Of a DNA stretch of 61,340 bases, positions 1 through 61,340 are shown one piece after another; position 1 is the first letter of the stretch, and the number at the start of each line of letters is the position of its first letter. This DNA is from Chitinophaga pinensis (GTDB lineage Bacteria > Bacteroidota > Bacteroidia > B-17B0 > Aurantibacillaceae). Location: assembly GCA_945860225.1 (NCBI GenBank), contig CAMAPT010000021.1, forward strand, positions 1-61,340. Reading direction: 5' to 3'. Below the pieces are notes generated by a model, which did no database searches, had not been told where the DNA came from, and worked only from the letters and a program-made list of their open reading frames with translations. Position numbers and translations under genes: made by a program.

Positions 1-2
1 AA

Positions 3-185
3 CAACATATTAATAAAAGAAACAGAGAAAATATAAAAGCTGAATTGGAATTAGTAAAAGAACAACTTTTAAAGGCGGAAATAGATAATTCTACGCCGGA
101 AAAAGCCAAAGAGGTTTCCGATCAATTACAAAAAATAGATAATGCATTAAAAAAAATAGAAGATAATTTACAAGATGAAAACTAA
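3..185 (+). CDS. 3' end of a coiled-coil protein (5'-truncated by window)
   Basis: An open frame enters from the window edge and stops at TAA 183-185. The visible 60 residues are rich in Lys, Glu, Leu and Asn with heptad-like spacing, so this is probably the coiled-coil tail of a larger protein. The next gene starts 11 nt before this stop (ATG at 175), which suggests translational coupling in one operon. No domain can be named from the fragment. Confidence 0.55.
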   Translation, partial: QHINKRNRENIKAELELVKEQLLKAEIDNSTPEKAKEVSDQLQKIDNALKKIEDNLQDEN

Positions 186-867
186 CATTATTTACTTATG
201 TCTTATTTTATCATTTTTTTGTAACGCTCAAAATGATTCAAAAGACAGTTTATTTAAAAAAAATCAGCAACAAATTGCCAATTTAAAAAATAGAATCAAT
301 ACCATAAATAATCTTGTTAAAGCTAATACAAGAGAAAACGATACCATTCAAAAATTAAATAACCGCATATCGAGGCAAATTGACACAATTTCTTATTTAC
401 GCAAAGAAGTCCTTTTATTAAATGAAAAATTATTAATTAATAAATATAATTCAACACCTAGTATTGGTTCAAAAGAAAATGAATCATACAATGACTTTAA
501 AAACAATCCATACATCAATTCAAAATTAGGAACATGTAACTGCCTAAGAATTTATTATGGCTCTAATGAAACCGATGAAAATTATTACGCTTACAAAGAA
601 CTGGATTCAATTGCTGAAATTTGCCGAAAAAAACCTGAAACAAAAATTAGATTAGATGGACATGCTGATAAAAGCGGAAAAGAAAACATCAATTTAGTAC
701 TATCACAAAAAAGAGTAGAATCGCTTAAAAATTATTTAGTTAAAATCAAAGGCATAAACGAAAATAACATTTCGACAAATTGGCATGGAAGCAATCTACC
801 CTCTCACGATGTAACAGAAATAAACTTACAATTTTTGAACAGAAGAGTTGAAGTTTTCACTGAATAA
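175..867 (+). CDS. OmpA-family C-terminal domain protein (peptidoglycan-binding)
   Basis: A 230-residue exported protein. Residues 1-18 form a signal peptide ending in CNAQ. About 25-90 is a charged coiled coil, and about 120-230 is an OmpA/MotB-like domain. That domain shows the family landmarks: LDGHADKSG, LSQKRVESLKNYL and a terminal FLNRRVEVF. By family knowledge it should bind peptidoglycan non-covalently in the periplasm. There is no beta-barrel, so it is a coiled-coil/OmpA protein rather than a porin. It overlaps the upstream coiled-coil gene by 11 nt and is probably its partner. The specific role is unknown. Confidence 0.8.
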   Translation: MKTNIIYLCLILSFFCNAQNDSKDSLFKKNQQQIANLKNRINTINNLVKANTRENDTIQKLNNRISRQIDTISYLRKEVLLLNEKLLINKYNSTPSIGSKENESYNDFKNNPYINSKLGTCNCLRIYYGSNETDENYYAYKELDSIAEICRKKPETKIRLDGHADKSGKENINLVLSQKRVESLKNYLVKIKGINENNISTNWHGSNLPSHDVTEINLQFLNRRVEVFTE

Positions 868-904
868 GGACAAATGAATTAAATCCAATGTATGTCGTAT
901 AATG

Positions 905-1846
905 TTATTTATAAATCCCTACAAACAAATCCCCTTCGCTATTTTTTTTGGCACGATACATTCCTTCCGAATTAAATGGTAATTCAATGTTACCATTATA
1001 ATCAATAGCAATTAAACCTCCTTCACCCCCAATTTTCACTAACTTATCCATCACCACTATATCGCAAGCTTCTTTCAACGACAACCCTTTGTATTCTATT
1101 AAGCAGGAAATATCATAAGCGACTACAGAACGAATAAAGAATTCCCCGTGACCAGTACAACTCACTGCACAAGTTTTATTATTTGCATAAGTTCCTGCCC
1201 CAATAACCGGACTATCCCCTATTCTACCAAATTTTTTATTAGTCATGCCTCCAGTACTTGTAGCTGCCGCCAAATCACCAAACTGATCAAGAGCTACAGC
1301 TCCAACAGTTCCAAATTTTTTCTCACCATGTTCAAAATTGTCTTCTGTATGATCTAATACAACGCTGTCACTTTCTAAAGCTTTTTGTAATTGTTCGTAG
1401 CGCATTTGTACAAAAAAATAATCATCCTCCGCGATTTCAGCATTTACTTTCTTAGCAAAATCCATAGCTCCCGAACCAGCTAATAATACATGATCTGATT
1501 GTTGCATCACCGCTCTTGCCAAACTAACAGGATTTTTAATATGACTAACGCCAGCTACAGCTCCCGAAGTTAAATCTTTACCATACATCACACTGGCATC
1601 CATTTCGTGCTTACCGGCATTGGTAAATACAGATCCCTTACCGGCATTGAATAATGGATTATTCTCTAACAAACGAACCGCCATTTCAACGGCATCTAAA
1701 GATGTGCCCCCATTTTTTAAAATAGTCTCTCCTGATAATATAGCTTCTCTTAACCCCTCAGTATAAGCTTTTTCTTTTTCAGCAGTCATAGTACTCTGTA
1801 AAATAGTACCTGCACCACCATGTATAGCTATTGCGTATCTTGACAT
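905..1846 (-). CDS. iaaA: Isoaspartyl peptidase / plant-type L-asparaginase (Ntn hydrolase)
   Basis: A 313-residue type 2 asparaginase. It is made as a precursor that cleaves itself to expose an N-terminal Thr nucleophile. The cleavage site is visible at KKFG|TVGAVALD, so the nucleophile is Thr180, and TSTGGMTNKK plus GRIGDSPVIGAGTYA follow as the substrate-binding segment. The start IAIHGGAGTI is also typical. It hydrolyses beta-aspartyl dipeptides and asparagine. There is no clear signal peptide, so it is probably cytoplasmic. It stands alone and converges on the OmpA-like gene with a 37-nt gap. Confidence 0.93.
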   Translation of the reverse strand: MSRYAIAIHGGAGTILQSTMTAEKEKAYTEGLREAILSGETILKNGGTSLDAVEMAVRLLENNPLFNAGKGSVFTNAGKHEMDASVMYGKDLTSGAVAGVSHIKNPVSLARAVMQQSDHVLLAGSGAMDFAKKVNAEIAEDDYFFVQMRYEQLQKALESDSVVLDHTEDNFEHGEKKFGTVGAVALDQFGDLAAATSTGGMTNKKFGRIGDSPVIGAGTYANNKTCAVSCTGHGEFFIRSVVAYDISCLIEYKGLSLKEACDIVVMDKLVKIGGEGGLIAIDYNGNIELPFNSEGMYRAKKNSEGDLFVGIYK

Positions 1847-1906
1847 GTTATTTTTTTAATAAAAATACTTATAATTTGATTAGCAAAAAAATAGCAAGAT
1901 TTGTTA

Positions 1907-2067
1907 GAGCCTGTTTAAATTCTATAAAATGAATTTGTTTTAGATTATTTTGAGTGATAAAAAGCGCATTTTACAGCCATAATGGAATAGTTCTGGCGAA
2001 AAAACCCAACGAATTCGCAACTAAAAAGAAACATAACAAAAAAATTAGATGAATTTTAAACAGACTC
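1907..2067. mobile_element. MITE-like element with terminal inverted repeats and TTA target duplication
   Basis: The segment begins GAGCCTGTTTAAA and ends with its near-perfect inverse TTTAAACAGACTC (one mismatch; the IR extends to about 17 bp with a one-base gap). It is flanked on both sides by TTA (1904-1906 and 2068-2070), which fits a 3-bp target duplication. It is 161 bp with no ORF. IS5-group elements generate TNA-type duplications, so a non-autonomous IS5-related MITE is my inference. It fills the intergenic space between the peptidase and the phosphate transporter. Confidence 0.6.
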
Positions 2068-2081
2068 TTAAAGTAAAGGAT

Positions 2082-3764
2082 TTAATATACGTGTGTTTCA
2101 ATCAAAACAAGAGGCTCCTTTTCGGTGAAAGAAAAATCTTGTAAAGCCATCAACATAGCCTTATTAGAAGAAAATAGCTCCCTGTTAAAATTAATAACTG
2201 TTGTAATATCTGAATAATCAATAGAAACATCTTTGGCTTGTTTATAAAAATCATTCAAAGCCGATTCATATTGCTGCTCTATCATATTTAATAATTGAGG
2301 TAAAGTTTTACGGGCCGAATTGGATGATACTTCTTCACTTAAAAATTCATTCACCTGACCATACAATGATTCTATTTCTTTTTTTCGTTCCATTAAAAAA
2401 TTAAACTTTATGTCCTTCGAGGAACGTCTCAAATTATTCAAATTTAGCCACACATCTTTTAAACTTTTTACCGAATACATCACACTTCGAACGGCTGAAT
2501 TTAACTTCATAAATTTTTCCGCTTCATCAGGTTTTAACTCTTGCTTATATTTAATAAAAAATGCTTGAATTTCTCCTTGCCATTGTTTCATATATATGTA
2601 CTTTTCTTCTTGTGTCTTGGTTGTAAAATTTCTCTTTTTGTTCAATGCTTCAAATTCATCGTGGTTATGAGATATGATACACTTGGAATCAAATAGAGAT
2701 AAATTAAATAGCAAACCATTATGGATAAAATAAGCCACTTCTTTTTTAAATAAGCTTAGAATAGAGCGTTTATTGTCTTTATTTATATCAGATATAAAAG
2801 CAGATGCCACAGGCGTTGAATCTTTAAATAGAAATTCCAAAAAATTAGCAAATGAATCAATAAATGGCAAAAAAATTAAAATAGAAATAAAATTAATGAC
2901 ACTAGAAAATGTAACCAATGCGATTAGTGAGTCCTTAATTTTTAAAACATCTGTGATAAAAAAAAGAAGTGGATTTAAAAAAGAGAATACAAAAAAAGCG
3001 AGTAATAAATTAAATAATAAATTACCTACGGCTACTTGTTTCTTATTTGAAACTCCGCCCATTGATCCTAACACAATCTTTATCGTTGTTCCAATTTCTG
3101 AACCCAATACAATAATTGCCGCTGATGTAAAATTTATAACAGATAAATGCAAAGCACTTAGTACAAGTGCCATAGTAATGGTGCTAGATTGAACAATTAC
3201 CGTAATTAAAAATCCAATTAACAAAAAAGTCACAAGAGGCATTTCCTTATAATCTTCAAAACTAAAGGTACCTACCTGTGATTCCATGGCTTGTTTAATA
3301 AACGAAATAGCGATGAATAACAATCCAAATCCGAAGAAAAAAAAAGAGATTTCTTTTATTGCTTTCTTGTTATTAAATAAAATAAACATGATGCCTCCCA
3401 AACAAATAGATGGATAAGCCGCTATTTCCATGTCTACTTTAAATCCAAGTGCAACCACAAGCCAGTTAGTAACAGTGGTTCCTAAATTGGCTCCTAATAT
3501 CATAGCCAAAGCATTCTTTAAAGTAAAAACGCCTGCCCCAACAAATGCCAATACCATGAGCGAAACCAACGAACTACTTTGTAATATAGCAGAAACGACA
3601 ACACCTCCGGATGCCGCACTAATTCTGTTTTTTGTAATTCGTTGAAGGAAAATTTTAAATTCTCTACCAGACAAGTCTTTGATAGAGCCTTCTAATAAAT
3701 TCATTCCAAAAACAAATAATCCAATACCTGCGGTTAGTTTAAAAACATTAATCAAAACGTTCAT
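2082..3764 (-). CDS. Na/Pi cotransporter family protein with PhoU-like C-terminal domain
   Basis: A 560-residue inner-membrane protein. The N-terminal ~310 residues carry the inverted pair of Na_Pi_cotrans repeats, seen as two QSS motifs (QSSSLVSLMVL and QSSTITMALVL) and two glycine-rich partners (GANLGTTVTNW and GSEIGTTIKIV). About 340-560 is a soluble helical PhoU-like domain. It should import phosphate with sodium, as YjbB/NptA-type proteins do. In this family the tail is assumed to be regulatory. The MITE-like element lies just downstream of its stop. Confidence 0.88.
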   Translation of the reverse strand: MNVLINVFKLTAGIGLFVFGMNLLEGSIKDLSGREFKIFLQRITKNRISAASGGVVVSAILQSSSLVSLMVLAFVGAGVFTLKNALAMILGANLGTTVTNWLVVALGFKVDMEIAAYPSICLGGIMFILFNNKKAIKEISFFFFGFGLLFIAISFIKQAMESQVGTFSFEDYKEMPLVTFLLIGFLITVIVQSSTITMALVLSALHLSVINFTSAAIIVLGSEIGTTIKIVLGSMGGVSNKKQVAVGNLLFNLLLAFFVFSFLNPLLFFITDVLKIKDSLIALVTFSSVINFISILIFLPFIDSFANFLEFLFKDSTPVASAFISDINKDNKRSILSLFKKEVAYFIHNGLLFNLSLFDSKCIISHNHDEFEALNKKRNFTTKTQEEKYIYMKQWQGEIQAFFIKYKQELKPDEAEKFMKLNSAVRSVMYSVKSLKDVWLNLNNLRRSSKDIKFNFLMERKKEIESLYGQVNEFLSEEVSSNSARKTLPQLLNMIEQQYESALNDFYKQAKDVSIDYSDITTVINFNRELFSSNKAMLMALQDFSFTEKEPLVLIETHVY

Positions 3765-3815
3765 TGAATATATCCTATTTAAGTTAACTTCAGGTTCATA
3801 ATGTTTTTTAAATTA

Positions 3816-3862
3816 TAAAAGCCATGTTATCTTTCTTTATTATAAAGACAACATGGCTTTTA
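3816..3862 (-). terminator. Rho-independent terminator after the coiled-coil lipoprotein gene
   Basis: A perfect 13-bp stem, TAAAAGCCATGTT pairing with AACATGGCTTTTA, with a further partly paired inner segment. It lies 46 bp past the stop of the lipoprotein gene on the minus strand and before the transporter gene. Both flanks are A/T rich. Confidence 0.7.
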
Positions 3863-3908
3863 TCAAACAGACATATTAAATGGTGGGACGATTATTATCA
3901 ACCATCTA

Positions 3909-4784
3909 CTAAGCTCCTTTAATAATCACTAAGTATTTAGAGGTATTCCAAAAGGCTTCAGAGTTAGTAATTACTATATCTTTAATAATTCCATTTTCTT
4001 TTTCAAGTCGGTAAGAGTTCGTTGGATGAGACGTAATAATATCTACCTTCTTGCTGTTAACAGGAATAGAATTGAGTTGCGTATAATCTATTTGCGTAAA
4101 TTTCTTAGCATTGAAATCATCTTTTAATTCAGATGTTTTTCCTATTCCCAATAAACCACCTTTCTTATCGATGATGTTTTCTTTTTCCAAATCTTTCGAC
4201 GTACCTACGATATAAAATGCTTTATGCAATTCATTTCTTTCTTGAGCAATTGTTTCGGCTTGAGCAGCATTTTGTGCATTTAAAAAGCCAATAGATGTTT
4301 GCAATTGCATAACTTCTCTATTTAACCCATTTAGTTTGACATTCAAAGCAGTCAATTCATCTTGTTTTTGCACCAACTGGGTATTCAATGATTTAATGGC
4401 TACTTCTAATTGTTTATTTTTACCACCACCTGCTTTTAACTGTTTGTTAAGCTTAGTGATATTTTCACGATTTTTATCCATCAAGGTATTTATAGCTGCT
4501 ATTTCTGCATTAATTTCGGCAAGCACATTCGTTTTAATGTCTGAAGTTCGCTCCGTTTTTATGTAAATATTTTTCTCTTTAACATTTACAGAATCCAAGG
4601 TTCGTTGAATGTCGTTAAACGACATTAAGTAACTGCTCAAAGTAGAATCTTTTTGATTAAGCAATGCTTGTAATGAATCCCTCTCACGTTCGGCGCTTGC
4701 CGTATTATCAGCTTGAGGTTTGTTATTGTTACAAGACACGGCAACTAACGATGTTGCAATAATGATAAAAGCATTTTTTTTCAT
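3909..4784 (-). CDS. Coiled-coil lipoprotein, function unknown
   Basis: A 291-residue protein. I start it at ATG 4784 rather than the longer frame from 4853 because MKKNAFIIIATSLVAVSC is a clean lipoprotein signal with its lipobox Cys at residue 18. About 25-190 is a long coiled coil with many KQL, AEI and LNxQ heptads. The C-terminal ~100 residues look like a compact beta-rich domain containing ITSHPTNSYRLEKE. It is probably anchored to a membrane facing the periplasm. I do not recognise a named family; similar proteins occur in Bacteroidota as hypotheticals. Confidence 0.7.
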   Translation of the reverse strand: MKKNAFIIIATSLVAVSCNNNKPQADNTASAERERDSLQALLNQKDSTLSSYLMSFNDIQRTLDSVNVKEKNIYIKTERTSDIKTNVLAEINAEIAAINTLMDKNRENITKLNKQLKAGGGKNKQLEVAIKSLNTQLVQKQDELTALNVKLNGLNREVMQLQTSIGFLNAQNAAQAETIAQERNELHKAFYIVGTSKDLEKENIIDKKGGLLGIGKTSELKDDFNAKKFTQIDYTQLNSIPVNSKKVDIITSHPTNSYRLEKENGIIKDIVITNSEAFWNTSKYLVIIKGA

Positions 4785-5321
4785 AATTTGTATTTTTAAA
4801 AATTTTGTTAAAAGTAATCCCGACAACATTATACATTCTATGAATGTTGTCATTGAAATGAATGATTCAAATCAATCGTCTTAAAGCATAAATCTGATAA
4901 TTGCTCAATACCATTTTCATAAACCCAATAAACGGATGAATGCATGTTTTTAAAATAAATAAAGTCGCCATAAATTAAGAAATCGTTTAAATTTCAATTG
5001 ATTATATAAGTACATTGATGGTTATATTGAACGAAGTCGAAATAGACAATTTTCGACTTCGTTAACATTGACGTATTTGTTAGAACAAATGTTTGTTATC
5101 TTAAAGTTTTTTCATCCTCATTCTTACGAAAAATATAAAGAAAATTTGTTTAAATAGTTCTCGATAAGAAAATTTAAAAGAGGATATTATTATACTGAAA
5201 CAGACCATTGCCTCATCATAATTTCCGTATGTCAATATTTAATACTTTTCTGCCAAGAAATTATTTCTCGAAATGAGATGGTAATTTAAAAAAAATAAAA
5301 ATATTTTTAGTCCATTTTGAT
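4785..5321. other. Intergenic region with a perfect hairpin and a short orphan frame
   Basis: There is no convincing gene in 537 bp. A minus-strand frame (4850-4945 from ATG, open back to about 4990) encodes a gene-like 31-residue peptide containing MHSSVYWVYENGIEQL and may be a fragment. A 13-bp perfect hairpin lies at 5030-5063. The rest is A/T-rich and I see nothing in it. Confidence 0.4.
5030..5063. repeat. Perfect 13-bp inverted repeat (AACGAAGTCGAAA / TTTCGACTTCGTT)
   Basis: Two 13-bp arms surround an 8-nt loop (TAGACAAT). The arm resembles the TTCGACTTCG-type interspersed hairpins seen in many Bacteroidota intergenic regions. It has no T-run directly after it and sits 258 bp from the nearest stop, so a dispersed repeat is more likely than a terminator. 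Confidence 0.55.
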
Positions 5322-6437
5322 TTATCTGTACCTTAAAATCAAAGCAATTTTTCCATATTGTTGTAATCGACCTTCTTCCATTACTACTACCTTACCTCCT
5401 TTATTCATCACTACTTCCATCACATCATCTACGGCATCCTCTAATATTTCATGTTGTTTTTTAGGGGCTGTTGAATACAATGTAGAATCATTTGGTAATA
5501 TGTAACCTTTAAACATATAATCCTTTTCAACCAACAATAATAGCCCTTTTCCCTCATTTGCAAATGTCCAAACATCTTGTATACCATGAACTGCCAATTT
5601 TTTACCAATGGCGTTTTCAAATCTGGTTAATAATTTTTCTTCCTCTATCTTAAGGTATTCTGTAATTTTTTCAAAAGCAAAAACTCCAAGTGTTTGTATG
5701 TTTTCATGTAAATAATTACCATGTATTTCGCCGATAATATTGGTAGAGTGTATGGTGTTTTTTTTAAAATAACCAATATCCTTGCTATTTCCGGAAATGA
5801 TTAATGGTGTGTGAGGTGATACATATTTCGACATTTTTTGATCTGCCTGTTTCAAAAACATCATAAGTCGTTGTTCGTTAACAATCGATTTATCTTTTTC
5901 AGTCGATTTTAAAGCGTAACCATATGAACTTCCAAGTGATGGTCGCTCATATTCATAATCATCCACAAAGTGAGCAGGAAAATCTTTATTCTTATACATG
6001 GTCAATGATTCTCCTTTACCATCAAATAATTTAAGTTCTTTTTCATTCATTACAAAAAGACAATACTCTAATAAAGTGGCCTCTAAGTAGATAATATCCC
6101 TAATTTCAAAACTATTTCCAACTATAATTTTTTCCTTTACTGCAAAAGGAAATCTAACTAAATGAGAAACTTCTGGGGACACATAAAATCCAAGACCTAA
6201 ATCGTTATGCACAAAATCTATTTGACTGACTAATTCGTTCAGTTTCAAAATTATTTCCTCGCCTATTTTATTCTTTCCAAACTTATCTAATACAAGCTCT
6301 TCGGCTTTTTTGATAACTTGATTGACGTGCAACTCATCCAATGCTCGTTCAGGTGATAATTTATGAGTTGGTATTATAACCGACACACAAGGCGTTGCTA
6401 CATGCCCTTTTAATTCCTCTAAAATAGTTGTATCCAT
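5322..6437 (-). CDS. baeRF family (eRF1-fold) protein, ribosome-hibernation-factor-like
   Basis: A 371-residue cytoplasmic protein that looks like the bacterial eRF1-homologue group (baeRF, family 3 type). Supporting signs are the length, the N-terminal VSVIIPTHKLSPERA segment, the central FVMNEKELKLFDG segment, and the C-terminal pelota/L7Ae-like domain with LLVEKDYMFKG and VMNKGGKVVVMEEG. Members are proposed to act on ribosomes under stress and are sometimes annotated as hibernation factors. It diverges from a general-stress-17M-like gene at 6671, which fits a stress role. The family assignment is from pattern memory only. Confidence 0.6.
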   Translation of the reverse strand: MDTTILEELKGHVATPCVSVIIPTHKLSPERALDELHVNQVIKKAEELVLDKFGKNKIGEEIILKLNELVSQIDFVHNDLGLGFYVSPEVSHLVRFPFAVKEKIIVGNSFEIRDIIYLEATLLEYCLFVMNEKELKLFDGKGESLTMYKNKDFPAHFVDDYEYERPSLGSSYGYALKSTEKDKSIVNEQRLMMFLKQADQKMSKYVSPHTPLIISGNSKDIGYFKKNTIHSTNIIGEIHGNYLHENIQTLGVFAFEKITEYLKIEEEKLLTRFENAIGKKLAVHGIQDVWTFANEGKGLLLLVEKDYMFKGYILPNDSTLYSTAPKKQHEILEDAVDDVMEVVMNKGGKVVVMEEGRLQQYGKIALILRYR

Positions 6438-6492
6438 ACATTTTTATTTTATTAATGAACAACGAAAATAAACACCGATTAAAATCGATTCA

Positions 6493-6642
6493 ATGAGAGA
6501 ATACACTTTCACTGATGATCTCCTTAACGTAAAAAATGTACCTGATAATTTGATAAAACTCACGTTGCCAAATGAGAGCTTGATTAGTAAACAAATGAAT
6601 GGATTTATAACATTGCAAGCAAACTTTAATAAATCCTTTTAG
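6493..6642 (+). CDS. Possible 49-aa small protein (uncertain)
   Basis: A short frame, ATG 6493 to TAG 6640-6642, lies between the divergent baeRF-like and stress-17M-like genes. It encodes MREYTFTDDLLNVKNVP followed by NLIKLTLPNESL, a plausible mixed composition. There is no strong ribosome-binding site and I recognise no family. It could be a small stress protein, a gene fragment, or chance. Confidence 0.25.
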   Translation: MREYTFTDDLLNVKNVPDNLIKLTLPNESLISKQMNGFITLQANFNKSF

Positions 6643-6670
6643 TAGGAAAAATACATTCATCAATCATAAA

Positions 6671-7159
6671 ATGAAGACAAGAATTGTTGTTTACGAATCT
6701 CACGAAAAAGCGCTAGAAGCTGTTACTCGATTAAAAAATGCCGGTTTTCCTCTTGATAAGGTTTCATTAATTGGCGAGGCTCAAATAGTGAACGATCATA
6801 TGTATCTCAAATCATTAGAACCACTAAAAAACATACCCTTAGCAGTAGGTGCAGTGGCGGGTATCGTTTCAGGACTTTTAACTGGCATGGGCGTTTTCTC
6901 TATTCCTGGGTTTGGCTTTTTATACGGCGCAGGGGCTATTGTGGGAGCTATTGGAGGATTTGATTTCGGTATTATTAGTGGAGGTCTTGCTACGATATTA
7001 ATTCAATTAGGCGTAAAGAAAAATGAAGTCATTAAATACAAAGAACATATCAAAGAAGGGAAATTTTTATTGAAATTAAATGCAAGTGATAAAGAAATAG
7101 CAAAAGCTGATTTTGTTTTAAATATTAAGCAAACGCAACAGGCATTAAAGGCTGTTTGA
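6671..7159 (+). CDS. General-stress-protein-17M-like membrane protein
   Basis: A 162-residue protein. The N-terminal ~40 residues (RIVVYESHEKALEAVTRLKNA) form the small alpha/beta domain of the YflT/GS17M group. Residues ~55-118 are a Gly/Ala/Ile-rich hydrophobic segment able to form two helices (LAVGAVAGIVSGLLTGMG and GAGAIVGAIGGFDFGIISGG). A soluble tail follows. The biochemical function of the family is not known; its Bacillus members are stress-induced. It is first in an apparent operon with the secreted protein 57 nt downstream. Confidence 0.65.
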   Translation: MKTRIVVYESHEKALEAVTRLKNAGFPLDKVSLIGEAQIVNDHMYLKSLEPLKNIPLAVGAVAGIVSGLLTGMGVFSIPGFGFLYGAGAIVGAIGGFDFGIISGGLATILIQLGVKKNEVIKYKEHIKEGKFLLKLNASDKEIAKADFVLNIKQTQQALKAV

Positions 7160-7215
7160 AATGAATAAATATATCCTGTCCCAAAAAGCTCATAACCAAA
7201 AAACCATAAGAGATC

Positions 7216-8697
7216 ATGAAAATTTTAGTCATAGCATTCCTACTTTCAATTGCTCATTTAGTGCGAAGTCAAACTCAACAAAAAATAGTTGATGGATTAA
7301 GTAGTGACGACAGTTCGGCATTAGCTACAATAGCTATCTACCCTGATAGTTTAAGAATCGACTTATTAAAGGCTTGCCAGGCACCTGAACTTTTAATAAA
7401 AACAGCAGAGATTCAGAATAACTCCAGTAAATCATTCAGACAAATTATGGATAAATACCCCAAAAAAGAGCAGGAAAATTTATGGAATTTAGCCCGATAT
7501 CCGGAACTCTTATCCAAAATTGTGGAAGGGGGAAATAAATCCAAAGAGCAACTGAACATCATTACGAATTCATATCCGCCTGAAATTCAAAAAATAGTGA
7601 TCGACTACGGACGCAAGCATATGAATGCACTTAACGATATACATCTCTTATCTAAAAAAAGTAATGAAGAATTTGATAAACTCTTAGCCACTCAAACCGA
7701 TGACATAAAAAAAACATATCACACATTAATTCGGCATCCGGATGTATTAAGCACTTTATCTTCGAATATTCGATTATCTAATATCTTAGGAAAATTGTAT
7801 AAATCTGATCCGGAATACACACGCCTGATGCTTGAATCGATGAAGATTAAACAAGAAATGCAACGCGTAAAAGAAACAGAAGAATGGAAAAACGGACTCG
7901 ATAAAAATCCTGATGCTAAGAAGGAAATGGAGCAAGTTGCCAAAGAATTTATCAAAGATTATTCAAACGATATAAATGACGACGACATTTATAATATATC
8001 AAACGAAAAAAAACTTATGGTATATAACGAACCTCCTACTATATACCATCCCATCAATCCTTATCCGTATTGGTTTGGCTATCCATGGTGGTACGACTTC
8101 CCATATTGGTACCCCTATCCATATTGGTATAACTTCGGGTTTTACTGGAATTCATCCGGTGTTGCCTACATGAGTTTACCCTCCCCATTTTTTATCCATT
8201 GGTATTTTTTCAACCCCCACCACCATTACTATTATCCGCATTTTTCTGAGTACTGTATTTCCCATCACGAAACTTACTATGGTTCCCGTATCCAACAAAC
8301 AGCCTTTAATAGTGAAATACATGCCTGGAAAAGAGCCAATGAACCTAATTTACCCATGGGCTATTTTAAGCCCGACAATAATCGAAAAAACAGAATTCAA
8401 GAATTAGGACGTTTTGAAATGAATTACCTCAATAGTACAAAAAGTGTATTTGGCAGAAACATTAGCCGATCCGATTTCCTACAAAACAATTCTAACTTTT
8501 ATCCTCACCTAAATCCTGTCATTAAACAACCTCAATTCAACAACCGAATCAGATACCCCAAGCAAAAAACACCTACTCCTTTTAACTTAGAACAACCTGT
8601 CACTCCTCAATCAACACCAATAAATAAACCAAAAAACCGAACAGACAGACCCGCCATGCAAAAAAACAATACACCAAATAAACCAAGAAAACGATAA
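7216..8697 (+). CDS. Secreted aromatic-rich protein, function unknown
   Basis: A 493-residue exported protein with a signal peptide at residues 1-18 (ending VRSQ). About 20-270 is helical and begins SALATIAIYPDSLRIDLLKA, resembling the N-terminus of DUF3300-type proteins. About 280-350 is exceptionally rich in Trp, Tyr, Pro and His (for example YPWWYDFPYWYPYPYWYNF and HHHYYYPHF). The C-terminal ~130 residues are Pro/Asn/Lys-rich and low-complexity. An envelope or matrix-contacting role is possible but unproven. It shares an apparent operon with the stress-17M-like gene and the small protein that starts 5 nt after it. Confidence 0.6.
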   Translation: MKILVIAFLLSIAHLVRSQTQQKIVDGLSSDDSSALATIAIYPDSLRIDLLKACQAPELLIKTAEIQNNSSKSFRQIMDKYPKKEQENLWNLARYPELLSKIVEGGNKSKEQLNIITNSYPPEIQKIVIDYGRKHMNALNDIHLLSKKSNEEFDKLLATQTDDIKKTYHTLIRHPDVLSTLSSNIRLSNILGKLYKSDPEYTRLMLESMKIKQEMQRVKETEEWKNGLDKNPDAKKEMEQVAKEFIKDYSNDINDDDIYNISNEKKLMVYNEPPTIYHPINPYPYWFGYPWWYDFPYWYPYPYWYNFGFYWNSSGVAYMSLPSPFFIHWYFFNPHHHYYYPHFSEYCISHHETYYGSRIQQTAFNSEIHAWKRANEPNLPMGYFKPDNNRKNRIQELGRFEMNYLNSTKSVFGRNISRSDFLQNNSNFYPHLNPVIKQPQFNNRIRYPKQKTPTPFNLEQPVTPQSTPINKPKNRTDRPAMQKNNTPNKPRKR

Positions 8698-8702
8698 CTA
8701 TC

Positions 8703-8909
8703 ATGGAAACAACATCTACAAGAAGCCATCCTTTAAAAAAACAATCTAACAATCAGTTAAATGATAAAGATGCCATTCAACCGCCATCATCAAGCACTTC
8801 TGAAATGACAAACAACAATTTGGAAAATATTTCCGAAACAGACAGCGATGTCGCTTTCGAACTAGGTGATTTAGGTTTTGATAAATACGGCAATTTGGTA
8901 AAATGGTAA
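8703..8909 (+). CDS. Small acidic protein of unknown function
   Basis: A 68-residue hydrophilic protein that starts 5 nt after the previous stop, so it is almost certainly co-translated. It is Ser/Thr/Asn-rich and ends with an acidic stretch (ETDSDVAFELGDLGFDKYG). It has no signal peptide or membrane segment. The tight spacing supports a real gene; the function cannot be inferred. Confidence 0.5.
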   Translation: METTSTRSHPLKKQSNNQLNDKDAIQPPSSSTSEMTNNNLENISETDSDVAFELGDLGFDKYGNLVKW

Positions 8910-8969
8910 TCTGTTCTACATTTAAAAAATACTAAAACATACACTTAATCGTATATAAATAATACTCGC

Positions 8970-8977
8970 TATATTTG
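8970..8977 (+). promoter_or_regulatory. Bacteroidota -7 box (TATATTTG) for the TonB receptor
   Basis: TATATTTG matches the TAnnTTTG -7 consensus of the Bacteroidota housekeeping sigma factor and lies 53 bp before the receptor start. No clear TTG -33 box is visible at the usual spacing. Confidence 0.5.
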
Positions 8978-9030
8978 ATATTGAAATAAATTGATGAATT
9001 ATTTACTTTTCAATTTATTCAGTTCAATGT

Positions 9031-11340
9031 ATGCCGTTATTGACTAAAAATAATAAATATCATCGTATTTTTAACAACTCATACACCCTTATCTGGCTGT
9101 TTATGAGCATGTTTATAGCTTGTAAAGGATACTCTCAATATACCATTTCAGGCCAAATTTTCGAGAACAATTCTCCCTCTCCATTTACAGTAATTGGTAT
9201 TTTAAATCAAAACAATGCTGTAGTAACAAACCCTAGTGGTTTTTATGAATTAAAAAACATATCAGATAAAAATATTCAATTAAAAATTTCCAAAACAGGA
9301 TTTAAATCGTTTGATACAACAATCATTTTAAATTCTGAAAAAACGTTACTGAATTTTCATTTAAAACCAATCTCCGAATTATTAAACGAAGTTGTTGTAA
9401 CCGGAACGATGAGGCCCATCAATAAAGATGAAAGCCCCATTAATATTGATATTATTCATCAAAAATTATTTCAGGCTGTAGCAACCACAAATTTATATGA
9501 TGCATCCGGAATTTTAAATGGTGTAAAACCTCAAAATGCCTGTAATGTATGCAATACCGGAGAAATACAAATAAACGGCTTAGCCGGCCCCTACACCCTA
9601 ATTTTGATTGATGGGATGCCTATTGTCAGTGGCTTATCTTCTGTATACGGATTATCTGGTATTCCAACCGGAATCATTAACCGTCTTGAAATTGCCAAAG
9701 GACCTTCTGCTTCATTGTACGGCTCTGAAGCTATGGGAGGCGTAATTAATGTGATTACAAAAGACCCATGCAAAGAAAATACGCACCTAATAGCTGATTA
9801 TAGCACAAACACCTGGAAAGAAAACAATTTTGACCTTGGCTTTAAAAGTAAATCTTCAAAATACACCAATAGTTTAACAGGTATAAACGGTTATTGGTAT
9901 AATACCGTCATTGACAACAATAAGGATGGGTTTACTGATTTATCCCTTCAAAAAAGAATTGGCTTATTTCATAAAATTGATTTTGAAAGAGTCTGTCAAA
10001 AACCAGCTTCTATTGCTATAAGAGGTATAGCTGAAAACCGTTGGGGTGGTCAAACTCATTGGACAGAAATGTGGAGGGGTTCAGATTCTGTTTATGGAGA
10101 AAGCATTGATACCAAACGTACGGAGCTCATTGCAAAATATCAATGGGATTTAAAAGAGCAACTTTTCACTCAATTATCGTATAACTTTCATCAGCAAAAC
10201 TCGCATTACGGAACTTCTCCTTTTATAGCTGATCAAAGTACTGGATTCATTCAAACATATTGGGATAAACCCATAAATAAACATAACTTATTGATGGGAA
10301 TAAGCTACAAACACTTATGGTTTGACGATAATACTGTAGCCACTTTCAATGCTTTAAAAAATAATAATCAACCTCAAACACTTCATACAACTGGCTTATT
10401 TATACAAGATGAATGGCAAATCGATTCTTTAAAACGACATCTTTTACTATTAGGAGGCAGAGTTGATTACAATAATCTTTATGGATTAATACCTTCTCCA
10501 AGAATAGCTTACAAATTTTCACCCAATCAAAAACATATTTTTCGAATTAATGGAGGCACCGGTTTCAGAATTGTAAATGTTTTTACAGAAGATCATTTAT
10601 CCCTCAGCGGAGCAAGAACAGTTGTTTTTAAAGAAAAAATTAAACCGGAAGAATCTTTTAATTTCAGTTTTAATTACCTTTTTAAAATGCCATTTTTAAA
10701 AGAAGAACCGCTTGTATGGGATCTCTCATTATTTTACTACCATTTTACAAATAAAGTCATCGCAAATTACGACTCAGATCCTCAACTGATTATGTACGAA
10801 AATCTAAAAGGATATGCATTTAGCAGAGGTGGTTCATTCAATCTTTCGGGAATTTTAGGTAATTATACAAACTATAATTTTGGGATTACTTATTCAGATG
10901 TTCAGAGTATTAATCCTGGCATGGCTACAAACATCCAAAAAAACAGACAATTATTTGCTCCTAAATGGTCAGGTACATTTATGATCAATCAAAGCTTTGG
11001 GAAACGAAAACAATATAAAATTGACTTATCTAGCAACTACAACGGACCTATGAGGTTGCCTGTTTTACCTAATGATTTCAGAGATGAATATTCTCCATGG
11101 TTTATCATTATGAATGTTCAAATGACCTATACCTTCAAAAAACACGTTGAAATATACGGAGGGTGCAAAAACCTTTTCAATTTTTTACCCAAAAATCCTA
11201 TCATGCGTCCGTTTGATCCGTTTGATAAACTCACTTCTGATAAAGAAAATAATCCTAACGGTTATAAATTTGACCCAAGCTACACCTACGCATCTATGCA
11301 AGGCCGAAGGTTTCACTTAGGTATCCGAATTCGATTATAA
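9031..11340 (+). CDS. TonB-dependent outer-membrane receptor
   Basis: A 769-residue protein. An N-terminal signal segment ends near GYSQ (residue ~36). About 37-115 is a carboxypeptidase-regulatory-like beta domain (TISGQIFENN, NPSGFYELKN). The plug follows from ~118 (LNEVVVTGTM, ILIDGMPIVSGL, GPSASLYGSEAMGGVINVIT). The rest is a 22-strand-type barrel ending RFHLGIRIRL with a terminal Leu. It imports a large ligand using TonB energy. The plug has an unusual CNVCNTGEIQINGL segment with two Cys. The ligand cannot be named, and no SusD partner is present. Confidence 0.9.
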   Translation: MPLLTKNNKYHRIFNNSYTLIWLFMSMFIACKGYSQYTISGQIFENNSPSPFTVIGILNQNNAVVTNPSGFYELKNISDKNIQLKISKTGFKSFDTTIILNSEKTLLNFHLKPISELLNEVVVTGTMRPINKDESPINIDIIHQKLFQAVATTNLYDASGILNGVKPQNACNVCNTGEIQINGLAGPYTLILIDGMPIVSGLSSVYGLSGIPTGIINRLEIAKGPSASLYGSEAMGGVINVITKDPCKENTHLIADYSTNTWKENNFDLGFKSKSSKYTNSLTGINGYWYNTVIDNNKDGFTDLSLQKRIGLFHKIDFERVCQKPASIAIRGIAENRWGGQTHWTEMWRGSDSVYGESIDTKRTELIAKYQWDLKEQLFTQLSYNFHQQNSHYGTSPFIADQSTGFIQTYWDKPINKHNLLMGISYKHLWFDDNTVATFNALKNNNQPQTLHTTGLFIQDEWQIDSLKRHLLLLGGRVDYNNLYGLIPSPRIAYKFSPNQKHIFRINGGTGFRIVNVFTEDHLSLSGARTVVFKEKIKPEESFNFSFNYLFKMPFLKEEPLVWDLSLFYYHFTNKVIANYDSDPQLIMYENLKGYAFSRGGSFNLSGILGNYTNYNFGITYSDVQSINPGMATNIQKNRQLFAPKWSGTFMINQSFGKRKQYKIDLSSNYNGPMRLPVLPNDFRDEYSPWFIIMNVQMTYTFKKHVEIYGGCKNLFNFLPKNPIMRPFDPFDKLTSDKENNPNGYKFDPSYTYASMQGRRFHLGIRIRL

Positions 11341-11366
11341 CAATGGATTTCATCAATAAAAGTTGA

Positions 11367-12839
11367 TTATGTTCCACAATACGTTTTATAATCCTTATCG
11401 TCGGTTTCGGGTAACTGTTGCAAAAAATCAAATTCAGGATTCATAGTATAAGGGTTTTCCATAACCTGAAGCAGTTGATTAAGTAATTTAAAATCTTGCT
11501 GATAACAAACATCATCAAGAGCCTGTTCAAAAAAATAATTACGTGGAATAAACTGCGGATTATATGTTTGCATGCATATGACGGCATTCTCCAATAAAAT
11601 TTCCTTTTGGTTCAACAAATAATGCCACTTTGAAACCCATTGAATAAATACTGAATTTGAATAAATACCTGAAAAATCTTTGCTTCCGGATTGCAATACT
11701 AAAAATGTATTTGTGTAATCTGCTTGATGATCTTCCATCCACGTCAATAATTCATGAATCAATTCAGCTACTTCAGATGACATTGCCGAAACATTAAATC
11801 CTAATTTCAAGCCCATCATTTCTGTCCATCGTTTTTCAAAAAGTATAGAAAATTCTTTCAAAACATCCTGAGCCATTGCAATAGCTGTGGCTTTGTCATC
11901 ATGAATGATAGGTAACAAGGCTCCCGCCAAACAAGACAAATTCCAATGAGTAATACGTGGCTGATTACCAAAGGCATAACGCCCGCCTGTATCAATAGAG
12001 CTAAAAACAGTTTGCGGGTGATAGATATTCATGAAAGCACAAGGCCCATAATCAAAAGTCTCGCCAGCTACCGACATATTATCGGTATTCATCACACCAT
12101 GTATAAATCCAACTCGCATCCAATTCACCACTAAATCTATTTGCCGACTCATCACAACTTTTAAAAATTCGAGTGGCGGACACTCCCTATATTGAATTTC
12201 CGGATAATGCCTTTCAATCACATATTTTGTAAAGCGTTGTAAATCTTCAATGGATAAAAAATTACTCACAAATTCGAAAGTACCCACACGGATATGGCTT
12301 GAAGCTATTCGAGTAAGGATGGCCCCCTCATGAACATCTTCTCTATAAACTTCTTCGCCGGAAGTAACTACGGCTAAACTTCTTGAAGTAGGAATCTTCA
12401 AACCAAACATTGCTTCACTAATAAGGTATTCGCGTAGCATAGCTCTTAGCGTGGCTCTACCGTCTCCACGGCGCGAATAAGGGGTTTGACCTGCTCCCTT
12501 TAATTGAATATCGAGTCGGTTTCCGATTGGTGTGATATGCTCTCCAAGTAAAATAGCCCTTCCATCGCCTAACATCGTAAAATGACCAAACTGATGCCCT
12601 GCATAAGCCTGAGCAATGGGATTAGCACCTTCTATTAAAGCGTTACCTGAAAACCATAAAGCTATTTCATCTTCACTTACTTCAGCCATATTCAATCCCA
12701 TTTTTTTCGCCAATTGGTTATTAAAGACACATAACTTAGGCGCCTGAACAGCTTGAGGTTTAACAAATGAAAACATTGACTTTGAGAGCTTGGTATAGCT
12801 ATTATCGAAATTCCAACCTATATGTTTCGTTGATTGCAT
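11367..12839 (-). CDS. selO: Protein adenylyltransferase SelO (YdiU/UPF0061)
   Basis: A 490-residue pseudokinase-fold enzyme that transfers AMP from ATP to protein Ser/Thr/Tyr residues. Hallmarks are clear: GDGRAILLGE, LDIQLKGAGQTPYSRRGDGR, EAMFGLKIPTSRSLA, REDVHEGAILTRIA, and the catalytic/metal segment HGVMNTDNMSV with DYGPCAFM (around residue 250-270). The length is normal. Unlike many homologues it lacks the usual C-terminal Cys-rich selenocysteine-type tail and ends TDDKDYKTYCGT. In E. coli SelO takes part in redox stress. It converges on the TonB receptor. Confidence 0.95.
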   Translation of the reverse strand: MQSTKHIGWNFDNSYTKLSKSMFSFVKPQAVQAPKLCVFNNQLAKKMGLNMAEVSEDEIALWFSGNALIEGANPIAQAYAGHQFGHFTMLGDGRAILLGEHITPIGNRLDIQLKGAGQTPYSRRGDGRATLRAMLREYLISEAMFGLKIPTSRSLAVVTSGEEVYREDVHEGAILTRIASSHIRVGTFEFVSNFLSIEDLQRFTKYVIERHYPEIQYRECPPLEFLKVVMSRQIDLVVNWMRVGFIHGVMNTDNMSVAGETFDYGPCAFMNIYHPQTVFSSIDTGGRYAFGNQPRITHWNLSCLAGALLPIIHDDKATAIAMAQDVLKEFSILFEKRWTEMMGLKLGFNVSAMSSEVAELIHELLTWMEDHQADYTNTFLVLQSGSKDFSGIYSNSVFIQWVSKWHYLLNQKEILLENAVICMQTYNPQFIPRNYFFEQALDDVCYQQDFKLLNQLLQVMENPYTMNPEFDFLQQLPETDDKDYKTYCGT

Positions 12840-13184
12840 GACTCAAAAATATCATTTATCTGTTCGTATTTGTGATGTTTTGTTATTTCGATGAAATGTT
12901 TTTGCTTAAAATACCTAAAAACTAAAAAAACAGAGCTATATTGAATGATAACCAGTAATTAAAAAAAAGACAAAATATAAATGAAAACAATAAACTATAA
13001 AAAAGAATACCTTTGTTTGACAACCATTTTGTGTAACTGTCAAACAAGTTTAAAAATTAGATTAATTTGAAAACTGATATGAACATAAAACATTTCTGGA
13101 ATTCTAAAAAATTCACGCTTGATTAAAACAATTTAAAAAGACATTTAACTGCTAAAATCTAATTTGGTGTACAATACATGCCAA
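12840..13184. other. A/T-rich intergenic region before the YhcG gene
   Basis: There is no gene in this stretch. It contains a TACCTTTG -7-type box at 13008-13015 and a perfect 10-bp inverted repeat, TTGTTTGACA...TGTCAAACAA, at 13013-13047. I see nothing else. Confidence 0.5.
13008..13047 (+). promoter_or_regulatory. Candidate promoter plus operator for the PDDEXK nuclease gene
   Basis: TACCTTTG (13008-13015) fits the TAnnTTTG -7 box. It overlaps the left arm of a 10-bp perfect inverted repeat with a 15-nt spacer (13013-13022 and 13038-13047), so a repressor bound there would cover the start of transcription. The gene starts 138 bp or more downstream. Confidence 0.4.
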
Positions 13185-14186
13185 ATGCAAAAAAATGAGA
13201 TGAAAAAAGAAGTTCAAAAATCGCCACTATTTAATTCGATTGCCAATTTAATAATAAAGTCAAAGGAACAAGCCTATAGAAGCACTAATACAATCTTATT
13301 ACAAATGTATTGGCAAATTGGTAAACTGATTGTTGAGGATGAACAACAAGGTGTAGCAAGGGCTGAATATGGTAAAGAAGTATTAAAAAACTTGTCAAAA
13401 GCACTGACCTTAGAGTTTGGGAAAGGCCTTGATGAAAGTAATTTACGGAATATACGTCAGTTTTACATGGCTTTTCCAATTCGTGACTCACTGCGTCACG
13501 AATTGAGTTGGACTCATTATCGCATCATCAGTCGTATTGAAAATCAAGAAATTAGAAATTCTTATGTTCTTCAAGTCATCGAAGGCAATTGGAATACTAG
13601 AACACTTCAGCGTAACATCGATAGTCAGTATTTAGGAAGAGCACTTGAAATTCAAAAGGAAGATGGAAAAACCGAGGCAAAACACCTCATCAAAGATCCA
13701 TATATTTTCGAGTTCTTAGGAATAACACAAAACACGAGTATCAACGAAAATAAAATTGAAACAGCCATCATCAACCACCTACAGCAATTTTTGATGGAAA
13801 TGGGAAAAGGCTTTGCCTTTGTTGCGCGCCAGCAACACATTGTCACCGATACATCTGATTTTTATGTCGATTTGGTATTTTACAACTATCTACTCAAATG
13901 TTTTGTATTGATTGATTTGAAAACTGAAAAACTAAATCATGCAGCTATCGGACAAATGGACATGTATGTTCGCATCTATAATGATTTGAAAAAAGGTGCA
14001 GACGATAATCCAACCATTGGTGTTATTTTATGTACAGAAAAAGATGAAACCATTGTAAAATACAGTGTACTGTCTGAAAACGAAAAATTATTTGCAAGTA
14101 AGTATCGATTATATATGCCTACAGAAACTGAATTGAAAAGATTGATTGAAGAAGATCGTATAAAGTTTGATTTAGAAAATAACTAA
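13185..14186 (+). CDS. PDDEXK nuclease domain protein (YhcG / DUF1016 family)
   Basis: A 333-residue protein. ATG 13185 is preferred over an upstream TTG at 13164; ATG 13200 is also possible. Residues ~10-150 form the helical YhcG N-terminal domain (YWQIGKLIVEDEQ, FGKGLDESNLRNIRQFY, ELSWTHYRIISRI). The C-terminal ~150 residues are the PD-(D/E)XK nuclease fold, with DFYVDLVFYN and VLIDLKTEKL supplying the D...D-x-K catalytic residues, then GQMDMYVRIYN. YhcG proteins often sit in defence or mobile contexts. Here it stands alone, so a defence role is only a possibility. Confidence 0.88.
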   Translation: MQKNEMKKEVQKSPLFNSIANLIIKSKEQAYRSTNTILLQMYWQIGKLIVEDEQQGVARAEYGKEVLKNLSKALTLEFGKGLDESNLRNIRQFYMAFPIRDSLRHELSWTHYRIISRIENQEIRNSYVLQVIEGNWNTRTLQRNIDSQYLGRALEIQKEDGKTEAKHLIKDPYIFEFLGITQNTSINENKIETAIINHLQQFLMEMGKGFAFVARQQHIVTDTSDFYVDLVFYNYLLKCFVLIDLKTEKLNHAAIGQMDMYVRIYNDLKKGADDNPTIGVILCTEKDETIVKYSVLSENEKLFASKYRLYMPTETELKRLIEEDRIKFDLENN

Positions 14187-14288
14187 AATAAAATTCGAAG
14201 CTAGTCGAGCAAAAATTCCGGAAACACAAAAAAATGAAGATAAACCAAATATATCCTAAGAAAAACAAACAACTTTAAATATCTGGTT

Positions 14289-15446
14289 ATGAAAAATCTT
14301 TTTTTGCTTCAAGATGATATTACATTTTTAAATTTTGGATCTTTTGGAGCCTGTCCTAAAATTATTTTTGATGATTATATACAATGGCAATATTTGTTAG
14401 AAAAGGAGCCTGTTCAATTTATTAAAAAAGATGGCTATCATTATTTAAATATTGCCAGAGAAGCATTAGCAAATTATATACATTGCACATCTGCCGACTT
14501 AATATTTGTTCCCAATCCAACATTTGCCATTAATTTAATTGTAAAAAACTTGGCCATAAAACCTGGCGACGAAATTCTATCAACCAACTTAGAATATGGC
14601 GCTATGGATAAAACATGGAATTTTTATTGTAAAAAAACAGGGGCAAAATATATTCAACAAGACATTAAATTACCGATTTCATCGACAGAAGAATTTTTAG
14701 AAATTTTTTGGTCAGGATACTCCGATAAAACAAAAATTATTTTCATTAGTCATATAACAAGTAGTACAGGGCTGATTTTACCTGTGAAAGAAATATGTGA
14801 AGAAGCTAAAAAAAGAGGTCTCATCACCATTGTTGATGGCGCACACGTACCCGGACATATCGAATTAAATCTCCATGAATTACAAGCTGACTTTTATACA
14901 GGCGCTTGTCATAAATGGATGATGACTCCTAAGGGCTCATCATTTTTACATGTAAAAAAAGAGTTTCAAAATTTATTGGAACCTTTAATCGTATCGTGGG
15001 GTTATGAAAGCGATACACCATCAGATTCTACATTTTTTGATTACCATCAATTTAATGGGACTCGCGATTTTTCGGCCTATTTAACAATACCAAAAGCCTT
15101 AGAATTTATGGAAAAACATAATTGGGAAAAAGTTTCTAATCAGTGTAAATTAAATTTATTATCTGTAGCGCCCCAATTTTTCGAAGTGTTAAATGCTAAA
15201 CCTTTAGCACCATTAAATCAAACTTATTTTGCCCAAATGTGCAGCTCTGAAATTAAAACCTCCGAACCGGAAAAGCTACAACAACTTTTATTTGAAAAAT
15301 ATAAAATTGAAATTCCAGTTATGCGTCACCTCAATAAAGTTTATATTCGATTTTCATTTCAGGCTTTTAATTCAACTAATGAAATCATCTATTTAATCGA
15401 AAGTTTACATAAAATCAAAAAAGAAACTCGATTAATTGAAAATTAA
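14289..15446 (+). CDS. PLP-dependent class V aminotransferase-fold enzyme (isopenicillin-N-epimerase-like)
   Basis: A 385-residue fold-type I PLP enzyme. The PLP-phosphate region (IFVPNPTFAINLIV), the cofactor Asp in TIVDGAHVPGHI and the Schiff-base Lys in GACHKWMMTPKG (about residue 208) are all present. The close HKWMxxPKG match is typical of the isopenicillin N epimerase / cysteine desulfurase-like group. The substrate is unknown. It is followed 35 nt later by a membrane-protein gene that may be co-transcribed. Confidence 0.85.
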   Translation: MKNLFLLQDDITFLNFGSFGACPKIIFDDYIQWQYLLEKEPVQFIKKDGYHYLNIAREALANYIHCTSADLIFVPNPTFAINLIVKNLAIKPGDEILSTNLEYGAMDKTWNFYCKKTGAKYIQQDIKLPISSTEEFLEIFWSGYSDKTKIIFISHITSSTGLILPVKEICEEAKKRGLITIVDGAHVPGHIELNLHELQADFYTGACHKWMMTPKGSSFLHVKKEFQNLLEPLIVSWGYESDTPSDSTFFDYHQFNGTRDFSAYLTIPKALEFMEKHNWEKVSNQCKLNLLSVAPQFFEVLNAKPLAPLNQTYFAQMCSSEIKTSEPEKLQQLLFEKYKIEIPVMRHLNKVYIRFSFQAFNSTNEIIYLIESLHKIKKETRLIEN

Positions 15447-15481
15447 CTTTTAAACGCCAAATCCTTAAATAGTATACATCA

Positions 15482-15994
15482 ATGTTCAATTACTATAAAA
15501 ACAAACCTCTTTATAACTCGATAATTTCTGGTATACTCTATTTTTTATTTTCTTGGTCTGTTGACTTTATGGAAATTACAAAAGCTCCGTTTATGGTATT
15601 AATGTTCTTCTTACCCGGACTCACCTTTCCTTTACTTACTTGTTATTTAAAAAGAGATTATACAAATTATTCAAACATACAATTCATCCTTCATTTAATA
15701 CTATCCATACTCATATATTATGGCAGTGTTGGCCTTTTTATAGAAATCTCAAGTGTTTTTGGAGGGATAATGGGATCTCTATTTTTTCAATTAGAGACGA
15801 AAATGCTGTTGAAAAAAGCCATTACATGGAAACAGATTATAACAACATGTTTGCTTAGCGGCATTGGATTTATTCCTTACCAATTTATTAATCATTATGG
15901 GGTATCTATAGGAATAGGAGTTTTGTTATGGACAATCTTAAACGGTCATCTTTTAAACAATGCGTACAAAAAAACGGAGCCGATAGTGATTTAA
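15482..15994 (+). CDS. Multi-pass membrane protein, unknown function
   Basis: A 170-residue hydrophobic protein with about five predicted transmembrane helices (for example SIISGILYFLFSW, FILHLILSILIYYGSVGLF and SIGIGVLLWTILNG). It has no recognisable motif. It ends 5 bp before the convergent T9SS protein gene. It may share a transcript with the PLP enzyme upstream. Confidence 0.6.
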   Translation: MFNYYKNKPLYNSIISGILYFLFSWSVDFMEITKAPFMVLMFFLPGLTFPLLTCYLKRDYTNYSNIQFILHLILSILIYYGSVGLFIEISSVFGGIMGSLFFQLETKMLLKKAITWKQIITTCLLSGIGFIPYQFINHYGVSIGIGVLLWTILNGHLLNNAYKKTEPIVI

Positions 15995-15999
15995 AGTTC

Positions 16000-16971
16000 C
16001 TATAATTTCATGACTTTTTTGAAAAAAATTCTTCCATCAGCACAAAATAGGGTGAGTATATAACACCCATTATCAAAGGCTTTCAAATTCAATGAAGTTT
16101 CATTTGTTTCTAACAAAACCTTGCCTTTCATATCCGATAAAACCAAACGAATGACAGACAATGAATTGGTATGAATTTCTAATAAATCCTCCGTTGGATT
16201 GGGAGACAACTGAACCAATGCATCTAGGGATATCTGCTCATGTATTCCCACGGGCAACTGATGAATAACCCCAACGGCATCCAAATCAAACCCTCCGTTA
16301 TCAAAAGGTGTTGGGAACGGATCATTAATCATTTGCTGGTATTGATCGTAAGTAGCATAAGGAACCGATAATGAACCAACGACATCAACAATTTTAACAT
16401 GTGTTATATGATTAACATCCAAACCAGGTTTTTGAGACAATACCTCTAAATCAAACGGAGTTCCATATAACCCTCTATATTTACCCGCCAAATTATCGAG
16501 TTTAGTTGGGTCACCTTTATCATCAAAAGGACCTATTTGTGTAAGCGTTTGAGTTAATGAAGTAGCTGGAAATCTGGAAAAATTTACTCCGTCGCTACTC
16601 ACCTCTACAAAAGCGAGTTCTAAGAACGTATCGTTAAAGGAATTTTCGAACACAGCAAAATCAAACCCATTGCCATTTACAATGGGTGATTTAAATGTAA
16701 GAACAGCCGAACCACCATCTCCCAAACTTACCACCGGATTAATCGCCGCTTTTTTGGTTGCATTACTGTCATTCCCTAATACAGCATACCCTAACGATAA
16801 ATTAGATAATTGCTGATAACCCCTTGAAACCTGGCAAGAAACAGCCCAGTTTACAAAAGCTGAGCTATCCTTATACATGGCTGTTGTTCCAGCACTTCCT
16901 ACTTTTCCGGCAAACTGAGCCTGACCTAAATACGAAATGAATAAAAATAAATATAAACTGTTTTTTTTCAT
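16000..16971 (-). CDS. T9SS-exported cell-surface protein in the cobalamin-riboswitch operon
   Basis: A 323-residue secreted protein. The signal peptide ends near GQAQ (residue 18). The body is a beta-rich domain with LGDGGSAVLTFKSPIVNGNG and FAVFENSFNDTFLELAFVEVS, a pattern common in Bacteroidota surface proteins. The last ~75 residues are a type A T9SS sorting domain (LSPNPTEDLLEIH to FFKKVMKL). It starts 20 nt after the DUF4465-like gene on the same strand, so it should be under the same cobalamin riboswitch. A surface cobalamin-binding or B12-linked role is inferred from this context alone. Confidence 0.75.
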   Translation of the reverse strand: MKKNSLYLFLFISYLGQAQFAGKVGSAGTTAMYKDSSAFVNWAVSCQVSRGYQQLSNLSLGYAVLGNDSNATKKAAINPVVSLGDGGSAVLTFKSPIVNGNGFDFAVFENSFNDTFLELAFVEVSSDGVNFSRFPATSLTQTLTQIGPFDDKGDPTKLDNLAGKYRGLYGTPFDLEVLSQKPGLDVNHITHVKIVDVVGSLSVPYATYDQYQQMINDPFPTPFDNGGFDLDAVGVIHQLPVGIHEQISLDALVQLSPNPTEDLLEIHTNSLSVIRLVLSDMKGKVLLETNETSLNLKAFDNGCYILTLFCADGRIFFKKVMKL

Positions 16972-16991
16972 TCTTGAAAAAATATGTCTAA

Positions 16992-17972
16992 CTACTCTTT
17001 AATAATTCTTTTAGAAACAATGTTTCCATCATAACTCGTTACACGAACCATGTAAATTCCTCTTGATAAAAGACTTAAATCGAGCTTATGTTCCTGAGAT
17101 GTGATTAATAAATCTCCTACTTGATTAAATACTTCTACCTTATACAATGGCCGATCAGAATGAACGGTTAATGACTTAACTACCGGATTAGGATATAAAA
17201 TGACAGTATTTTCAAAAGGCTCAACATCATGTATATGAGTCGTTGTATTTAATGTTGTAAAATCATCTAAACAAAAATAAGCGGGCGTGTTCATTCCAAA
17301 ATTTCCAACATCACTCGATGATAACGTAAACAACAAACTATCTGCATTTCCCAAACTCGACAAATCAACATATTCCCATTTTTTAATGATATAATCTTGG
17401 GTATTATCTGCAAAACGAAAATCAGCTAAATAAAAGGTCACGCTATCTGCTGCCAAAGTGCCTTCTGCATATTTTTGAATTTTCAATTTAAACCAATCAG
17501 GATCGCTACCTGTAGCACCGCCAAACTTTTTCGCAAACAAATCTCCTTGTTGCATACTCAAAGTGGCATAGGTAGAATTAGTGACATAAAAACCACCAAT
17601 TTGGGTTGCCTTTCCATTAAATTTGAGTTTAGAGCCATTTTGACCAATCGCATAATTTACCGAACCATTATAACCTTTTCCTGTTCTTGCACTAAACTGA
17701 TTTCCGAAACCGGCTGTAACACTATCTCGTTTATTAGAATAAGCCCATCCTGACTCCCAGTACCCATATTCACTCCATTTATTTGGAAATACACAATCGC
17801 CGCTGCTAAATGAACTTGAAGAAGATACAGTCGAGGTTCCCATAGAACCGTCGTAAAAAGTATCAACCTGCAAGGTTAAATTTTCTAAATCAGCAATTCG
17901 TTGAGCTTTTAATCCAAATGTGGCAATAATAGCCAGAGATAATAGTTTTAATTTTAGTGTCAAGTTTTTCAT
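16992..17972 (-). CDS. DUF4465-like T9SS-exported protein under a cobalamin riboswitch
   Basis: A 326-residue secreted protein. Residues 1-23 are a signal peptide (FGLKAQ). About 25-245 matches the DUF4465 pattern: opening with 'tfyDGS', FPNKWSEYGYWESGWAYSN, GSKLKFNG, IGGFYVTNSTYATLSMQQGD, DWFKLKIQ, VTFYLADFRF, then PAYFCLDDF. About 255-326 is a type A sorting domain (LYPNPVVKSLTVHS to SKRIIKE). Proteins of this kind in gut Bacteroides have been linked to B12 uptake loci. The riboswitch 316 bp upstream supports that here. Its start codon directly abuts one copy of the 88-bp repeat. Confidence 0.75.
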   Translation of the reverse strand: MKNLTLKLKLLSLAIIATFGLKAQRIADLENLTLQVDTFYDGSMGTSTVSSSSSFSSGDCVFPNKWSEYGYWESGWAYSNKRDSVTAGFGNQFSARTGKGYNGSVNYAIGQNGSKLKFNGKATQIGGFYVTNSTYATLSMQQGDLFAKKFGGATGSDPDWFKLKIQKYAEGTLAADSVTFYLADFRFADNTQDYIIKKWEYVDLSSLGNADSLLFTLSSSDVGNFGMNTPAYFCLDDFTTLNTTTHIHDVEPFENTVILYPNPVVKSLTVHSDRPLYKVEVFNQVGDLLITSQEHKLDLSLLSRGIYMVRVTSYDGNIVSKRIIKE

Positions 17973-18060
17973 ATGTAGATTTTATTGTTTTTTAGTTGTC
18001 ATATGTTATACACCATGTATCTTTATTTGTGTTTGTGCGCGCAGCACATGGCTATTTCAT
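17973..18060 (-). repeat. 88-bp interspersed repeat, copy A (riboswitch leader)
   Basis: Read on the minus strand, this copy runs from ATGAAATAGCCATGTGC to AATAAAATCTACAT and is followed at once by the ATG of the DUF4465-like gene. It is almost identical to two tandem plus-strand copies at 25518-25603 and 25604-25691. Each unit can fold through AGCCATGT pairing with ACATGGCG and contains a GTGCTGCGCGCAC core. The repeat supplies the whole ribosome-binding region of the gene. Confidence 0.85.
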
Positions 18061-18287
18061 AAGTATAAGATGTTGGCTTTAAATGGTGTTATGGTCTATG
18101 CTTTAAATTAAAGTAATTCTTAAAACATCGTATTTTAATGTCACTGACTTCACCAAAAAGGTTGGCCATATGCAAAAAGAATATACGCCTATTTAAAAAT
18201 GGGCATAACACAATACAATCAATATGTATGTTATCTTTTTTCGACATATTTCACAACCCTATTTCGCGAAGGTTAGCGTGTTATATA

Positions 18288-18446
18288 ATTCGGCAGGTCT
18301 CCTGACTTGAGCATTAATTTTTGCACCTTCTCATTTATTTACAGAAAATAAACAATGGCTGTTTGCAAAAACGTTTAGCACTTACAGTTGCGCGACAGTT
18401 GTGGATTTACACCACATTCCCTTTTAATTTTGGTATTACCCAAAAA
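18288..18446 (-). ncRNA. Cobalamin (AdoCbl-type) riboswitch
   Basis: On the minus strand this stretch contains the conserved blocks of a cobalamin riboswitch in order: GGGAATGTGGTGTAAATCCA, ACTGTCGCGCAACTGTAA, and the 3' CAGGAGACCTGCC box. It lies 316 bp before the DUF4465-like gene on the same strand and should reduce expression of the two T9SS proteins when B12 is plentiful. The long leader after the aptamer holds only a weak stem (18187-18204) and repeat copy A. No clean terminator is visible, so control may be translational. Confidence 0.93.
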
Positions 18447-18542
18447 CCTAATTCGTACAAATATACATATTAAATAAACAAAAACAACAATGCCACAAGA
18501 TATCTCGTGGCATATGTCTTATATTCAATAAAACAAAACTGA

Positions 18543-18722
18543 TTATTGGTTAGTCGATTTAGTAGGCTCTATTTCGGGGGAAATAAGTGGTTCTATTTCA
18601 GGTAAAGGCTTTTCCGGTTCCAATTTTTCAGGTTTTGGAAAAACTTCGGGATGTATAGGTTCTTTGGGTGGAGATTGAGGAACCGGCTCTACTTCGGGTT
18701 TTTCTTTCGGAAAATCTTGCAT
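18543..18722 (-). CDS. 59-aa Pro/Glu-rich small protein
   Basis: ATG at 18722, TAA at 18543-18545. The product is almost entirely Pro, Glu, Lys and Ile/Leu in PxEPE-like steps, beginning MQDFPKEKPEVEPVPQ. It starts 11 nt after the stop of the REC-CRP regulator on the same strand, so it is very likely co-transcribed. There is no signal peptide, so it is probably cytoplasmic and extended. I know no family; the regular composition and spacing support translation. Confidence 0.55.
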   Translation of the reverse strand: MQDFPKEKPEVEPVPQSPPKEPIHPEVFPKPEKLEPEKPLPEIEPLISPEIEPTKSTNQ

Positions 18723-18733
18723 ATATCTAACGA

Positions 18734-19798
18734 TTAATTTTTCAAATCAATCAATTTTCTAGCTTCCAAAATCTTGATATGTCCATTTTGAAGTTCAATT
18801 AATCGTTCCGTTCTCAAGTCTGTTAAATTACGGCTAACTGATTCGGGAGATACTCCGGAAATAGATGAAATATCATCACGACAAACAGAAAAAGAAATAC
18901 CATTTTCTATTTGCGTATGGTATTTTTTAGCAAGATATAATATAGCCTCAGAAACACGTTTTCGAGCTGAATTATAAGCTAACTTAATCAGTTTATCATT
19001 AGTTTCAGAAAGATCGGTAGTTATGAATTTAATAAATTTGCCATAAAGCTCATTGTTAGTCAAAAGCAATTGATAAAAATCTTGTTTAGCAATTGATGCT
19101 ATTTCCGAATCTTCAATAGCCACGGCAGTATCCTCATATTTATTCGATTCTAAAAGCGAGGAATATCCAAAGAAGTCACGTTCCTTGTAAACTTGAGTAA
19201 TGTATTCTTTTCCTTGTTCGTTAGTTCTAAATGTTTTTATTTTCCCTGACACTAAAAAATAAAGGTACTTAGCCGAATCTCCTTCTATAAATAGAATTTC
19301 TTTTTTTCTGATTTTCTTTGGAGTAATTCGATCGCTCACCTCGTAGATACTTGTGTTAGATTCTTCTGAATTAGCAAAAAAATCTTCTAAATTTTTGAGA
19401 TCGTTTTTCATTAACTCCTTCAAAATTTCATATTTTTTTAAACGAGTGCTTACTAAACTCAACAGTTCATTACCATTAAATGGTTTAGTTAAATAATCGT
19501 CTGCTCCCAAATCCATTCCTATTCTAAAATCCTGTTTATCTGATTTAGCTGTCACAAAAATAAATGGGATGTGCTTAGTGTTTGGATTATTGGTAAGGCC
19601 TCTTAGCACACCATAGCCATCCAATTCAGGCATCATAACGTCGCAAAGAATGATATCAGGATTATTTTTCTGCGCCATGTCCAATCCTTCTTTTCCGTTT
19701 TTGGCACTATGAACAGTGTAACTGGACAATTCAAGAATCTCTTTCATATTTTCGCGCACATCATCACTATCTTCAATAATCAATACGTTTCTAGTCAT
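18734..19798 (-). CDS. Response regulator fused to CRP/FNR-type DNA-binding module (REC-cNMP-HTH)
   Basis: A 354-residue cytoplasmic regulator. Residues 1-120 are a receiver with phospho-acceptor Asp53 (DIILCDVMMPELDGYG), Thr83 and Lys105 (DDYLTKPF). About 150-250 is a cyclic-nucleotide-binding-fold domain (KKEILFIEGDSAKYLYFLVSG, ERDFFGYSSLL). About 275-350 is a Crp-type winged helix (CRDDISSISGVSPESVSRNL). It joins phosphorelay input to a CRP output, as in many Bacteroidota stress or low-oxygen regulators. No histidine kinase is nearby. A 16-bp AGTGA-N6-TCACT palindrome lies 70 bp upstream and may be its own binding site. Confidence 0.92.
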   Translation of the reverse strand: MTRNVLIIEDSDDVRENMKEILELSSYTVHSAKNGKEGLDMAQKNNPDIILCDVMMPELDGYGVLRGLTNNPNTKHIPFIFVTAKSDKQDFRIGMDLGADDYLTKPFNGNELLSLVSTRLKKYEILKELMKNDLKNLEDFFANSEESNTSIYEVSDRITPKKIRKKEILFIEGDSAKYLYFLVSGKIKTFRTNEQGKEYITQVYKERDFFGYSSLLESNKYEDTAVAIEDSEIASIAKQDFYQLLLTNNELYGKFIKFITTDLSETNDKLIKLAYNSARKRVSEAILYLAKKYHTQIENGISFSVCRDDISSISGVSPESVSRNLTDLRTERLIELQNGHIKILEARKLIDLKN

Positions 19799-19867
19799 TT
19801 TAAATATTTTTTTGTGTTTTATACTTTTTTATGGTATACAAAACTAATTTAAGTAACAAACAAAACT

Positions 19868-19883
19868 AGTGAGTTTAATCACT
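19868..19883. promoter_or_regulatory. CRP-type palindrome AGTGA-N6-TCACT upstream of the REC-CRP gene
   Basis: AGTGAgtttaaTCACT is a perfect 5-bp inverted repeat with the 6-bp spacer typical of CRP/FNR sites (TGTGA-N6-TCACA). It lies in the 125-bp space upstream of the REC-CRP regulator. Autoregulation is a reasonable guess. Confidence 0.45.
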
Positions 19884-19923
19884 TAACGGTGTAATCTTAA
19901 ACAAATAATTAGGATACAAAAAA

Positions 19924-20232
19924 TCAACCAATGAGTACATGTGGTATTATTGTAATCTTTTTTAGATGATTTAGTCCAAATTGTTTTATATAGCTAGGGA
20001 ATTCGTCAAAAGCCCCATCGTTCAACCCAACAGTGTTCCAAAATTGTTGTTTATGAGTTTCAGGCAAAAAACAATATTTTTCAGCCGGATAAATATATTC
20101 AATAACACCTTTCAAAACCTTAAATTGTACAAATTGCCCCTTTATAATTTGATTATCATGGGTTTGTATTTCCACTTCCTGAAAATGTGGATTGGATAGA
20201 TTATATATCTGAAATGAAACGGTTGATTGCAT
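19924..20232 (-). CDS. Conserved hypothetical protein (102 aa)
   Basis: A small soluble protein with a beta-rich N-terminus (VEIQTHDNQIIKGQFVQFKV) and a Trp/Phe-rich C-terminal half. I do not recognise it. It shares a divergent intergenic region with the fatty-acid desaturase and lies upstream of the REC-CRP regulator on the same strand (125-bp gap), so a link to that regulon is possible. Confidence 0.55.
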   Translation of the reverse strand: MQSTVSFQIYNLSNPHFQEVEIQTHDNQIIKGQFVQFKVLKGVIEYIYPAEKYCFLPETHKQQFWNTVGLNDGAFDEFPSYIKQFGLNHLKKITIIPHVLIG

Positions 20233-20543
20233 ATTTAGTTAAATAATAAGTTAGCGTAAAATCATTCAAATATGGCTTTATAAAAAATTCATATCCATGA
20301 CTATTTTCCATTTGAAGCATAATATCATGCATAATTTAATACGATTTATCATATCACAACTTGACAAACTTTTGCAAATGATGTGAGCATATCATTTATA
20401 TAAAAAAGAGGTGAACCATAATTTTACAATTGCTTAAATAATAAAACATGTGAAGCAGTCAAGCATTATTGACTAAACCAGTTATATCATCCTTCGGTAA
20501 ACTCAGAACTAGTATGACAATTGAAAACAAATAAAATCTAACC
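20233..20543. other. Divergent intergenic region with a 6-bp-spaced palindrome
   Basis: 311 bp without a gene between the 102-aa hypothetical and the desaturase. It holds the palindrome AGTCAAgcattaTTGACT at 20457-20474, 70 bp before the desaturase start. The remainder is A/T-rich with no further feature I can support. Confidence 0.45.
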
Positions 20544-21638
20544 ATGAAAACTTTAAAATTCATAAGCAACCACAACAATCAAAAACAATTTGCAGGCGAT
20601 GTTAGAAAAAACGTGAACGCGTATTTCAAAAAAAATAATCTCTCTACAAAAGGTAATACCTCTATGTATATAAAAACATTTATACTACTTAGTATCTACA
20701 TCATGCCTTTCATCATTATACTAAGCGCACCAATACATATTTGGATTGCAGGAACAATGGTTATTATCATGGGAATTGGAGAGGCGGGTATCGGCATGTC
20801 TGTTATGCACGATGCGGCTCATGGTGCTTTATCTAACAAAGCTTGGGTTAATAAACTATTTGCATCCACTATGTATCTTTTAGGTAGTAATACATTTAAC
20901 TGGCAAATTCAACACAACATCATGCATCACACATTTACCAATATATACCAATACGATCAAGATATTGAAACAAAGGCCGCTCTGAGACTTTGCGAGCATG
21001 CACCTAAAAAAAAACATCATCGATTTCAACACATTTATGCTTTCTTTTTGTATGGTATGATGACGTTATCAAAATTAGTTACAGATATTTTTCAGTTAAT
21101 AGCGTATAATAAAGCCGGAATAACTAAAGAACAAAAACACAGACCTAATATTGAACTATTAAGAATATGCTTTTTAAAAATCATATATTTTTCAATCATC
21201 ATAGGATTACCATTATTAATAACATCCTATAAATGGTGGCAAATTTTCATCGGATTTTCCATTCTACATATAACTGCCGGTATCATTATGAGTACAATAT
21301 TTCAAATGGCTCATGTGGTTGAAGGCGCTAAACAACCAACTCCAAACAAACATGGAATCATTGAAACGGAATGGATGGTTCATCAACTTCTAACTACCTC
21401 CGATTTTTCGAGAAATAATGCCATTTTAAACTGGTATGCGGGAGGTCTTAATTTCCAAATTGAGCATCATTTATTCCCAAACATCTGCCACATTCATTAT
21501 AAACACATAGCACCTATTGTGGAAAAAACAGCTAAACAATATGACCTCAAATACAACCTGAAACCTACGTTTTTAAGCGCCCTAAATTCTCATATTAAAC
21601 GCTTAAAAAAAATTGGACAAAAAAACAATTCATATTGA
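20544..21638 (+). CDS. Membrane fatty-acid desaturase (acyl-lipid/acyl-CoA type)
   Basis: A 364-residue di-iron membrane desaturase. All three His boxes are present: HDAAHG near residue 89, HNIMHH near 124, and QIEHH near 305. About four transmembrane helices lie between them. There is no fused cytochrome b5, so it resembles the DesA3/linoleoyl-CoA-desaturase-like bacterial group. It should introduce a double bond into membrane acyl chains with O2 and an external electron donor, which fits membrane adaptation to cold or stress. A small membrane-protein gene follows closely. Confidence 0.9.
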   Translation: MKTLKFISNHNNQKQFAGDVRKNVNAYFKKNNLSTKGNTSMYIKTFILLSIYIMPFIIILSAPIHIWIAGTMVIIMGIGEAGIGMSVMHDAAHGALSNKAWVNKLFASTMYLLGSNTFNWQIQHNIMHHTFTNIYQYDQDIETKAALRLCEHAPKKKHHRFQHIYAFFLYGMMTLSKLVTDIFQLIAYNKAGITKEQKHRPNIELLRICFLKIIYFSIIIGLPLLITSYKWWQIFIGFSILHITAGIIMSTIFQMAHVVEGAKQPTPNKHGIIETEWMVHQLLTTSDFSRNNAILNWYAGGLNFQIEHHLFPNICHIHYKHIAPIVEKTAKQYDLKYNLKPTFLSALNSHIKRLKKIGQKNNSY

Positions 21639-21681
21639 TACTCGCTTTTGATAATTGATGATAAATGATTACCTTTTGGTT

Positions 21682-21972
21682 ATGTTTTTCAAAAACAAAA
21701 GGTGGAATATAATTTTATTGGCGATAGCGCTCATTTTATTAGTGCCACTTATTGCTATGATATTTTCAGATGAAGTCAATTGGAGTGCCTTTGATTTTTT
21801 TGTAGCGGCAATACTTCTACTTTCAACAAGTTTTATATTGAATGTCACCGTCAGAAAAATAAAACATAGTGTTTATAAAATAGCCATTTGTATTACTATT
21901 TGTTTAGTTATAATCATTATTTGGGCCGAATTGGCAGTAGGTATATTCGATTCTCCATTTGCAGGTAATTAA
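21682..21972 (+). CDS. Small three-helix membrane protein
   Basis: A 96-residue protein from ATG 21682 (an alternative ATG at 21655 adds nine residues). It has three hydrophobic helices: IILLAIALILLVPLIAMIF, FFVAAILLLSTSFIL and IAICITICLVIIIIWAELAV. The ending (GIFDSPFAGN) looks like a conserved Bacteroidota hypothetical family. It is 43 nt or less downstream of the desaturase and may be in its transcript. The function is unknown. Confidence 0.6.
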   Translation: MFFKNKRWNIILLAIALILLVPLIAMIFSDEVNWSAFDFFVAAILLLSTSFILNVTVRKIKHSVYKIAICITICLVIIIIWAELAVGIFDSPFAGN

Positions 21973-22182
21973 AATAGGTGTAATCCCTAACCCTTTACAA
22001 AAGGAGAGAGGAAAATGAAAACTGTCGCACCCAAACACGGCTAACTTGATTGAATTTTCTCTCTTTTTTCACAAAAAAATGGTATCAAAAGGCCGTCGAA
22101 AAAGTACTCGATACGAAAATCCAAAGAGACAAAATTTTCTTCTCGAACAAACAGCGAAAACGAAATATTAATGTCCTTCTTT

Positions 22183-22830
22183 TTACAATTTTATATGAGT
22201 CCCATCTAATTTTCTATTTAAATAACTCATCACATCATCGTCACTAACTTGCGAGAAATCTTTAAAAAACGAACCTACAGCATGAAAAATAGATGGCCTT
22301 ATAATACATATAAAATCATCAACTACTCTACTAAATTTCGTGGCTATTTCTTGAGGTGCAACGGGCACAGCCACAATAATTTCTTTAGGAGAACTTTTTT
22401 TAACAGACTGAATAGCTGCTTTTATGGTGCTTCCTGTGGCTATACCATCATCTACTATAATCACCGTTTTGTTGGTTAAGCTTGCGCTTTTTTTAGTGCC
22501 CATATATAGAGCATATTTCTCTTTCAAATTTTTCAAAATCCGTTCAGACTCTCGCTGAATATATTCCTCAGTTACTTCATCCAAACTGCCATTTTCGATC
22601 ACACCACTCAATGACACAGAGCCTATTGCATACTCGGGATTATTAGGATGCCCAATTTTTTTTGATAAAAAAATTTCAAGTGGCATATTTAATTTTTTGG
22701 CTATTATATAACCTATAGGAACACCTCCACGAGGTATGGCCAAAACAACACCATCTTTACTTTTATATTTTGTCAATTGTTCAGCTAACTGATTAGCTGC
22801 ATCTATCCTATCCTTAAACATGAACTGCAT
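22183..22830 (-). CDS. Phosphoribosyltransferase-family protein (Rv0571c N-domain-like)
   Basis: A 215-residue cytoplasmic type I PRTase-fold protein. The PRPP-binding loop is VIIVDDGIATGSTI (residues 123-136), and the N-terminus has AIPRGGVPIGYIIA. The substrate is unknown, and such proteins outside purine/pyrimidine loci are often regulatory or stress-linked. It overlaps the preceding alpha/beta-hydrolase gene by 17 nt. In mycobacteria these two domains are fused in one dormancy-regulon protein (Rv0571c), so the pair probably works together. Confidence 0.85.
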   Translation of the reverse strand: MQFMFKDRIDAANQLAEQLTKYKSKDGVVLAIPRGGVPIGYIIAKKLNMPLEIFLSKKIGHPNNPEYAIGSVSLSGVIENGSLDEVTEEYIQRESERILKNLKEKYALYMGTKKSASLTNKTVIIVDDGIATGSTIKAAIQSVKKSSPKEIIVAVPVAPQEIATKFSRVVDDFICIIRPSIFHAVGSFFKDFSQVSDDDVMSYLNRKLDGTHIKL

Positions 22831-23473
22831 ATTCTAAATATTTTTTAAACCAATTTGTAGCCATTACAGACACTTGCTTTAACGCTCCGGGCTCTTCAAA
22901 TAGATGCGAAGCTTGTTTAACTATTTCAAGCTTTTTGGGACAGGTTAAGTTTTTGAAAACGTCCTGATTTAATTTTAACACATCCTGATCTAATTCTCCA
23001 ACAATTAGTAATGTTGGGGCTTTGATACGCGAGCAAAACGGATATGCTAAATCAGGTCTTCCTCCTCTTGACACAACAGCTTGAATCAAATCAGGCAAAA
23101 GTGCTGCTACCTTAAAAGCAGAGGCTACGCCTGTACTCGCTCCAAAATACCCTAAACTTAAATCAAGACACTCTTTTTTTGCAGATATAAATTTGGTAAC
23201 TTGTATCAATCGCTCTGCCAACAAATCAATATCAAAACGATTAGAATAGATTTGATCTTCCTCAATAGTTAATAAATCAAACAAAAAAGTCCCTATTGTT
23301 TGCAGATGCAACTCTTGAGCAACAAAATTATTTCTGGAGCTAAAACGGCTACTTCCGCTTCCATGAGAAAATAAAACGAGAGACTCTGCTCCCTTTGGCA
23401 AATAAAGTTCTCCGGATAATTCAACCCCATCCGACAAGCGAATAGTAACGGTTTCTTGAAATGTAGTATTCAT
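22814..23473 (-). CDS. Alpha/beta hydrolase (dienelactone-hydrolase-like)
   Basis: A 219-residue serine hydrolase. The nucleophile elbow is FGASTG (Ser113), the acid is in VGELDQDV (Asp162 or 164), and His190 is in KQASHLFEEPG. The oxyanion-side loop is FSHGSGSSRFS. It is shorter than classical dienelactone hydrolases and has no signal peptide. It overlaps the phosphoribosyltransferase gene by 17 nt, so the two are translationally coupled. The substrate is unknown. Confidence 0.88.
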   Translation of the reverse strand: MNTTFQETVTIRLSDGVELSGELYLPKGAESLVLFSHGSGSSRFSSRNNFVAQELHLQTIGTFLFDLLTIEEDQIYSNRFDIDLLAERLIQVTKFISAKKECLDLSLGYFGASTGVASAFKVAALLPDLIQAVVSRGGRPDLAYPFCSRIKAPTLLIVGELDQDVLKLNQDVFKNLTCPKKLEIVKQASHLFEEPGALKQVSVMATNWFKKYLEYAVHV

Positions 23474-23655
23474 CAGTTGTAATATTTAAAATTGATAAAT
23501 CGACGCAGCTATTTTTTCAAAAATAATTGAACATGCTACATTTTGTAATGTCTAGTTCTACCAAACAGCCTGACTATAATCATAGCTGTAATTACCTAAC
23601 CATATTTAATTAGAGGTAGCCATTCAACTGTTATTCATGAATTCTTTTATTCACT

Positions 23656-25416
23656 ATGAGCACAATTAACAATCAACAACTTTCCACAATATTTAAGGAA
23701 ATGTCTAACCTATATAAATATATTGGAACACCAGAACGCTTTAGAGCCTTATCTTATAAAAAGGCTTCTAATGTTTTAGACGACTTACCAAACGATGTTA
23801 CCGAATACATTCAAAACAATACATTAGAAGATTTACCGGGAATAGGTGAAAGCATTGCAGATAAAATTCGGGAATATATAAATTCAGGTACCATAACAAA
23901 ATATGAACAACTGAAAAAAGAAATTCCTCATGAACTATTGGAAATGATGGAAATTAAAGGGTTTGGGCCTCAATCCATCAAAAAAATTCATACAGTACTC
24001 AATATTACTTCAAAAAATGAATTAATGAAAGCGTTGCAATCCGGAACTATTGCAACGATAAAAGGATTTGGTAAGAAAAGAACAGAGGCTATGTTAGAGA
24101 ATTTAAATCTATATCAGCAGACCGAAAAACGTATGTTATTAAGGGATGCTTTGGCCATAGGAGAAAGTATATTGAAAAAACTACAAAAAATACCCGAAAT
24201 AAAAAATATTGAACTAGCAGGAAGCTTGAGAAGAAGAAAGGAGACCATTGGCGATATTGACATCCTGATATCTGCTAATAACCGTGATAGAAAAAAAATC
24301 ATCCATGATTTTACCAATTCTGATATGGTAAAAAAAATACTTGCAAAAGGTAATACCAAAGCAAGTATTACTCTGAAACAAAATGATAAGCAGGTAGATG
24401 TGAGAATAATAAACGATTTGGAATGGGGTTCTGCCTTACTCTATTTTACCGGTTCAAAAGAACACAACATTCATTTACGCACTGTTGCGAAAGAAAAACA
24501 TATGAAATTATCGGAATACGGACTTTTTAACCAAATATCATACGTTAGAATTGCTGGAGAAACAGAAGCATCAATCTATCAAGCACTTGGCTTACAAAGC
24601 ATTCCACCAGAAATGCGAGAAGATAAAGGTGAAATTAAACTAGCAAGCGAACAAAAAATACCAACTCTAATTTCTTTAAAAGACATAAAAGGAGATTTAC
24701 AGATGCATAGCAACTGGAGCGACGGTACACAAACTATAGAAGAAATAGCAAGATTCATAAAAAACCATTTTAACTATAAATACATAGCCATAACAGACCA
24801 TAGTCAATCATCGCGTATTGCAAATGGATTAACAGAGCAACAAATTCTTAAACAGATTATAGAAATTAAAGCAATTAATGAAAAACTTGATGAAGCATTT
24901 ATAAAAACCGGTATTGAAGTTGATATATTGGCCAATGGAAATCTTGATATATCTGATGAAATTATGGCCCAATTGGACTGGGTAACAGCATCTATTCATT
25001 CAGGATTTAAACGCGATAATACAGATAGAATTATAAAGGCTTGCCAAAATCCTTACGTTTCTTGTATTGGCCATCCTACCGGAAGACTTATTGGCGAAAG
25101 AAATCCTTATAAGCTTGATATTAAATCTATCATTGAGACTGCGGTATCAACTCATACAGCTCTTGAAATTAATGCTCAACCTCAACGAATGGATTTAAAG
25201 GATGATTATGTATTTTTAGCTCGTGAAAAAGCAGTTAAATTGGTTATCAGTACCGACAGTCACTCTATTCAGCAGTTAGATTTTATGACACTTGGGGTAG
25301 ATTTGGCTAAAAGAGCTTGGTGTAAACCTTCGGATATTTTAAATACAATGACATGGGAAGAGATTGAAAAATGGTTAAAAACTAAAAAACGTCACTTAAT
25401 GCATGAAATGGCTTGA
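23656..25416 (+). CDS. polX: DNA polymerase/3'-5' exonuclease PolX
   Basis: A 586-residue bacterial X-family repair polymerase of normal length. The N-terminus holds helix-hairpin-helix units (LEDLPGIGESIADKIREYI, IKGFGKKRTEAML). The polymerase palm motif GSLRRRKETIGDIDILI (about 187-203) carries the catalytic Asp pair. From ~345 a PHP exonuclease domain follows with its metal ligands: LQMHSNWSDG, ITDHSQS, GIEVDIL, ASIHSG, CIGHPTGRLIG and STDSHS. It acts in base-excision and gap repair. It diverges from the hydrolase/PRTase pair. Confidence 0.95.
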   Translation: MSTINNQQLSTIFKEMSNLYKYIGTPERFRALSYKKASNVLDDLPNDVTEYIQNNTLEDLPGIGESIADKIREYINSGTITKYEQLKKEIPHELLEMMEIKGFGPQSIKKIHTVLNITSKNELMKALQSGTIATIKGFGKKRTEAMLENLNLYQQTEKRMLLRDALAIGESILKKLQKIPEIKNIELAGSLRRRKETIGDIDILISANNRDRKKIIHDFTNSDMVKKILAKGNTKASITLKQNDKQVDVRIINDLEWGSALLYFTGSKEHNIHLRTVAKEKHMKLSEYGLFNQISYVRIAGETEASIYQALGLQSIPPEMREDKGEIKLASEQKIPTLISLKDIKGDLQMHSNWSDGTQTIEEIARFIKNHFNYKYIAITDHSQSSRIANGLTEQQILKQIIEIKAINEKLDEAFIKTGIEVDILANGNLDISDEIMAQLDWVTASIHSGFKRDNTDRIIKACQNPYVSCIGHPTGRLIGERNPYKLDIKSIIETAVSTHTALEINAQPQRMDLKDDYVFLAREKAVKLVISTDSHSIQQLDFMTLGVDLAKRAWCKPSDILNTMTWEEIEKWLKTKKRHLMHEMA

Positions 25417-25498
25417 GTAAAGATATAGAAGGAAAGTATAGCCAGGTCATCTAGGCTTAAAATATTCAGCAATCGCATTCTTGTTTATATTGATGGTA

Positions 25499-25532
25499 AC
25501 ATGGCTATTTGATATTTATGAAATAGCCATGT
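25499..25532. repeat. Perfect 12-bp inverted repeat at the head of the tandem repeats
   Basis: ACATGGCTATTT (25499-25510) pairs exactly with AAATAGCCATGT (25521-25532). The right arm is the beginning of repeat copy B; the left arm is a short inverted piece of the same unit. It could be a remnant of an inverted copy. Confidence 0.6.
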
Positions 25533-25603
25533 GCTGAGCGCACAAAAACAAATGAAGATACATGGCGTATAACATATGACAACTAAAACAATAAAATCTA
25601 CAT
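25518..25603 (+). repeat. 86-bp interspersed repeat, copy B (tandem 1)
   Basis: Runs from ATGAAATAGCCATGTGC to ATAAAATCTACAT and is followed directly by copy C. It differs from copies A and C by a few substitutions in the GTGCTGAGCGCAC core and a 2-bp shorter A-run. It does not overlap a gene. Confidence 0.85.
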
Positions 25604-25691
25604 ATGAAATAGCCATGTGCTGCGCGCACAAACACAAATGAAGATACATGGCGTATAACATATGACAACTAAAAAACAATAAAATCTACAT
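25604..25691 (+). repeat. 88-bp interspersed repeat, copy C (tandem 2)
   Basis: Nearly identical to copy A (opposite strand at 17973-18060) and copy B. Its last bases CTACAT overlap the 3' end of the cupin_8 gene on the minus strand and supply that gene's TAG stop. Internal potential stem: AGCCATGT with ACATGGCG. Confidence 0.85.
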
Positions 25692-26549
25692 ATGAATCAT
25701 TTGATTAGCCTTTTTTTGAGCAATCTGCTGTTTCGTTTCTAACCATGATTTGCCAAATAATTTATTGAGTAATTTATCTATTGGCATGTATAATCCCAAA
25801 TTTATCAATCCCTCAAGAGGATGTTTAATGTTATGAGAAATTTTTCGGTAACTTACCGAAAAACTTCCCTCAAGATAAGTCATGTAATGCCAATAGCCGG
25901 CAGGCATATACAAACTATCTCCATCATTGAGTTCAAAATCATAACCCTTAACAAATTTCAATCCGGGGTATTTTTCATAATCAGGTGCGTCCAAATCAAC
26001 CAATGAATAGGTGTTCAATGGCAAACGATATAACAAGTTGGAATGGCAAGGCGGAACCAACACTACACGTTTTTTTCCACCAAAATGAGTGTGAAGTACG
26101 TTTGAACAATCAACATCATAATGAATACGAACTGTGGTATTTTTACCACCAAAAAACATAAAACCAACATCATCCAACAAGCCTTTGAATATTTCAGGGC
26201 AAGGAAATTCTTTTTTCAATTGAGGATTATGTTTAAATAAATTACATAAAAAAATTCTCAAATCCGTTGGCTCATCCTTGGCAATAATATCCAGATAATC
26301 ACCAAACCTCATCTTCAAATCTGCTGATGTATATGCCGTAGCAGATGTTTTTTTATTTGAATTATCATAAATATCCATCATCAAATTCCCCATAGTAGAT
26401 TTAAAATAATCAATCGACCATTTTTCATCAGCTAGTGTTCCTTTAGACAATTCACGAATGATAACTGGTATTTGTGTCCGAAAATAATTTCGATTAAAAT
26501 CTTTAACACTAATGGTGTCAAACGTATCAATCTTTAAGTTGAAATGCAT
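25686..26549 (-). CDS. Cupin_8 / JmjC-like Fe(II)/2-oxoglutarate oxygenase domain protein
   Basis: A 287-residue cupin-like protein. The metal triad is visible as HYD (His143, Asp145) and His221 in MPAGYWHYMTY. The framework HFGGKKRVVLVPP and LNDGDSLYMPAGYW is typical of the FIH/JMJD5-like cupin_8 group, which hydroxylate proteins or small molecules. Its start is 1 nt after the stop of the nitroreductase fusion gene, so the two form an operon. Its last codon and TAG stop lie inside repeat copy C. The substrate is unknown. Confidence 0.88.
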   Translation of the reverse strand: MHFNLKIDTFDTISVKDFNRNYFRTQIPVIIRELSKGTLADEKWSIDYFKSTMGNLMMDIYDNSNKKTSATAYTSADLKMRFGDYLDIIAKDEPTDLRIFLCNLFKHNPQLKKEFPCPEIFKGLLDDVGFMFFGGKNTTVRIHYDVDCSNVLHTHFGGKKRVVLVPPCHSNLLYRLPLNTYSLVDLDAPDYEKYPGLKFVKGYDFELNDGDSLYMPAGYWHYMTYLEGSFSVSYRKISHNIKHPLEGLINLGLYMPIDKLLNKLFGKSWLETKQQIAQKKANQMIHM

Positions 26550-26550
26550 A

Positions 26551-27534
26551 TTAATTCAAGAAAAACAAATTATCATTTATTCTTTTATGTAATACAGGTT
26601 TTTCATCACCATAACCAACCACAATGGCTAATTTAATTTGTTCTGTATCGGGTACTTTCAATTCATGATATATTGGTGTTTTTTCAATCAATCGTGCCAA
26701 ACCAACAGGGCACGAATCAAATCCCATTGACTTTGCTGCAAGCATTATATTTTGAGAACACATACCTACATCTATAGATGCCCAATCATTATCCTTAGGA
26801 ACAGTAATAAATAAAACTACTGGAGCGTGGTAAAATATTGGATCTTCCAAATACTTACTTTTTTCAATAAAAGCTAATTGTAAATCATCCTTAGCACACT
26901 TTACTATAGCTTGAGAATAAATCTGAATCTTTGTTTTATTAGTTAATACATAAAACTTCCACGGCTGCTTGTTCATGGAAGATGGAGCCATTCTACCTGC
27001 CGAAATCATTTTTTCGATAAAATGTTTATCGATGCTTTTAGTTTGAAACTTTCTTACCGATCTTCTTTCCCAAATTGTATGTAGAGTTTCATTACCATTA
27101 AAAAAATTTTCATTCACCAACCTCAACAATTCAAACACACCAGTTTTAATTTCTTTCATATTAGTTTCAAATTCACTGAAACGATTTAACAATAACCGAT
27201 GTTTGCTTCTATAATTACCTTCATCCAATTTGGTTTGCAATAAAACATCCAAATTATGTTCGTGAACTAAAATTTCTGCTTTAAATACATTTAACTTATC
27301 CCCTACTACTTTGTCCATTAAGGCGCTGATACTATCACGGTCTTTGTTGGTTACATTCTGAAATAATCTATTATTTAATAAATCTTTATAAAATGTGTTT
27401 TCATCTTTCCAAAAATCAATGGTGCTCAACCAAGCTGTGCATTCGCGATGAAGGGCCTCTAAACTATTTTCTAATAAAAGCCTTTCTTTGGCTCCGACTA
27501 ATAATTCGGTGCTGTTGTATTTTAAATCGTACAT
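26551..27534 (-). CDS. Nitroreductase with a helical N-terminal extension
   Basis: A 327-residue protein. ATG 27534 (MYDLKYNS) is chosen over the longer frame from 27597, whose extra residues look non-coding. About 1-140 is an all-helical charged domain (LHRECTAWLSTIDFWKDE and HEHNLDVLLQTKLDEG) like a domain often found alone in Bacteroidota stress loci. About 150-327 is an FMN-dependent nitroreductase: IWERRSVRKFQ, AGRMAPSSMNKQPWKFYVL, DVGMCSQNIMLAAKSMGFDS, IVVGYGDEK. It is a probable two-domain fusion in an operon with the cupin_8 gene. Confidence 0.88.
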   Translation of the reverse strand: MYDLKYNSTELLVGAKERLLLENSLEALHRECTAWLSTIDFWKDENTFYKDLLNNRLFQNVTNKDRDSISALMDKVVGDKLNVFKAEILVHEHNLDVLLQTKLDEGNYRSKHRLLLNRFSEFETNMKEIKTGVFELLRLVNENFFNGNETLHTIWERRSVRKFQTKSIDKHFIEKMISAGRMAPSSMNKQPWKFYVLTNKTKIQIYSQAIVKCAKDDLQLAFIEKSKYLEDPIFYHAPVVLFITVPKDNDWASIDVGMCSQNIMLAAKSMGFDSCPVGLARLIEKTPIYHELKVPDTEQIKLAIVVGYGDEKPVLHKRINDNLFFLN

Positions 27535-27820
27535 CTTATATTTTTTTAGATTCCAAAAATAAATCACCCATAAAATAGTGCATATTAAATCGCGCAAAGA
27601 GCTAAATGATTTTATGCAAAAACATTTCCAACTCCAAGCTTTCTAAATTGAGATACATTAATTCCAAAAGGTTTAATCTGAGAAATCGTTTTTGATGTTT
27701 AATGATTATTATCAATCAAACGAAGGAGATTAGTTCTTAATAAAAAACTACAACTACCATAACTTTACTACCATTTATTTAGTTAATACAACTCACTCTT
27801 TTAATACCTATATTTTAACA
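27535..27820. other. Intergenic region between nitroreductase gene and nrdJ relic
   Basis: Nothing clearly functional is visible. A loose TTGAT...ATCAA pair lies near 27690-27720 with a 14-nt spacer, too wide for an FNR site. Confidence 0.4.
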
Positions 27821-28169
27821 ATGCAAACACCTTTAAAACTAAGCGCCAATGCCCTGAAAATACTAGAGAGTAGATATTTGTTTAGAAATTCCGGAACGTG
27901 TCAAAAAATTATTTAAAATCTCCTTTGAAATAGACGCCGGATGGCACCTGAAACATCAAGTAGCTTTTCAAGAAAACACTGTTAATGCCGTTTAAAAAAC
28001 AATTAACTTCCCTCAAAATGCGAGTATAAAGGATATAAGCGAAGCCTTTATAAAAATATGAAAATGGAAGACTAAAGAAATTACAGTAGATAGAAATGAA
28101 TCAAACGAACAAGTTATCTACCAAGGGGCAAAGATTAAAAAGGACAATTGCCATATATGTATCTTATAA
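27821..28169 (+). pseudogene. nrdJ: Internally deleted class II (B12-dependent) ribonucleotide reductase, nrdJ remnant
   Basis: The first frame gives MQTPLKLSANALKILESRYL, the classic NrdJ N-terminus. After a frame change the text continues IPERVKKLFKISFEIDAGWH, HLKHQVAFQENTVNAV, stop, KTINFPQNASIKDISEAF, stop, KEITVDRNESNEQVIYQG and ends CHICIL. This is the C-terminal NrdJ signature (usually VSKTINxP and GITxYRxxS). Some 700 residues between the two ends, including the catalytic barrel, are missing, and at least two in-frame stops plus a frame change remain. It is clearly non-functional. Confidence 0.75.
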
Positions 28170-28343
28170 AGTATGCTATTCATCAAAACTTACCCCTCTG
28201 ATAGATTGATAAATTTCACGATTTAACATGTTCATGAACATTGAAAAAAATGGCTTGATTTAGTTCCTTTGAATCAGATTTTGCTATCCAAAATTTCATC
28301 CGAATATTACCAATAATCACTAGATCATTAAATCCAAAAAAAC
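28170..28343. promoter_or_regulatory. Hsp20 upstream region with a 14-bp palindrome
   Basis: A perfect palindrome, ATGTTCATGAACAT, lies at 28228-28241, about 100 bp before the Hsp20 start. No gene is present. It could be an operator for heat-shock control, but I know no matching regulator. Confidence 0.35.
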
Positions 28344-28826
28344 ATGAAAACATTAATTATTAGCCAAAAAAATGAAAAACAAGAGCGAGAATATGCAAGT
28401 GTATTGAATGAAGAATTAGATACACTGATTAATCTTCAAGATTCTATCTCGATTGAGTCCAAATATGATCAAGAAGGTAATTTGAATATAGGAACAAACA
28501 TCTTAACAAACATTTATGAATATGATGATGAATATGAACTGAGATTGTTAGCTCCTGGATTGGATAAAAGTAATATTGAAATTGATGTAGACCATGACAA
28601 TGTGCTAACTATTTGTGCGGAAACTGAACCAGAAGACGAGGAAATGAGTAATAATTGTATTCGCAGAGATTTTTATGATCAAGGTTTTACTCAAACGTAT
28701 CAATTACCTGAAAATATTTTGGCCGAAGAAATTAGTGCCGAGTATCATAAGGGAATTATTTCTCTTTTCATTCCAAAAAATGAGGAAATAATAACAGAAA
28801 ATCTATTAGAAATAATTATTGATTAA
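28344..28826 (+). CDS. Hsp20/alpha-crystallin family small heat-shock protein
   Basis: A 160-residue ATP-independent chaperone. The alpha-crystallin domain spans ~55-155 with YELRLLAPGLDKSNIEIDV, IRRDFYDQGFTQTYQLPENI and the terminal AEYHKGIISLFIPK signature (A-x-x-x-G-x-L type). The N-terminal arm is acidic (YASVLNEELDTLIN) and the C-terminal IxI tail is weak. It should form oligomers that hold unfolding proteins. Its position at the end of the stress island supports a stress role. Confidence 0.92.
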   Translation: MKTLIISQKNEKQEREYASVLNEELDTLINLQDSISIESKYDQEGNLNIGTNILTNIYEYDDEYELRLLAPGLDKSNIEIDVDHDNVLTICAETEPEDEEMSNNCIRRDFYDQGFTQTYQLPENILAEEISAEYHKGIISLFIPKNEEIITENLLEIIID

Positions 28827-28851
28827 TTAGCGAAAAATTAGAATAATAAAA

Positions 28852-29490
28852 TCATTCTAAAACTTCTACTTCTGCCAATGGACTAAATAGATAAACGGCA
28901 CCGGTTGCAATTTCTTTGCATCGGTATCGTTTTCTTAATTTTTCGCCTTTTTCAAAAAGTCTGTTACCGTTAAATAAAAAATGGGTGCGATAGGGCAAAT
29001 GCTCCAACAAAATTAAATGACCATTTGATTCGTGAGTGTCGTATAATTTCAAAGTGCGCATCAATGTCAAATCACTACAACTGGCGGCGGCAGGATTTTG
29101 CAAATATTTTCGCAATGCGTAAAAAACATCTAACGGAAAGTTTTCAGGATGTAAAAAAGGAGTCATTAATATTCTAAATGACTGTTTCCATTCTTCGCCA
29201 TGCGGAGCCACCCTATTTCGATAGTGATTGTATGTTTGCAAATGAGCAATTTCATGCACTAAAGTGATAAAAAAAGAAAAAGGGTTTAGATTATGATTAA
29301 TCGTAATCGTATGGTTTAATCCATCTCTAGGAGGTGTATAATCTCCTAATTTAGTGCTTCGTTCCTTGGTGATTTTTAGTTTAAAATCAAATTCTATAAT
29401 CCAAATTGCAATTTGTGGCACTGCAAATTCAGGAATATATTTTTTCAATATATCCGAATTTCGCTGTATCTGTTGCTCTCTTAAAGTCAT
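28852..29490 (-). CDS. SprT-like zinc metalloprotease domain protein
   Basis: A 212-residue protein with the SprT-like HExxH site at LVHEIAHLQTY (His79, Glu80, His83) and a downstream His97 (VAPHGEEWK). A C-terminal segment with YRCKEIATGAVYLF replaces the usual zinc-ribbon. Eukaryotic relatives (Spartan) cut DNA-protein crosslinks; the bacterial role is poorly known. It converges on Hsp20 and lies downstream of GldB in the same direction (47 nt). Confidence 0.85.
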   Translation of the reverse strand: MTLREQQIQRNSDILKKYIPEFAVPQIAIWIIEFDFKLKITKERSTKLGDYTPPRDGLNHTITINHNLNPFSFFITLVHEIAHLQTYNHYRNRVAPHGEEWKQSFRILMTPFLHPENFPLDVFYALRKYLQNPAAASCSDLTLMRTLKLYDTHESNGHLILLEHLPYRTHFLFNGNRLFEKGEKLRKRYRCKEIATGAVYLFSPLAEVEVLE

Positions 29491-29537
29491 TTCTTTTCTA
29501 TAAGATATCTTAAAAAGGATTATAAATCACAAAAAAA

Positions 29538-30560
29538 TTAGGGTTTATACTTTGATTTCGCTAATATTTTTTGACTATCTCTTTCATTCATTAATTCTTC
29601 CATAGTTACACCACTGTTGTGTTCCATATAAGATTTTACGATTTGGCGACCCAACCACATAGCGATACGCGGAGGACATTCCTTACTAATAGCTCTTGTA
29701 AAAGGACCGTCGCTAGTAAACTCTGAAACTAATTTTAAATCATTTTCATATAGTTTATTATCCTTAACAAAAAATCCCCACAATTTATTTTCATACCTCT
29801 CGCAGTAAGCCGTTTGAGCTGACGTGTAACCAAATTTGACGGAATCCTGCACTTCGGGCATCAACACATCGCATGTATAAAAAATTTTACCATAAAATAA
29901 CATGTGATTTAATAAATTACTCACAGGATCGGTATTATCAAATTCAGAAATAATCCAACCCCTCACCGCATCAGATAAAGCATAGGATTTATTCATAGTT
30001 CTCATTCTGAATTTTGGTAATTGCATCATACTATAAAATGGATGATTACTTCCCAAATACATATCTAACCCAATACCCAAAGTAGAATCAACGTACACAA
30101 CATTGTATTGAAAGCCACTCATAAACGTTACAAACTGTTTTGGAACTTTACGTTTAGGGAAATAAATTTTAAAACGCTTAAGAACCTCTGTTAGTGATTC
30201 TGCCATCAATTCTATATCGTTGTCAGAATACTCTTTCAATAAATCTTGATAAGCCGTCTTAATATCTTCATTATTAACGAAACGCAACAAAATTTGAGAA
30301 TAAATTGAATCATATTTACCACCATTATTTACTATAGAAGACATATAACGATTAAAAAAATGTGGGTATTTTTTCTCTAATCCCGGTATTTTTTTTGAAA
30401 TATTTGTTTCAGTTAATGAAAATACGTCCTTGTCCAAACGTTTAAATTCAATCGGTTTTAATTCTACAGAATTGGTATCTATATCCATTCTATCACTTTT
30501 ACACCCATAAAAAAAGGAGGTTGAAAAGATTAAGAAACAGACTTTAAATAAAACTTTCAT
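29538..30560 (-). CDS. gldB: Gliding motility lipoprotein GldB
   Basis: A 340-residue lipoprotein with lipobox Cys20 (SFFYGC). The GldB pattern is clear: FKRLDKDVF, PHFFNRYMSSIV, the central YVDSTLGIGLDMYLG, NHMLFYGKIFY, and the C-terminal PPRIAMWLGRQIVKSYME and ILAKSKYKP. GldB is needed for T9SS-linked gliding in Flavobacterium; the exact biochemistry is not known. No other gld gene is in the window. It diverges from the barrel protein at 30613. Confidence 0.9.
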   Translation of the reverse strand: MKVLFKVCFLIFSTSFFYGCKSDRMDIDTNSVELKPIEFKRLDKDVFSLTETNISKKIPGLEKKYPHFFNRYMSSIVNNGGKYDSIYSQILLRFVNNEDIKTAYQDLLKEYSDNDIELMAESLTEVLKRFKIYFPKRKVPKQFVTFMSGFQYNVVYVDSTLGIGLDMYLGSNHPFYSMMQLPKFRMRTMNKSYALSDAVRGWIISEFDNTDPVSNLLNHMLFYGKIFYTCDVLMPEVQDSVKFGYTSAQTAYCERYENKLWGFFVKDNKLYENDLKLVSEFTSDGPFTRAISKECPPRIAMWLGRQIVKSYMEHNSGVTMEELMNERDSQKILAKSKYKP

Positions 30561-30574
30561 GATAAAAAATATAG

Positions 30575-30582
30575 TATTTTTG
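30575..30582 (+). promoter_or_regulatory. -7 box TATTTTTG for the outer-membrane barrel gene
   Basis: An exact TAnnTTTG box 31 bp before the ATG at 30613, in the short divergent space with gldB. No strong TTG -33 box is seen. Confidence 0.5.
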
Positions 30583-30612
30583 CCACGTTAAATTATAATA
30601 AAATACATTTAA

Positions 30613-31467
30613 ATGAAAAAGATTTTACTTTTAGTTTCAAGCATTAGTTTGTTAGCTAATGGACTTTATGCCCAAGATAACAACGCTACAGGAAACGAAC
30701 AAAAAACATTCAGATTCGGACTAAAAATATCCCCTACTCCAACTTGGCTAAGAAGTAACGAATTAAATTATATCAAAAACGACGGTATTAAATTAGGATT
30801 TGGTTTTGGATTACAAACTGAATTCTCGATTAATTCAACCGCTTCATTTGTTACAGGACTTGGTGGAGATTTTTTAGGTGGAAAACAAACTTATCTAAAG
30901 GGTCAGGGATATGTATTAACCAAGGATAATGAATACACTGAATCTAAAAATACAAAATTCACGGAGGACAATACAACAGTCACCGATAAAAAATTTTATG
31001 AAATAAATAGTCGAACTACTAAGATTAGCTACGTTACAATTCCAATTATGTTGAAATTGATGACCAAAGATATTGCTCACTTTAAATATTTTGGTGTATT
31101 TGGTGGAAACATTGCTGTACAAACAAAATTTAGAGTGACTGACGAAATAACTGAATTGAGGCCTAATGGAACTACTTACACAGAATTCGGCAAAAGTAAT
31201 ATCACAGAAATGAGACCAGACGGTGATTTGATACCAGTCAATCTTGGCTTAAATGCTGGAATTGGTGCTGAATATAATTTATCAGGATCAACTTCCGTGT
31301 TTGTAAGTCTTAATTATTTGAGAGGTTTTATCAATCAATACCAAAACACTTCAGAAATAATGGTTGATCAGATTAGGGAAAACTTAAATAATAAAACCCA
31401 ACCCAAAAGTTCTAAACAAAGTGCTCTTTCTGATGGTATGCAGTTAAATATTGGTATTTTATTTTAA
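30613..31467 (+). CDS. Outer-membrane beta-barrel protein (porin-family, PorT-like)
   Basis: A 284-residue exported protein with a signal peptide at 1-20 (LLANGLYAQ). Alternating hydrophobic strands follow (FRFGLKISPTPTW, IKLGFGFGLQTEF, ASFVTGLGGDFLG, VPVNLGLNAGIGAEYNL, and the C-terminal DGMQLNIGILF). It fits the PF13568 group of eight-strand-type barrels widespread in Bacteroidota. The role is unknown. It diverges from gldB and is followed by a strong terminator. Confidence 0.75.
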   Translation: MKKILLLVSSISLLANGLYAQDNNATGNEQKTFRFGLKISPTPTWLRSNELNYIKNDGIKLGFGFGLQTEFSINSTASFVTGLGGDFLGGKQTYLKGQGYVLTKDNEYTESKNTKFTEDNTTVTDKKFYEINSRTTKISYVTIPIMLKLMTKDIAHFKYFGVFGGNIAVQTKFRVTDEITELRPNGTTYTEFGKSNITEMRPDGDLIPVNLGLNAGIGAEYNLSGSTSVFVSLNYLRGFINQYQNTSEIMVDQIRENLNNKTQPKSSKQSALSDGMQLNIGILF

Positions 31468-31489
31468 CACAAAAAACAACTTGTTCTCC

Positions 31490-31521
31490 GGAAATCCCAG
31501 TCGAAAAGGCTGGGATTTTTG
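31490..31521 (+). terminator. Rho-independent terminator after the barrel gene
   Basis: AAATCCCAG pairs with CTGGGATTT across a 9-nt loop and is followed by a T-run, 23 bp past the stop. Confidence 0.85.
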
Positions 31522-31606
31522 CTTTATAGTTTGTTTTTTCAACAAAAAAGGCGTTTTTATCCTGAAATTGTGGAAAATAGAACCGAAAACGGCTGAAATT
31601 AATTCG

Positions 31607-31614
31607 TATTTTTG
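31607..31614 (+). promoter_or_regulatory. -7 box TATTTTTG for pckA
   Basis: An exact TAnnTTTG match 30 bp before the pckA start, which fits a short leader. The upstream terminator separates it from the barrel gene. Confidence 0.55.
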
Positions 31615-31643
31615 CGGCCTAACTAAAACTAAATTCTTTTAAA

Positions 31644-33257
31644 ATGAACGAAATTGGATTAAAAGCACAAGATGCTTCTGTTGCCCAATTAGGCTTATCA
31701 AATGTTGAAATGGCATATTGGAATTTGCATCCATCTGAACTAGTTGAAGAAACAATTGTTCGTGGACAGGGTGTATTAACTGATGTTGGTGCTTTAGCTA
31801 TAGATACAGGTGAATTTACTGGGCGCTCTCCAAAAGATAAATTTGTAGTTTATGATGAAAACACCAAAGATTCTGTTTGGTGGGGTGATGTCAATAATCG
31901 TTTTGAATCTGACAAATTCGATGCTTTACATAACCGTATGTTAGCCTATTTAGGCAAAAAAGAAGTATGGATTAGAGATGCTTATGCTTGTGCAGATCCT
32001 GCTTATAGAATAAATATTCGTGTAGTAACTGAAACTCCTTGGAGCAATTTATTTGCCTATAACTTGTTTTTACGTCCTACTACCGAAGAAATTAAAACGT
32101 TTAAACACGACTGGTTAATCCTAAATGCACCAGGTTTCGTTGCAGACCCTAAAATTGACGGTACTCGTCAGCATAACTTTGCAATTATTAATTTCACAAA
32201 AAAAACAATTTTAATTGGTGGAACTGGTTACACTGGTGAAATTAAAAAATCCATATTTTCTGTTTTAAACTACATTTTACCACACGAGAAAAAAGTACTT
32301 TCCATGCACTGCTCTGCAAATATTGGAAAAGATGGTGATACTGCCATTTTCTTCGGCTTATCAGGAACAGGAAAAACAACTTTATCAGCTGATCCAAATC
32401 GTAAATTAATTGGAGACGATGAGCATGGTTGGGCAGATAAATCTGTATTCAATTTTGAAGGTGGTTGTTATGCTAAATGTGTTGATTTAACTGCTGAAAA
32501 AGAACCTCAAATATTTAATGCCATTAAATTTGGTTCATTATTAGAAAATATCAATTATTACGAAGGAACAACTACAGTAAACTATGCTGACATTTCACGT
32601 ACAGAAAACACACGCGTGAGCTATCCTGCTAATTTTATAGACAATGCTGTAACGCCTGCTGTTGGAGATATTCCTAAAAATATTTTCTTTTTAACATGTG
32701 ATGCTTTTGGAGTATTGCCTCCTATTTCAAAATTAAATACTGGTCAGGCAATGTATAATTTCATTTCTGGTTATACTGCTAAAGTTGCTGGAACTGAAAT
32801 GGGTATTACAGAACCAACAACAACGTTCTCTGCTTGTTTCGGAAAAGCGTTTTTGCCTTTACACCCGACTAAGTACGCGGAATTATTAGGTGAAAAATTA
32901 AAAAAACACAATGTGAACGTTTGGTTATTGAACACCGGATGGGTTGGCGGTTCTTATGGCGTTGGAAATCGTATTAAATTATCTTATACTCGTTCTTTAA
33001 TTACAGCAGCATTGAATGGAGAATTAGATAAAGCTGAATACGGAACGACAAATTATTTCGGATTGAAATTTCCTAAAACTTGCAAAGATGTTCCAAGCGA
33101 AATTTTAGACCCACGTAATTCTTGGGCTGACAAAGTAGCTTATGACTCAAAAGCTAAAAATTTAGCAGAACAATTCATTAAAAATTTCGGTCAATATTCT
33201 TCTGCGGCTAACGAAGAAATTTTAGCTGCAGCTCCAAAAATTGTTGAAGAAGTTTGA
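31644..33257 (+). CDS. pckA: ATP-dependent phosphoenolpyruvate carboxykinase
   Basis: A 537-residue gluconeogenic enzyme converting oxaloacetate and ATP to PEP, ADP and CO2 (also anaplerotic in some Bacteroidota). Family blocks: GEFTGRSPKDKF near the N-terminus, the P-loop GLSGTGKTTLSADP (about 237), IGDDEHGW for metal binding, and LNTGWVGGSYGVGNRIKL for substrate. The length matches E. coli Pck. It is a single gene with its own promoter and terminator. Confidence 0.98.
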   Translation: MNEIGLKAQDASVAQLGLSNVEMAYWNLHPSELVEETIVRGQGVLTDVGALAIDTGEFTGRSPKDKFVVYDENTKDSVWWGDVNNRFESDKFDALHNRMLAYLGKKEVWIRDAYACADPAYRINIRVVTETPWSNLFAYNLFLRPTTEEIKTFKHDWLILNAPGFVADPKIDGTRQHNFAIINFTKKTILIGGTGYTGEIKKSIFSVLNYILPHEKKVLSMHCSANIGKDGDTAIFFGLSGTGKTTLSADPNRKLIGDDEHGWADKSVFNFEGGCYAKCVDLTAEKEPQIFNAIKFGSLLENINYYEGTTTVNYADISRTENTRVSYPANFIDNAVTPAVGDIPKNIFFLTCDAFGVLPPISKLNTGQAMYNFISGYTAKVAGTEMGITEPTTTFSACFGKAFLPLHPTKYAELLGEKLKKHNVNVWLLNTGWVGGSYGVGNRIKLSYTRSLITAALNGELDKAEYGTTNYFGLKFPKTCKDVPSEILDPRNSWADKVAYDSKAKNLAEQFIKNFGQYSSAANEEILAAAPKIVEEV

Positions 33258-33283
33258 TATTTCTAAAATTATCAATTAAGCAA

Positions 33284-33315
33284 AAAAGCTCCTGACAAAA
33301 TCAGGAGCTTTTTTT
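33284..33315 (+). terminator. Bidirectional rho-independent terminator between pckA and the TolC-type gene
   Basis: A 12-bp stem, AAAGCTCCTGA against TCAGGAGCTTT with loop CAAAA, is flanked by A- and T-runs on the two sides. It sits between the convergent pckA and the outer-membrane channel gene, so it can serve both. Confidence 0.9.
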
Positions 33316-33346
33316 ATGATGGACATCACTAATTGCCAATAATCTA

Positions 33347-34765
33347 TTAAAATTTCAATTCTTTTCCTTGATAATAATCTAATACTTTCAGCTTAAAAAC
33401 GTAATCATATTTTGCCTGTACCAAATTTCCTTGTGCATTTTGTAATCGGGTTTTAGCATTATTATAATCAAAAGTACTAATTGCTCCTACATTATATTTT
33501 TGCTGTGCATACGTAAATGATTGTTCTGATGCTTCTACAGATGCCATATTTGCATGATATCGATCATAAGCTGATTTAGCATTGGCATAAGCTTGTGCTA
33601 TCGTCTTATATAAATTTTGCGCTGTTAAATCCTGCGTATATTTAGCATTTAAAGCACTTAACTGGGCATTTTTTAAAGCCGTATACGTTTGCAATCCATT
33701 AAAAATAGGGACAGACAAAGTAAAGCCTACGCTTTTATTCACATTTTCTGAAAATTGATCAGAAAAGCTTTTTTTTGAAGTAATAATCTCCGTCTTAGGT
33801 CCAAATATATTTTGACCGGTTGATGTAACATAAGGTAATTGTTCTACTCCTACAACATTAACAGCATCAATTTTTTTATTCAATTCAGATGTTCCGGTTC
33901 CTAAACTGCCTGTGGCTGATAAGGTTGGGCTAACTCTGCCTTTAGCCACTGCCATGTTTTTTTCTGCGGCCAATAAATTATACTCAGAGCTTTTAATAGA
34001 ATGTTGATTTTTAAGTGCTAATTCATATATAGCCTGAACTGACATTCCTGATAATTCGTTTTCAATAATGTTGATTTCAGGTTTTGAAATTTTAAATTGA
34101 TTGAGTGTATCTAAGTTTAACAATTGCCGTAAAGTAAGTAATGCAATTTGATAATTATTGTCAGAAGAAGTTACATTGACTTCCTCGTTAGCTAGCTGAG
34201 CTTTTAAATCATACACTGCACTTTTAGCTAAAGTACCTGCATCTGCCAATTTTTGAGTGCGGTCTAGCTGTTCATTAGTAATTTTAAACTGAGCCTTAGA
34301 TATTTGTAAAATCTCATCACTAAATATAACATTAATGTAAGCTGTAGCTATATTCAAAGATAAATCGTTTTTTTGTTGCAGATAATTTTCTACACTTGAT
34401 AAATATTGATAATTATTAGCCCTAATGGCGTTATACTGTGCTAATCCTGACCATAAAACCACATTTGAAGAGATGAAAAAATTTTGTGATAATACCTGAG
34501 CATTCGCAAACGTATTTGTATAACGATCTATTGTTCTACCGAAATTATAAGTATGCTGCGCTCCTGAGTTTAAACTTGGCAAAACAGTTGCCTTGCTTTG
34601 AAAGGCATTATTCTTGTTGATTTGAGTATTTAATTCAGCTTGCTTTAACGATAAATTATTTTTAATGGCATAATCAATACATTGCTGCAAATCCCAACTA
34701 TTAGTTTGAGCAAAGCATAATTGAACTAATCCTGATATGAATAAAATAGAGATAAAAAGCCTCAT
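33347..34765 (-). CDS. TolC-family outer-membrane efflux channel
   Basis: A 472-residue outer-membrane protein with a signal peptide (LVQLCFAQ) and two OEP repeats, seen as LQQCIDYAIKNNLSLKQAEL near the N-terminus and the duplicated helical AKSAVYDLKAQLANEEVNV and AISTFDYNNAKTRLQNAQ segments. It forms the exit duct of a type I secretion or RND/MacAB-type pump. No inner-membrane pump or adaptor gene lies next to it, so the partner must be elsewhere. Confidence 0.93.
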   Translation of the reverse strand: MRLFISILFISGLVQLCFAQTNSWDLQQCIDYAIKNNLSLKQAELNTQINKNNAFQSKATVLPSLNSGAQHTYNFGRTIDRYTNTFANAQVLSQNFFISSNVVLWSGLAQYNAIRANNYQYLSSVENYLQQKNDLSLNIATAYINVIFSDEILQISKAQFKITNEQLDRTQKLADAGTLAKSAVYDLKAQLANEEVNVTSSDNNYQIALLTLRQLLNLDTLNQFKISKPEINIIENELSGMSVQAIYELALKNQHSIKSSEYNLLAAEKNMAVAKGRVSPTLSATGSLGTGTSELNKKIDAVNVVGVEQLPYVTSTGQNIFGPKTEIITSKKSFSDQFSENVNKSVGFTLSVPIFNGLQTYTALKNAQLSALNAKYTQDLTAQNLYKTIAQAYANAKSAYDRYHANMASVEASEQSFTYAQQKYNVGAISTFDYNNAKTRLQNAQGNLVQAKYDYVFKLKVLDYYQGKELKF

Positions 34766-34875
34766 AGGTATGAATGTTTTTTAGGTAAAATTAATCAAAA
34801 AAGGATTGATAATTCTCGAAGTGTCAACATTCACATCATTCTCCAATAAAATCATCATGTTGTATTTTTTATTTT

Positions 34876-36450
34876 TTAAAATACCTCATCAATATCATTT
34901 CGCCTGATAATATCACCTCCTCCAGAGACATCTTCATCATCCCATTTAGTAGATTGGACTGTTTTAGTAGTTGGATTTGATAAAAAATCGGTGTTTTGAG
35001 TAATACCCGAAGAATCAGAGTTACCTGTATAAAAGTCTGTTCCTTCGCTATAATCCAGGTCTGTAAATTTCGCATACTGACCAATGAATTTTAAAGGAAC
35101 ATCAACAATAGAACCATGTCTGTTTTTAGCAATTATAATTTCTGCTCTATTTTTAGTTGGCTGATTGTTCTCGTCTACCTCTATGCCATAATATTCTGGA
35201 CGATAAATAAACATAACCATATCCGCATCTTGCTCTATAGCACCAGATTCACGCAAATCACTTAACTGAGGTCGTTTACTACCTCCCGGCCTGTTTTCAA
35301 CCTGACGACTTAATTGAGATAATGCAATAATAGGAATCTCTAATTCTTTTGCTAATGATTTTAATCCCCTAGATATTTGAGAAATTTCTTGTTCTCGATT
35401 ACCTTTACTGTCGGGGCCTCCACTCATTAACTGCAAGTAGTCAATAATAATTAACGAAATATTTTGCTGTTCTTTTAATCGGCGAGCCTTCGCTCTCAAT
35501 TCAAAAATAGATAAAGCGGGAGTATCATCTATGTATAAAGGCGCTACTGATAACTTTTTAATACGTTCGTTTAATTGAACAAACTCATGGTTATCCAAAT
35601 TCCCTTTTAATATTTTATCTTGATTGATTTCTGTCTCTGATGATATCAAACGTTTCACCAACTGTAAAGATGACATCTCTAATGAAAATATAGCCACAGG
35701 TTTATTAAAATCAACCGCAGCATTTTTTGCCATCGTAACTACAAAGGCCGTTTTACCCATACCTGGACGTGCTGCCAAAATCAATAAATCTGATTTTTGC
35801 CATCCACCTGTAATTCTATCTAGGGCCGTAAAACCAGACGGAACACCCAATAAACCATCGGTTTGAGCGGCGGCAGCTTCTATTTCATTAATAGCTTGTG
35901 CTATTAACGAAGTCATTCCCGCATGTTGCTTACGAACATTCGAATCTAAAATTTCGAAAATATGCTGAGTAGTCGCATCTAATAATTCGAAAACATCGGT
36001 ACTATCTTCATACGCTGATTTAATAGTATCTGTACTAATCCGAATTAATTCTCGCTGCAAGTATTTTTGAGCGACAATACGAGCATGGTATTCTATATTG
36101 GCTGCTGAGGCTATTCTATTGGTTAAAGTTGAAACATAAAATGCTCCCCCTACAAATTCAAGCTCCCCATTTTTTTTCAGCTCTTGAGTAACAGTCAAAA
36201 TATCTACCGGCTCAGACCGATTAAATAAATTATAAATAGCCTTAAATATGATTCCATTTTGTTCTTTGTAAAAGCTTTCAGCTGATAACACGTCGATTAC
36301 GGTGCTTAATGCATCTTTTTCCAAAAGCATAGCTCCTAAAACGGCTTCTTCTAACTCAACAGCTTGAGGTTGGATTTTACCAACCTCTGCGACAGAGGGG
36401 GAAGTAAATAATTTTTTACGTGTTTTATTTTGATTATCAAAGTTTGGCAT
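34876..36450 (-). CDS. dnaB: Replicative DNA helicase DnaB
   Basis: A 524-residue ring helicase that unwinds DNA ahead of the replisome. The N-terminal primase-interaction domain (LEEAVLGAMLLEKDALSTVI) is followed by a RecA-like motor with Walker A ARPGMGKTAFV (about 230), Walker B IIIDYLQLMSG and the LSQLSRQVENRPGG DnaB signature. A 50-residue acidic, Gly/Ser-rich tail (SEGTDFYTGNSDSSGI) follows. There is no intein. It stands alone, preceded by a 400-bp intergenic region. Confidence 0.97.
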   Translation of the reverse strand: MPNFDNQNKTRKKLFTSPSVAEVGKIQPQAVELEEAVLGAMLLEKDALSTVIDVLSAESFYKEQNGIIFKAIYNLFNRSEPVDILTVTQELKKNGELEFVGGAFYVSTLTNRIASAANIEYHARIVAQKYLQRELIRISTDTIKSAYEDSTDVFELLDATTQHIFEILDSNVRKQHAGMTSLIAQAINEIEAAAAQTDGLLGVPSGFTALDRITGGWQKSDLLILAARPGMGKTAFVVTMAKNAAVDFNKPVAIFSLEMSSLQLVKRLISSETEINQDKILKGNLDNHEFVQLNERIKKLSVAPLYIDDTPALSIFELRAKARRLKEQQNISLIIIDYLQLMSGGPDSKGNREQEISQISRGLKSLAKELEIPIIALSQLSRQVENRPGGSKRPQLSDLRESGAIEQDADMVMFIYRPEYYGIEVDENNQPTKNRAEIIIAKNRHGSIVDVPLKFIGQYAKFTDLDYSEGTDFYTGNSDSSGITQNTDFLSNPTTKTVQSTKWDDEDVSGGGDIIRRNDIDEVF

Positions 36451-36777
36451 ATTTTAAAATAAGAAATACAAAGGTGCTTATTACTTTCCGATAAATGAAT
36501 TTATAATTTCCGTTATCATTTCACGAACTTAACACGTATTTAACAATCATTTTCAACAGAATGATTTTCAATTACATAAATGTTAGCAACCTATCATACC
36601 TCGAAATAACTTGTTAAGAAAAATCGTCATTGGGTGCTAACAACAGACAGTTATAGTTAAACCTTTTTTTGAGAGAAAAGAGTCCAAATAAATACAGTTT
36701 GATTATTATATCCATTAAAAAAAATGAATCTGCGATGAACCATTTTAAAAATCCAATATTTTTTTAATAAAAAACAC
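36451..36777. other. Intergenic region upstream of dnaB and rpmE2
   Basis: No gene. It contains a short perfect inverted repeat (AATCATT...AATGATT, about 36545-36570) and GTTAGCA/TGCTAAC near 36585-36645, both probably incidental. I see no tRNA. Confidence 0.4.
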
Positions 36778-36807
36778 TTGTATAATAACATAATATTAGT
36801 ATATTTG
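36778..36807 (+). promoter_or_regulatory. rpmE2: Full Bacteroidota promoter (TTG-N19-TATATTTG) for rpmE2
   Basis: TTG at 36778-36780 and TATATTTG at 36800-36807 are separated by exactly 19 bp, the consensus TTG/TAnnTTTG arrangement for this phylum. The coding start is 40 bp further on. Confidence 0.8.
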
Positions 36808-36847
36808 CACTCCAATTTTTATTTGCAATAAATTAATTAGATATAAA

Positions 36848-37099
36848 ATGAAAAAAGAAATTCACCCTGAAAATTATAGATTGGTTGTTTTTAAAGACAT
36901 GTCAAATGGCTATACTTTTTTAACTAAATCTTGTGCTGATACTAAAGATACTATTGTGCACGAAGATGGCAATGAATACCCATTAGTAAAATTAGATATT
37001 TCAATGACTTCTCACCCATTCTACACAGGAAAACAAGTTTTAGTAGATACAGCTGGTCGTATTGATAAATTCAAGACTCGTTACGCTAAAAAAGCATAA
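36848..37099 (+). CDS. rpmE2: 50S ribosomal protein bL31, type B
   Basis: An 83-residue ribosomal protein. The N-terminal [20 protein letters not shown] and C-terminal [21 protein letters not shown] match L31. It lacks the CxxC zinc motif of type A, so it is the zinc-independent B form, which lets ribosomes free zinc in other bacteria. It is a single gene with its own promoter and terminator. Confidence 0.97.
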
Positions 37100-37114
37100 T
37101 AAATTGTTTCTTTT

Positions 37115-37153
37115 TAAAAAAGTCCATCTTCCGCATTGGTTGATGGATTTTTT
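37115..37153 (+). terminator. Rho-independent terminator of rpmE2
   Basis: TCCATC (37123-37128) pairs with GATGGA (37142-37147), preceded by an A-run and followed by TTTTTT. The stem is short but flanking A/T pairs lengthen it. Confidence 0.75.
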
Positions 37154-37251
37154 ATTTTTCGGAATCATTTACTATTGAGTTATATCATTAGATAATATAA
37201 AAAGGAACTAATTTTGAATCAAAACAACTTGTTTTTAAATAAAAAACTAAC

Positions 37252-38316
37252 ATGAAATTCCTTTTTTTATATTCAGAAATCTCAGAATATTTTTTGGCCT
37301 GCTGTAATGAACTAGCTCAATACGGAGAGGTGCATATTGTTAGATGGCCCGTCAATAAAGAGGCTCCCTTTCATTTTAAAGACTCCTTGAACATTAAATT
37401 ATATTCGAAAAACGATTACAATCTGAATGAACTAAAAACGTTAATAGTAAGCATTCAACCAAGTATTATTGTTTGTAGTGGTTGGATAGATAAAGAATAT
37501 TTAAAAATCACTAGACATTATTATGGAGTAATACCAACTATTATGACTTGTGATACGCATTGGCTTGGTAATTTCAAACAACATATCGCAACTATAATCA
37601 GTAGATTCACTCTTCTCCAAATTTTTTCCCATGCTTGGATACCTGGTAAAATACAAGAAAAATATGTGTCAAAACTAGGATTTAAAAACTCTCAAATTAA
37701 AGAAGGTTTTTATAGTTGCGATATAAATCATTTCGAATCTATTTACCAATTACAAAAAGAACAAAAACAAAGTCATTTTCCTAAACGTTTTTTATATGTT
37801 GGACGATATTACGAGTTCAAAGGTATTAAAGAACTTTGGAACGCATTTATTGAGCTTCAAAACGAAGAACCAAATGAATGGGAATTATGGTGCTTAGGCA
37901 CAGGCGATATAGAACCTATTAATCATCCAAAAATTAAACACTTTGGTTTTGTTCAACCTAAAGATTTAGCAAACTACACCTCACAAACTGGTGTGTTTAT
38001 ACTTCCTAGCCGTTTTGAGCCCTGGGGCGTAGTGGTTCATGAATTTGCAACCTGCGGTTTTCCATTGTTATTAAGTAATGAAGTTGGTTCATCTGAAATG
38101 TTTTTAGAAGATGGAAAAAATGGTTATAGTTTCAAAGCTAATGATATATATAGCCTCAAAGAAGCTATGAAAAAAATTATACGTAAAGCACCTAATGAAT
38201 TAATTGAAATGGGAAAAATATCAAATCAACTTGCCCATCAAATTAGTCCAAAAACATGGGCTAAAACAATTCTTGACATTATTAACCTTCAACCAAGTAA
38301 TAAACTTAAAACATAA
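37252..38316 (+). CDS. Glycosyltransferase family 4-type (GT-B)
   Basis: A 354-residue GT-B sugar transferase. The C-terminal nucleotide-sugar domain has RFLYVGRYYEFKGIKELW, FGFVQPKDLANY, and the donor-binding LPSRFEPWGVVVHEFATCG with the usual E(x7)E-like pair. The N-terminal domain is shorter than average. It probably transfers a sugar to a surface polysaccharide or lipid; donor and acceptor are unknown. It has no sugar-cluster neighbours. Confidence 0.88.
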   Translation: MKFLFLYSEISEYFLACCNELAQYGEVHIVRWPVNKEAPFHFKDSLNIKLYSKNDYNLNELKTLIVSIQPSIIVCSGWIDKEYLKITRHYYGVIPTIMTCDTHWLGNFKQHIATIISRFTLLQIFSHAWIPGKIQEKYVSKLGFKNSQIKEGFYSCDINHFESIYQLQKEQKQSHFPKRFLYVGRYYEFKGIKELWNAFIELQNEEPNEWELWCLGTGDIEPINHPKIKHFGFVQPKDLANYTSQTGVFILPSRFEPWGVVVHEFATCGFPLLLSNEVGSSEMFLEDGKNGYSFKANDIYSLKEAMKKIIRKAPNELIEMGKISNQLAHQISPKTWAKTILDIINLQPSNKLKT

Positions 38317-38380
38317 TTGTTTTCAAGTTTTTTCAACAGTTAGCTTGTTAAAAATTTATATTTTTTACTTTTAACACCCG

Positions 38381-39229
38381 ATGTTGGATTCACACTGTAT
38401 ATATAACGGACACCTTATTAGCTTGTACGAACCCGCTATAAGCTTTACGAATAGATCTTTTAGATATGGCGACTCTTTATTTGAAAGCATACGCTTTACA
38501 AATGGAAAAATTATGTTTCTATCAGATCATATTAAACGAATCAAATTAAGTATGACATCTCTGCGAATGAATGTTCCCGCTGAATTTACATCAGCGAACA
38601 TCGAACAGTTGATGTTTCACCTCTTAGAACAAAATCAAATTAAAAATGAAGCACGTATCCGTCTAACTGTTTTCAGAAATGAAGGTGGATATTACACACC
38701 ACAAACAAATGACATTTCGTTTTTAATTGAAACAGAACAATTAAACTGTCCTGTTGGCTATACACTCAACCAAAAGGGACTTTGGATTGATGTATATGCT
38801 GAAATAAAAAAACAAGCTAATAAAATATCGAATTTAAAAACTGGTAATGCCTTACTTTATGTTATGGCTGGCATTACCAAAAATTCGCTAAAATTAGATG
38901 ATTGTTTGCTAGTGAATGAAAACGGGCATATCATTGAAACAATTAATTCAAATATTTTTGTCATCAAAAATGGCACTTTATATACATCACCAATTTCTGA
39001 TGGATGTATTGACGGAGTCATGCGAAAACAGATACTTGATATCGCCGCACAGAATAAAATATTAGCTTTTGAGCAATCATTGACCGTGCATACCTTAACA
39101 AATGGAGATGAGGTATTCCTGACTAATGCCATTAAAGGAATTCAGTGGGTTGGACAATTCAAAAATAAATTTTACACGAACGAAAAATCCGTTTTTTTTA
39201 CAGAAAAGTTAAACGAATTAACCAAATAA
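38381..39229 (+). CDS. Class IV aminotransferase (BCAT / D-amino acid / ADC lyase type)
   Basis: A 282-residue fold-type IV PLP enzyme. It shows the family N-terminal FRYGDSLFESIRF, the cofactor Lys in SNLKTGNALLYV (about residue 153), and ETINSNIFVIKNG with SDGCIDGVMRKQILD. The length and pattern are closer to the 4-amino-4-deoxychorismate lyase / D-alanine aminotransferase group than to true branched-chain enzymes. The substrate is open. It is the first of three tightly packed genes (2-nt gap to the next). Confidence 0.85.
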   Translation: MLDSHCIYNGHLISLYEPAISFTNRSFRYGDSLFESIRFTNGKIMFLSDHIKRIKLSMTSLRMNVPAEFTSANIEQLMFHLLEQNQIKNEARIRLTVFRNEGGYYTPQTNDISFLIETEQLNCPVGYTLNQKGLWIDVYAEIKKQANKISNLKTGNALLYVMAGITKNSLKLDDCLLVNENGHIIETINSNIFVIKNGTLYTSPISDGCIDGVMRKQILDIAAQNKILAFEQSLTVHTLTNGDEVFLTNAIKGIQWVGQFKNKFYTNEKSVFFTEKLNELTK

Positions 39230-39231
39230 AC

Positions 39232-39624
39232 ATGCTAGAGCCTTACTATAAACTAGTCGATGACGCCATTTCTGCTTTAGGTTTAAATCCCGAAGAAACT
39301 AAAGGACAACAAGCTGGACAATGGAATCTGAAAAAAGGAAAGTTTGATATTTTTGTAGATGTATGGGAACAGGAAAATCACTTTTTATTTCAAATTATAT
39401 CTCCATTATGCTCACTGCCTGATGAAAACAAAGAAGCGTTCATGCTTCATCTTCTGAAAAAAAACTACGGTTTAAGCTCTTTAGCTTATTCAATCATGGA
39501 TGATTCCGTTTTTTTGAAATACACAACGGAATTGCATTCGTTAACCAAAGAAAATATCGTTGCGCTATTGAGTAAAACTGCTTTTTATGCAGAACAAAGT
39601 GAATTTGTACCTAACGAAAACTGA
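39232..39624 (+). CDS. YbjN-like / secretion-chaperone-fold small protein
   Basis: A 130-residue soluble protein with alternating strands and helices (WNLKKGKFDIFVDVWEQEN, FQIISPLCSLPDENKEAFM, LHLLKKNYGLSSLAYSIMDD) like the YbjN/CesT-fold group. The function of these proteins is not established. It starts 2 nt after the aminotransferase stop. Confidence 0.6.
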   Translation: MLEPYYKLVDDAISALGLNPEETKGQQAGQWNLKKGKFDIFVDVWEQENHFLFQIISPLCSLPDENKEAFMLHLLKKNYGLSSLAYSIMDDSVFLKYTTELHSLTKENIVALLSKTAFYAEQSEFVPNEN

Positions 39625-39644
39625 TTTTTCATTAAACGCTTCAG

Positions 39645-40097
39645 ATGAGAAAAATTTTAATGGTTTGTCTTGGTAATATCTGTCGTTCTCCTTTGGCAGA
39701 AGGAATTATGCTCAAATTAATTTCAGAACACCAACTTGATATACAAGTAGACTCTGCAGGAACTTCAGGATATCATATAGATGAAGCCCCTGATAAACGG
39801 ACTATTCTAAATGCCTATGAACACAAAATTGATCTCACTGATTTAAGAGCAAGACAATTTACTATTCATGATTTTGATCGTTTTGATGAAATATATGTGA
39901 TGGATAAAAGTAATTTAAAAAATGTACTTGTTTTAACAAATAACGAACACCATCTATCAAAAGTTGATTTACTCCTTAATGCTTCACATCCAAATCAAAA
40001 TAAGGAAGTACCAGATCCTTACTTTGGTGATGAAAAAGGCTTTGAACATGTTTTTAACTTAATACATCATGCGTGCTTAAAAATAGCCTTAGATTAA
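39645..40097 (+). CDS. Low-molecular-weight protein-tyrosine phosphatase
   Basis: A 150-residue LMW-PTP. The P-loop VCLGNICRSPLAEG holds the nucleophile Cys8 and Arg14, and the general-acid Asp is in EVPDPYFGDEKG (about residue 126). It hydrolyses phosphotyrosine or related phosphate esters in the cytoplasm. It is third in the operon with the class IV aminotransferase and the YbjN-like gene. Its stop overlaps the convergent STAS gene by 4 nt. Confidence 0.95.
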   Translation: MRKILMVCLGNICRSPLAEGIMLKLISEHQLDIQVDSAGTSGYHIDEAPDKRTILNAYEHKIDLTDLRARQFTIHDFDRFDEIYVMDKSNLKNVLVLTNNEHHLSKVDLLLNASHPNQNKEVPDPYFGDEKGFEHVFNLIHHACLKIALD

Positions 40098-40438
40098 GAT
40101 AACATGTGAAATGCTGTTTCTTGGTTATCAGCTATTTTAAATAACGTATTCAATTTAGTGATAATTAAAAGTTCGTGAACTTTTTTACCAACATTACAAA
40201 TCACACTTTCACCTCCATTAGAACGTGTTTTTGTTAGTAATTGAATCAACACATTCAGGCCACTGCTATTTAAATACCTTAAATCTGATAAATCAATAAC
40301 TAACTTATTTTTACCTAACTCCATTAATTCATCAATTTCTTGAATCAAATTAATTGCTTGATTTTTATCAATTAATTCTCCCGTTAGCCATACAACTTGA
40401 AAACCTTGTTCCTCTGTTATCCTGTACTCTAAATTCAT
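40094..40438 (-). CDS. STAS-domain protein (anti-sigma-factor antagonist type)
   Basis: A 114-residue STAS protein. The typical phospho-site loop LVIDLSDLRYLNSSGLNVLI is present, with Ser58/Ser59 as the likely target of an anti-sigma kinase. No RsbW-type kinase is near. Bacteroidota often pair such proteins with SpoIIE phosphatases; one such phosphatase is in this window at 55025 but far away. It converges on and overlaps the LMW-PTP by 4 nt. Confidence 0.9.
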   Translation of the reverse strand: MNLEYRITEEQGFQVVWLTGELIDKNQAINLIQEIDELMELGKNKLVIDLSDLRYLNSSGLNVLIQLLTKTRSNGGESVICNVGKKVHELLIITKLNTLFKIADNQETAFHMLS

Positions 40439-40522
40439 GTTTTTTATTTATCTTTTTTGAATAAGCCACCTATTTTTTTCAATAAGGGTGACTATGTTGT
40501 TCAAATTATTTATTATAAGGTG

Positions 40523-41002
40523 TTATTTTTTATGCTCACAAGTACCATTATGTTTTAAATTTCGGCATTTGGCAAAGAAATTCAAGGAATGATGAACCAC
40601 ATCGAAATTAAGTATATCTTCTGCCATTTTCTGAATTTGCATAATTCGTGGATCACAAAACTCAAATACCTTTTCACAGTCGCTACATATTAAATGGTCG
40701 TGTTGCTTAAATTTATAGGCTTTTTCAAATTGAGCTAGATTTTTACCAAATTGATGTTTGATAACCAATCCAGCATCCATCAATAGCTCAATATTATTGT
40801 AAAGAGTCGCTCGACTTACACGGTATTTTTTATTTTTCATCATCACATATAATCCTTCAATGTCAAAATGACCATCATGCGAATATATCTCGTTTAAAAT
40901 AGCAAAACGTTCTGCCGTTTTTCTGTGCTTATTTAGTTCAAGATAATCCGTTAGGATTTTTTCAACGGCCTCTTTGGTGTCTTGCGTAAGTTTATCCTTC
41001 AT
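40523..41002 (-). CDS. Fur-family metalloregulator
   Basis: A 159-residue dimeric repressor. The winged-helix half has the N-terminal [19 protein letters not shown], and [19 protein letters not shown] is the recognition helix. The dimer half has [15 protein letters not shown] and a C-terminal [13 protein letters not shown], the pair of CxxC-like structural zinc motifs. Whether it senses Fe, Zn or peroxide cannot be told. Its ATG overlaps the RelA/SpoT stop by one base (TAATG), so it is translationally coupled to stringent control. Confidence 0.9.
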
Positions 41003-43200
41003 TAGTCGTTATCTATACGAATTACATTTGTGACTCCCTTAACCTTCATTAAATTATCAATTAAATGGCTTAAATGTTTCGCGTCATGAACAAAAACCAT
41101 AATGGTTCCATTAAAAATTCCATCTTCTGTATCAAAACTTATGGAACGCATATTAATATTTAATTGATTAGAAATAACTTTAGTGATATTATTTACTAAC
41201 CCCATTTCATCAGTACCCTTAATTTGAATACCTGCTAGGAAAGAGATTAAATGGTCATTATTCCATTTGGCCTTAACTACCCTATAAGCATAATTGGAAA
41301 GTAATTTTACAGCATTAGGGCAATTGACACGATGTATTTTAATTCCTTCATTAACAGTTATAAATCCAAAAACGTCGTCTCCCGGAATTGGACTACAACA
41401 AGTTGCTAATCCATAATCAAGTTTTTGCATATCATCCCCTATTACCAACATATCGGAACTTCCTCTCACATTGGTGACCAACTCCTCAATTTTATTTTCT
41501 TTTTTCTTTGGCTTGAATTTTTCTGGATGAGCCTTGAATTCAATAAATTCCTTTATCTCCTTAAAATCTACATTTCCTAAAGCTGTTCGATAATACAATT
41601 CATGAATTGATGGTAATCTCAAGAATGCCATAAACTCATTCACGCTTTGAATACTAAAATCTAATTTAGACTTTATGAATTTTTTTTCTAATACTTCCTT
41701 GCCTTCTTCTGCTACTTTTCTTCTGTTTTCTTTGAGTGCCGCTTTAATTTTAGATTTTGCTCTAGCGGTTACAACATAATTCACCCAATCTTCCTTAGGC
41801 ATTTGCTTAGAGGAAGTTAAAATTTCAACTTGATCACCGCTTTTTAATTGATAACTTAAAGGCACCAATTTATGATTAACCTTTGCGCCTATACATTGCT
41901 CGCCAACTTTAGTATGAATTTCAAATGCAAAATCAAGCGCAGTAGCTGTAGTCGGCAAATTTTTCATATCTCCTTTTGGAGTAAAAACAAAAATTTCATC
42001 AGCAAACAAATTCAACTTAAAATCATCAATAAATTCTAAGGCATTTGGATCTGGGTTATCAAGCAATTCACGAATTCGGCGTAACCAATTTTCTAAATTA
42101 CTTTCTTTCTCTGCGGCCGCATCTTTATATTTCCAATGCGCTGCATATCCCATTTCAGCCAATTCATCCATTCGAACGGTTCGAATTTGAACTTCCACCC
42201 ATTTCCCTTCCGGTCCCATTACAGTGGTATGCAAACTTTCGTATCCATTACTTTTTGGGGTCGAAATCCAATCCCTTAATCTATCCGGATTTGGATGATA
42301 AAAGTCGGTAATAATCGAATAAATTTTCCAACAATCAGCTTTTTCCTTGTCAAGAGGTGTATCTATAACAATTCTGATAGCGAATAAATCATATATTTCT
42401 TCAAATAAAACACCCTTGTTTTTTAACTTGTTGTAAATTGAATAAATCGATTTTGGTCGACCGTATATTTTAAATTTAAACCCTTGTTCGGTTAATATAT
42501 CATTAATCGGATCAATAAAATTTTTGATGAATTTTTTACGAACCGGCTCACTTTCCTTCAATTTTTGCTCAATATCTTTATACCAATCCTCATTCGTATA
42601 CTTTAATCCTAAATCTTCTAACTCAGATTTGATGGCATTTAAACCTAAACGATGAGCTAAAGGAGCATAAAGATATAGTGTTTCTCCTGCGATTTTCATC
42701 TGCTTATCACGTTTCATGTGATCCAGCGTTCGCATATTATGCAGTCTGTCTGCTAATTTTATTAATATTACTCTTACATCTTCTGAAAGAGTCAATAACA
42801 TTTTTCTAAAATTTTCAGCTTGAATAGAAGATGTTTGATCGAATACTCCAGAAATTTTGGTTAATCCATCTATAATTTGTGCTACCTTTTCACCAAACAT
42901 CCCTTTAATATCGTCCAAGGTGATATCTGTATCTTCAACAGTATCATGCAATAGTGCACAAACAATAGCTGTTGTTCCTAATCCAATCTCTTCGGCACAT
43001 ATCTGAGCAACTGCAATTGGATGATAGATATAAGGTTCACCCGATTTACGTCGCATTTCTTTGTGTGCCTCGACGGAAACCTCAAAAGCTTTACGAATAA
43101 TTTCTTTGTCGCCTTTTTCCAAACGACGTTTACAAGCCTTAATTAAATTCTTATACCTATTTAATATTTCCTTTTTTTCTGCTTCTAAATCAATTTGCAT
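41002..43200 (-). CDS. Bifunctional (p)ppGpp synthetase/hydrolase (RelA/SpoT)
   Basis: A 732-residue long RSH enzyme. The hydrolase domain has an intact HD site ([17 protein letters not shown]), the synthetase domain has [19 protein letters not shown], and then come TGS ([13 protein letters not shown]) and a C-terminal ACT domain ([13 protein letters not shown]). Both catalytic halves look intact, so it should set (p)ppGpp levels in both directions, as expected for a phylum with one main RSH. It is followed in the same operon by Fur. Confidence 0.96.
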
Positions 43201-43277
43201 ATTTCAAATATTTGCTATGAAGGTAATTTTTTTTATCAAAACTATCAATACTTATTTGACAAGATATTACTTTTGAT

Positions 43278-43952
43278 ATGATGCGAATCATTCTATATAT
43301 CTACTATTTTTTTAGATCTCTCTATTACAGAGGTTTTATTAACACTCTAAGATTATTATTCTATGAACAATTTTATGAAAAGAAACTTGGTATCCATACC
43401 CATAGCATTGTTGAGCTCAACCATTTAACTCTTGCGGGAAAAAATTCTATAGAAAATCATCATTATCAAGGGGCTAGTTATGATGTTTTATTTAAAATAT
43501 TTCAAAAATTACCCCTAAATACTCATCAATATACCTTTGTGGATTTTGGTTGCGGAAAAGGCAGAGCTATTTTTGTGGCGGAGCAATGTGGATTTACCAA
43601 ACTTATTGGTGTTGATATTGCCCATGAATTGATTGAAGAAGCCAATGAAAATAAAAATTGCTATAAACCAAAGCATTCTGAAAGCTCAATTGATTTTGTA
43701 TTCAATGATGCTACAGCCTATAATATTAATCAAGACAGCTGTGTATTTTATTTTTTCAACCCATTCGGATCAAGTATTTTACAAAAAGTTTTAGAAAATA
43801 TCAAAGAAAGTGTAAAACAACATCCTAGAAAAATTTACTGTATTTACCTCAACCCAAAACATAAAGCCGTTTTCGATGAAAACGGCTTTAACACAACCTA
43901 TACAATGATTAATAAAAGATACATAGAAGGAATTATATACACCCTCTCATAA
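43278..43952 (+). CDS. Class I SAM-dependent methyltransferase
   Basis: A 224-residue protein. Motif I is FVDFGCGKGRAIFVAEQCGF (SAM binding), followed by LIGVDIAHELIEEA and a catalytic-type FFNPFG. The N-terminal ~70 residues carry a Tyr/Phe-rich stretch (YYFFRSLYYRGFINT). The substrate is unknown. Its coding sequence includes a perfect 13-bp inverted repeat about 60 nt before the stop. It diverges from relA/spoT. Confidence 0.85.
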   Translation: MMRIILYIYYFFRSLYYRGFINTLRLLFYEQFYEKKLGIHTHSIVELNHLTLAGKNSIENHHYQGASYDVLFKIFQKLPLNTHQYTFVDFGCGKGRAIFVAEQCGFTKLIGVDIAHELIEEANENKNCYKPKHSESSIDFVFNDATAYNINQDSCVFYFFNPFGSSILQKVLENIKESVKQHPRKIYCIYLNPKHKAVFDENGFNTTYTMINKRYIEGIIYTLS

Positions 43953-43969
43953 GTTATAAGATGTAAAAA

Positions 43970-44374
43970 TCACTTTTCTAAAATACGCTTGATATCCGGA
44001 CGGAAATACAAATTACTTTTCAAAATTTTACCATCCTCACGAAAAATAGGTTTACCTTGTTCATCAAGCTTACTCATATTACTTCGCTGAATTTCGTCAA
44101 ACACCTCTTCGATTTTATGTTGTAGTCCGTGTTTCAGAATAGTACCAAACAGAATATACAGTTGGTCTCCCAATGCATCTGCAATTTCGACAAGGTCTCC
44201 ATTTTTACAGGCTTCCAAATATTCCTCGTTTTCTTCTTTTATTAAATTATAGCGCAATGTATAGTCACGCTCATCAATCAAAGTTAGCTCAGATGCATTT
44301 CCAATTTGAAATGTTTCATGGAAATGATGCACATGCATAATTTTATGTAAAAGCGTTTTTTGTTCTTCCATCAT
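43970..44374 (-). CDS. All-alpha NTP pyrophosphohydrolase (MazG-like)
   Basis: A 134-residue protein with the metal site of the MazG/dUTPase all-alpha fold: EENEEYLEACKNGDLVEIAD (ExxE then ExxD spacing). The C-terminal SKLDEQGKPIFREDGKILKS resembles phosphoribosyl-ATP pyrophosphohydrolase-like cofactor-house-cleaning enzymes. It should hydrolyse a nucleotide triphosphate to the monophosphate and PPi. Its ATG overlaps the OmpH stop by one base (TAATG). Confidence 0.88.
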   Translation of the reverse strand: MMEEQKTLLHKIMHVHHFHETFQIGNASELTLIDERDYTLRYNLIKEENEEYLEACKNGDLVEIADALGDQLYILFGTILKHGLQHKIEEVFDEIQRSNMSKLDEQGKPIFREDGKILKSNLYFRPDIKRILEK

Positions 44375-45003
44375 TATTTTTTCTTTGATAATTTATATTC
44401 CTCATTAATACCATTTAAAACTTCGGCTGTGATATCTAATTTTGGATTTGCCAACAAAATTGTTGGTATAACGTCAGAATACGATAGAATATAGTCAAAT
44501 CTCCCATTGTTTATTTTCTGTAAATAATCTTTTACATTTTTATTCAATTCTAAATTTTTCTCTTCTAATTCTACTCCTAAATTTTGCATTTGTAATTCCT
44601 TATTTGCTAACTCTTGCTGTTGACGTTCAAGGTTAGCTTGTTGTTTTTGCAACTCTGCTTGAGGAGCCACACCTGCTCTTGCCGATTGCTGAAACGCTTC
44701 ATAATCCTGTTGAAATTTTGCAGTCATACTTTGCATTTGAGCCTCTAATGCAACTTTTTTATTCCGAATTATCTTCGTGAAATCTGCTATATAAGCATAA
44801 TGTTCATTTATACTATCAGTATTAACATAAGCTATTTTTGCTTCAGACAATTTAGTTGAACTTTCTATAATCACTGGCTTAGTAACAGATTCCACTGACT
44901 CTTTTTCAGAGGAATGATTATTTTTTAATGCATGAACCTGATAAAATAAAACACCTACTGCTACTGCCAAAATTCCGTTAATAATTAGAGAAACATTTTT
45001 CAT
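44374..45003 (-). CDS. OmpH/Skp-family periplasmic chaperone
   Basis: A 209-residue protein. Residues 1-25 are an uncleaved or cleaved signal anchor (IINGILAVAVGVLFYQVHAL). About 55-209 is the long helical hairpin of OmpH: KIAYVNTDSINEHYAY, then a Gln/Glu-rich coiled coil, and FDYILSYSDVIPTILLANP, the family's conserved tail. It holds unfolded outer-membrane proteins in the periplasm. It is co-translated with the MazG-like gene. Confidence 0.92.
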   Translation of the reverse strand: MKNVSLIINGILAVAVGVLFYQVHALKNNHSSEKESVESVTKPVIIESSTKLSEAKIAYVNTDSINEHYAYIADFTKIIRNKKVALEAQMQSMTAKFQQDYEAFQQSARAGVAPQAELQKQQANLERQQQELANKELQMQNLGVELEEKNLELNKNVKDYLQKINNGRFDYILSYSDVIPTILLANPKLDITAEVLNGINEEYKLSKKK

Positions 45004-45096
45004 TTGTATTTTTTTATTGTTAATTCTTGTATGTTGAATTTTATAACTAATATTCTAAAATCTGCTTGTTACAAAAGGGCCTTTTTAGGCAATTTA

Positions 45097-46332
45097 TTAC
45101 TTTTTCTTTTTTTTATTTTTTGATTTGTATGTTTTATCGTCTTTTTCAGCCTCACGAAGCAATTGTCTCCAATTATCATCAACATCATCGGTTAATACAA
45201 GTGTTTCTGAATAATCTGTCGGATGGATTTCTAATACCCTAATTGGCTTATTAACAAATTGTTCTATTTCTGTCAGAATAGGTTTTTCTTCTTTACTGCA
45301 AAAAGATACCGCTGTGCCTTTATTATTTCCTCTTCCGGTTCTTCCTACCCTATGCACATAATTTTCGGCAACTTCTGGCAAATCATAATTTATAACAAAA
45401 TCCACATTTGCAATATCCACACCCCTTGCACTAATATCAGTAGCTATTAATAATTTAAAAACTCCATTCTTAAAATCATTCATCACGGCTAATCTACTAT
45501 TCTGTTCTTTGCCACTATGCATTGTTTGACTCTTAATGCCAACTCTTTTCATAGCCTCAAAAACACGTTCAGCCCGCACTTTGGTTCTCACAAAAACTAA
45601 AATTCTACTTTCAGGGTTTTCATTAACAATACGTTCCAAGAAAAAACGTTTATCATCCATTTCTACAAACATAACTGAATGAGAAACATTTTTGGAAACT
45701 GGATCTTTGGGTGAAATTTGAATACGAATAGCATTTTTAACGACTGAATAAGCCAACTTTTTAATTGTTTCGTTTATAGTCGCAGAAAAAAATAAGGTTT
45801 GTCTTTGTTTGGGTAAATATTTAATCAAATCATCTATGTCTTTGTAAAAACCTAAATCAAGCATTAAATCAGCCTCATCTAATACTAATACCTTGATATC
45901 TCTGAGATTCAAATAACCCTGACTAGATAAGTCAAATACCCTACCCGGAGTAGCAACCACAATATCAACACCTCTCTGCAATTCTTGAATTTGAGGGGCT
46001 TGGTCGACACCACCATAAACACCAAGCGTCCTAACATCTGTATATTTTCCAAGTTTATCAAAAACTTCAGTTATTTGAATGGCTAATTCGTGTGTAGGCA
46101 CCATCACAATAGCTTTTACCCCTTCTCCTGACCAAAATTTAGATATTAAATGTAAGATTGGGATAGCAAAAGCCGCCGTTTTTCCAGTACCGGTTTGTGC
46201 AATTGCCAATAAATCTTCTCCTTTCAGAATATTAGGTATTGCTTTGAATTGTATATCTGTTGGCCTCTTAAAACCTAATTCGGCAATACTCCTTTTTAAT
46301 TCAGGGATAATCTGGTAATCTTCAAACTTCAT
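45097..46332 (-). CDS. DEAD-box ATP-dependent RNA helicase
   Basis: A 411-residue helicase with the core motifs: AQTGTGKT (I), PTHELAIQ (Ia), DEAD in VLVLDEADLML (II), FFSATI (III), LIATDISARGVD (V), and YVHRVGRTGRG (VI). It has only a short lysine-rich tail (SKNKKKKK) and no specific RNA-binding domain. It remodels RNA, perhaps in ribosome assembly or cold adaptation. Confidence 0.94.
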   Translation of the reverse strand: MKFEDYQIIPELKRSIAELGFKRPTDIQFKAIPNILKGEDLLAIAQTGTGKTAAFAIPILHLISKFWSGEGVKAIVMVPTHELAIQITEVFDKLGKYTDVRTLGVYGGVDQAPQIQELQRGVDIVVATPGRVFDLSSQGYLNLRDIKVLVLDEADLMLDLGFYKDIDDLIKYLPKQRQTLFFSATINETIKKLAYSVVKNAIRIQISPKDPVSKNVSHSVMFVEMDDKRFFLERIVNENPESRILVFVRTKVRAERVFEAMKRVGIKSQTMHSGKEQNSRLAVMNDFKNGVFKLLIATDISARGVDIANVDFVINYDLPEVAENYVHRVGRTGRGNNKGTAVSFCSKEEKPILTEIEQFVNKPIRVLEIHPTDYSETLVLTDDVDDNWRQLLREAEKDDKTYKSKNKKKKK

Positions 46333-46432
46333 ATAGTAAATGTAATCATATTATTTTTTTTAACGGCTAATAAAATACTTTGAAATTTTTCGTCAAAAAA
46401 ACAAGCATCACTTTAATGAGACCTATCTGTTT

Positions 46433-49024
46433 CTATTTTTTAATGATTAATTTTTCTATATCGGCCAATTTAGATACTGAATATACGTCGTTAGGTTTTT
46501 CCGCCAATGCTTCTGCATATTTAGCTTTAGCTTCCTGATATCTTTTCATTTTAAATAATTCATCGGCTCGTTTGATGGTTTCCTTGTATTTAGAAACTCC
46601 AAGTGCTTTTGGTATGGAATATTTTGTATCAATAACATCTGTTTTTTCGTTTTTAGGTTCCGAAATCGTTGAATTCTGCGGAGCCAAAACAGGTATAGGT
46701 TGTTGTAATTTATCTTTTTCCGTTTTAACTAATTGATCATTGGTTGTAGCTAGTTTTTCTGAATTAGCTTTTTCCGCCGCCTCCTTTTCCGCAATCACTT
46801 TGTCTTTGGCTAATCTTTCTGCTTCCAATTTCTCAGCGGCTAACTTTTCTGCTTGTGCTTTCTCCAAAGCCAGTTTTTCTGAATTAGCTTTTTCCGCCGC
46901 CTCTTTTTCCGCAATCGCTTTTTCTTTGGCTAATCTTTCTGCTTCCAATTTCTCAGCGGCTAACTTCTCAGCCTGTGCTTTCTCCAAAGCCAGTTTTTCA
47001 GTTTTTGCCTTTTCTGCCGCCTCTTTTTCTGCAATGACTTTTTCTTTGGCTAATCGTTCTGCTTCCAATTTCTCAGCGGCTAACTTCTCAGCCTGTGCTT
47101 TCTCCAAAGCCAGTTTTTCAGTTTTTGCCTTTTCTGCCGCCTCTTTTTCTGCAATGACTTTTTCTTTGGCTAATCGTTCTTCTTCCAATTTCTCAGCAGC
47201 TAACTTCTCTTCTTGCGCTTTCTCTGCAACCAATATTTCTGATTTTACTTTTTCCGCAGCCTCCTTTTCCGCAATCACTTTTTCTTTGGCTACTCGTTCT
47301 GCTTCCACTTTCTCAGCCGCTAACTTTTCTGCTTGTGCTTTCTCCAAAGCCAGTTTTTCTGAATTAGCTTTTTCCGCCGCCTCCTTTTCCGCAATCACTT
47401 TGTCTTTGGCTAATCTTTCTGCTTCCACTTTTTCAGCCGCTAACTTTTCTGCTTGTGCTTTCTCCAAAGCCAGTTTTTCTGCTTTCGCCTTTTCTGCCGC
47501 CTCTTTTTCTGCAATGGCTTTTTCTTTCGCTAAACGCTCAGCCTCCTCTTTTTCAGCCGCTAACTTCTCTGCCTGGGTTTTCTCCAATGCCAATTTTTCT
47601 GATTTGGCCTTTTCTGCCGCCTCTTTTTCTGCAATCGCTTTTTCTTTGGCTACTCGTTCTGCTTCAACTTTTTCAGCAGCCAACTTCTCAGCCTGTGCTT
47701 TCTCCAAAGCCAGTTTTTCTGATTTTGCTTTTTCAGCAGCCTCCTTTTCCGCAATCACTTTTTCTTTGGCTACTCGTTCTGCTTCCACTTTTTCAGCCGC
47801 TAACTTCTCTGCCTGGGCTTTTTCTAAAGCCAGTTTTTCTGATTTAGCTTTTTCCGCCGCCTCTTTCTCTGCAATTGCTTTTTCTTTAGCTAATCTTTCT
47901 GCTTCAACTTTGTCAGCCGCTAACTTCTCTGCCTGGGCTTTCTCCAAAGCCAATTTTTCCGTTTTTGCCTTTTCTGCCGCCTCTTTTTCTGCAATCGCTT
48001 TTTCTTTGGCTACGCGTTCTGCTTCGAATTTTTCAGCAGCCAACTTATCAACCTGTGCTTTTTCTAAAGCCAGTTTTTCTGCTTTTGCTTTTTCCGCAGC
48101 CTCTTTTTCTACAATGGCTTTTTCTTTCGCTAAGCGTTCTGCTTCCAATTTTTCAGCAGCCAACTTCTCAACCTGTGCTTTTTCTAAAGCCAGTTTTTCT
48201 GCTTTTGCTTTTTCCGCAGCCTCTTTTTCTAAAATGGCTTTTTCTTTCGCTAAGCGTTCTGCTTCCACTTTTTCAGCCGCTAACTTCTCTACTTGCGCTT
48301 TTTCTAAAGCCAGTTTTTCCGCTTGGATTTTTTTTTCTTTTAAACAAGCGTCTACCTTACTTAATTGAACAATAGGATAACGTTCGGCAGACAATATTCC
48401 AATGGCTTTTTCATAATTCAATTTGGCCAATTCACAATCTCCCTTACTTAAAGCAATATCACCGGCATTATTAGTGGTTGTAAATCGTTCCATAAGTTCG
48501 TTTTCAGAACTCCTCACCTGAAACAATGATTCCAAAATTCCGTTTGTATAGTCATCATCATCATCAAATTTTTTTCCCTTATCAACATATATGACTTTTA
48601 CTAACGGTTGGGATAAAATCGAATAATTAACATTTGGGAAAGCTTTTGCCATGACTACACCTTCTATTCCAAAAGTTGGCATATATTTTTCGCTAGCTAT
48701 ATTTTCAGGAACATTCATGGTAGATACAGAAAAACGTTTTGTATTACATCCAGGATAAGAAACCGTTATAACATACTCTCCATTCGCTGGAATATCTAGT
48801 AAAAAATCGCCGTTCGATTCACTTTGAATCTGTTTAATGGTTTCATTACCCCTAATTAACGAAATCGTAGCACCTGCCAAATCAGATTCTATGACATCAA
48901 TTTTATTCGTTAACTGAAATGTGCGTAATTCCACCCGACTTCTTAGTTTTAGACTCCAATTTTGGGCAATCAATGAAGTGGTAAACAGCAGAAAAACAAT
49001 TATTATCGTAAAAAACTTACTCAT
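46433..49024 (-). CDS. Exported protein with thirteen 40-residue coiled-coil repeats and a C-terminal TPR
   Basis: An 863-residue protein. Residues 1-20 form a signal peptide (TTSLIAQ). About 45-110 is a beta-rich carboxypeptidase-regulatory-like domain (VIESDLAGATISLIRGN) and about 190-225 is a TPR-like unit (KGDCELAKLNYEKAIGIL). Thirteen units of exactly 40 residues follow, of the type LALEKAQAEKLAAEKVEAER plus LAKEKAIAEKEAAEKAKSEK, encoded at 46754-48313. A final TPR-like helix pair (KRYQEAKAKYAEALAEKPND) closes it. It resembles TolA-style Ala/Lys/Glu rods and may span the periplasm. Confidence 0.85.
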   Translation of the reverse strand: MSKFFTIIIVFLLFTTSLIAQNWSLKLRSRVELRTFQLTNKIDVIESDLAGATISLIRGNETIKQIQSESNGDFLLDIPANGEYVITVSYPGCNTKRFSVSTMNVPENIASEKYMPTFGIEGVVMAKAFPNVNYSILSQPLVKVIYVDKGKKFDDDDDYTNGILESLFQVRSSENELMERFTTTNNAGDIALSKGDCELAKLNYEKAIGILSAERYPIVQLSKVDACLKEKKIQAEKLALEKAQVEKLAAEKVEAERLAKEKAILEKEAAEKAKAEKLALEKAQVEKLAAEKLEAERLAKEKAIVEKEAAEKAKAEKLALEKAQVDKLAAEKFEAERVAKEKAIAEKEAAEKAKTEKLALEKAQAEKLAADKVEAERLAKEKAIAEKEAAEKAKSEKLALEKAQAEKLAAEKVEAERVAKEKVIAEKEAAEKAKSEKLALEKAQAEKLAAEKVEAERVAKEKAIAEKEAAEKAKSEKLALEKTQAEKLAAEKEEAERLAKEKAIAEKEAAEKAKAEKLALEKAQAEKLAAEKVEAERLAKDKVIAEKEAAEKANSEKLALEKAQAEKLAAEKVEAERVAKEKVIAEKEAAEKVKSEILVAEKAQEEKLAAEKLEEERLAKEKVIAEKEAAEKAKTEKLALEKAQAEKLAAEKLEAERLAKEKVIAEKEAAEKAKTEKLALEKAQAEKLAAEKLEAERLAKEKAIAEKEAAEKANSEKLALEKAQAEKLAAEKLEAERLAKDKVIAEKEAAEKANSEKLATTNDQLVKTEKDKLQQPIPVLAPQNSTISEPKNEKTDVIDTKYSIPKALGVSKYKETIKRADELFKMKRYQEAKAKYAEALAEKPNDVYSVSKLADIEKLIIKK
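46754..48313 (-). repeat. 13 x 120-bp coding tandem repeat
   Basis: Thirteen in-frame copies of 120 bp (40 codons) with no indels. Two 120-bp stretches starting near 46961 and 47081 are nearly identical, pointing to recent duplication. The opposite strand therefore shows long chance open frames (46740-48368), which I do not treat as genes. Confidence 0.92.
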
Positions 49025-49144
49025 TTTTTGAAATACAGATGATATACTTTTTAAAGATATAGAATATTTTTAAGCTCTTGATTTCAAAATTTGAATTAAA
49101 ATCAAGAATTCTATGGTACGATTAGACAAAATCCAAATTGGCTG

Positions 49145-49183
49145 AATAAAAAAACATATTCACTCATAAAGAGTGAATATGTT
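49145..49183 (-). terminator. Rho-independent terminator of lon
   Basis: A perfect 13-bp stem, AACATATTCACTC with GAGTGAATATGTT and a 5-nt loop, is followed on the minus strand by a T-run. It lies 55 bp past the lon stop. Confidence 0.85.
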
Positions 49184-49237
49184 GTAATCATTTAATAAAA
49201 TACTAGCCAGAGATTAGGCGGCAAATAAGCGAAAAAA

Positions 49238-51676
49238 TTATTTAAGTAAAGCTAATTTTAAAACATCTGTCATTTGACTAACATACTTGAAGGTTAATCC
49301 TTTTAAATAGTCAGATTTAATATCTTCCACATCCTTTTGATTGTCTTCACACAATATAATTTCTTTAATTCCTGCACGTTTTGCTGCTAAAATTTTCTCT
49401 TTAATTCCACCAACAGGTAACACTTTACCACGGAGTGTAATTTCTCCAGTCATAGCTAATTGCTTTTTCACCTTACTCTTTGTTAAAGCCGATGCTAAAG
49501 AGGTAAGCATCGCAATACCAGCGCTTGGCCCATCTTTTGGTGTAGCCCCCTCAGGCACATGAATGTGAATGTTATAATTCTCAAACAAGTCCTCATTGAT
49601 TTTTAATTCTTCGGCATGCGCTTTAATAAATTCAAGTGCCAACGTTGCACTTTCCTTCATTACCTCTCCCAAATTACCTGTTAAGGTTAATTTGGCGCCT
49701 TTTCCTTTAGATAAACTGGTTTCAATAAATAAAATATCACCACCTACCTGTGTCCAAGCCAAACCAGTAACCACTCCAGGTACATCGTTTCCTTGATATT
49801 TTGCCTTTTCATGAGATGGTCCCAAAACTTTCGCTATCACCTCTTCGTTAATTTTTGGAATAACATCCTCTTTTACCAGATTTACGGCTACGTAACGGGC
49901 TATTTTCGAAATACGTTTTTCTAAATTCCTAACTCCACTTTCAGCAGTATAATTCTCAATGATAAATTCTAATTGCTTATCTGAAATTTTTAACTGAGAC
50001 TTTTTTAATCCATTTTCAGTAATTTGTTTAGGTAATAAATGTTGTTTGGCAATTTCCAATTTTTCTTCAACGGTATATCCGCTCACGTCAATAATTTCCA
50101 TACGATCTCTTAAAGCTGGTTGTATGGTTGCTAAATTATTACAAGTAGCGATAAATAGAATTTTACTCAAGTCATAATCATTTTCCAAATAATTATCATA
50201 GAAACTTGCATTTTGTTCCGGATCTAAAACTTCTAACAAAGCAGAAGACGGATCGCCATGAAAATCATTTCCGACTTTATCTATTTCATCTAAAATAAAT
50301 ACTGGGTTAGAGGATTGAACTTTTTTAAGATTTTGTAAAATACGTCCGGGCATGGCTCCTATGTATGTTTTGCGATGTCCTCTAATTTCACTTTCATCTT
50401 TTAAACCACCCAAGCTCATCCTTACGTATTTTCTTCCTAATGCTTTAGCAACACTTTTTCCTAATGACGTTTTTCCGACACCTGGAGGGCCGTAAAGACA
50501 AATAATGGGGGATTTCAAATCTCCTTTTAGTTTTAAAACGGCCAAATGTTCCAATATACGCTCTTTAACTTTTTCAAGTCCAAAATGGTCCTCGTTTAAA
50601 ACAGCTTCCGCATGCTTTAAGTCGAAATTATCTGAGGTATATTCACCCCAAGGTAAATCCAACAATAACTCTAAATAGTTAGATTGTACACCAAATTCGG
50701 GAGAATGAGGGTTCATTCTACTTAATTTGGACACTTGCTTTTCAAACACTTCACCTATTTCTTTATCCCATTTTTTTAATTGAGCTCTTTTTCTTAATTC
50801 TTCTATATCTAGCTCATGATTTTTCTCACCTAATTCTTCCTGAATTGTTTTAATTTGCTGGTGCAAAAAGTAATCGCGTTGTTGTTTATCTATGTCAACT
50901 TTTACTTTATTCTGAATTTGGTTTTTAAGTTCAAGCATTTGTAAATCCTTGGAAAGATGAGCTAACACCATAGTAGCTCTTTCCTTTAAGTCGGGCACTT
51001 CCAATAATAATTGCTTCTCAGTACTTGTAGCATTCATATTGGACGAGATAAAATTGACCATAAAATTTTGGCTTTCAATATTATTGAGCGCAAAACCTGC
51101 CTCGGAAGGTATATGCTGAGATTTTTGAATAATCTGTAATGCCGTATCTTTTAAACTCGAAACTATTGCTTGAAATTCTTTATCGTCTTTATCAGGACGG
51201 GTTTCGTCAAAGCGCTGAGTTTTTGCCTTATAATATGGTTCATCTTGTATAAACTCTTTTATTCGAAACCGCTTTTTACCTTGAATAATAACTGTTGTGT
51301 TTCCGTCTGGCATACGTAACATTTTGATAATTTGAGCCACCGTTCCAACTTTATTTAAATCTTCGGGTTGCGGATCCTCTATACTATCTATTACTTGTGT
51401 TACGACACCAATTATTTTATCTCCTTTATAAGCTTCTTTAATCAAATGAATCGATTTATCACGACCAACAGTAATTGGAATAACTACTCCGGGAAATAAT
51501 ACGGTATTCCTAAGCGGTAAAATTGACAGTATATCCGGTATTTTTTCCGCATTCATGCTATCTTCATCTTCCACAGAAAGCAAAGGAATAAAGTCGCTCT
51601 CTTCGTCAAGCATTGGCTCAAAGGAGATTTTATCGGAATCATTGAAATAGTTCATAGTAGTTTTTTTTAATGTCAT
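49238..51676 (-). CDS. lon: ATP-dependent protease Lon
   Basis: An 812-residue hexameric AAA+ protease (the ATG at 51655 is an alternative start). The LON substrate domain has [20 protein letters not shown]. The AAA+ module has Walker [14 protein letters not shown] (about 395) and DEIDKVG. The protease domain has the catalytic Ser in [12 protein letters not shown] (about 718) and the Lys in [17 protein letters not shown] (about 760). It degrades misfolded and regulatory proteins. It is a single gene with its own terminator. Confidence 0.97.
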
Positions 51677-51737
51677 GTGTTTAGGCCATTATCGTGCCAT
51701 TTCAATTTTAGGACTTTGTGGCAGAATAAAATTTGGC

Positions 51738-51787
51738 AAAAAAAAACCTGAAAAAGAAGAATTATTTAAAATAACTACTTTTTCAGG
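51738..51787 (-). terminator. Rho-independent terminator of the pyrophosphatase gene
   Basis: CCTGAAAAAG (from 51747) pairs with CTTTTTCAGG (ending 51787), with an inner TTATTT/AAATAA pairing and a T-run on the minus strand. It lies 57 bp past the ppa stop. Confidence 0.85.
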
Positions 51788-51843
51788 CCAATGTGAATTG
51801 GGTAAAAGATTGTCAAAATCAACAATCTATAATATGCTAGAAT

Positions 51844-52479
51844 TTACGCTCCTAACTCTAAATGAGATCTGAATGATTTATTATAATCTTTCACGCTTCT
51901 TCTAATAACCTCTTGCGCCTCTTCTCTTCCGTAAGTTTCTGTTATTTCAACCAAAGCCCCCGCATCTCCCGGAATATTTTTGTAAGTTAAAAAATAGTGT
52001 TTTAAACGACTGATTAACGGTTCAGGGCAATCTAAAATATCTTTCCATTTACTGTAAATTTCGTCTTTGGCCATGACTGCAATAATTTTATCATCTGCTT
52101 CATTTTTATCAATCATGCGAAACCCGCCAATAGGAATAGCTTCAACAATAATATCACCACTTGTAATATTTCGTTCTGTCAATACACAAATATCTAATGG
52201 ATCACCATCTCCTTGTATATCAGTACGTCCGGTTTTTTCGTTTGCTCTTTCTGCTACAGACTCTCCACAATATGTTTGAGGCACAAAACCATATAACGCA
52301 GGTATAATATTGGAAAATTTTTGAGGTCTGTCTACTTTAAGATAGCCTGAATCCTTATCTATTTCATACTTAACATGGTCTGATGGAACCATTTCGATAA
52401 AAGAAGTGATAACTTCTGGTGATTTTTCTCCTATAGAAATTCCATGCCAAGGATGTGCTTTGTGTAATTGAACTTTCAT
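51844..52479 (-). CDS. ppa: Family I inorganic pyrophosphatase
   Basis: A 211-residue soluble enzyme that splits PPi to phosphate. The metal site is in GDGDPLDICVLTER (about residues 88-100), with the downstream Asp-rich DKNEADDKIIAV. The N-terminal VITSFIEMVPSDHVKYEIDK is typical. It drives biosynthesis forward. It is a single gene. Confidence 0.97.
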   Translation of the reverse strand: MKVQLHKAHPWHGISIGEKSPEVITSFIEMVPSDHVKYEIDKDSGYLKVDRPQKFSNIIPALYGFVPQTYCGESVAERANEKTGRTDIQGDGDPLDICVLTERNITSGDIIVEAIPIGGFRMIDKNEADDKIIAVMAKDEIYSKWKDILDCPEPLISRLKHYFLTYKNIPGDAGALVEITETYGREEAQEVIRRSVKDYNKSFRSHLELGA

Positions 52480-52630
52480 ATTTAATTAATTGTTATTTTT
52501 TAATTTTTTAATCTTACGTGCCCCTCTCTAATTATTATAATCTATTAATGAGTGAATATGGATACATGAGATACAACTTATTTTGGTCAAATTTTCGGCA
52601 AATATGACCATTTTTATGTTATTTTTTAAA

Positions 52631-53212
52631 TTAACTGTATTTTTTAAATAATTGATTTAGAATATAATAAAAAAATACAACACCTATAATTGATAATACA
52701 AGATAAATGATCAATTGATTAGTATTAGGTAGTACATTTCTATTTTCGACTTTATTAAGGTCATTTTTCAGCACTTTATGAAGTCCTAAGTTTGTTTGTA
52801 AATACCTTCGTTCATCGTCGAATGAAATACCAGTGGTTTCTGCATAAAAATCTTCTTTCACATTTTTAATATATTTCCGACTTCTGCTACAAAAATCTAA
52901 TTTAGCATTATCAACTTGATAATAATTGGTATATATAATCCATTGCTCCCCTACTCTTAAATCTAATTTACATTGATCTTCATCATTAAAGAGTATTTTA
53001 AATTCTTGGGCTATAATTCCTTTATAAAGTTCTGAGATGGAGAAAATAGCTTCGCTTTTAGATTTATTTAATTTTATGGATTTAATAGAACCCTTAAATA
53101 CGATTTCATATTTAGCAATCTCATTTTTATCAAGCTTTGTTAAAGGACACTGGCAGGCAAACACAAAGTTCCACACCAACATTAATAACAATATAACTAA
53201 GCTTTTTTTCAT
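52631..53212 (-). CDS. Membrane-anchored NTR/TIMP-like secreted protein
   Basis: A 193-residue protein. Residues 1-19 are a signal peptide ending just before CQCPL, a Cys pair that resembles the start of NTR/TIMP-like domains. About 25-120 is beta-rich with FKGSIKSIKLNKSKSEAIF and GEQWIIYTNYYQ and further Cys. A C-terminal transmembrane helix (LIIYLVLSIIGVVFFYYIL) anchors it. It should face the periplasm. The role is unknown; the fold assignment is tentative. Confidence 0.6.
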   Translation of the reverse strand: MKKSLVILLLMLVWNFVFACQCPLTKLDKNEIAKYEIVFKGSIKSIKLNKSKSEAIFSISELYKGIIAQEFKILFNDEDQCKLDLRVGEQWIIYTNYYQVDNAKLDFCSRSRKYIKNVKEDFYAETTGISFDDERRYLQTNLGLHKVLKNDLNKVENRNVLPNTNQLIIYLVLSIIGVVFFYYILNQLFKKYS

Positions 53213-53243
53213 CTTTTAGGATACTATATATGAAATAACGGGA

Positions 53244-54734
53244 TTATGATAAAGCCATTGTTTTAACAAACTGCAAAGCTGCTTCCAACTCCTGATACAT
53301 CACCTTATCATCATTGATAAAGGGAATTGTTTTTCTGAAATCTTCTAATAAACCCTCAACAATAGAAGATGATTTTAATGGTCTTCTAAATTCAATAGCC
53401 TGAGATGCGTTGAGTAATTCTATCGCTAATAATTTCTCCACATTTTCGATTACCTTATAGCATTTAGTAGCGGCATTAGCGCCCATACTCACGTGGTCTT
53501 CCTGACCATTACTCGATACTATACTATCAACACTTGCCGGACTACATAGTTGTTTATTTTGACTCACTATACTAGCTGCCGTATATTGAGGTATCATAAA
53601 TCCGGAATTTAAACCTGGTTTTGCTACTAAAAAAGCCGGCAAATTTCTCAATCCTGAAATCAATTGATAAACACGCCTTTCCGAAATATTTCCTAATTCA
53701 GCAATGGCTATTGCTAAAAAATCAAGCGTAATAGCTAATGGCTGACCATGGAAATTTCCACCACTAATAATTTCATCATCTTCAGGAAAAACGGTCGGAT
53801 TATCGGTTACAGAATTAATTTCCGTCTCAAAAACAGAAAGTACATAAGCGGTAGCATCTTTAGTGGCTCCATGAACCTGTGGTATGCAACGAAAAGAATA
53901 CGGATCTTGAACCTGTACTTTTTTTTGAGCTACGATTTCGCTGCCACTCAAATTTTGGCGAATAGCTTGCGCCGTTTGTAATTGACCTTTGTGGGGTCTT
54001 ATAATATGTATATTATCTTTAAAAGGTTCAATTCTTCCATCAAAACCATCCAAAGAAACAGCTCCTATTAAATCGGCTAACTGATTTAATTTATTCGATT
54101 TCAACAAACACCATACACCATAAGCGCTCATAAATTGAGTGCCATTTAATAGCGCTAGTCCTTCTTTTGATTTTAATTTAATAGGTTCAAGTCCTAATTG
54201 CTTTAATACAACAGATGCCGGATATTTATTTCCTTGAAAATTAACCTCGCCCATACCCAATAATGGCAAAGATAAATGTGCCAAAGGGGATAAATCGCCA
54301 GAAGCACCCAATGAACCTTGCTCATATACAATTGGATAAACCTTGTGGTTGTATAAATCTAATAACCGCTGCACCGTTTGCAATTGCACGGCGCTTTTAC
54401 CGTAGGATAACGATTGAATTTTTAACAATAGCATCAATCTGACTATCTCTACCGGAACCTCTGCTCCCATGCCGCAAGCATGAGACATTACCAAATTGGT
54501 TTGCAGTTGCTCTAATTCATAATCCGGTATAATCACATTACATAATGAACCAAACCCCGTGTTAATACCATAAATAGGATCTTTTTGTGAAGCCATTTTT
54601 TGGTCGAGGTATGCCCGACAGTCTTCAATAGCCTTGATAGCTTTATCCGATAAAACGAGTTTGGCATTTGAATCCAAAATATGCTGAATATCTTTTAAGG
54701 TAATTTTATGATCGGGATTGATGGAGTAAGTCAT
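53244..54734 (-). CDS. hutH: Histidine ammonia-lyase
   Basis: A 496-residue MIO-dependent enzyme that deaminates histidine to urocanate. The Ala-Ser-Gly triad that forms MIO is in GSLGASGDLSPLAH (about 143-145). GINTGFGSL, DPYSFRCIPQVHG and FHGQPLAITLDFLA are also diagnostic. No other hut gene is in the window, so this is either an isolated first step or part of a split pathway. Confidence 0.95.
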   Translation of the reverse strand: MTYSINPDHKITLKDIQHILDSNAKLVLSDKAIKAIEDCRAYLDQKMASQKDPIYGINTGFGSLCNVIIPDYELEQLQTNLVMSHACGMGAEVPVEIVRLMLLLKIQSLSYGKSAVQLQTVQRLLDLYNHKVYPIVYEQGSLGASGDLSPLAHLSLPLLGMGEVNFQGNKYPASVVLKQLGLEPIKLKSKEGLALLNGTQFMSAYGVWCLLKSNKLNQLADLIGAVSLDGFDGRIEPFKDNIHIIRPHKGQLQTAQAIRQNLSGSEIVAQKKVQVQDPYSFRCIPQVHGATKDATAYVLSVFETEINSVTDNPTVFPEDDEIISGGNFHGQPLAITLDFLAIAIAELGNISERRVYQLISGLRNLPAFLVAKPGLNSGFMIPQYTAASIVSQNKQLCSPASVDSIVSSNGQEDHVSMGANAATKCYKVIENVEKLLAIELLNASQAIEFRRPLKSSSIVEGLLEDFRKTIPFINDDKVMYQELEAALQFVKTMALS

Positions 54735-55024
54735 ACAATAATACGGTTTACTAAATTGAAAATAGGGTGCGAATATACAAATCTCTTTGATTCAATATGG
54801 CTAAATACGTAGGCTATTTATTCCTAATTTAAACACATAGATTCTGGAACAAAAACAATTTATTTAATCACACGAACGATAAACTTCTCACATTAATATC
54901 CAATAATGGATAAGTATTTTAAAATCTTACCTAACAAAAAATGAAAAACACCCAAACATGATTTTTATCATAAATCGATAGTATTTACCTATATTTAACA
55001 TAATTTAAGTAAATAAATCCTACT

Positions 55025-57211
55025 ATGAGATTTTTCATAAACATAATGTTTGTTCTGTATTCATTAAATTTCTATGCTCAGAATAAAGAAATTGACTCAT
55101 TATGGGTATATTTTAAAAATGCAAAAGCGGATACTGAAAAAGTCAACGTATTAAATAAAATTAGCTGGGAAAATCTGAATATTGGAGAATATGATTCTTC
55201 GATGATATATGCTAAAAATGCGCTAAAAATAGCAAAAAAAAATAAGTTCAAAAAAGGAATTGCCTACGCTTACAATAATATTGGAAATATTTTTTCAGAA
55301 AAAGGTGATTTTCAAAAAGCCTTAGAAAATTATCAAATTTCATTAAGTATTAGGCAAGAAATAAATGATAAAAAAGGAATTGCAATCTCCTATAATAACT
55401 ATGGAATTGTTTATGAAGCCCAAGGCAATTATGTGGAGGCTATAAAATATTATTTTAACTCTCTGAAAATTAAAGAATTAATTAAAGATAAAAAGGGAAT
55501 TGCTATTTCATACAACAATATTGGAAGTGTTTTCGAAAAACAAGGCAACTATGACGAAGCGATTAAATACAATTTAGCTTCGCTAAAAATAAAAGAATCA
55601 TTAGGTAATAAAAAAGGTATTTCCAGCTCTTATGATAACATTGGGAATATATACCAATTAAGAGGTAATTTTAAGGAGGCACTCAAAAATCACACAATTT
55701 CCTTAAATATAAGAAAAGAAATTGCTGATAAAAAAGGTATTTCTATTTGCTACAAAAATATTGGAGGGGATTACACCTTAGAAAAAAATTATTCAGAAGC
55801 TTTAAAAAACTACAATAAATCTCTTGAAATATCTTTAGAAATAGGTGACAAATGGGGAGTAGCAGAGTGTTACAGTTGTTTAGCCGCAAATTACATAAAC
55901 ACCAACCATTTTAAAGAAAGCAGAGTTCTTTTAAACAAGGGTTTATCCTTATCTCTTGAACTGGGAACTAAAAAACTAACTAAAGAAATATATTATAATC
56001 TTTTTAAATTAGATAGTACTACAAGTAATTTCAAACAAGCCTTAATTAATTATAAACTATACATACAGTTTAAGGACAGTTTACTGAACGAAGAAAATAC
56101 TAAAAAAGCCATCCAAACTAATTTTAGGTACCAGTATGAGAAAAAATTAATTACTGATAGTATAAAAAATCAAGACGAAAAAAAAATTCAAGAAGCACAA
56201 ATTATTGCTCAAAACGCTAAAATAAAACAGCAAAAACTAAAATCTTATGGTTTGTATGGAGGATTATTCATTGTTATTGTATTTGCTCTTTTTATTTACA
56301 ATCGATTTAAAATTTCTCAAAAACAAAATTTAATTATCGAACAGCAAAAAACAGAAGTTGAAGGTCAGAAAGAATTAGCCGACCAAAGAAGACTTGAGGC
56401 AGAAGAACAAAAACATATTGTCGAAAACAAAAACAAAGAAATTATTGATAGCATAAATTATGCGCGACGCATACAAAACGCCATGCTAACGAGTGATGGT
56501 TATTTAAAGGATTCTTTAACTAACAAAATGCATTCAAATGGTAATGAGGCTCCTTATTTTATTTTATTTAAACCGAAGGATATTGTAAGCGGTGATTTTT
56601 ATTGGTTTTACAAAACAGAAAATATACTTTATTATATGACAGCTGACTGCACTGGACATGGAGTTCCTGGTGGTTTTATGAGTATGCTGGGAATTAATTT
56701 ATTAAATGAAATCGTTATTGAAAGAGGTGTAAATGACCCTGGACTTATTTTAAATAAACTTAGAGAAGAAATCATTAAATCCTTAACTACAGATGACGGT
56801 TACACTCGAGATGGCATGGATGGTGTTTTATGCAAGATAGATTATATGAATCAAACTTTGGAATACGCATCGGCCAACAATGCTTTTTATGTGCTGAGAA
56901 ACGAACACTTGATTAAACTAAAATCTCAAAAAATGCCCATTGCTTTTTCTGAAGAGATTGTTCCGTTTGAAACCAAATCGTTAAATCTAGAAATTGGAGA
57001 TCAAATTTACACCTTTACTGATGGTTTTGCTGATCAATTTGGAGGACAAAAAGGAAAGAAATTTCTTTATAAACAATTAGAAGAACTCATTATTGCAAAT
57101 GGCCCAAAACTATTAACCGAACAAAAAGAAATTTTTGAAAAAACATTTGAAACGTGGAAAGGCGAATTAGATCAAGTAGATGATGTTTGTATTATTTCCC
57201 TAAAAATATAA
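55025..57211 (+). CDS. TPR-repeat membrane protein with SpoIIE-type PP2C phosphatase domain
   Basis: A 728-residue signalling protein. A signal peptide (LNFYAQ) is followed by about seven TPRs, most with the period-40 pattern KGIAxSYNNIGxxxxxQGNYxEA, between ~35 and 330. A coiled coil and one transmembrane helix (LYGGLFIVIVFALFIYN, about 415-432) follow, then a second coiled coil and a SpoIIE/PP2C domain (~490-728) with PKDIVSGDFYWFY, MTADCTGHGVPGGFMSML and YTFTDGFADQFGG. The TPRs sit outside and the phosphatase inside. It probably acts on a STAS-type partner. Confidence 0.93.
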   Translation: MRFFINIMFVLYSLNFYAQNKEIDSLWVYFKNAKADTEKVNVLNKISWENLNIGEYDSSMIYAKNALKIAKKNKFKKGIAYAYNNIGNIFSEKGDFQKALENYQISLSIRQEINDKKGIAISYNNYGIVYEAQGNYVEAIKYYFNSLKIKELIKDKKGIAISYNNIGSVFEKQGNYDEAIKYNLASLKIKESLGNKKGISSSYDNIGNIYQLRGNFKEALKNHTISLNIRKEIADKKGISICYKNIGGDYTLEKNYSEALKNYNKSLEISLEIGDKWGVAECYSCLAANYINTNHFKESRVLLNKGLSLSLELGTKKLTKEIYYNLFKLDSTTSNFKQALINYKLYIQFKDSLLNEENTKKAIQTNFRYQYEKKLITDSIKNQDEKKIQEAQIIAQNAKIKQQKLKSYGLYGGLFIVIVFALFIYNRFKISQKQNLIIEQQKTEVEGQKELADQRRLEAEEQKHIVENKNKEIIDSINYARRIQNAMLTSDGYLKDSLTNKMHSNGNEAPYFILFKPKDIVSGDFYWFYKTENILYYMTADCTGHGVPGGFMSMLGINLLNEIVIERGVNDPGLILNKLREEIIKSLTTDDGYTRDGMDGVLCKIDYMNQTLEYASANNAFYVLRNEHLIKLKSQKMPIAFSEEIVPFETKSLNLEIGDQIYTFTDGFADQFGGQKGKKFLYKQLEELIIANGPKLLTEQKEIFEKTFETWKGELDQVDDVCIISLKI

Positions 57212-57236
57212 TTTAAGTTTTTTGTATATCTAAAAA

Positions 57237-58262
57237 ATGATGTTAATTGATTTAAGAAGCGACACTGTAACCCGCCCTACCCTTACTATGTTGGAAGCTA
57301 TGTTTTCTGCTAAGGTAGGCGACGACGTATTTAATGAAGACCCTACTGTATTATTGCTGGAACAAAAATCTGCCGCCTTGTTTGGAAAAGAAGCCGGATT
57401 GTTTTGTCCGAGTGGTACGATGACGAACCAAATTGCTATTAAATGCCATACGCAACCGGGTGATGAATTACTATGCGATATCAATTCTCATATATACAAT
57501 TATGAGGGTGGTGGCATTGCATCAAACTCGGGGGTTCAATCAAAATTAATACATGGAGACAGAGGGCGATTGAATGCCCTACAGATAAAAGAAAATATTA
57601 ATGGAGACTTTGATTGGCTAGCTAAAACCTCTTTAGTTTGCTTAGAAAATACGGTTAATAAAGCCGGGGGTAGTTATTACGATTTAAACACATTACAAGA
57701 AATCAAACAAGTTTGCCAACAACATCATTTATCGCTGCATCTTGACGGTGCTCGAATTTTTAATGCCCTAGTCGAAACAAATGACTCAACACCAGAAATA
57801 GGGAATCAATTCGATTCGATATCTATTTGTTTAAGCAAAGGATTAGGAGCTCCTGTTGGTTCGGTTTTATTGGGAACTTCAGCCTTTATCAAAAAAGCTC
57901 GTCGAGTGCGCAAAGTGTTTGGTGGCGGTATGCGCCAAGTAGGCTATTTAGCGGCTGCTGGTATATATGCTTTAGATAATCACATACAACGGCTACGCGA
58001 AGACCATCAACGAGCTAAAGCGATTGAAAACATACTATTGACTTTACCTTATGTGAAAAATGTAATTCCTGTTGATACAAACATTGTCATTTTTGAACTG
58101 CCTCAAACTATATTGGCGGTTGACTTCGCATTAAAATTAAAAGAACAGCAATTATTGGTTTCTGTTTTTGGCAAACACACCATTCGTTTGGTAACGCATT
58201 TAGATTTTACCGACGACCATTTAGAGGCTTGTGAAGGTATTTTAAAAAATTATTCAAAATAA
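57237..58262 (+). CDS. ltaE: Low-specificity L-threonine aldolase
   Basis: A 341-residue PLP enzyme cleaving threonine or allo-threonine to glycine and acetaldehyde. Diagnostic: IDLRSDTVTRPT at the N-terminus, FCPSGTMTNQIAI, HLDGARIFNA, and the Schiff-base Lys in ICLSKGLGAPVGSVLLG (about 200). It starts 25 nt after the phosphatase and is followed by the membrane-protein gene within a few bases, so an operon is possible. Confidence 0.95.
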   Translation: MMLIDLRSDTVTRPTLTMLEAMFSAKVGDDVFNEDPTVLLLEQKSAALFGKEAGLFCPSGTMTNQIAIKCHTQPGDELLCDINSHIYNYEGGGIASNSGVQSKLIHGDRGRLNALQIKENINGDFDWLAKTSLVCLENTVNKAGGSYYDLNTLQEIKQVCQQHHLSLHLDGARIFNALVETNDSTPEIGNQFDSISICLSKGLGAPVGSVLLGTSAFIKKARRVRKVFGGGMRQVGYLAAAGIYALDNHIQRLREDHQRAKAIENILLTLPYVKNVIPVDTNIVIFELPQTILAVDFALKLKEQQLLVSVFGKHTIRLVTHLDFTDDHLEACEGILKNYSK

Positions 58263-58274
58263 TTGTGGAACAAC

Positions 58275-58712
58275 ATGCATTTGATTCACTTCAAACTAAA
58301 AAAACATAGCATCATCTATCAACTCCTATTAATTGGCTCACCGCTTTTTATAGGTTTAATGATTTATGCTATGAGTCGAAGTGGATCAATTCTATGTAAC
58401 AAATGGCTAAATGTTTTGGGTATCACTTTTCAACAGCATTATTTACCTAATTTGATTAAATACTCCTTACCTGACGGCTTATTTGCGCTATCTAGTATGC
58501 TGACGCTTTATATTATTTGGAAATGGAAAGCACCTCTTTTATGGGAAATTCTAGTCATTTTTTTATTAATATTATCCGAATTATTACAAGGAAATTATAT
58601 AGCAGGCACATACGATCCTATCGATTTACTATCCATCGGCTTTGCTATCATTATATCTCAACTCATATGTATTTACGTTAATTATAAAAACCACACCTAC
58701 ACACATGACTAA
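58275..58712 (+). CDS. Small multi-pass membrane protein
   Basis: A 145-residue protein from ATG 58275 (a TTG at 58263 would add four residues). It has about four transmembrane helices (LLLIGSPLFIGLMIYAM, LPDGLFALSSMLTLYIIW, ILVIFLLILSELLQGNYI, DLLSIGFAIIISQLICIYV). There is no known motif. Its stop overlaps the ATG of the next gene in ATGACTAA, so the two are translationally coupled. Confidence 0.6.
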   Translation: MHLIHFKLKKHSIIYQLLLIGSPLFIGLMIYAMSRSGSILCNKWLNVLGITFQQHYLPNLIKYSLPDGLFALSSMLTLYIIWKWKAPLLWEILVIFLLILSELLQGNYIAGTYDPIDLLSIGFAIIISQLICIYVNYKNHTYTHD

Positions 58713-59325
58713 TTTTATGAAACATAGTTTAACAGCTTTAGCCTTAGGTTTCTTTTGTATACTATTTTGGGCAACGAGTGAAACCAAAAAATCAGAAAAT
58801 AATGAGGCTACTACCACCGAAGTAGCAGCTACTGAAACAGAAACAACTTCTGAGTGGACATGTGATGTTTGTAAAACTAAATTCTCCCACAATGGTATTG
58901 AAATAGATAGAAATGGTGATTGTAAAACTATAGAAGAACCGTTGCAAGGATTTTTATGTTCATGCGAATGTGCTAAAGAAGCTAGAAAAAAATCAGATCA
59001 AACTTATGAAGAAGTTTTAGAAAAAGCATCGTACCAGGCTGATAATGATTGCGAATTTCAATCTGATAATGATGTATTAATGTATTTAATTGGCAAATCC
59101 TTTACTCAAGACGGTGGATCAATTACCATAAAATTTGATGAATCGGGAGCTAATATTTCAGGGCTTCAATACCAATGGATGTCCTATACGTCTTTGGGTG
59201 GTTATAAAGGTAAAGTAAAATTGAGTAGCACTGATCCGTCTCGCCCAAATGGAACAATGACTCTTTATGTTTCTTGCCGAGAAAAATCAGTAACGGATGG
59301 GCAAATCGTTTTATTTTTAAATTGA
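58705..59325 (+). CDS. Exported Cys-rich small protein
   Basis: A 206-residue protein from ATG 58705 (an alternative ATG lies at 58717). A hydrophobic signal (SLTALALGFFCILFWA) is followed by a Thr/Glu-rich linker and a compact domain with WTCDVCKTKFS and FLCSCECAKEA, a possible metal- or disulfide-bearing knuckle. The C-terminal half is beta-rich (SITIKFDESGANISGLQYQW). The function is unknown. It is coupled to the membrane protein before it by an 8-nt overlap. Confidence 0.6.
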   Translation: MTNFMKHSLTALALGFFCILFWATSETKKSENNEATTTEVAATETETTSEWTCDVCKTKFSHNGIEIDRNGDCKTIEEPLQGFLCSCECAKEARKKSDQTYEEVLEKASYQADNDCEFQSDNDVLMYLIGKSFTQDGGSITIKFDESGANISGLQYQWMSYTSLGGYKGKVKLSSTDPSRPNGTMTLYVSCREKSVTDGQIVLFLN

Positions 59326-59445
59326 AGACGTTTCGGTTATCTGGGAAAAAACTCCCAAAAAAACTTATTATTTACTGTGAAGCATTGAGTGACTGCTATA
59401 ATTCTACGTCATTAAATCCCTCTGAATCTAGTTGCTGTTGTGTTT
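59326..59445. other. Gene-free stretch before the IS relic
   Basis: Low-complexity A/T-rich sequence after the Cys-rich gene. I see no gene or structure here; it may be IS-derived wreckage. Confidence 0.3.
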
Positions 59446-59543
59446 CTATTCTAAATGCTTAAATATAGCTTCACTTGCAAAACCCGAGTCGGCTCGTAAC
59501 AAACCAATGGTTTTGTTTTGTAAAATCGATAAGGTCTGGAATT
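59446..59543 (-). pseudogene. Relic of an IS1380/IS4-type transposase
   Basis: A minus-strand frame encodes FQTLSILQNKTIGLLRADSG followed by FASEAIFKHLE then stop, the second-Asp region typical of IS1380-like DDE transposases (LLRADSGF). It is cut off at its upstream side by the left end of the IS3-family element, and the remainder of the gene is not found beyond the IS. Confidence 0.55.
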
Positions 59544-59639
59544 CCTAATAAAAAGTGGACAAAGTTTAGTTAACACCCAGGTGGAGTTACTACCTTTGAG
59601 TGGACAAAAAAGTTAAGCCTATAAGCCCTAACTTTAAAC

Positions 59640-59932
59640 ATGGAAAAAGGAAAAAGACATTACAGTTTAGAATTTAAAATTAAAGCTTTAGAATTAAGTA
59701 ATCAAACAGGCTCTATTATGTTAGTTGCCTAAGAATTAAATATACCACATGATAATTTGAGAAGATGGATTAAGGAATCTAAATCGGGTAAATTTAGTGA
59801 ATCAAATAAACCTGCAATAAAAAGCAAAGAAGAGCTTGAGATTATTCAATTAAAGAAAGAGTTTATAATGCACAATTAGAGCGTGACATATTAAAAAAGG
59901 CGGTCAGCATCTTCTCCAAGAACGACAAGTAA
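59640..59932 (+). pseudogene. IS3-family transposase OrfA, broken
   Basis: Helix-turn-helix OrfA. The frame opens MEKGKRHYSLEFKIKALELS and includes LNIPHDNLRRWIKESKSGKF, but a TAA (59730-59732) replaces the usual sense codon in 'VA.ELN'. A 1-nt loss near 59862 shifts the frame before [20 protein letters not shown]. It would normally be joined to OrfB by programmed frameshifting. Confidence 0.8.
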
Positions 59933-59979
59933 GATTCGAATTTATTAAAAATCACATAAACGAATTCCCTGTTGAGAAG

Positions 59980-60756
59980 ATGTGTAAGGTATTAAAAGTC
60001 AGTAAAAGTGGTTACTATAAATGGGTACATAAAGTGCTTTGTAAACAAGAGCTAAGGCGCTTGATGCTTATAGAAGAAATACATAATGTATACCGAGCAA
60101 GTAGATGTAGATACGGAAGCCCAAGAATAACTAAAGAACTTAATATGCATGGTATAGAAGTCTCTCAGGTATTAGTAGCTAAATTAATGAAACAAGAGCA
60201 TTTAAGAAGTATTGTCAGAAAAAGGTATAAAGTAACAACCAACTCGTCTCATAAATATCCAGTAGTAGAAAACAAGTTAAATCGTGAATTTACAGTCAAA
60301 GAAGAAAACATGGCTTGGGTATCAGATATAACTTATATAAACACCACTCAGGTCTGGACATATTTAACAACGGTAATAGATTTATTTGACAGAAAGGTTA
60401 TTGGTTGGGCACTTAGCGACACAATGAAAGCTAACGAAACCGTTATACCTGCTTTTAACATGGCAAAATGTAATAGACCTATATTTAATGATCAATCTTT
60501 AATTTTTCACTCTGACAGAGGAATACAATACGCTTGCGAAGAGTTTGTAGATATTCTAAACAAAAGCAAAATCATCATTAGAAGCATGAGTAGAAAAGGA
60601 AATTGCTGGTATAATGCCGTGGCCGAAAGTTTTTTTAAAACGCTAAAAACAAAACTCGTTTATCATCACAAATATCAAACTAGAAAACAATTAGAACTAT
60701 CAATATTTGAGTACATAGAAACATTTTATAATACAAAACGAAGACACAAAAATTAA
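59980..60756 (+). CDS. IS3-family transposase OrfB (integrase core, C-terminally frameshifted)
   Basis: A 258-residue DDE transposase; coding probably begins further upstream in the same frame (from about 59920) as part of the OrfAB fusion. The HTH_21 region has [15 protein letters not shown]. The DDE triad is in [24 protein letters not shown] and [14 protein letters not shown] 1-nt loss near 60754 gives a premature stop at RRHKN. In the adjacent frame the lost tail [16 protein letters not shown] continues to a TAA at 60816-60818. The catalytic core is intact but the element is probably dead. Confidence 0.88.
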
Positions 60757-60918
60757 ACAACTTAACAATTTTAGAATACCAAAAATCAATTAATAATAAC
60801 CAAAAAAATGTAGCCTAAGTGTTAACTAAACTTTGTCACCTTTTTATTAGGAATTCCAGTATGAATTTTAAACAAAAATGAACACGATTCCGCTATGAGT
60901 CCATTTTATTTAATTTAT

Positions 60919-60972
60919 TGGACATATAGCTTGTTTTTGTCCATATTTGGACATATATTTGCTATATGTTCA
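60919..60972. promoter_or_regulatory. Nested palindromes upstream of the Fic gene
   Basis: The outer pair TGGACATATAGC (60919-60930) and GCTATATGTTCA (60961-60972) encloses a perfect inner palindrome TGTCCAtatTTGGACA-type (60938-60953, TGTCCA with TGGACA). They end 31 bp before the Fic start, so they look like an operator. Confidence 0.55.
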
Positions 60973-61002
60973 TTTTTAACTAAATAATGAACATATTAAA
61001 AA

Positions 61003-61340
61003 ATGAAGAAATTAGATAGAAATATACCATATAATGATTTGCCAGATTTACCTCCTTCGGATGCAATATTTGATAAAGATATTTTATTTAAATGGGGAAT
61101 AGCTTCTAGGGCCTTAGCGGAGTTAAATCGTAATATTATGCGGATGCCAAATCCAACGATGTTGGTTAACACCATCACATTGCAAGAGGCTCAAACATCA
61201 ACAGCTATTGAAAATATCTTCACTACAGATGATGAACTCTATAAAGCAGTTTCGGACACTATAAGAGAAGATACCTCAGATAATGCAACGAAAGAAGTTT
61301 TGCGCTATCGAGAAGCATTATGGAAGGGTTATAAGAACAT
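61003..61340 (+). CDS. Fic family protein, N-terminal part (runs off the window)
   Basis: 112 residues are visible. The start MKKLDRNIPYNDLPDLPP and the helical KWGIASRALAELNRN are typical of the Fic_N domain that precedes Fic/DOC. An inhibitory-helix-like motif, STAIEN (S/T-x-x-x-E-G/N), is present, which in class II Fic proteins blocks AMP transfer until relieved. The catalytic HPFxxGNG would lie beyond the window. It sits next to IS remnants and palindromes, a typical accessory setting. Confidence 0.8.
   Translation, partial: MKKLDRNIPYNDLPDLPPSDAIFDKDILFKWGIASRALAELNRNIMRMPNPTMLVNTITLQEAQTSTAIENIFTTDDELYKAVSDTIREDTSDNATKEVLRYREALWKGYKN

Follow-up and report, generated by a model that had tools for sequence, protein, structure and literature searches.

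What kind of repeat ends exactly at the start codon of one gene and provides the stop codon of another? This question is raised by the window, the whole 61,340-nt stretch of Chitinophaga pinensis DNA that was analysed, in which the first-pass annotation recognised three near-identical copies and suggested a mobile or amplifying, perhaps structured, element. All three copies are present at the places given: copy A at 17968..18061 on the minus strand (model coordinates, BLASTN), copy B, the first of a tandem pair, at 25517..25608 on the plus strand, and copy C at 25603..25696 on the plus strand (both model coordinates). The single interval drawn around them (17973-25691) is not a single object, as A and B are separated by ~7.4 kb that hold other genes. 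Copies B and C have a 6-nt TATGAA junction in common, which closes copy B and opens copy C.

Copy A separates the leader from the coding region in a DUF4465 / Por_Secre_tail gene (16992..17972, minus strand). As first described, the copy ends at the ATG of this gene, and its final ATG (17972-17970) is the start codon. The leader also contains a cobalamin riboswitch (18275..18466, minus strand), an independent feature upstream of the copy. No clean empty site was found for this gene; the orthologs in 13 other genomes are without the element, and their upstream regions resemble other genes.

The right-end ATGAA of copy C starts an ORF of just 16 codons. Read on the opposite strand, copy C encodes the last codons and the TAG stop of a cupin_8 gene (25686..26549, minus strand), as is apparent from both the ORF and the C-termini of relatives: the nearest relatives end in ...QIAENRINRYFS or similar, and the protein of this genome ends in ...QIAQKKANQMIHM. 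The stop codon supplied by copy C is incidental, the result of one antisense insertion at the final codons of cupin_8. Abutment at a start and at a stop had been taken together; the former holds as the principal rule across the family, but the latter comes down to this single insertion.

The element family and its fold

The three copies belong to a family with ~50 copies in the 2.9-Mb genome, in which tandem arrangement is frequent. BLASTN returned 51 matches at E<=0.001 (chance excluded), and a model scan found at least 48. At least two of the BLASTN matches (C9:101218 and C2:836) have the appearance of ordinary gene leaders and resemble the right end only, and several others are partial. A unit is about 85-90 nt long, with the left end TATGAA/ATAGCC and the right end CATATGAA, and the junctions are ATGAA at either side in most copies. 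The distribution of the element across the class Bacteroidia is patchy and takes in many uncultured lineages, with 56 of 87 genomes carrying it at the order level (model scan) and 35 of 295 sampled genomes at the class level. The nearest copy was within the same genome for 45 of 79, compared to a shuffled mean of 18 and maximum of 32. This clustering is strong here but weak in some of the other genomes, and in three MAG sets the nearest neighbours are mostly from another genome (same genome in 4/17, 2/9, and 0/5). Plasmid, phage, and viral-contig collections, searched with one query or one exact pattern each, gave no match, and no known Rfam family scored above its gathering threshold (best 23.9 bits against a threshold of 55; eight relatives' loci were also scanned).

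A closer look at the unit reveals three covarying helices, P1, P2, and P3, the first two being the pairing arms and core noticed at the outset. In P3, an internal CATNNN pairs with the terminal N'N'N'ATG, start codon included, and this pairing covaries as well; in the window copies, P3 has 6 bp, mostly A-U, and a loop of ~24 nt. In A1, both partners had changed in 8 of 17 pairs (33 cells versus 10.9 shuffled). The corresponding count in A2 is 14 of 17 (106 cells versus 26.7 shuffled), although the A2 pair counts lean towards the structure because A2 was fitted to the model. Slid controls gave lower counts. Within P1 and P2, G-U cells exceed A-C cells (54 versus 7 without the last P2 pair, and 58 versus 22 with it), making the mRNA-sense strand likelier to fold, while P3 has no G-U excess (11 G-U versus 14 A-C cells). 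Folded singly, the three window copies are weakly better than shuffles (RNA z of -1.0 to -2.2), DNA folding of copy C gives a z of about -1.0 on either strand, and one relative's unit folds clearly better than shuffles (-3.5 and -3.3).

Start-codon placement and empty orthologous sites

The placement of copy A at a start codon recurs throughout the family. In this genome, where ends were sorted by hand, the right end is the start of an ORF of at least 57 codons in 21 of 29 readable non-tandem ends; the remaining eight open no gene. Among relatives, in a non-random sample chosen by pattern and best score, the right end is the start of an ORF of at least 60 codons in 67 of 75. For comparison, 28 of 78 noncoding TATGAA sites are ORF starts under the same ORF rule (27/83 under another), so that the enrichment is supported by Fisher values of 0.001 for this genome and 5e-12 for the relatives. 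The relatives' 96 ends comprise 67 at a gene, 17 tandem (seven of these sorted by eye), 6 short, 2 without an ATG, and 4 that stay open up to the edge of the contig or locus, with the starts ATGAAATACC... and ATGAAATATC... counted as gene. Across the loci read, 39% of the predicted gene starts are ATGAA.

The enrichment could in part reflect retention instead of targeting, because selection would act on the right end only where it serves a gene, and because the enrichment is greater in the relatives' sample than among the copies of this genome. Several start codons of homologous genes are occupied by the element in two or more genomes; long retention or function would account for this as well as repeated insertion would.

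Insertion itself can be read from two loci. At thyA, this genome has ...cttaatATGAAATAG, then the element, then CATATGAAACAATATC, and in 21 of the 24 relatives' loci read the start could be located and the element is absent (one of these has a leader of only 9 nt). A metallo-beta-lactamase-fold gene carries two tandem units here, and 21 of 22 relatives' loci read again have a locatable start and no element. Both insertions split the sequence at ATGAA relative to the relatives, and in four relatives the aligned leaders each extend to the ATG. When the model was run over all 58 loci of relatives retrieved for both genes, one element turned up (L086), which lies past thyA and away from its start; the remaining three hits were this genome's own copies. 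These two loci show insertion relative to empty orthologous sites. In some genes that start ATGAAT, ATGAAG, or ATGACA, the left junction is still ATGAAATAG or ATGAAATAA, which places the exchange inside ATGA(A).

The suggestion of a mobile or amplifying element is thus sustained by the many dispersed copies, the empty sites at two loci, and the within-genome clustering, and that of a structured element by covariation; the fold may act as RNA or as single-stranded DNA. Copies are not confined to the first three, orthologous sites are not always occupied, and compensatory changes are present.

Proposed insertion mechanism and its setting

We consider it likely that these sequences are non-autonomous mobile elements of Bacteroidia, ~85-90 nt long, that insert by strand exchange inside the (T)ATGAA of a target. 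Since many Bacteroidia genes begin ATGAA, an element lying exactly in a start codon would be a common product. The old leader would then end in ...TATGAA plus the element's ATAGCC, mostly a start codon plus a stop, and the right end, whose A-rich initiation region closes with CATATGAA, would provide a new leader and start codon, leaving the coding sequence whole; this new leader is predicted to support normal translation. Tandem arrays would arise from new insertions into the element's own TATGAA junction. A trans-acting recombinase may move the element as a folded single strand or a small circle, and the internal CAT of P3 may serve as a guide that base-pairs with the ATG of either element end and with that of the target. 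More tentatively, and with considerable doubt, the family might represent a new class of mobile element that locates start codons by base pairing, combining a CAT guide, an initiation region of its own, and a kind of enzyme newly linked to such a role. If so, the element's own initiation region would render insertion into essential genes harmless.

As a rule, mobile DNA either stays away from important genes or harms them. The present element enters start codons of genes such as thyA, where the leader is rewritten and the coding sequence stays whole. Were insertion to depend on ATG pairing, the family would represent a very small start-codon-targeting system that occurs in nature and works with an unfamiliar enzyme. 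Such elements may also account for recurrent leader sequences liable to be misannotated as regulatory RNAs. No start-codon-targeting repeat was found in the literature covered, which lay outside preprints and most subscription papers and included PMC10969869, PMC2229807, and PMC6006769.

Candidate movers and alternative explanations

Small, dispersed, structured, non-autonomous, and often clustered sequences recall the REP/REPIN elements of RAYT (TnpA_REP), and a hairpin near the left end, a core at the left, and an internal sequence that can pair with the boundary recall the ends and small derivatives of IS200/IS605. If a Y1 transposase, either of the IS200/IS605 type or associated with REP sequences, moved the element as a MITE or REP-like derivative and used the internal CAT as its guide, this would explain the same core at both ends, the subterminal hairpin, and the guide-like pairing with the right end; the guide may also pair with the left end. 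In its ends and pairing, the element is like the guide-tetranucleotide mechanism set out in PMC6006769. We nevertheless judge this origin improbable. The Y1 transposase (PF01797) had no match in this genome (99.97% complete) despite its ~50 copies, nor in G015 (87% complete) or G019 (76% complete), although a diverged Y1 enzyme may lie below detection. Eight weaker, longer Y1 genes of relatives (181-229 aa), read one by one, adjoin other palindromes, and the model scan found no element at these eight loci; 16 stronger PF01797 matches fell outside this reading. In contrast to REP/REPIN, the 85-90-nt unit has three helices, inserts at ATGAA start codons, and has a hairpin foot of AATAGCC in most copies instead of GTAG/CGTC. 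In contrast to IS200/IS605, no transposase gene was seen, the CAT that resembles a guide is located 3' of the left hairpin, and the right end has no second hairpin of its own. MITEs, BOX, RUP, and ERIC are short non-autonomous mobile sequences of bacteria, and the element is likewise short, non-autonomous, and patchy, but the gene that follows it takes its start codon from the element. It also differs from MITEs in having a fixed 5-6-nt core instead of a variable target-site duplication, and no terminal inverted repeats are visible in an alignment of 25 units. It is less improbable, though still unlikely, that the element is mainly a cis-regulatory RNA leader that controls downstream translation through sequestration of the start codon by P3, and that was spread or kept for this function. 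The covarying start-codon pairing, the G-U excess in P1 and P2, and the occupation of homologous genes in different genomes agree with such a role. However, the downstream genes had no common theme on reading, eight of the 29 ends in this genome have no gene, P3 is a short, mostly A-U helix with a long loop and no G-U excess, and the tandem arrays and amplification look selfish.

No mover was found for the element. Three full-length PF00589 proteins are encoded in this genome: length and similarity mark two of them as Xer-like, and the other is an integrase of the integron type (TIGR02249, E=1.7e-66, 224.8 bits, under the curated cut-off of 265). Integron attC sites have an outer helix, short unpaired spacers, an inner helix, and a variable terminal structure, with the core GTTRRRY / RYYYAAC. 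The element is likewise a short, folded, recombination-like site found in tandem arrays, with an outer CATATG helix and the same succession of parts. Its movement as an attC-like site by the one integron-type integrase of the genome is nonetheless very unlikely: the element core is TATGAA, both GTT/AAC and the full GTTRRRY / RYYYAAC core are absent at element junctions, copies are dispersed at start codons, and no cassette ORF lies inside. Of nine integron-type integrases read, three (in this genome, G000, and in G005 and G132) have a GTTAG core after the gene and a fourth has GTTAT; by reading only, these cores are attI-like. The same integrase group also occurs in G007, which has no copy of the element, and in G012, which has one, and in G015 (20 copies) neither recombinase read belongs to it, with two weaker matches outside the reading. 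This integrase was rejected as the mover, as it seems to use a different core and its co-occurrence with the element is imperfect. Retroelement mobilisation was also rejected: the reverse transcriptase RVT_1 has no match in 8 of 13 element-rich genomes, this genome included, and is present in the other 5 and in 6 of 10 element-poor genomes. A crude regular-expression scan recognised no recombinase near copies (hits were judged spurious). An element by a recombinase in G239 (L301) was set aside, as the neighbour is an Xer-type gene present in most genomes compared, as were two weak hits of the model close to paired recombinases in G116 (L328), which are a short variant and a hit within a coding region.

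Ribosome hopping (translational bypassing) is known from T4 gene 60, and bypassing elements have a conserved stop and matching take-off and landing codons. Here, ribosomes would start at the old ATG AAA, meet UAG, and hop to the new ATGAAA. ATG AAA TAG is directly followed by the stem, and in many copies a matching AAA follows the landing ATG. We find this scarcely credible, as the stop varies (TGG, TAC, TAT, TCC), second codons mismatch in some genes (AAT, AAG), and the downstream ATG with its A-rich leader could suffice for ordinary initiation. The element leader is richer in A than other leaders (fraction 0.53 versus 0.44), yet the idea that it is less folded was rejected: over 72 ends, duplicates retained, its mean folding energy is -3.3 kcal/mol, compared to -2.7 kcal/mol for the estimated original leader (p=0.005) and -3.3 kcal/mol for the background.

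Copies and covarying fold

The three copies reported by the first-pass annotation are present, and the covariance model together with the sequence places copy A at 17968-18061 (minus strand), copy B at 25517-25608 (plus strand) and copy C at 25603-25696 (plus strand), with one TATGAA common to B and C. The genome search it proposed with copy C gave 51 BLASTN matches in the 2.9 Mb, 47-contig host genome, several of them partial and two (contig:position C9:101218 and C2:836) resembling only the right end of the element and looking like ordinary gene leaders. The covariance model counts at least 48 copies in this genome, standing alone or as arrays of two to three units at a spacing of about 86-90 nt. 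A second short repeat, CTTCGATAAACTCAGGACAA-like, lies inside or adjoins element copies at C36:5650-5700, C1:134350-134400 and C37:11860-11900.

The consensus reads T-ATGAA-ATAGCCATG...P2...A-rich...TGGCTA-TAC-CATATG-ACAA.TAAAAAACAATAA...CTA-CATATGAA and contains three helices. P1 is TAGCCA/TGGCTA, with paired variants TAACCA/TGGTTA, TAGTCA/TGACTA, TACCCA/TGGGTA and TATCCA/TGGATA; P2 is TGTGC/GCACA or TGTTT/AAACA; and P3 joins an internal CATATG to the terminal CATATG, its paired variants including CATAAG/CTTATG, CATGTG/CACATG, CATCTG/CAGATG, CATATT/AATATG and CATATA/TATATG. A short variant that lacks the P2 region, ATGAAATGCCAAGCATTCCATGTG...CACATGAAA, occurs in a relative (genome G116, locus L328, 22-110, minus strand). 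No Rfam family was matched by the element.

Testing the hairpin for covariation, as had been suggested, uncovered compensatory changes. In a MAFFT alignment of 25 units, 88% of the cells are paired, both sides have changed in 8 of 17 pairs, and the covariation score was reached by none of 500 shuffles; RNAalifold recovered P2 and P3 from this alignment and missed P1. One copy class carries an extra G that displaces the 3′ arm of P1, and three P1 pairs were scored as unpaired in such copies (10, 9 and 11 of the 25 units). Among 92 distinct matches in relatives, in an alignment fitted to the model, double changes affect 14 of 17 pairs, with 106 covarying cells compared to 26.7 in shuffled and 9-35 in slid controls. 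Across P1 and P2, G-U cells outnumber A-C cells by 54 to 7 without the last P2 pair and by 58 to 22 with it, a single column contributing 26, and this excess favours the mRNA-sense strand; P3 has no such excess (11 G-U vs. 14 A-C).

Empty and occupied gene starts

Comparing sites with and without the repeat, another step the annotation had proposed, revealed empty orthologous sites at two genes. For thyA (PF00303), 24 of the 29 fetched relatives' loci were inspected, and 21 have a locatable start without the element (one with just 9 nt of leader), the start not being located in 3. For the metallo-beta-lactamase-fold gene (PF13483), where the host genome has two tandem units, 22 of 29 fetched loci were inspected; the start was located and lacks the element in 21 and was not located in 1. 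A model scan of 58 relatives' loci found no element at either start, the sole element among them lying beyond thyA (L086). The thyA leaders of four relatives align with the host leader up to the start region, and the host insert comes after ATGAAA. In four relatives the leader of the metallo-beta-lactamase-fold gene likewise aligns with the host leader up to the start region; there the bases just before the ATG have diverged, and the gap can be placed only to within a few bases. Copy C is inserted antisense in the final codons of the cupin_8 gene, whose nearest relatives have an ordinary 3′ end, and the model found no element in the cupin loci of 7 relatives.

The 51 host matches were sorted by hand into 14 that run into the next unit, 29 readable non-tandem ends and 8 set aside as partial, right-end-only or ending other than in ATGAA, TTGAA or GTGAA; one set aside, C14:41060, reads ATGGAA and is likely followed by a gene. 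In 21 of the 29 readable ends an ORF of at least 57 codons starts at the terminal ATG; the other 8, including copy C, open no ORF of this length. Pfam names two of the downstream products, thymidylate synthase and the metallo-beta-lactamase-fold protein; others we take, by sequence, to be rhodanese, RluF-like, superoxide dismutase and ccoQ/ccoP. Relatives contributed 101 model matches in 87 loci, a non-random sample drawn by exact pattern and best matches, and their 96 distinct ends, sorted partly by eye, comprise 67 gene starts (at least 60 codons), 17 tandem junctions, 6 short ORFs, 2 without ATG and 4 open at a contig or locus end. Of 78 noncoding TATGAA sites in the relatives' loci, 28 open a gene when that ORF rule is applied. 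Against this background the enrichment has a Fisher p of 5e-12 in relatives and 0.001 in the host genome. It could reflect targeting or selective retention alike.

Start codons of several homologous genes bear the element in more than one genome, as judged solely by BLASTP among 92 downstream proteins. Six groups stand out (L178/L191, L146/host L012, L177/host L020, L160/L203/host L025, L221/L238 and L204/L211), presumably ccoP, rhodanese, RluF-like, DUF2027-like and epimerase-like genes and one further pair; of the other pairs, three represent one record twice and two are weak (24-27% identity). This occupancy speaks against a purely selfish view of the element and suggests that some copies may be old and retained, with repeated insertion at homologous start codons an equally possible explanation. 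The element sequences at these starts are mostly clearly different between genomes.

Spread and proposed movement

BLASTN found the element in 22 of 60 relatives. Of 87 genomes from the order, 56 have it by the model, whose E-values are rough, as do 35 of 295 sampled across the class Bacteroidia, the class-wide matches falling patchily in 18 families. Named records yielded 39 stretches with the element, from uncultured Bacteroidota MAGs, and plasmid, phage and viral collections gave no match. Six genomes had three or more copies in the sample, 79 in all, and for 45 of these the nearest copy lies in the same genome (shuffled mean 18, maximum 32); the tendency is strong in the host genome (29/34), clear in two others (6/8 and 4/6) and weak or absent in three (4/17, 2/9 and 0/5).

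We regard the element as a small non-autonomous mobile repeat, a known kind. ATGAA is common to the left and right junctions while the next codon of the gene varies (ATGAAT, ATGAAG, ATGACA), so strand exchange probably occurs inside ATGA(A). Single and tandem insertions alike would follow from a folded single strand or from a circle closed at TATGAA. The internal CAT could pair with the left-junction ATG and, through P3, with the right-end ATG, and we propose that it may also read the target. The nearest analogy is the guide-sequence logic of IS200/IS605 (PMC6006769), but the host genome showed no Y1 transposase (PF01797). A search of 13 element-rich genomes for reverse transcriptase (RVT_1) gave no match in 8, the host among them. 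A literature search that left out preprints and most subscription papers found no start-codon-targeting repeat.

The host also encodes an integron-type, TIGR02249-like tyrosine recombinase downstream of dnaK (L316, contig C33, 315-1718, minus strand), which is followed by a GTTAG core and is an unlikely mover. This core, GTTAGTGGC, attI-like on visual reading, and palindromes lie at about 120-240 of L316, near the contig end, and two relatives have similar recombinase genes with GTTAG cores behind them. Relatives' REP-associated-type Y1 transposases (L137-L144) adjoin their own palindromic repeats (CCTGACAGG, CCGAAAGG, GTCGCGGACTTGTAGTCCG and others), which are unrelated to the element. Elsewhere in the window, a 120-nt (40-codon) repeat array at 46628-48368 lies within a large ORF (46433-49024, minus strand), and a 46-nt inverted repeat (59536-59581 and 60814-60859, 91% complementary), its arms 1.2 kb apart, encloses an ORF at 59980-60756.
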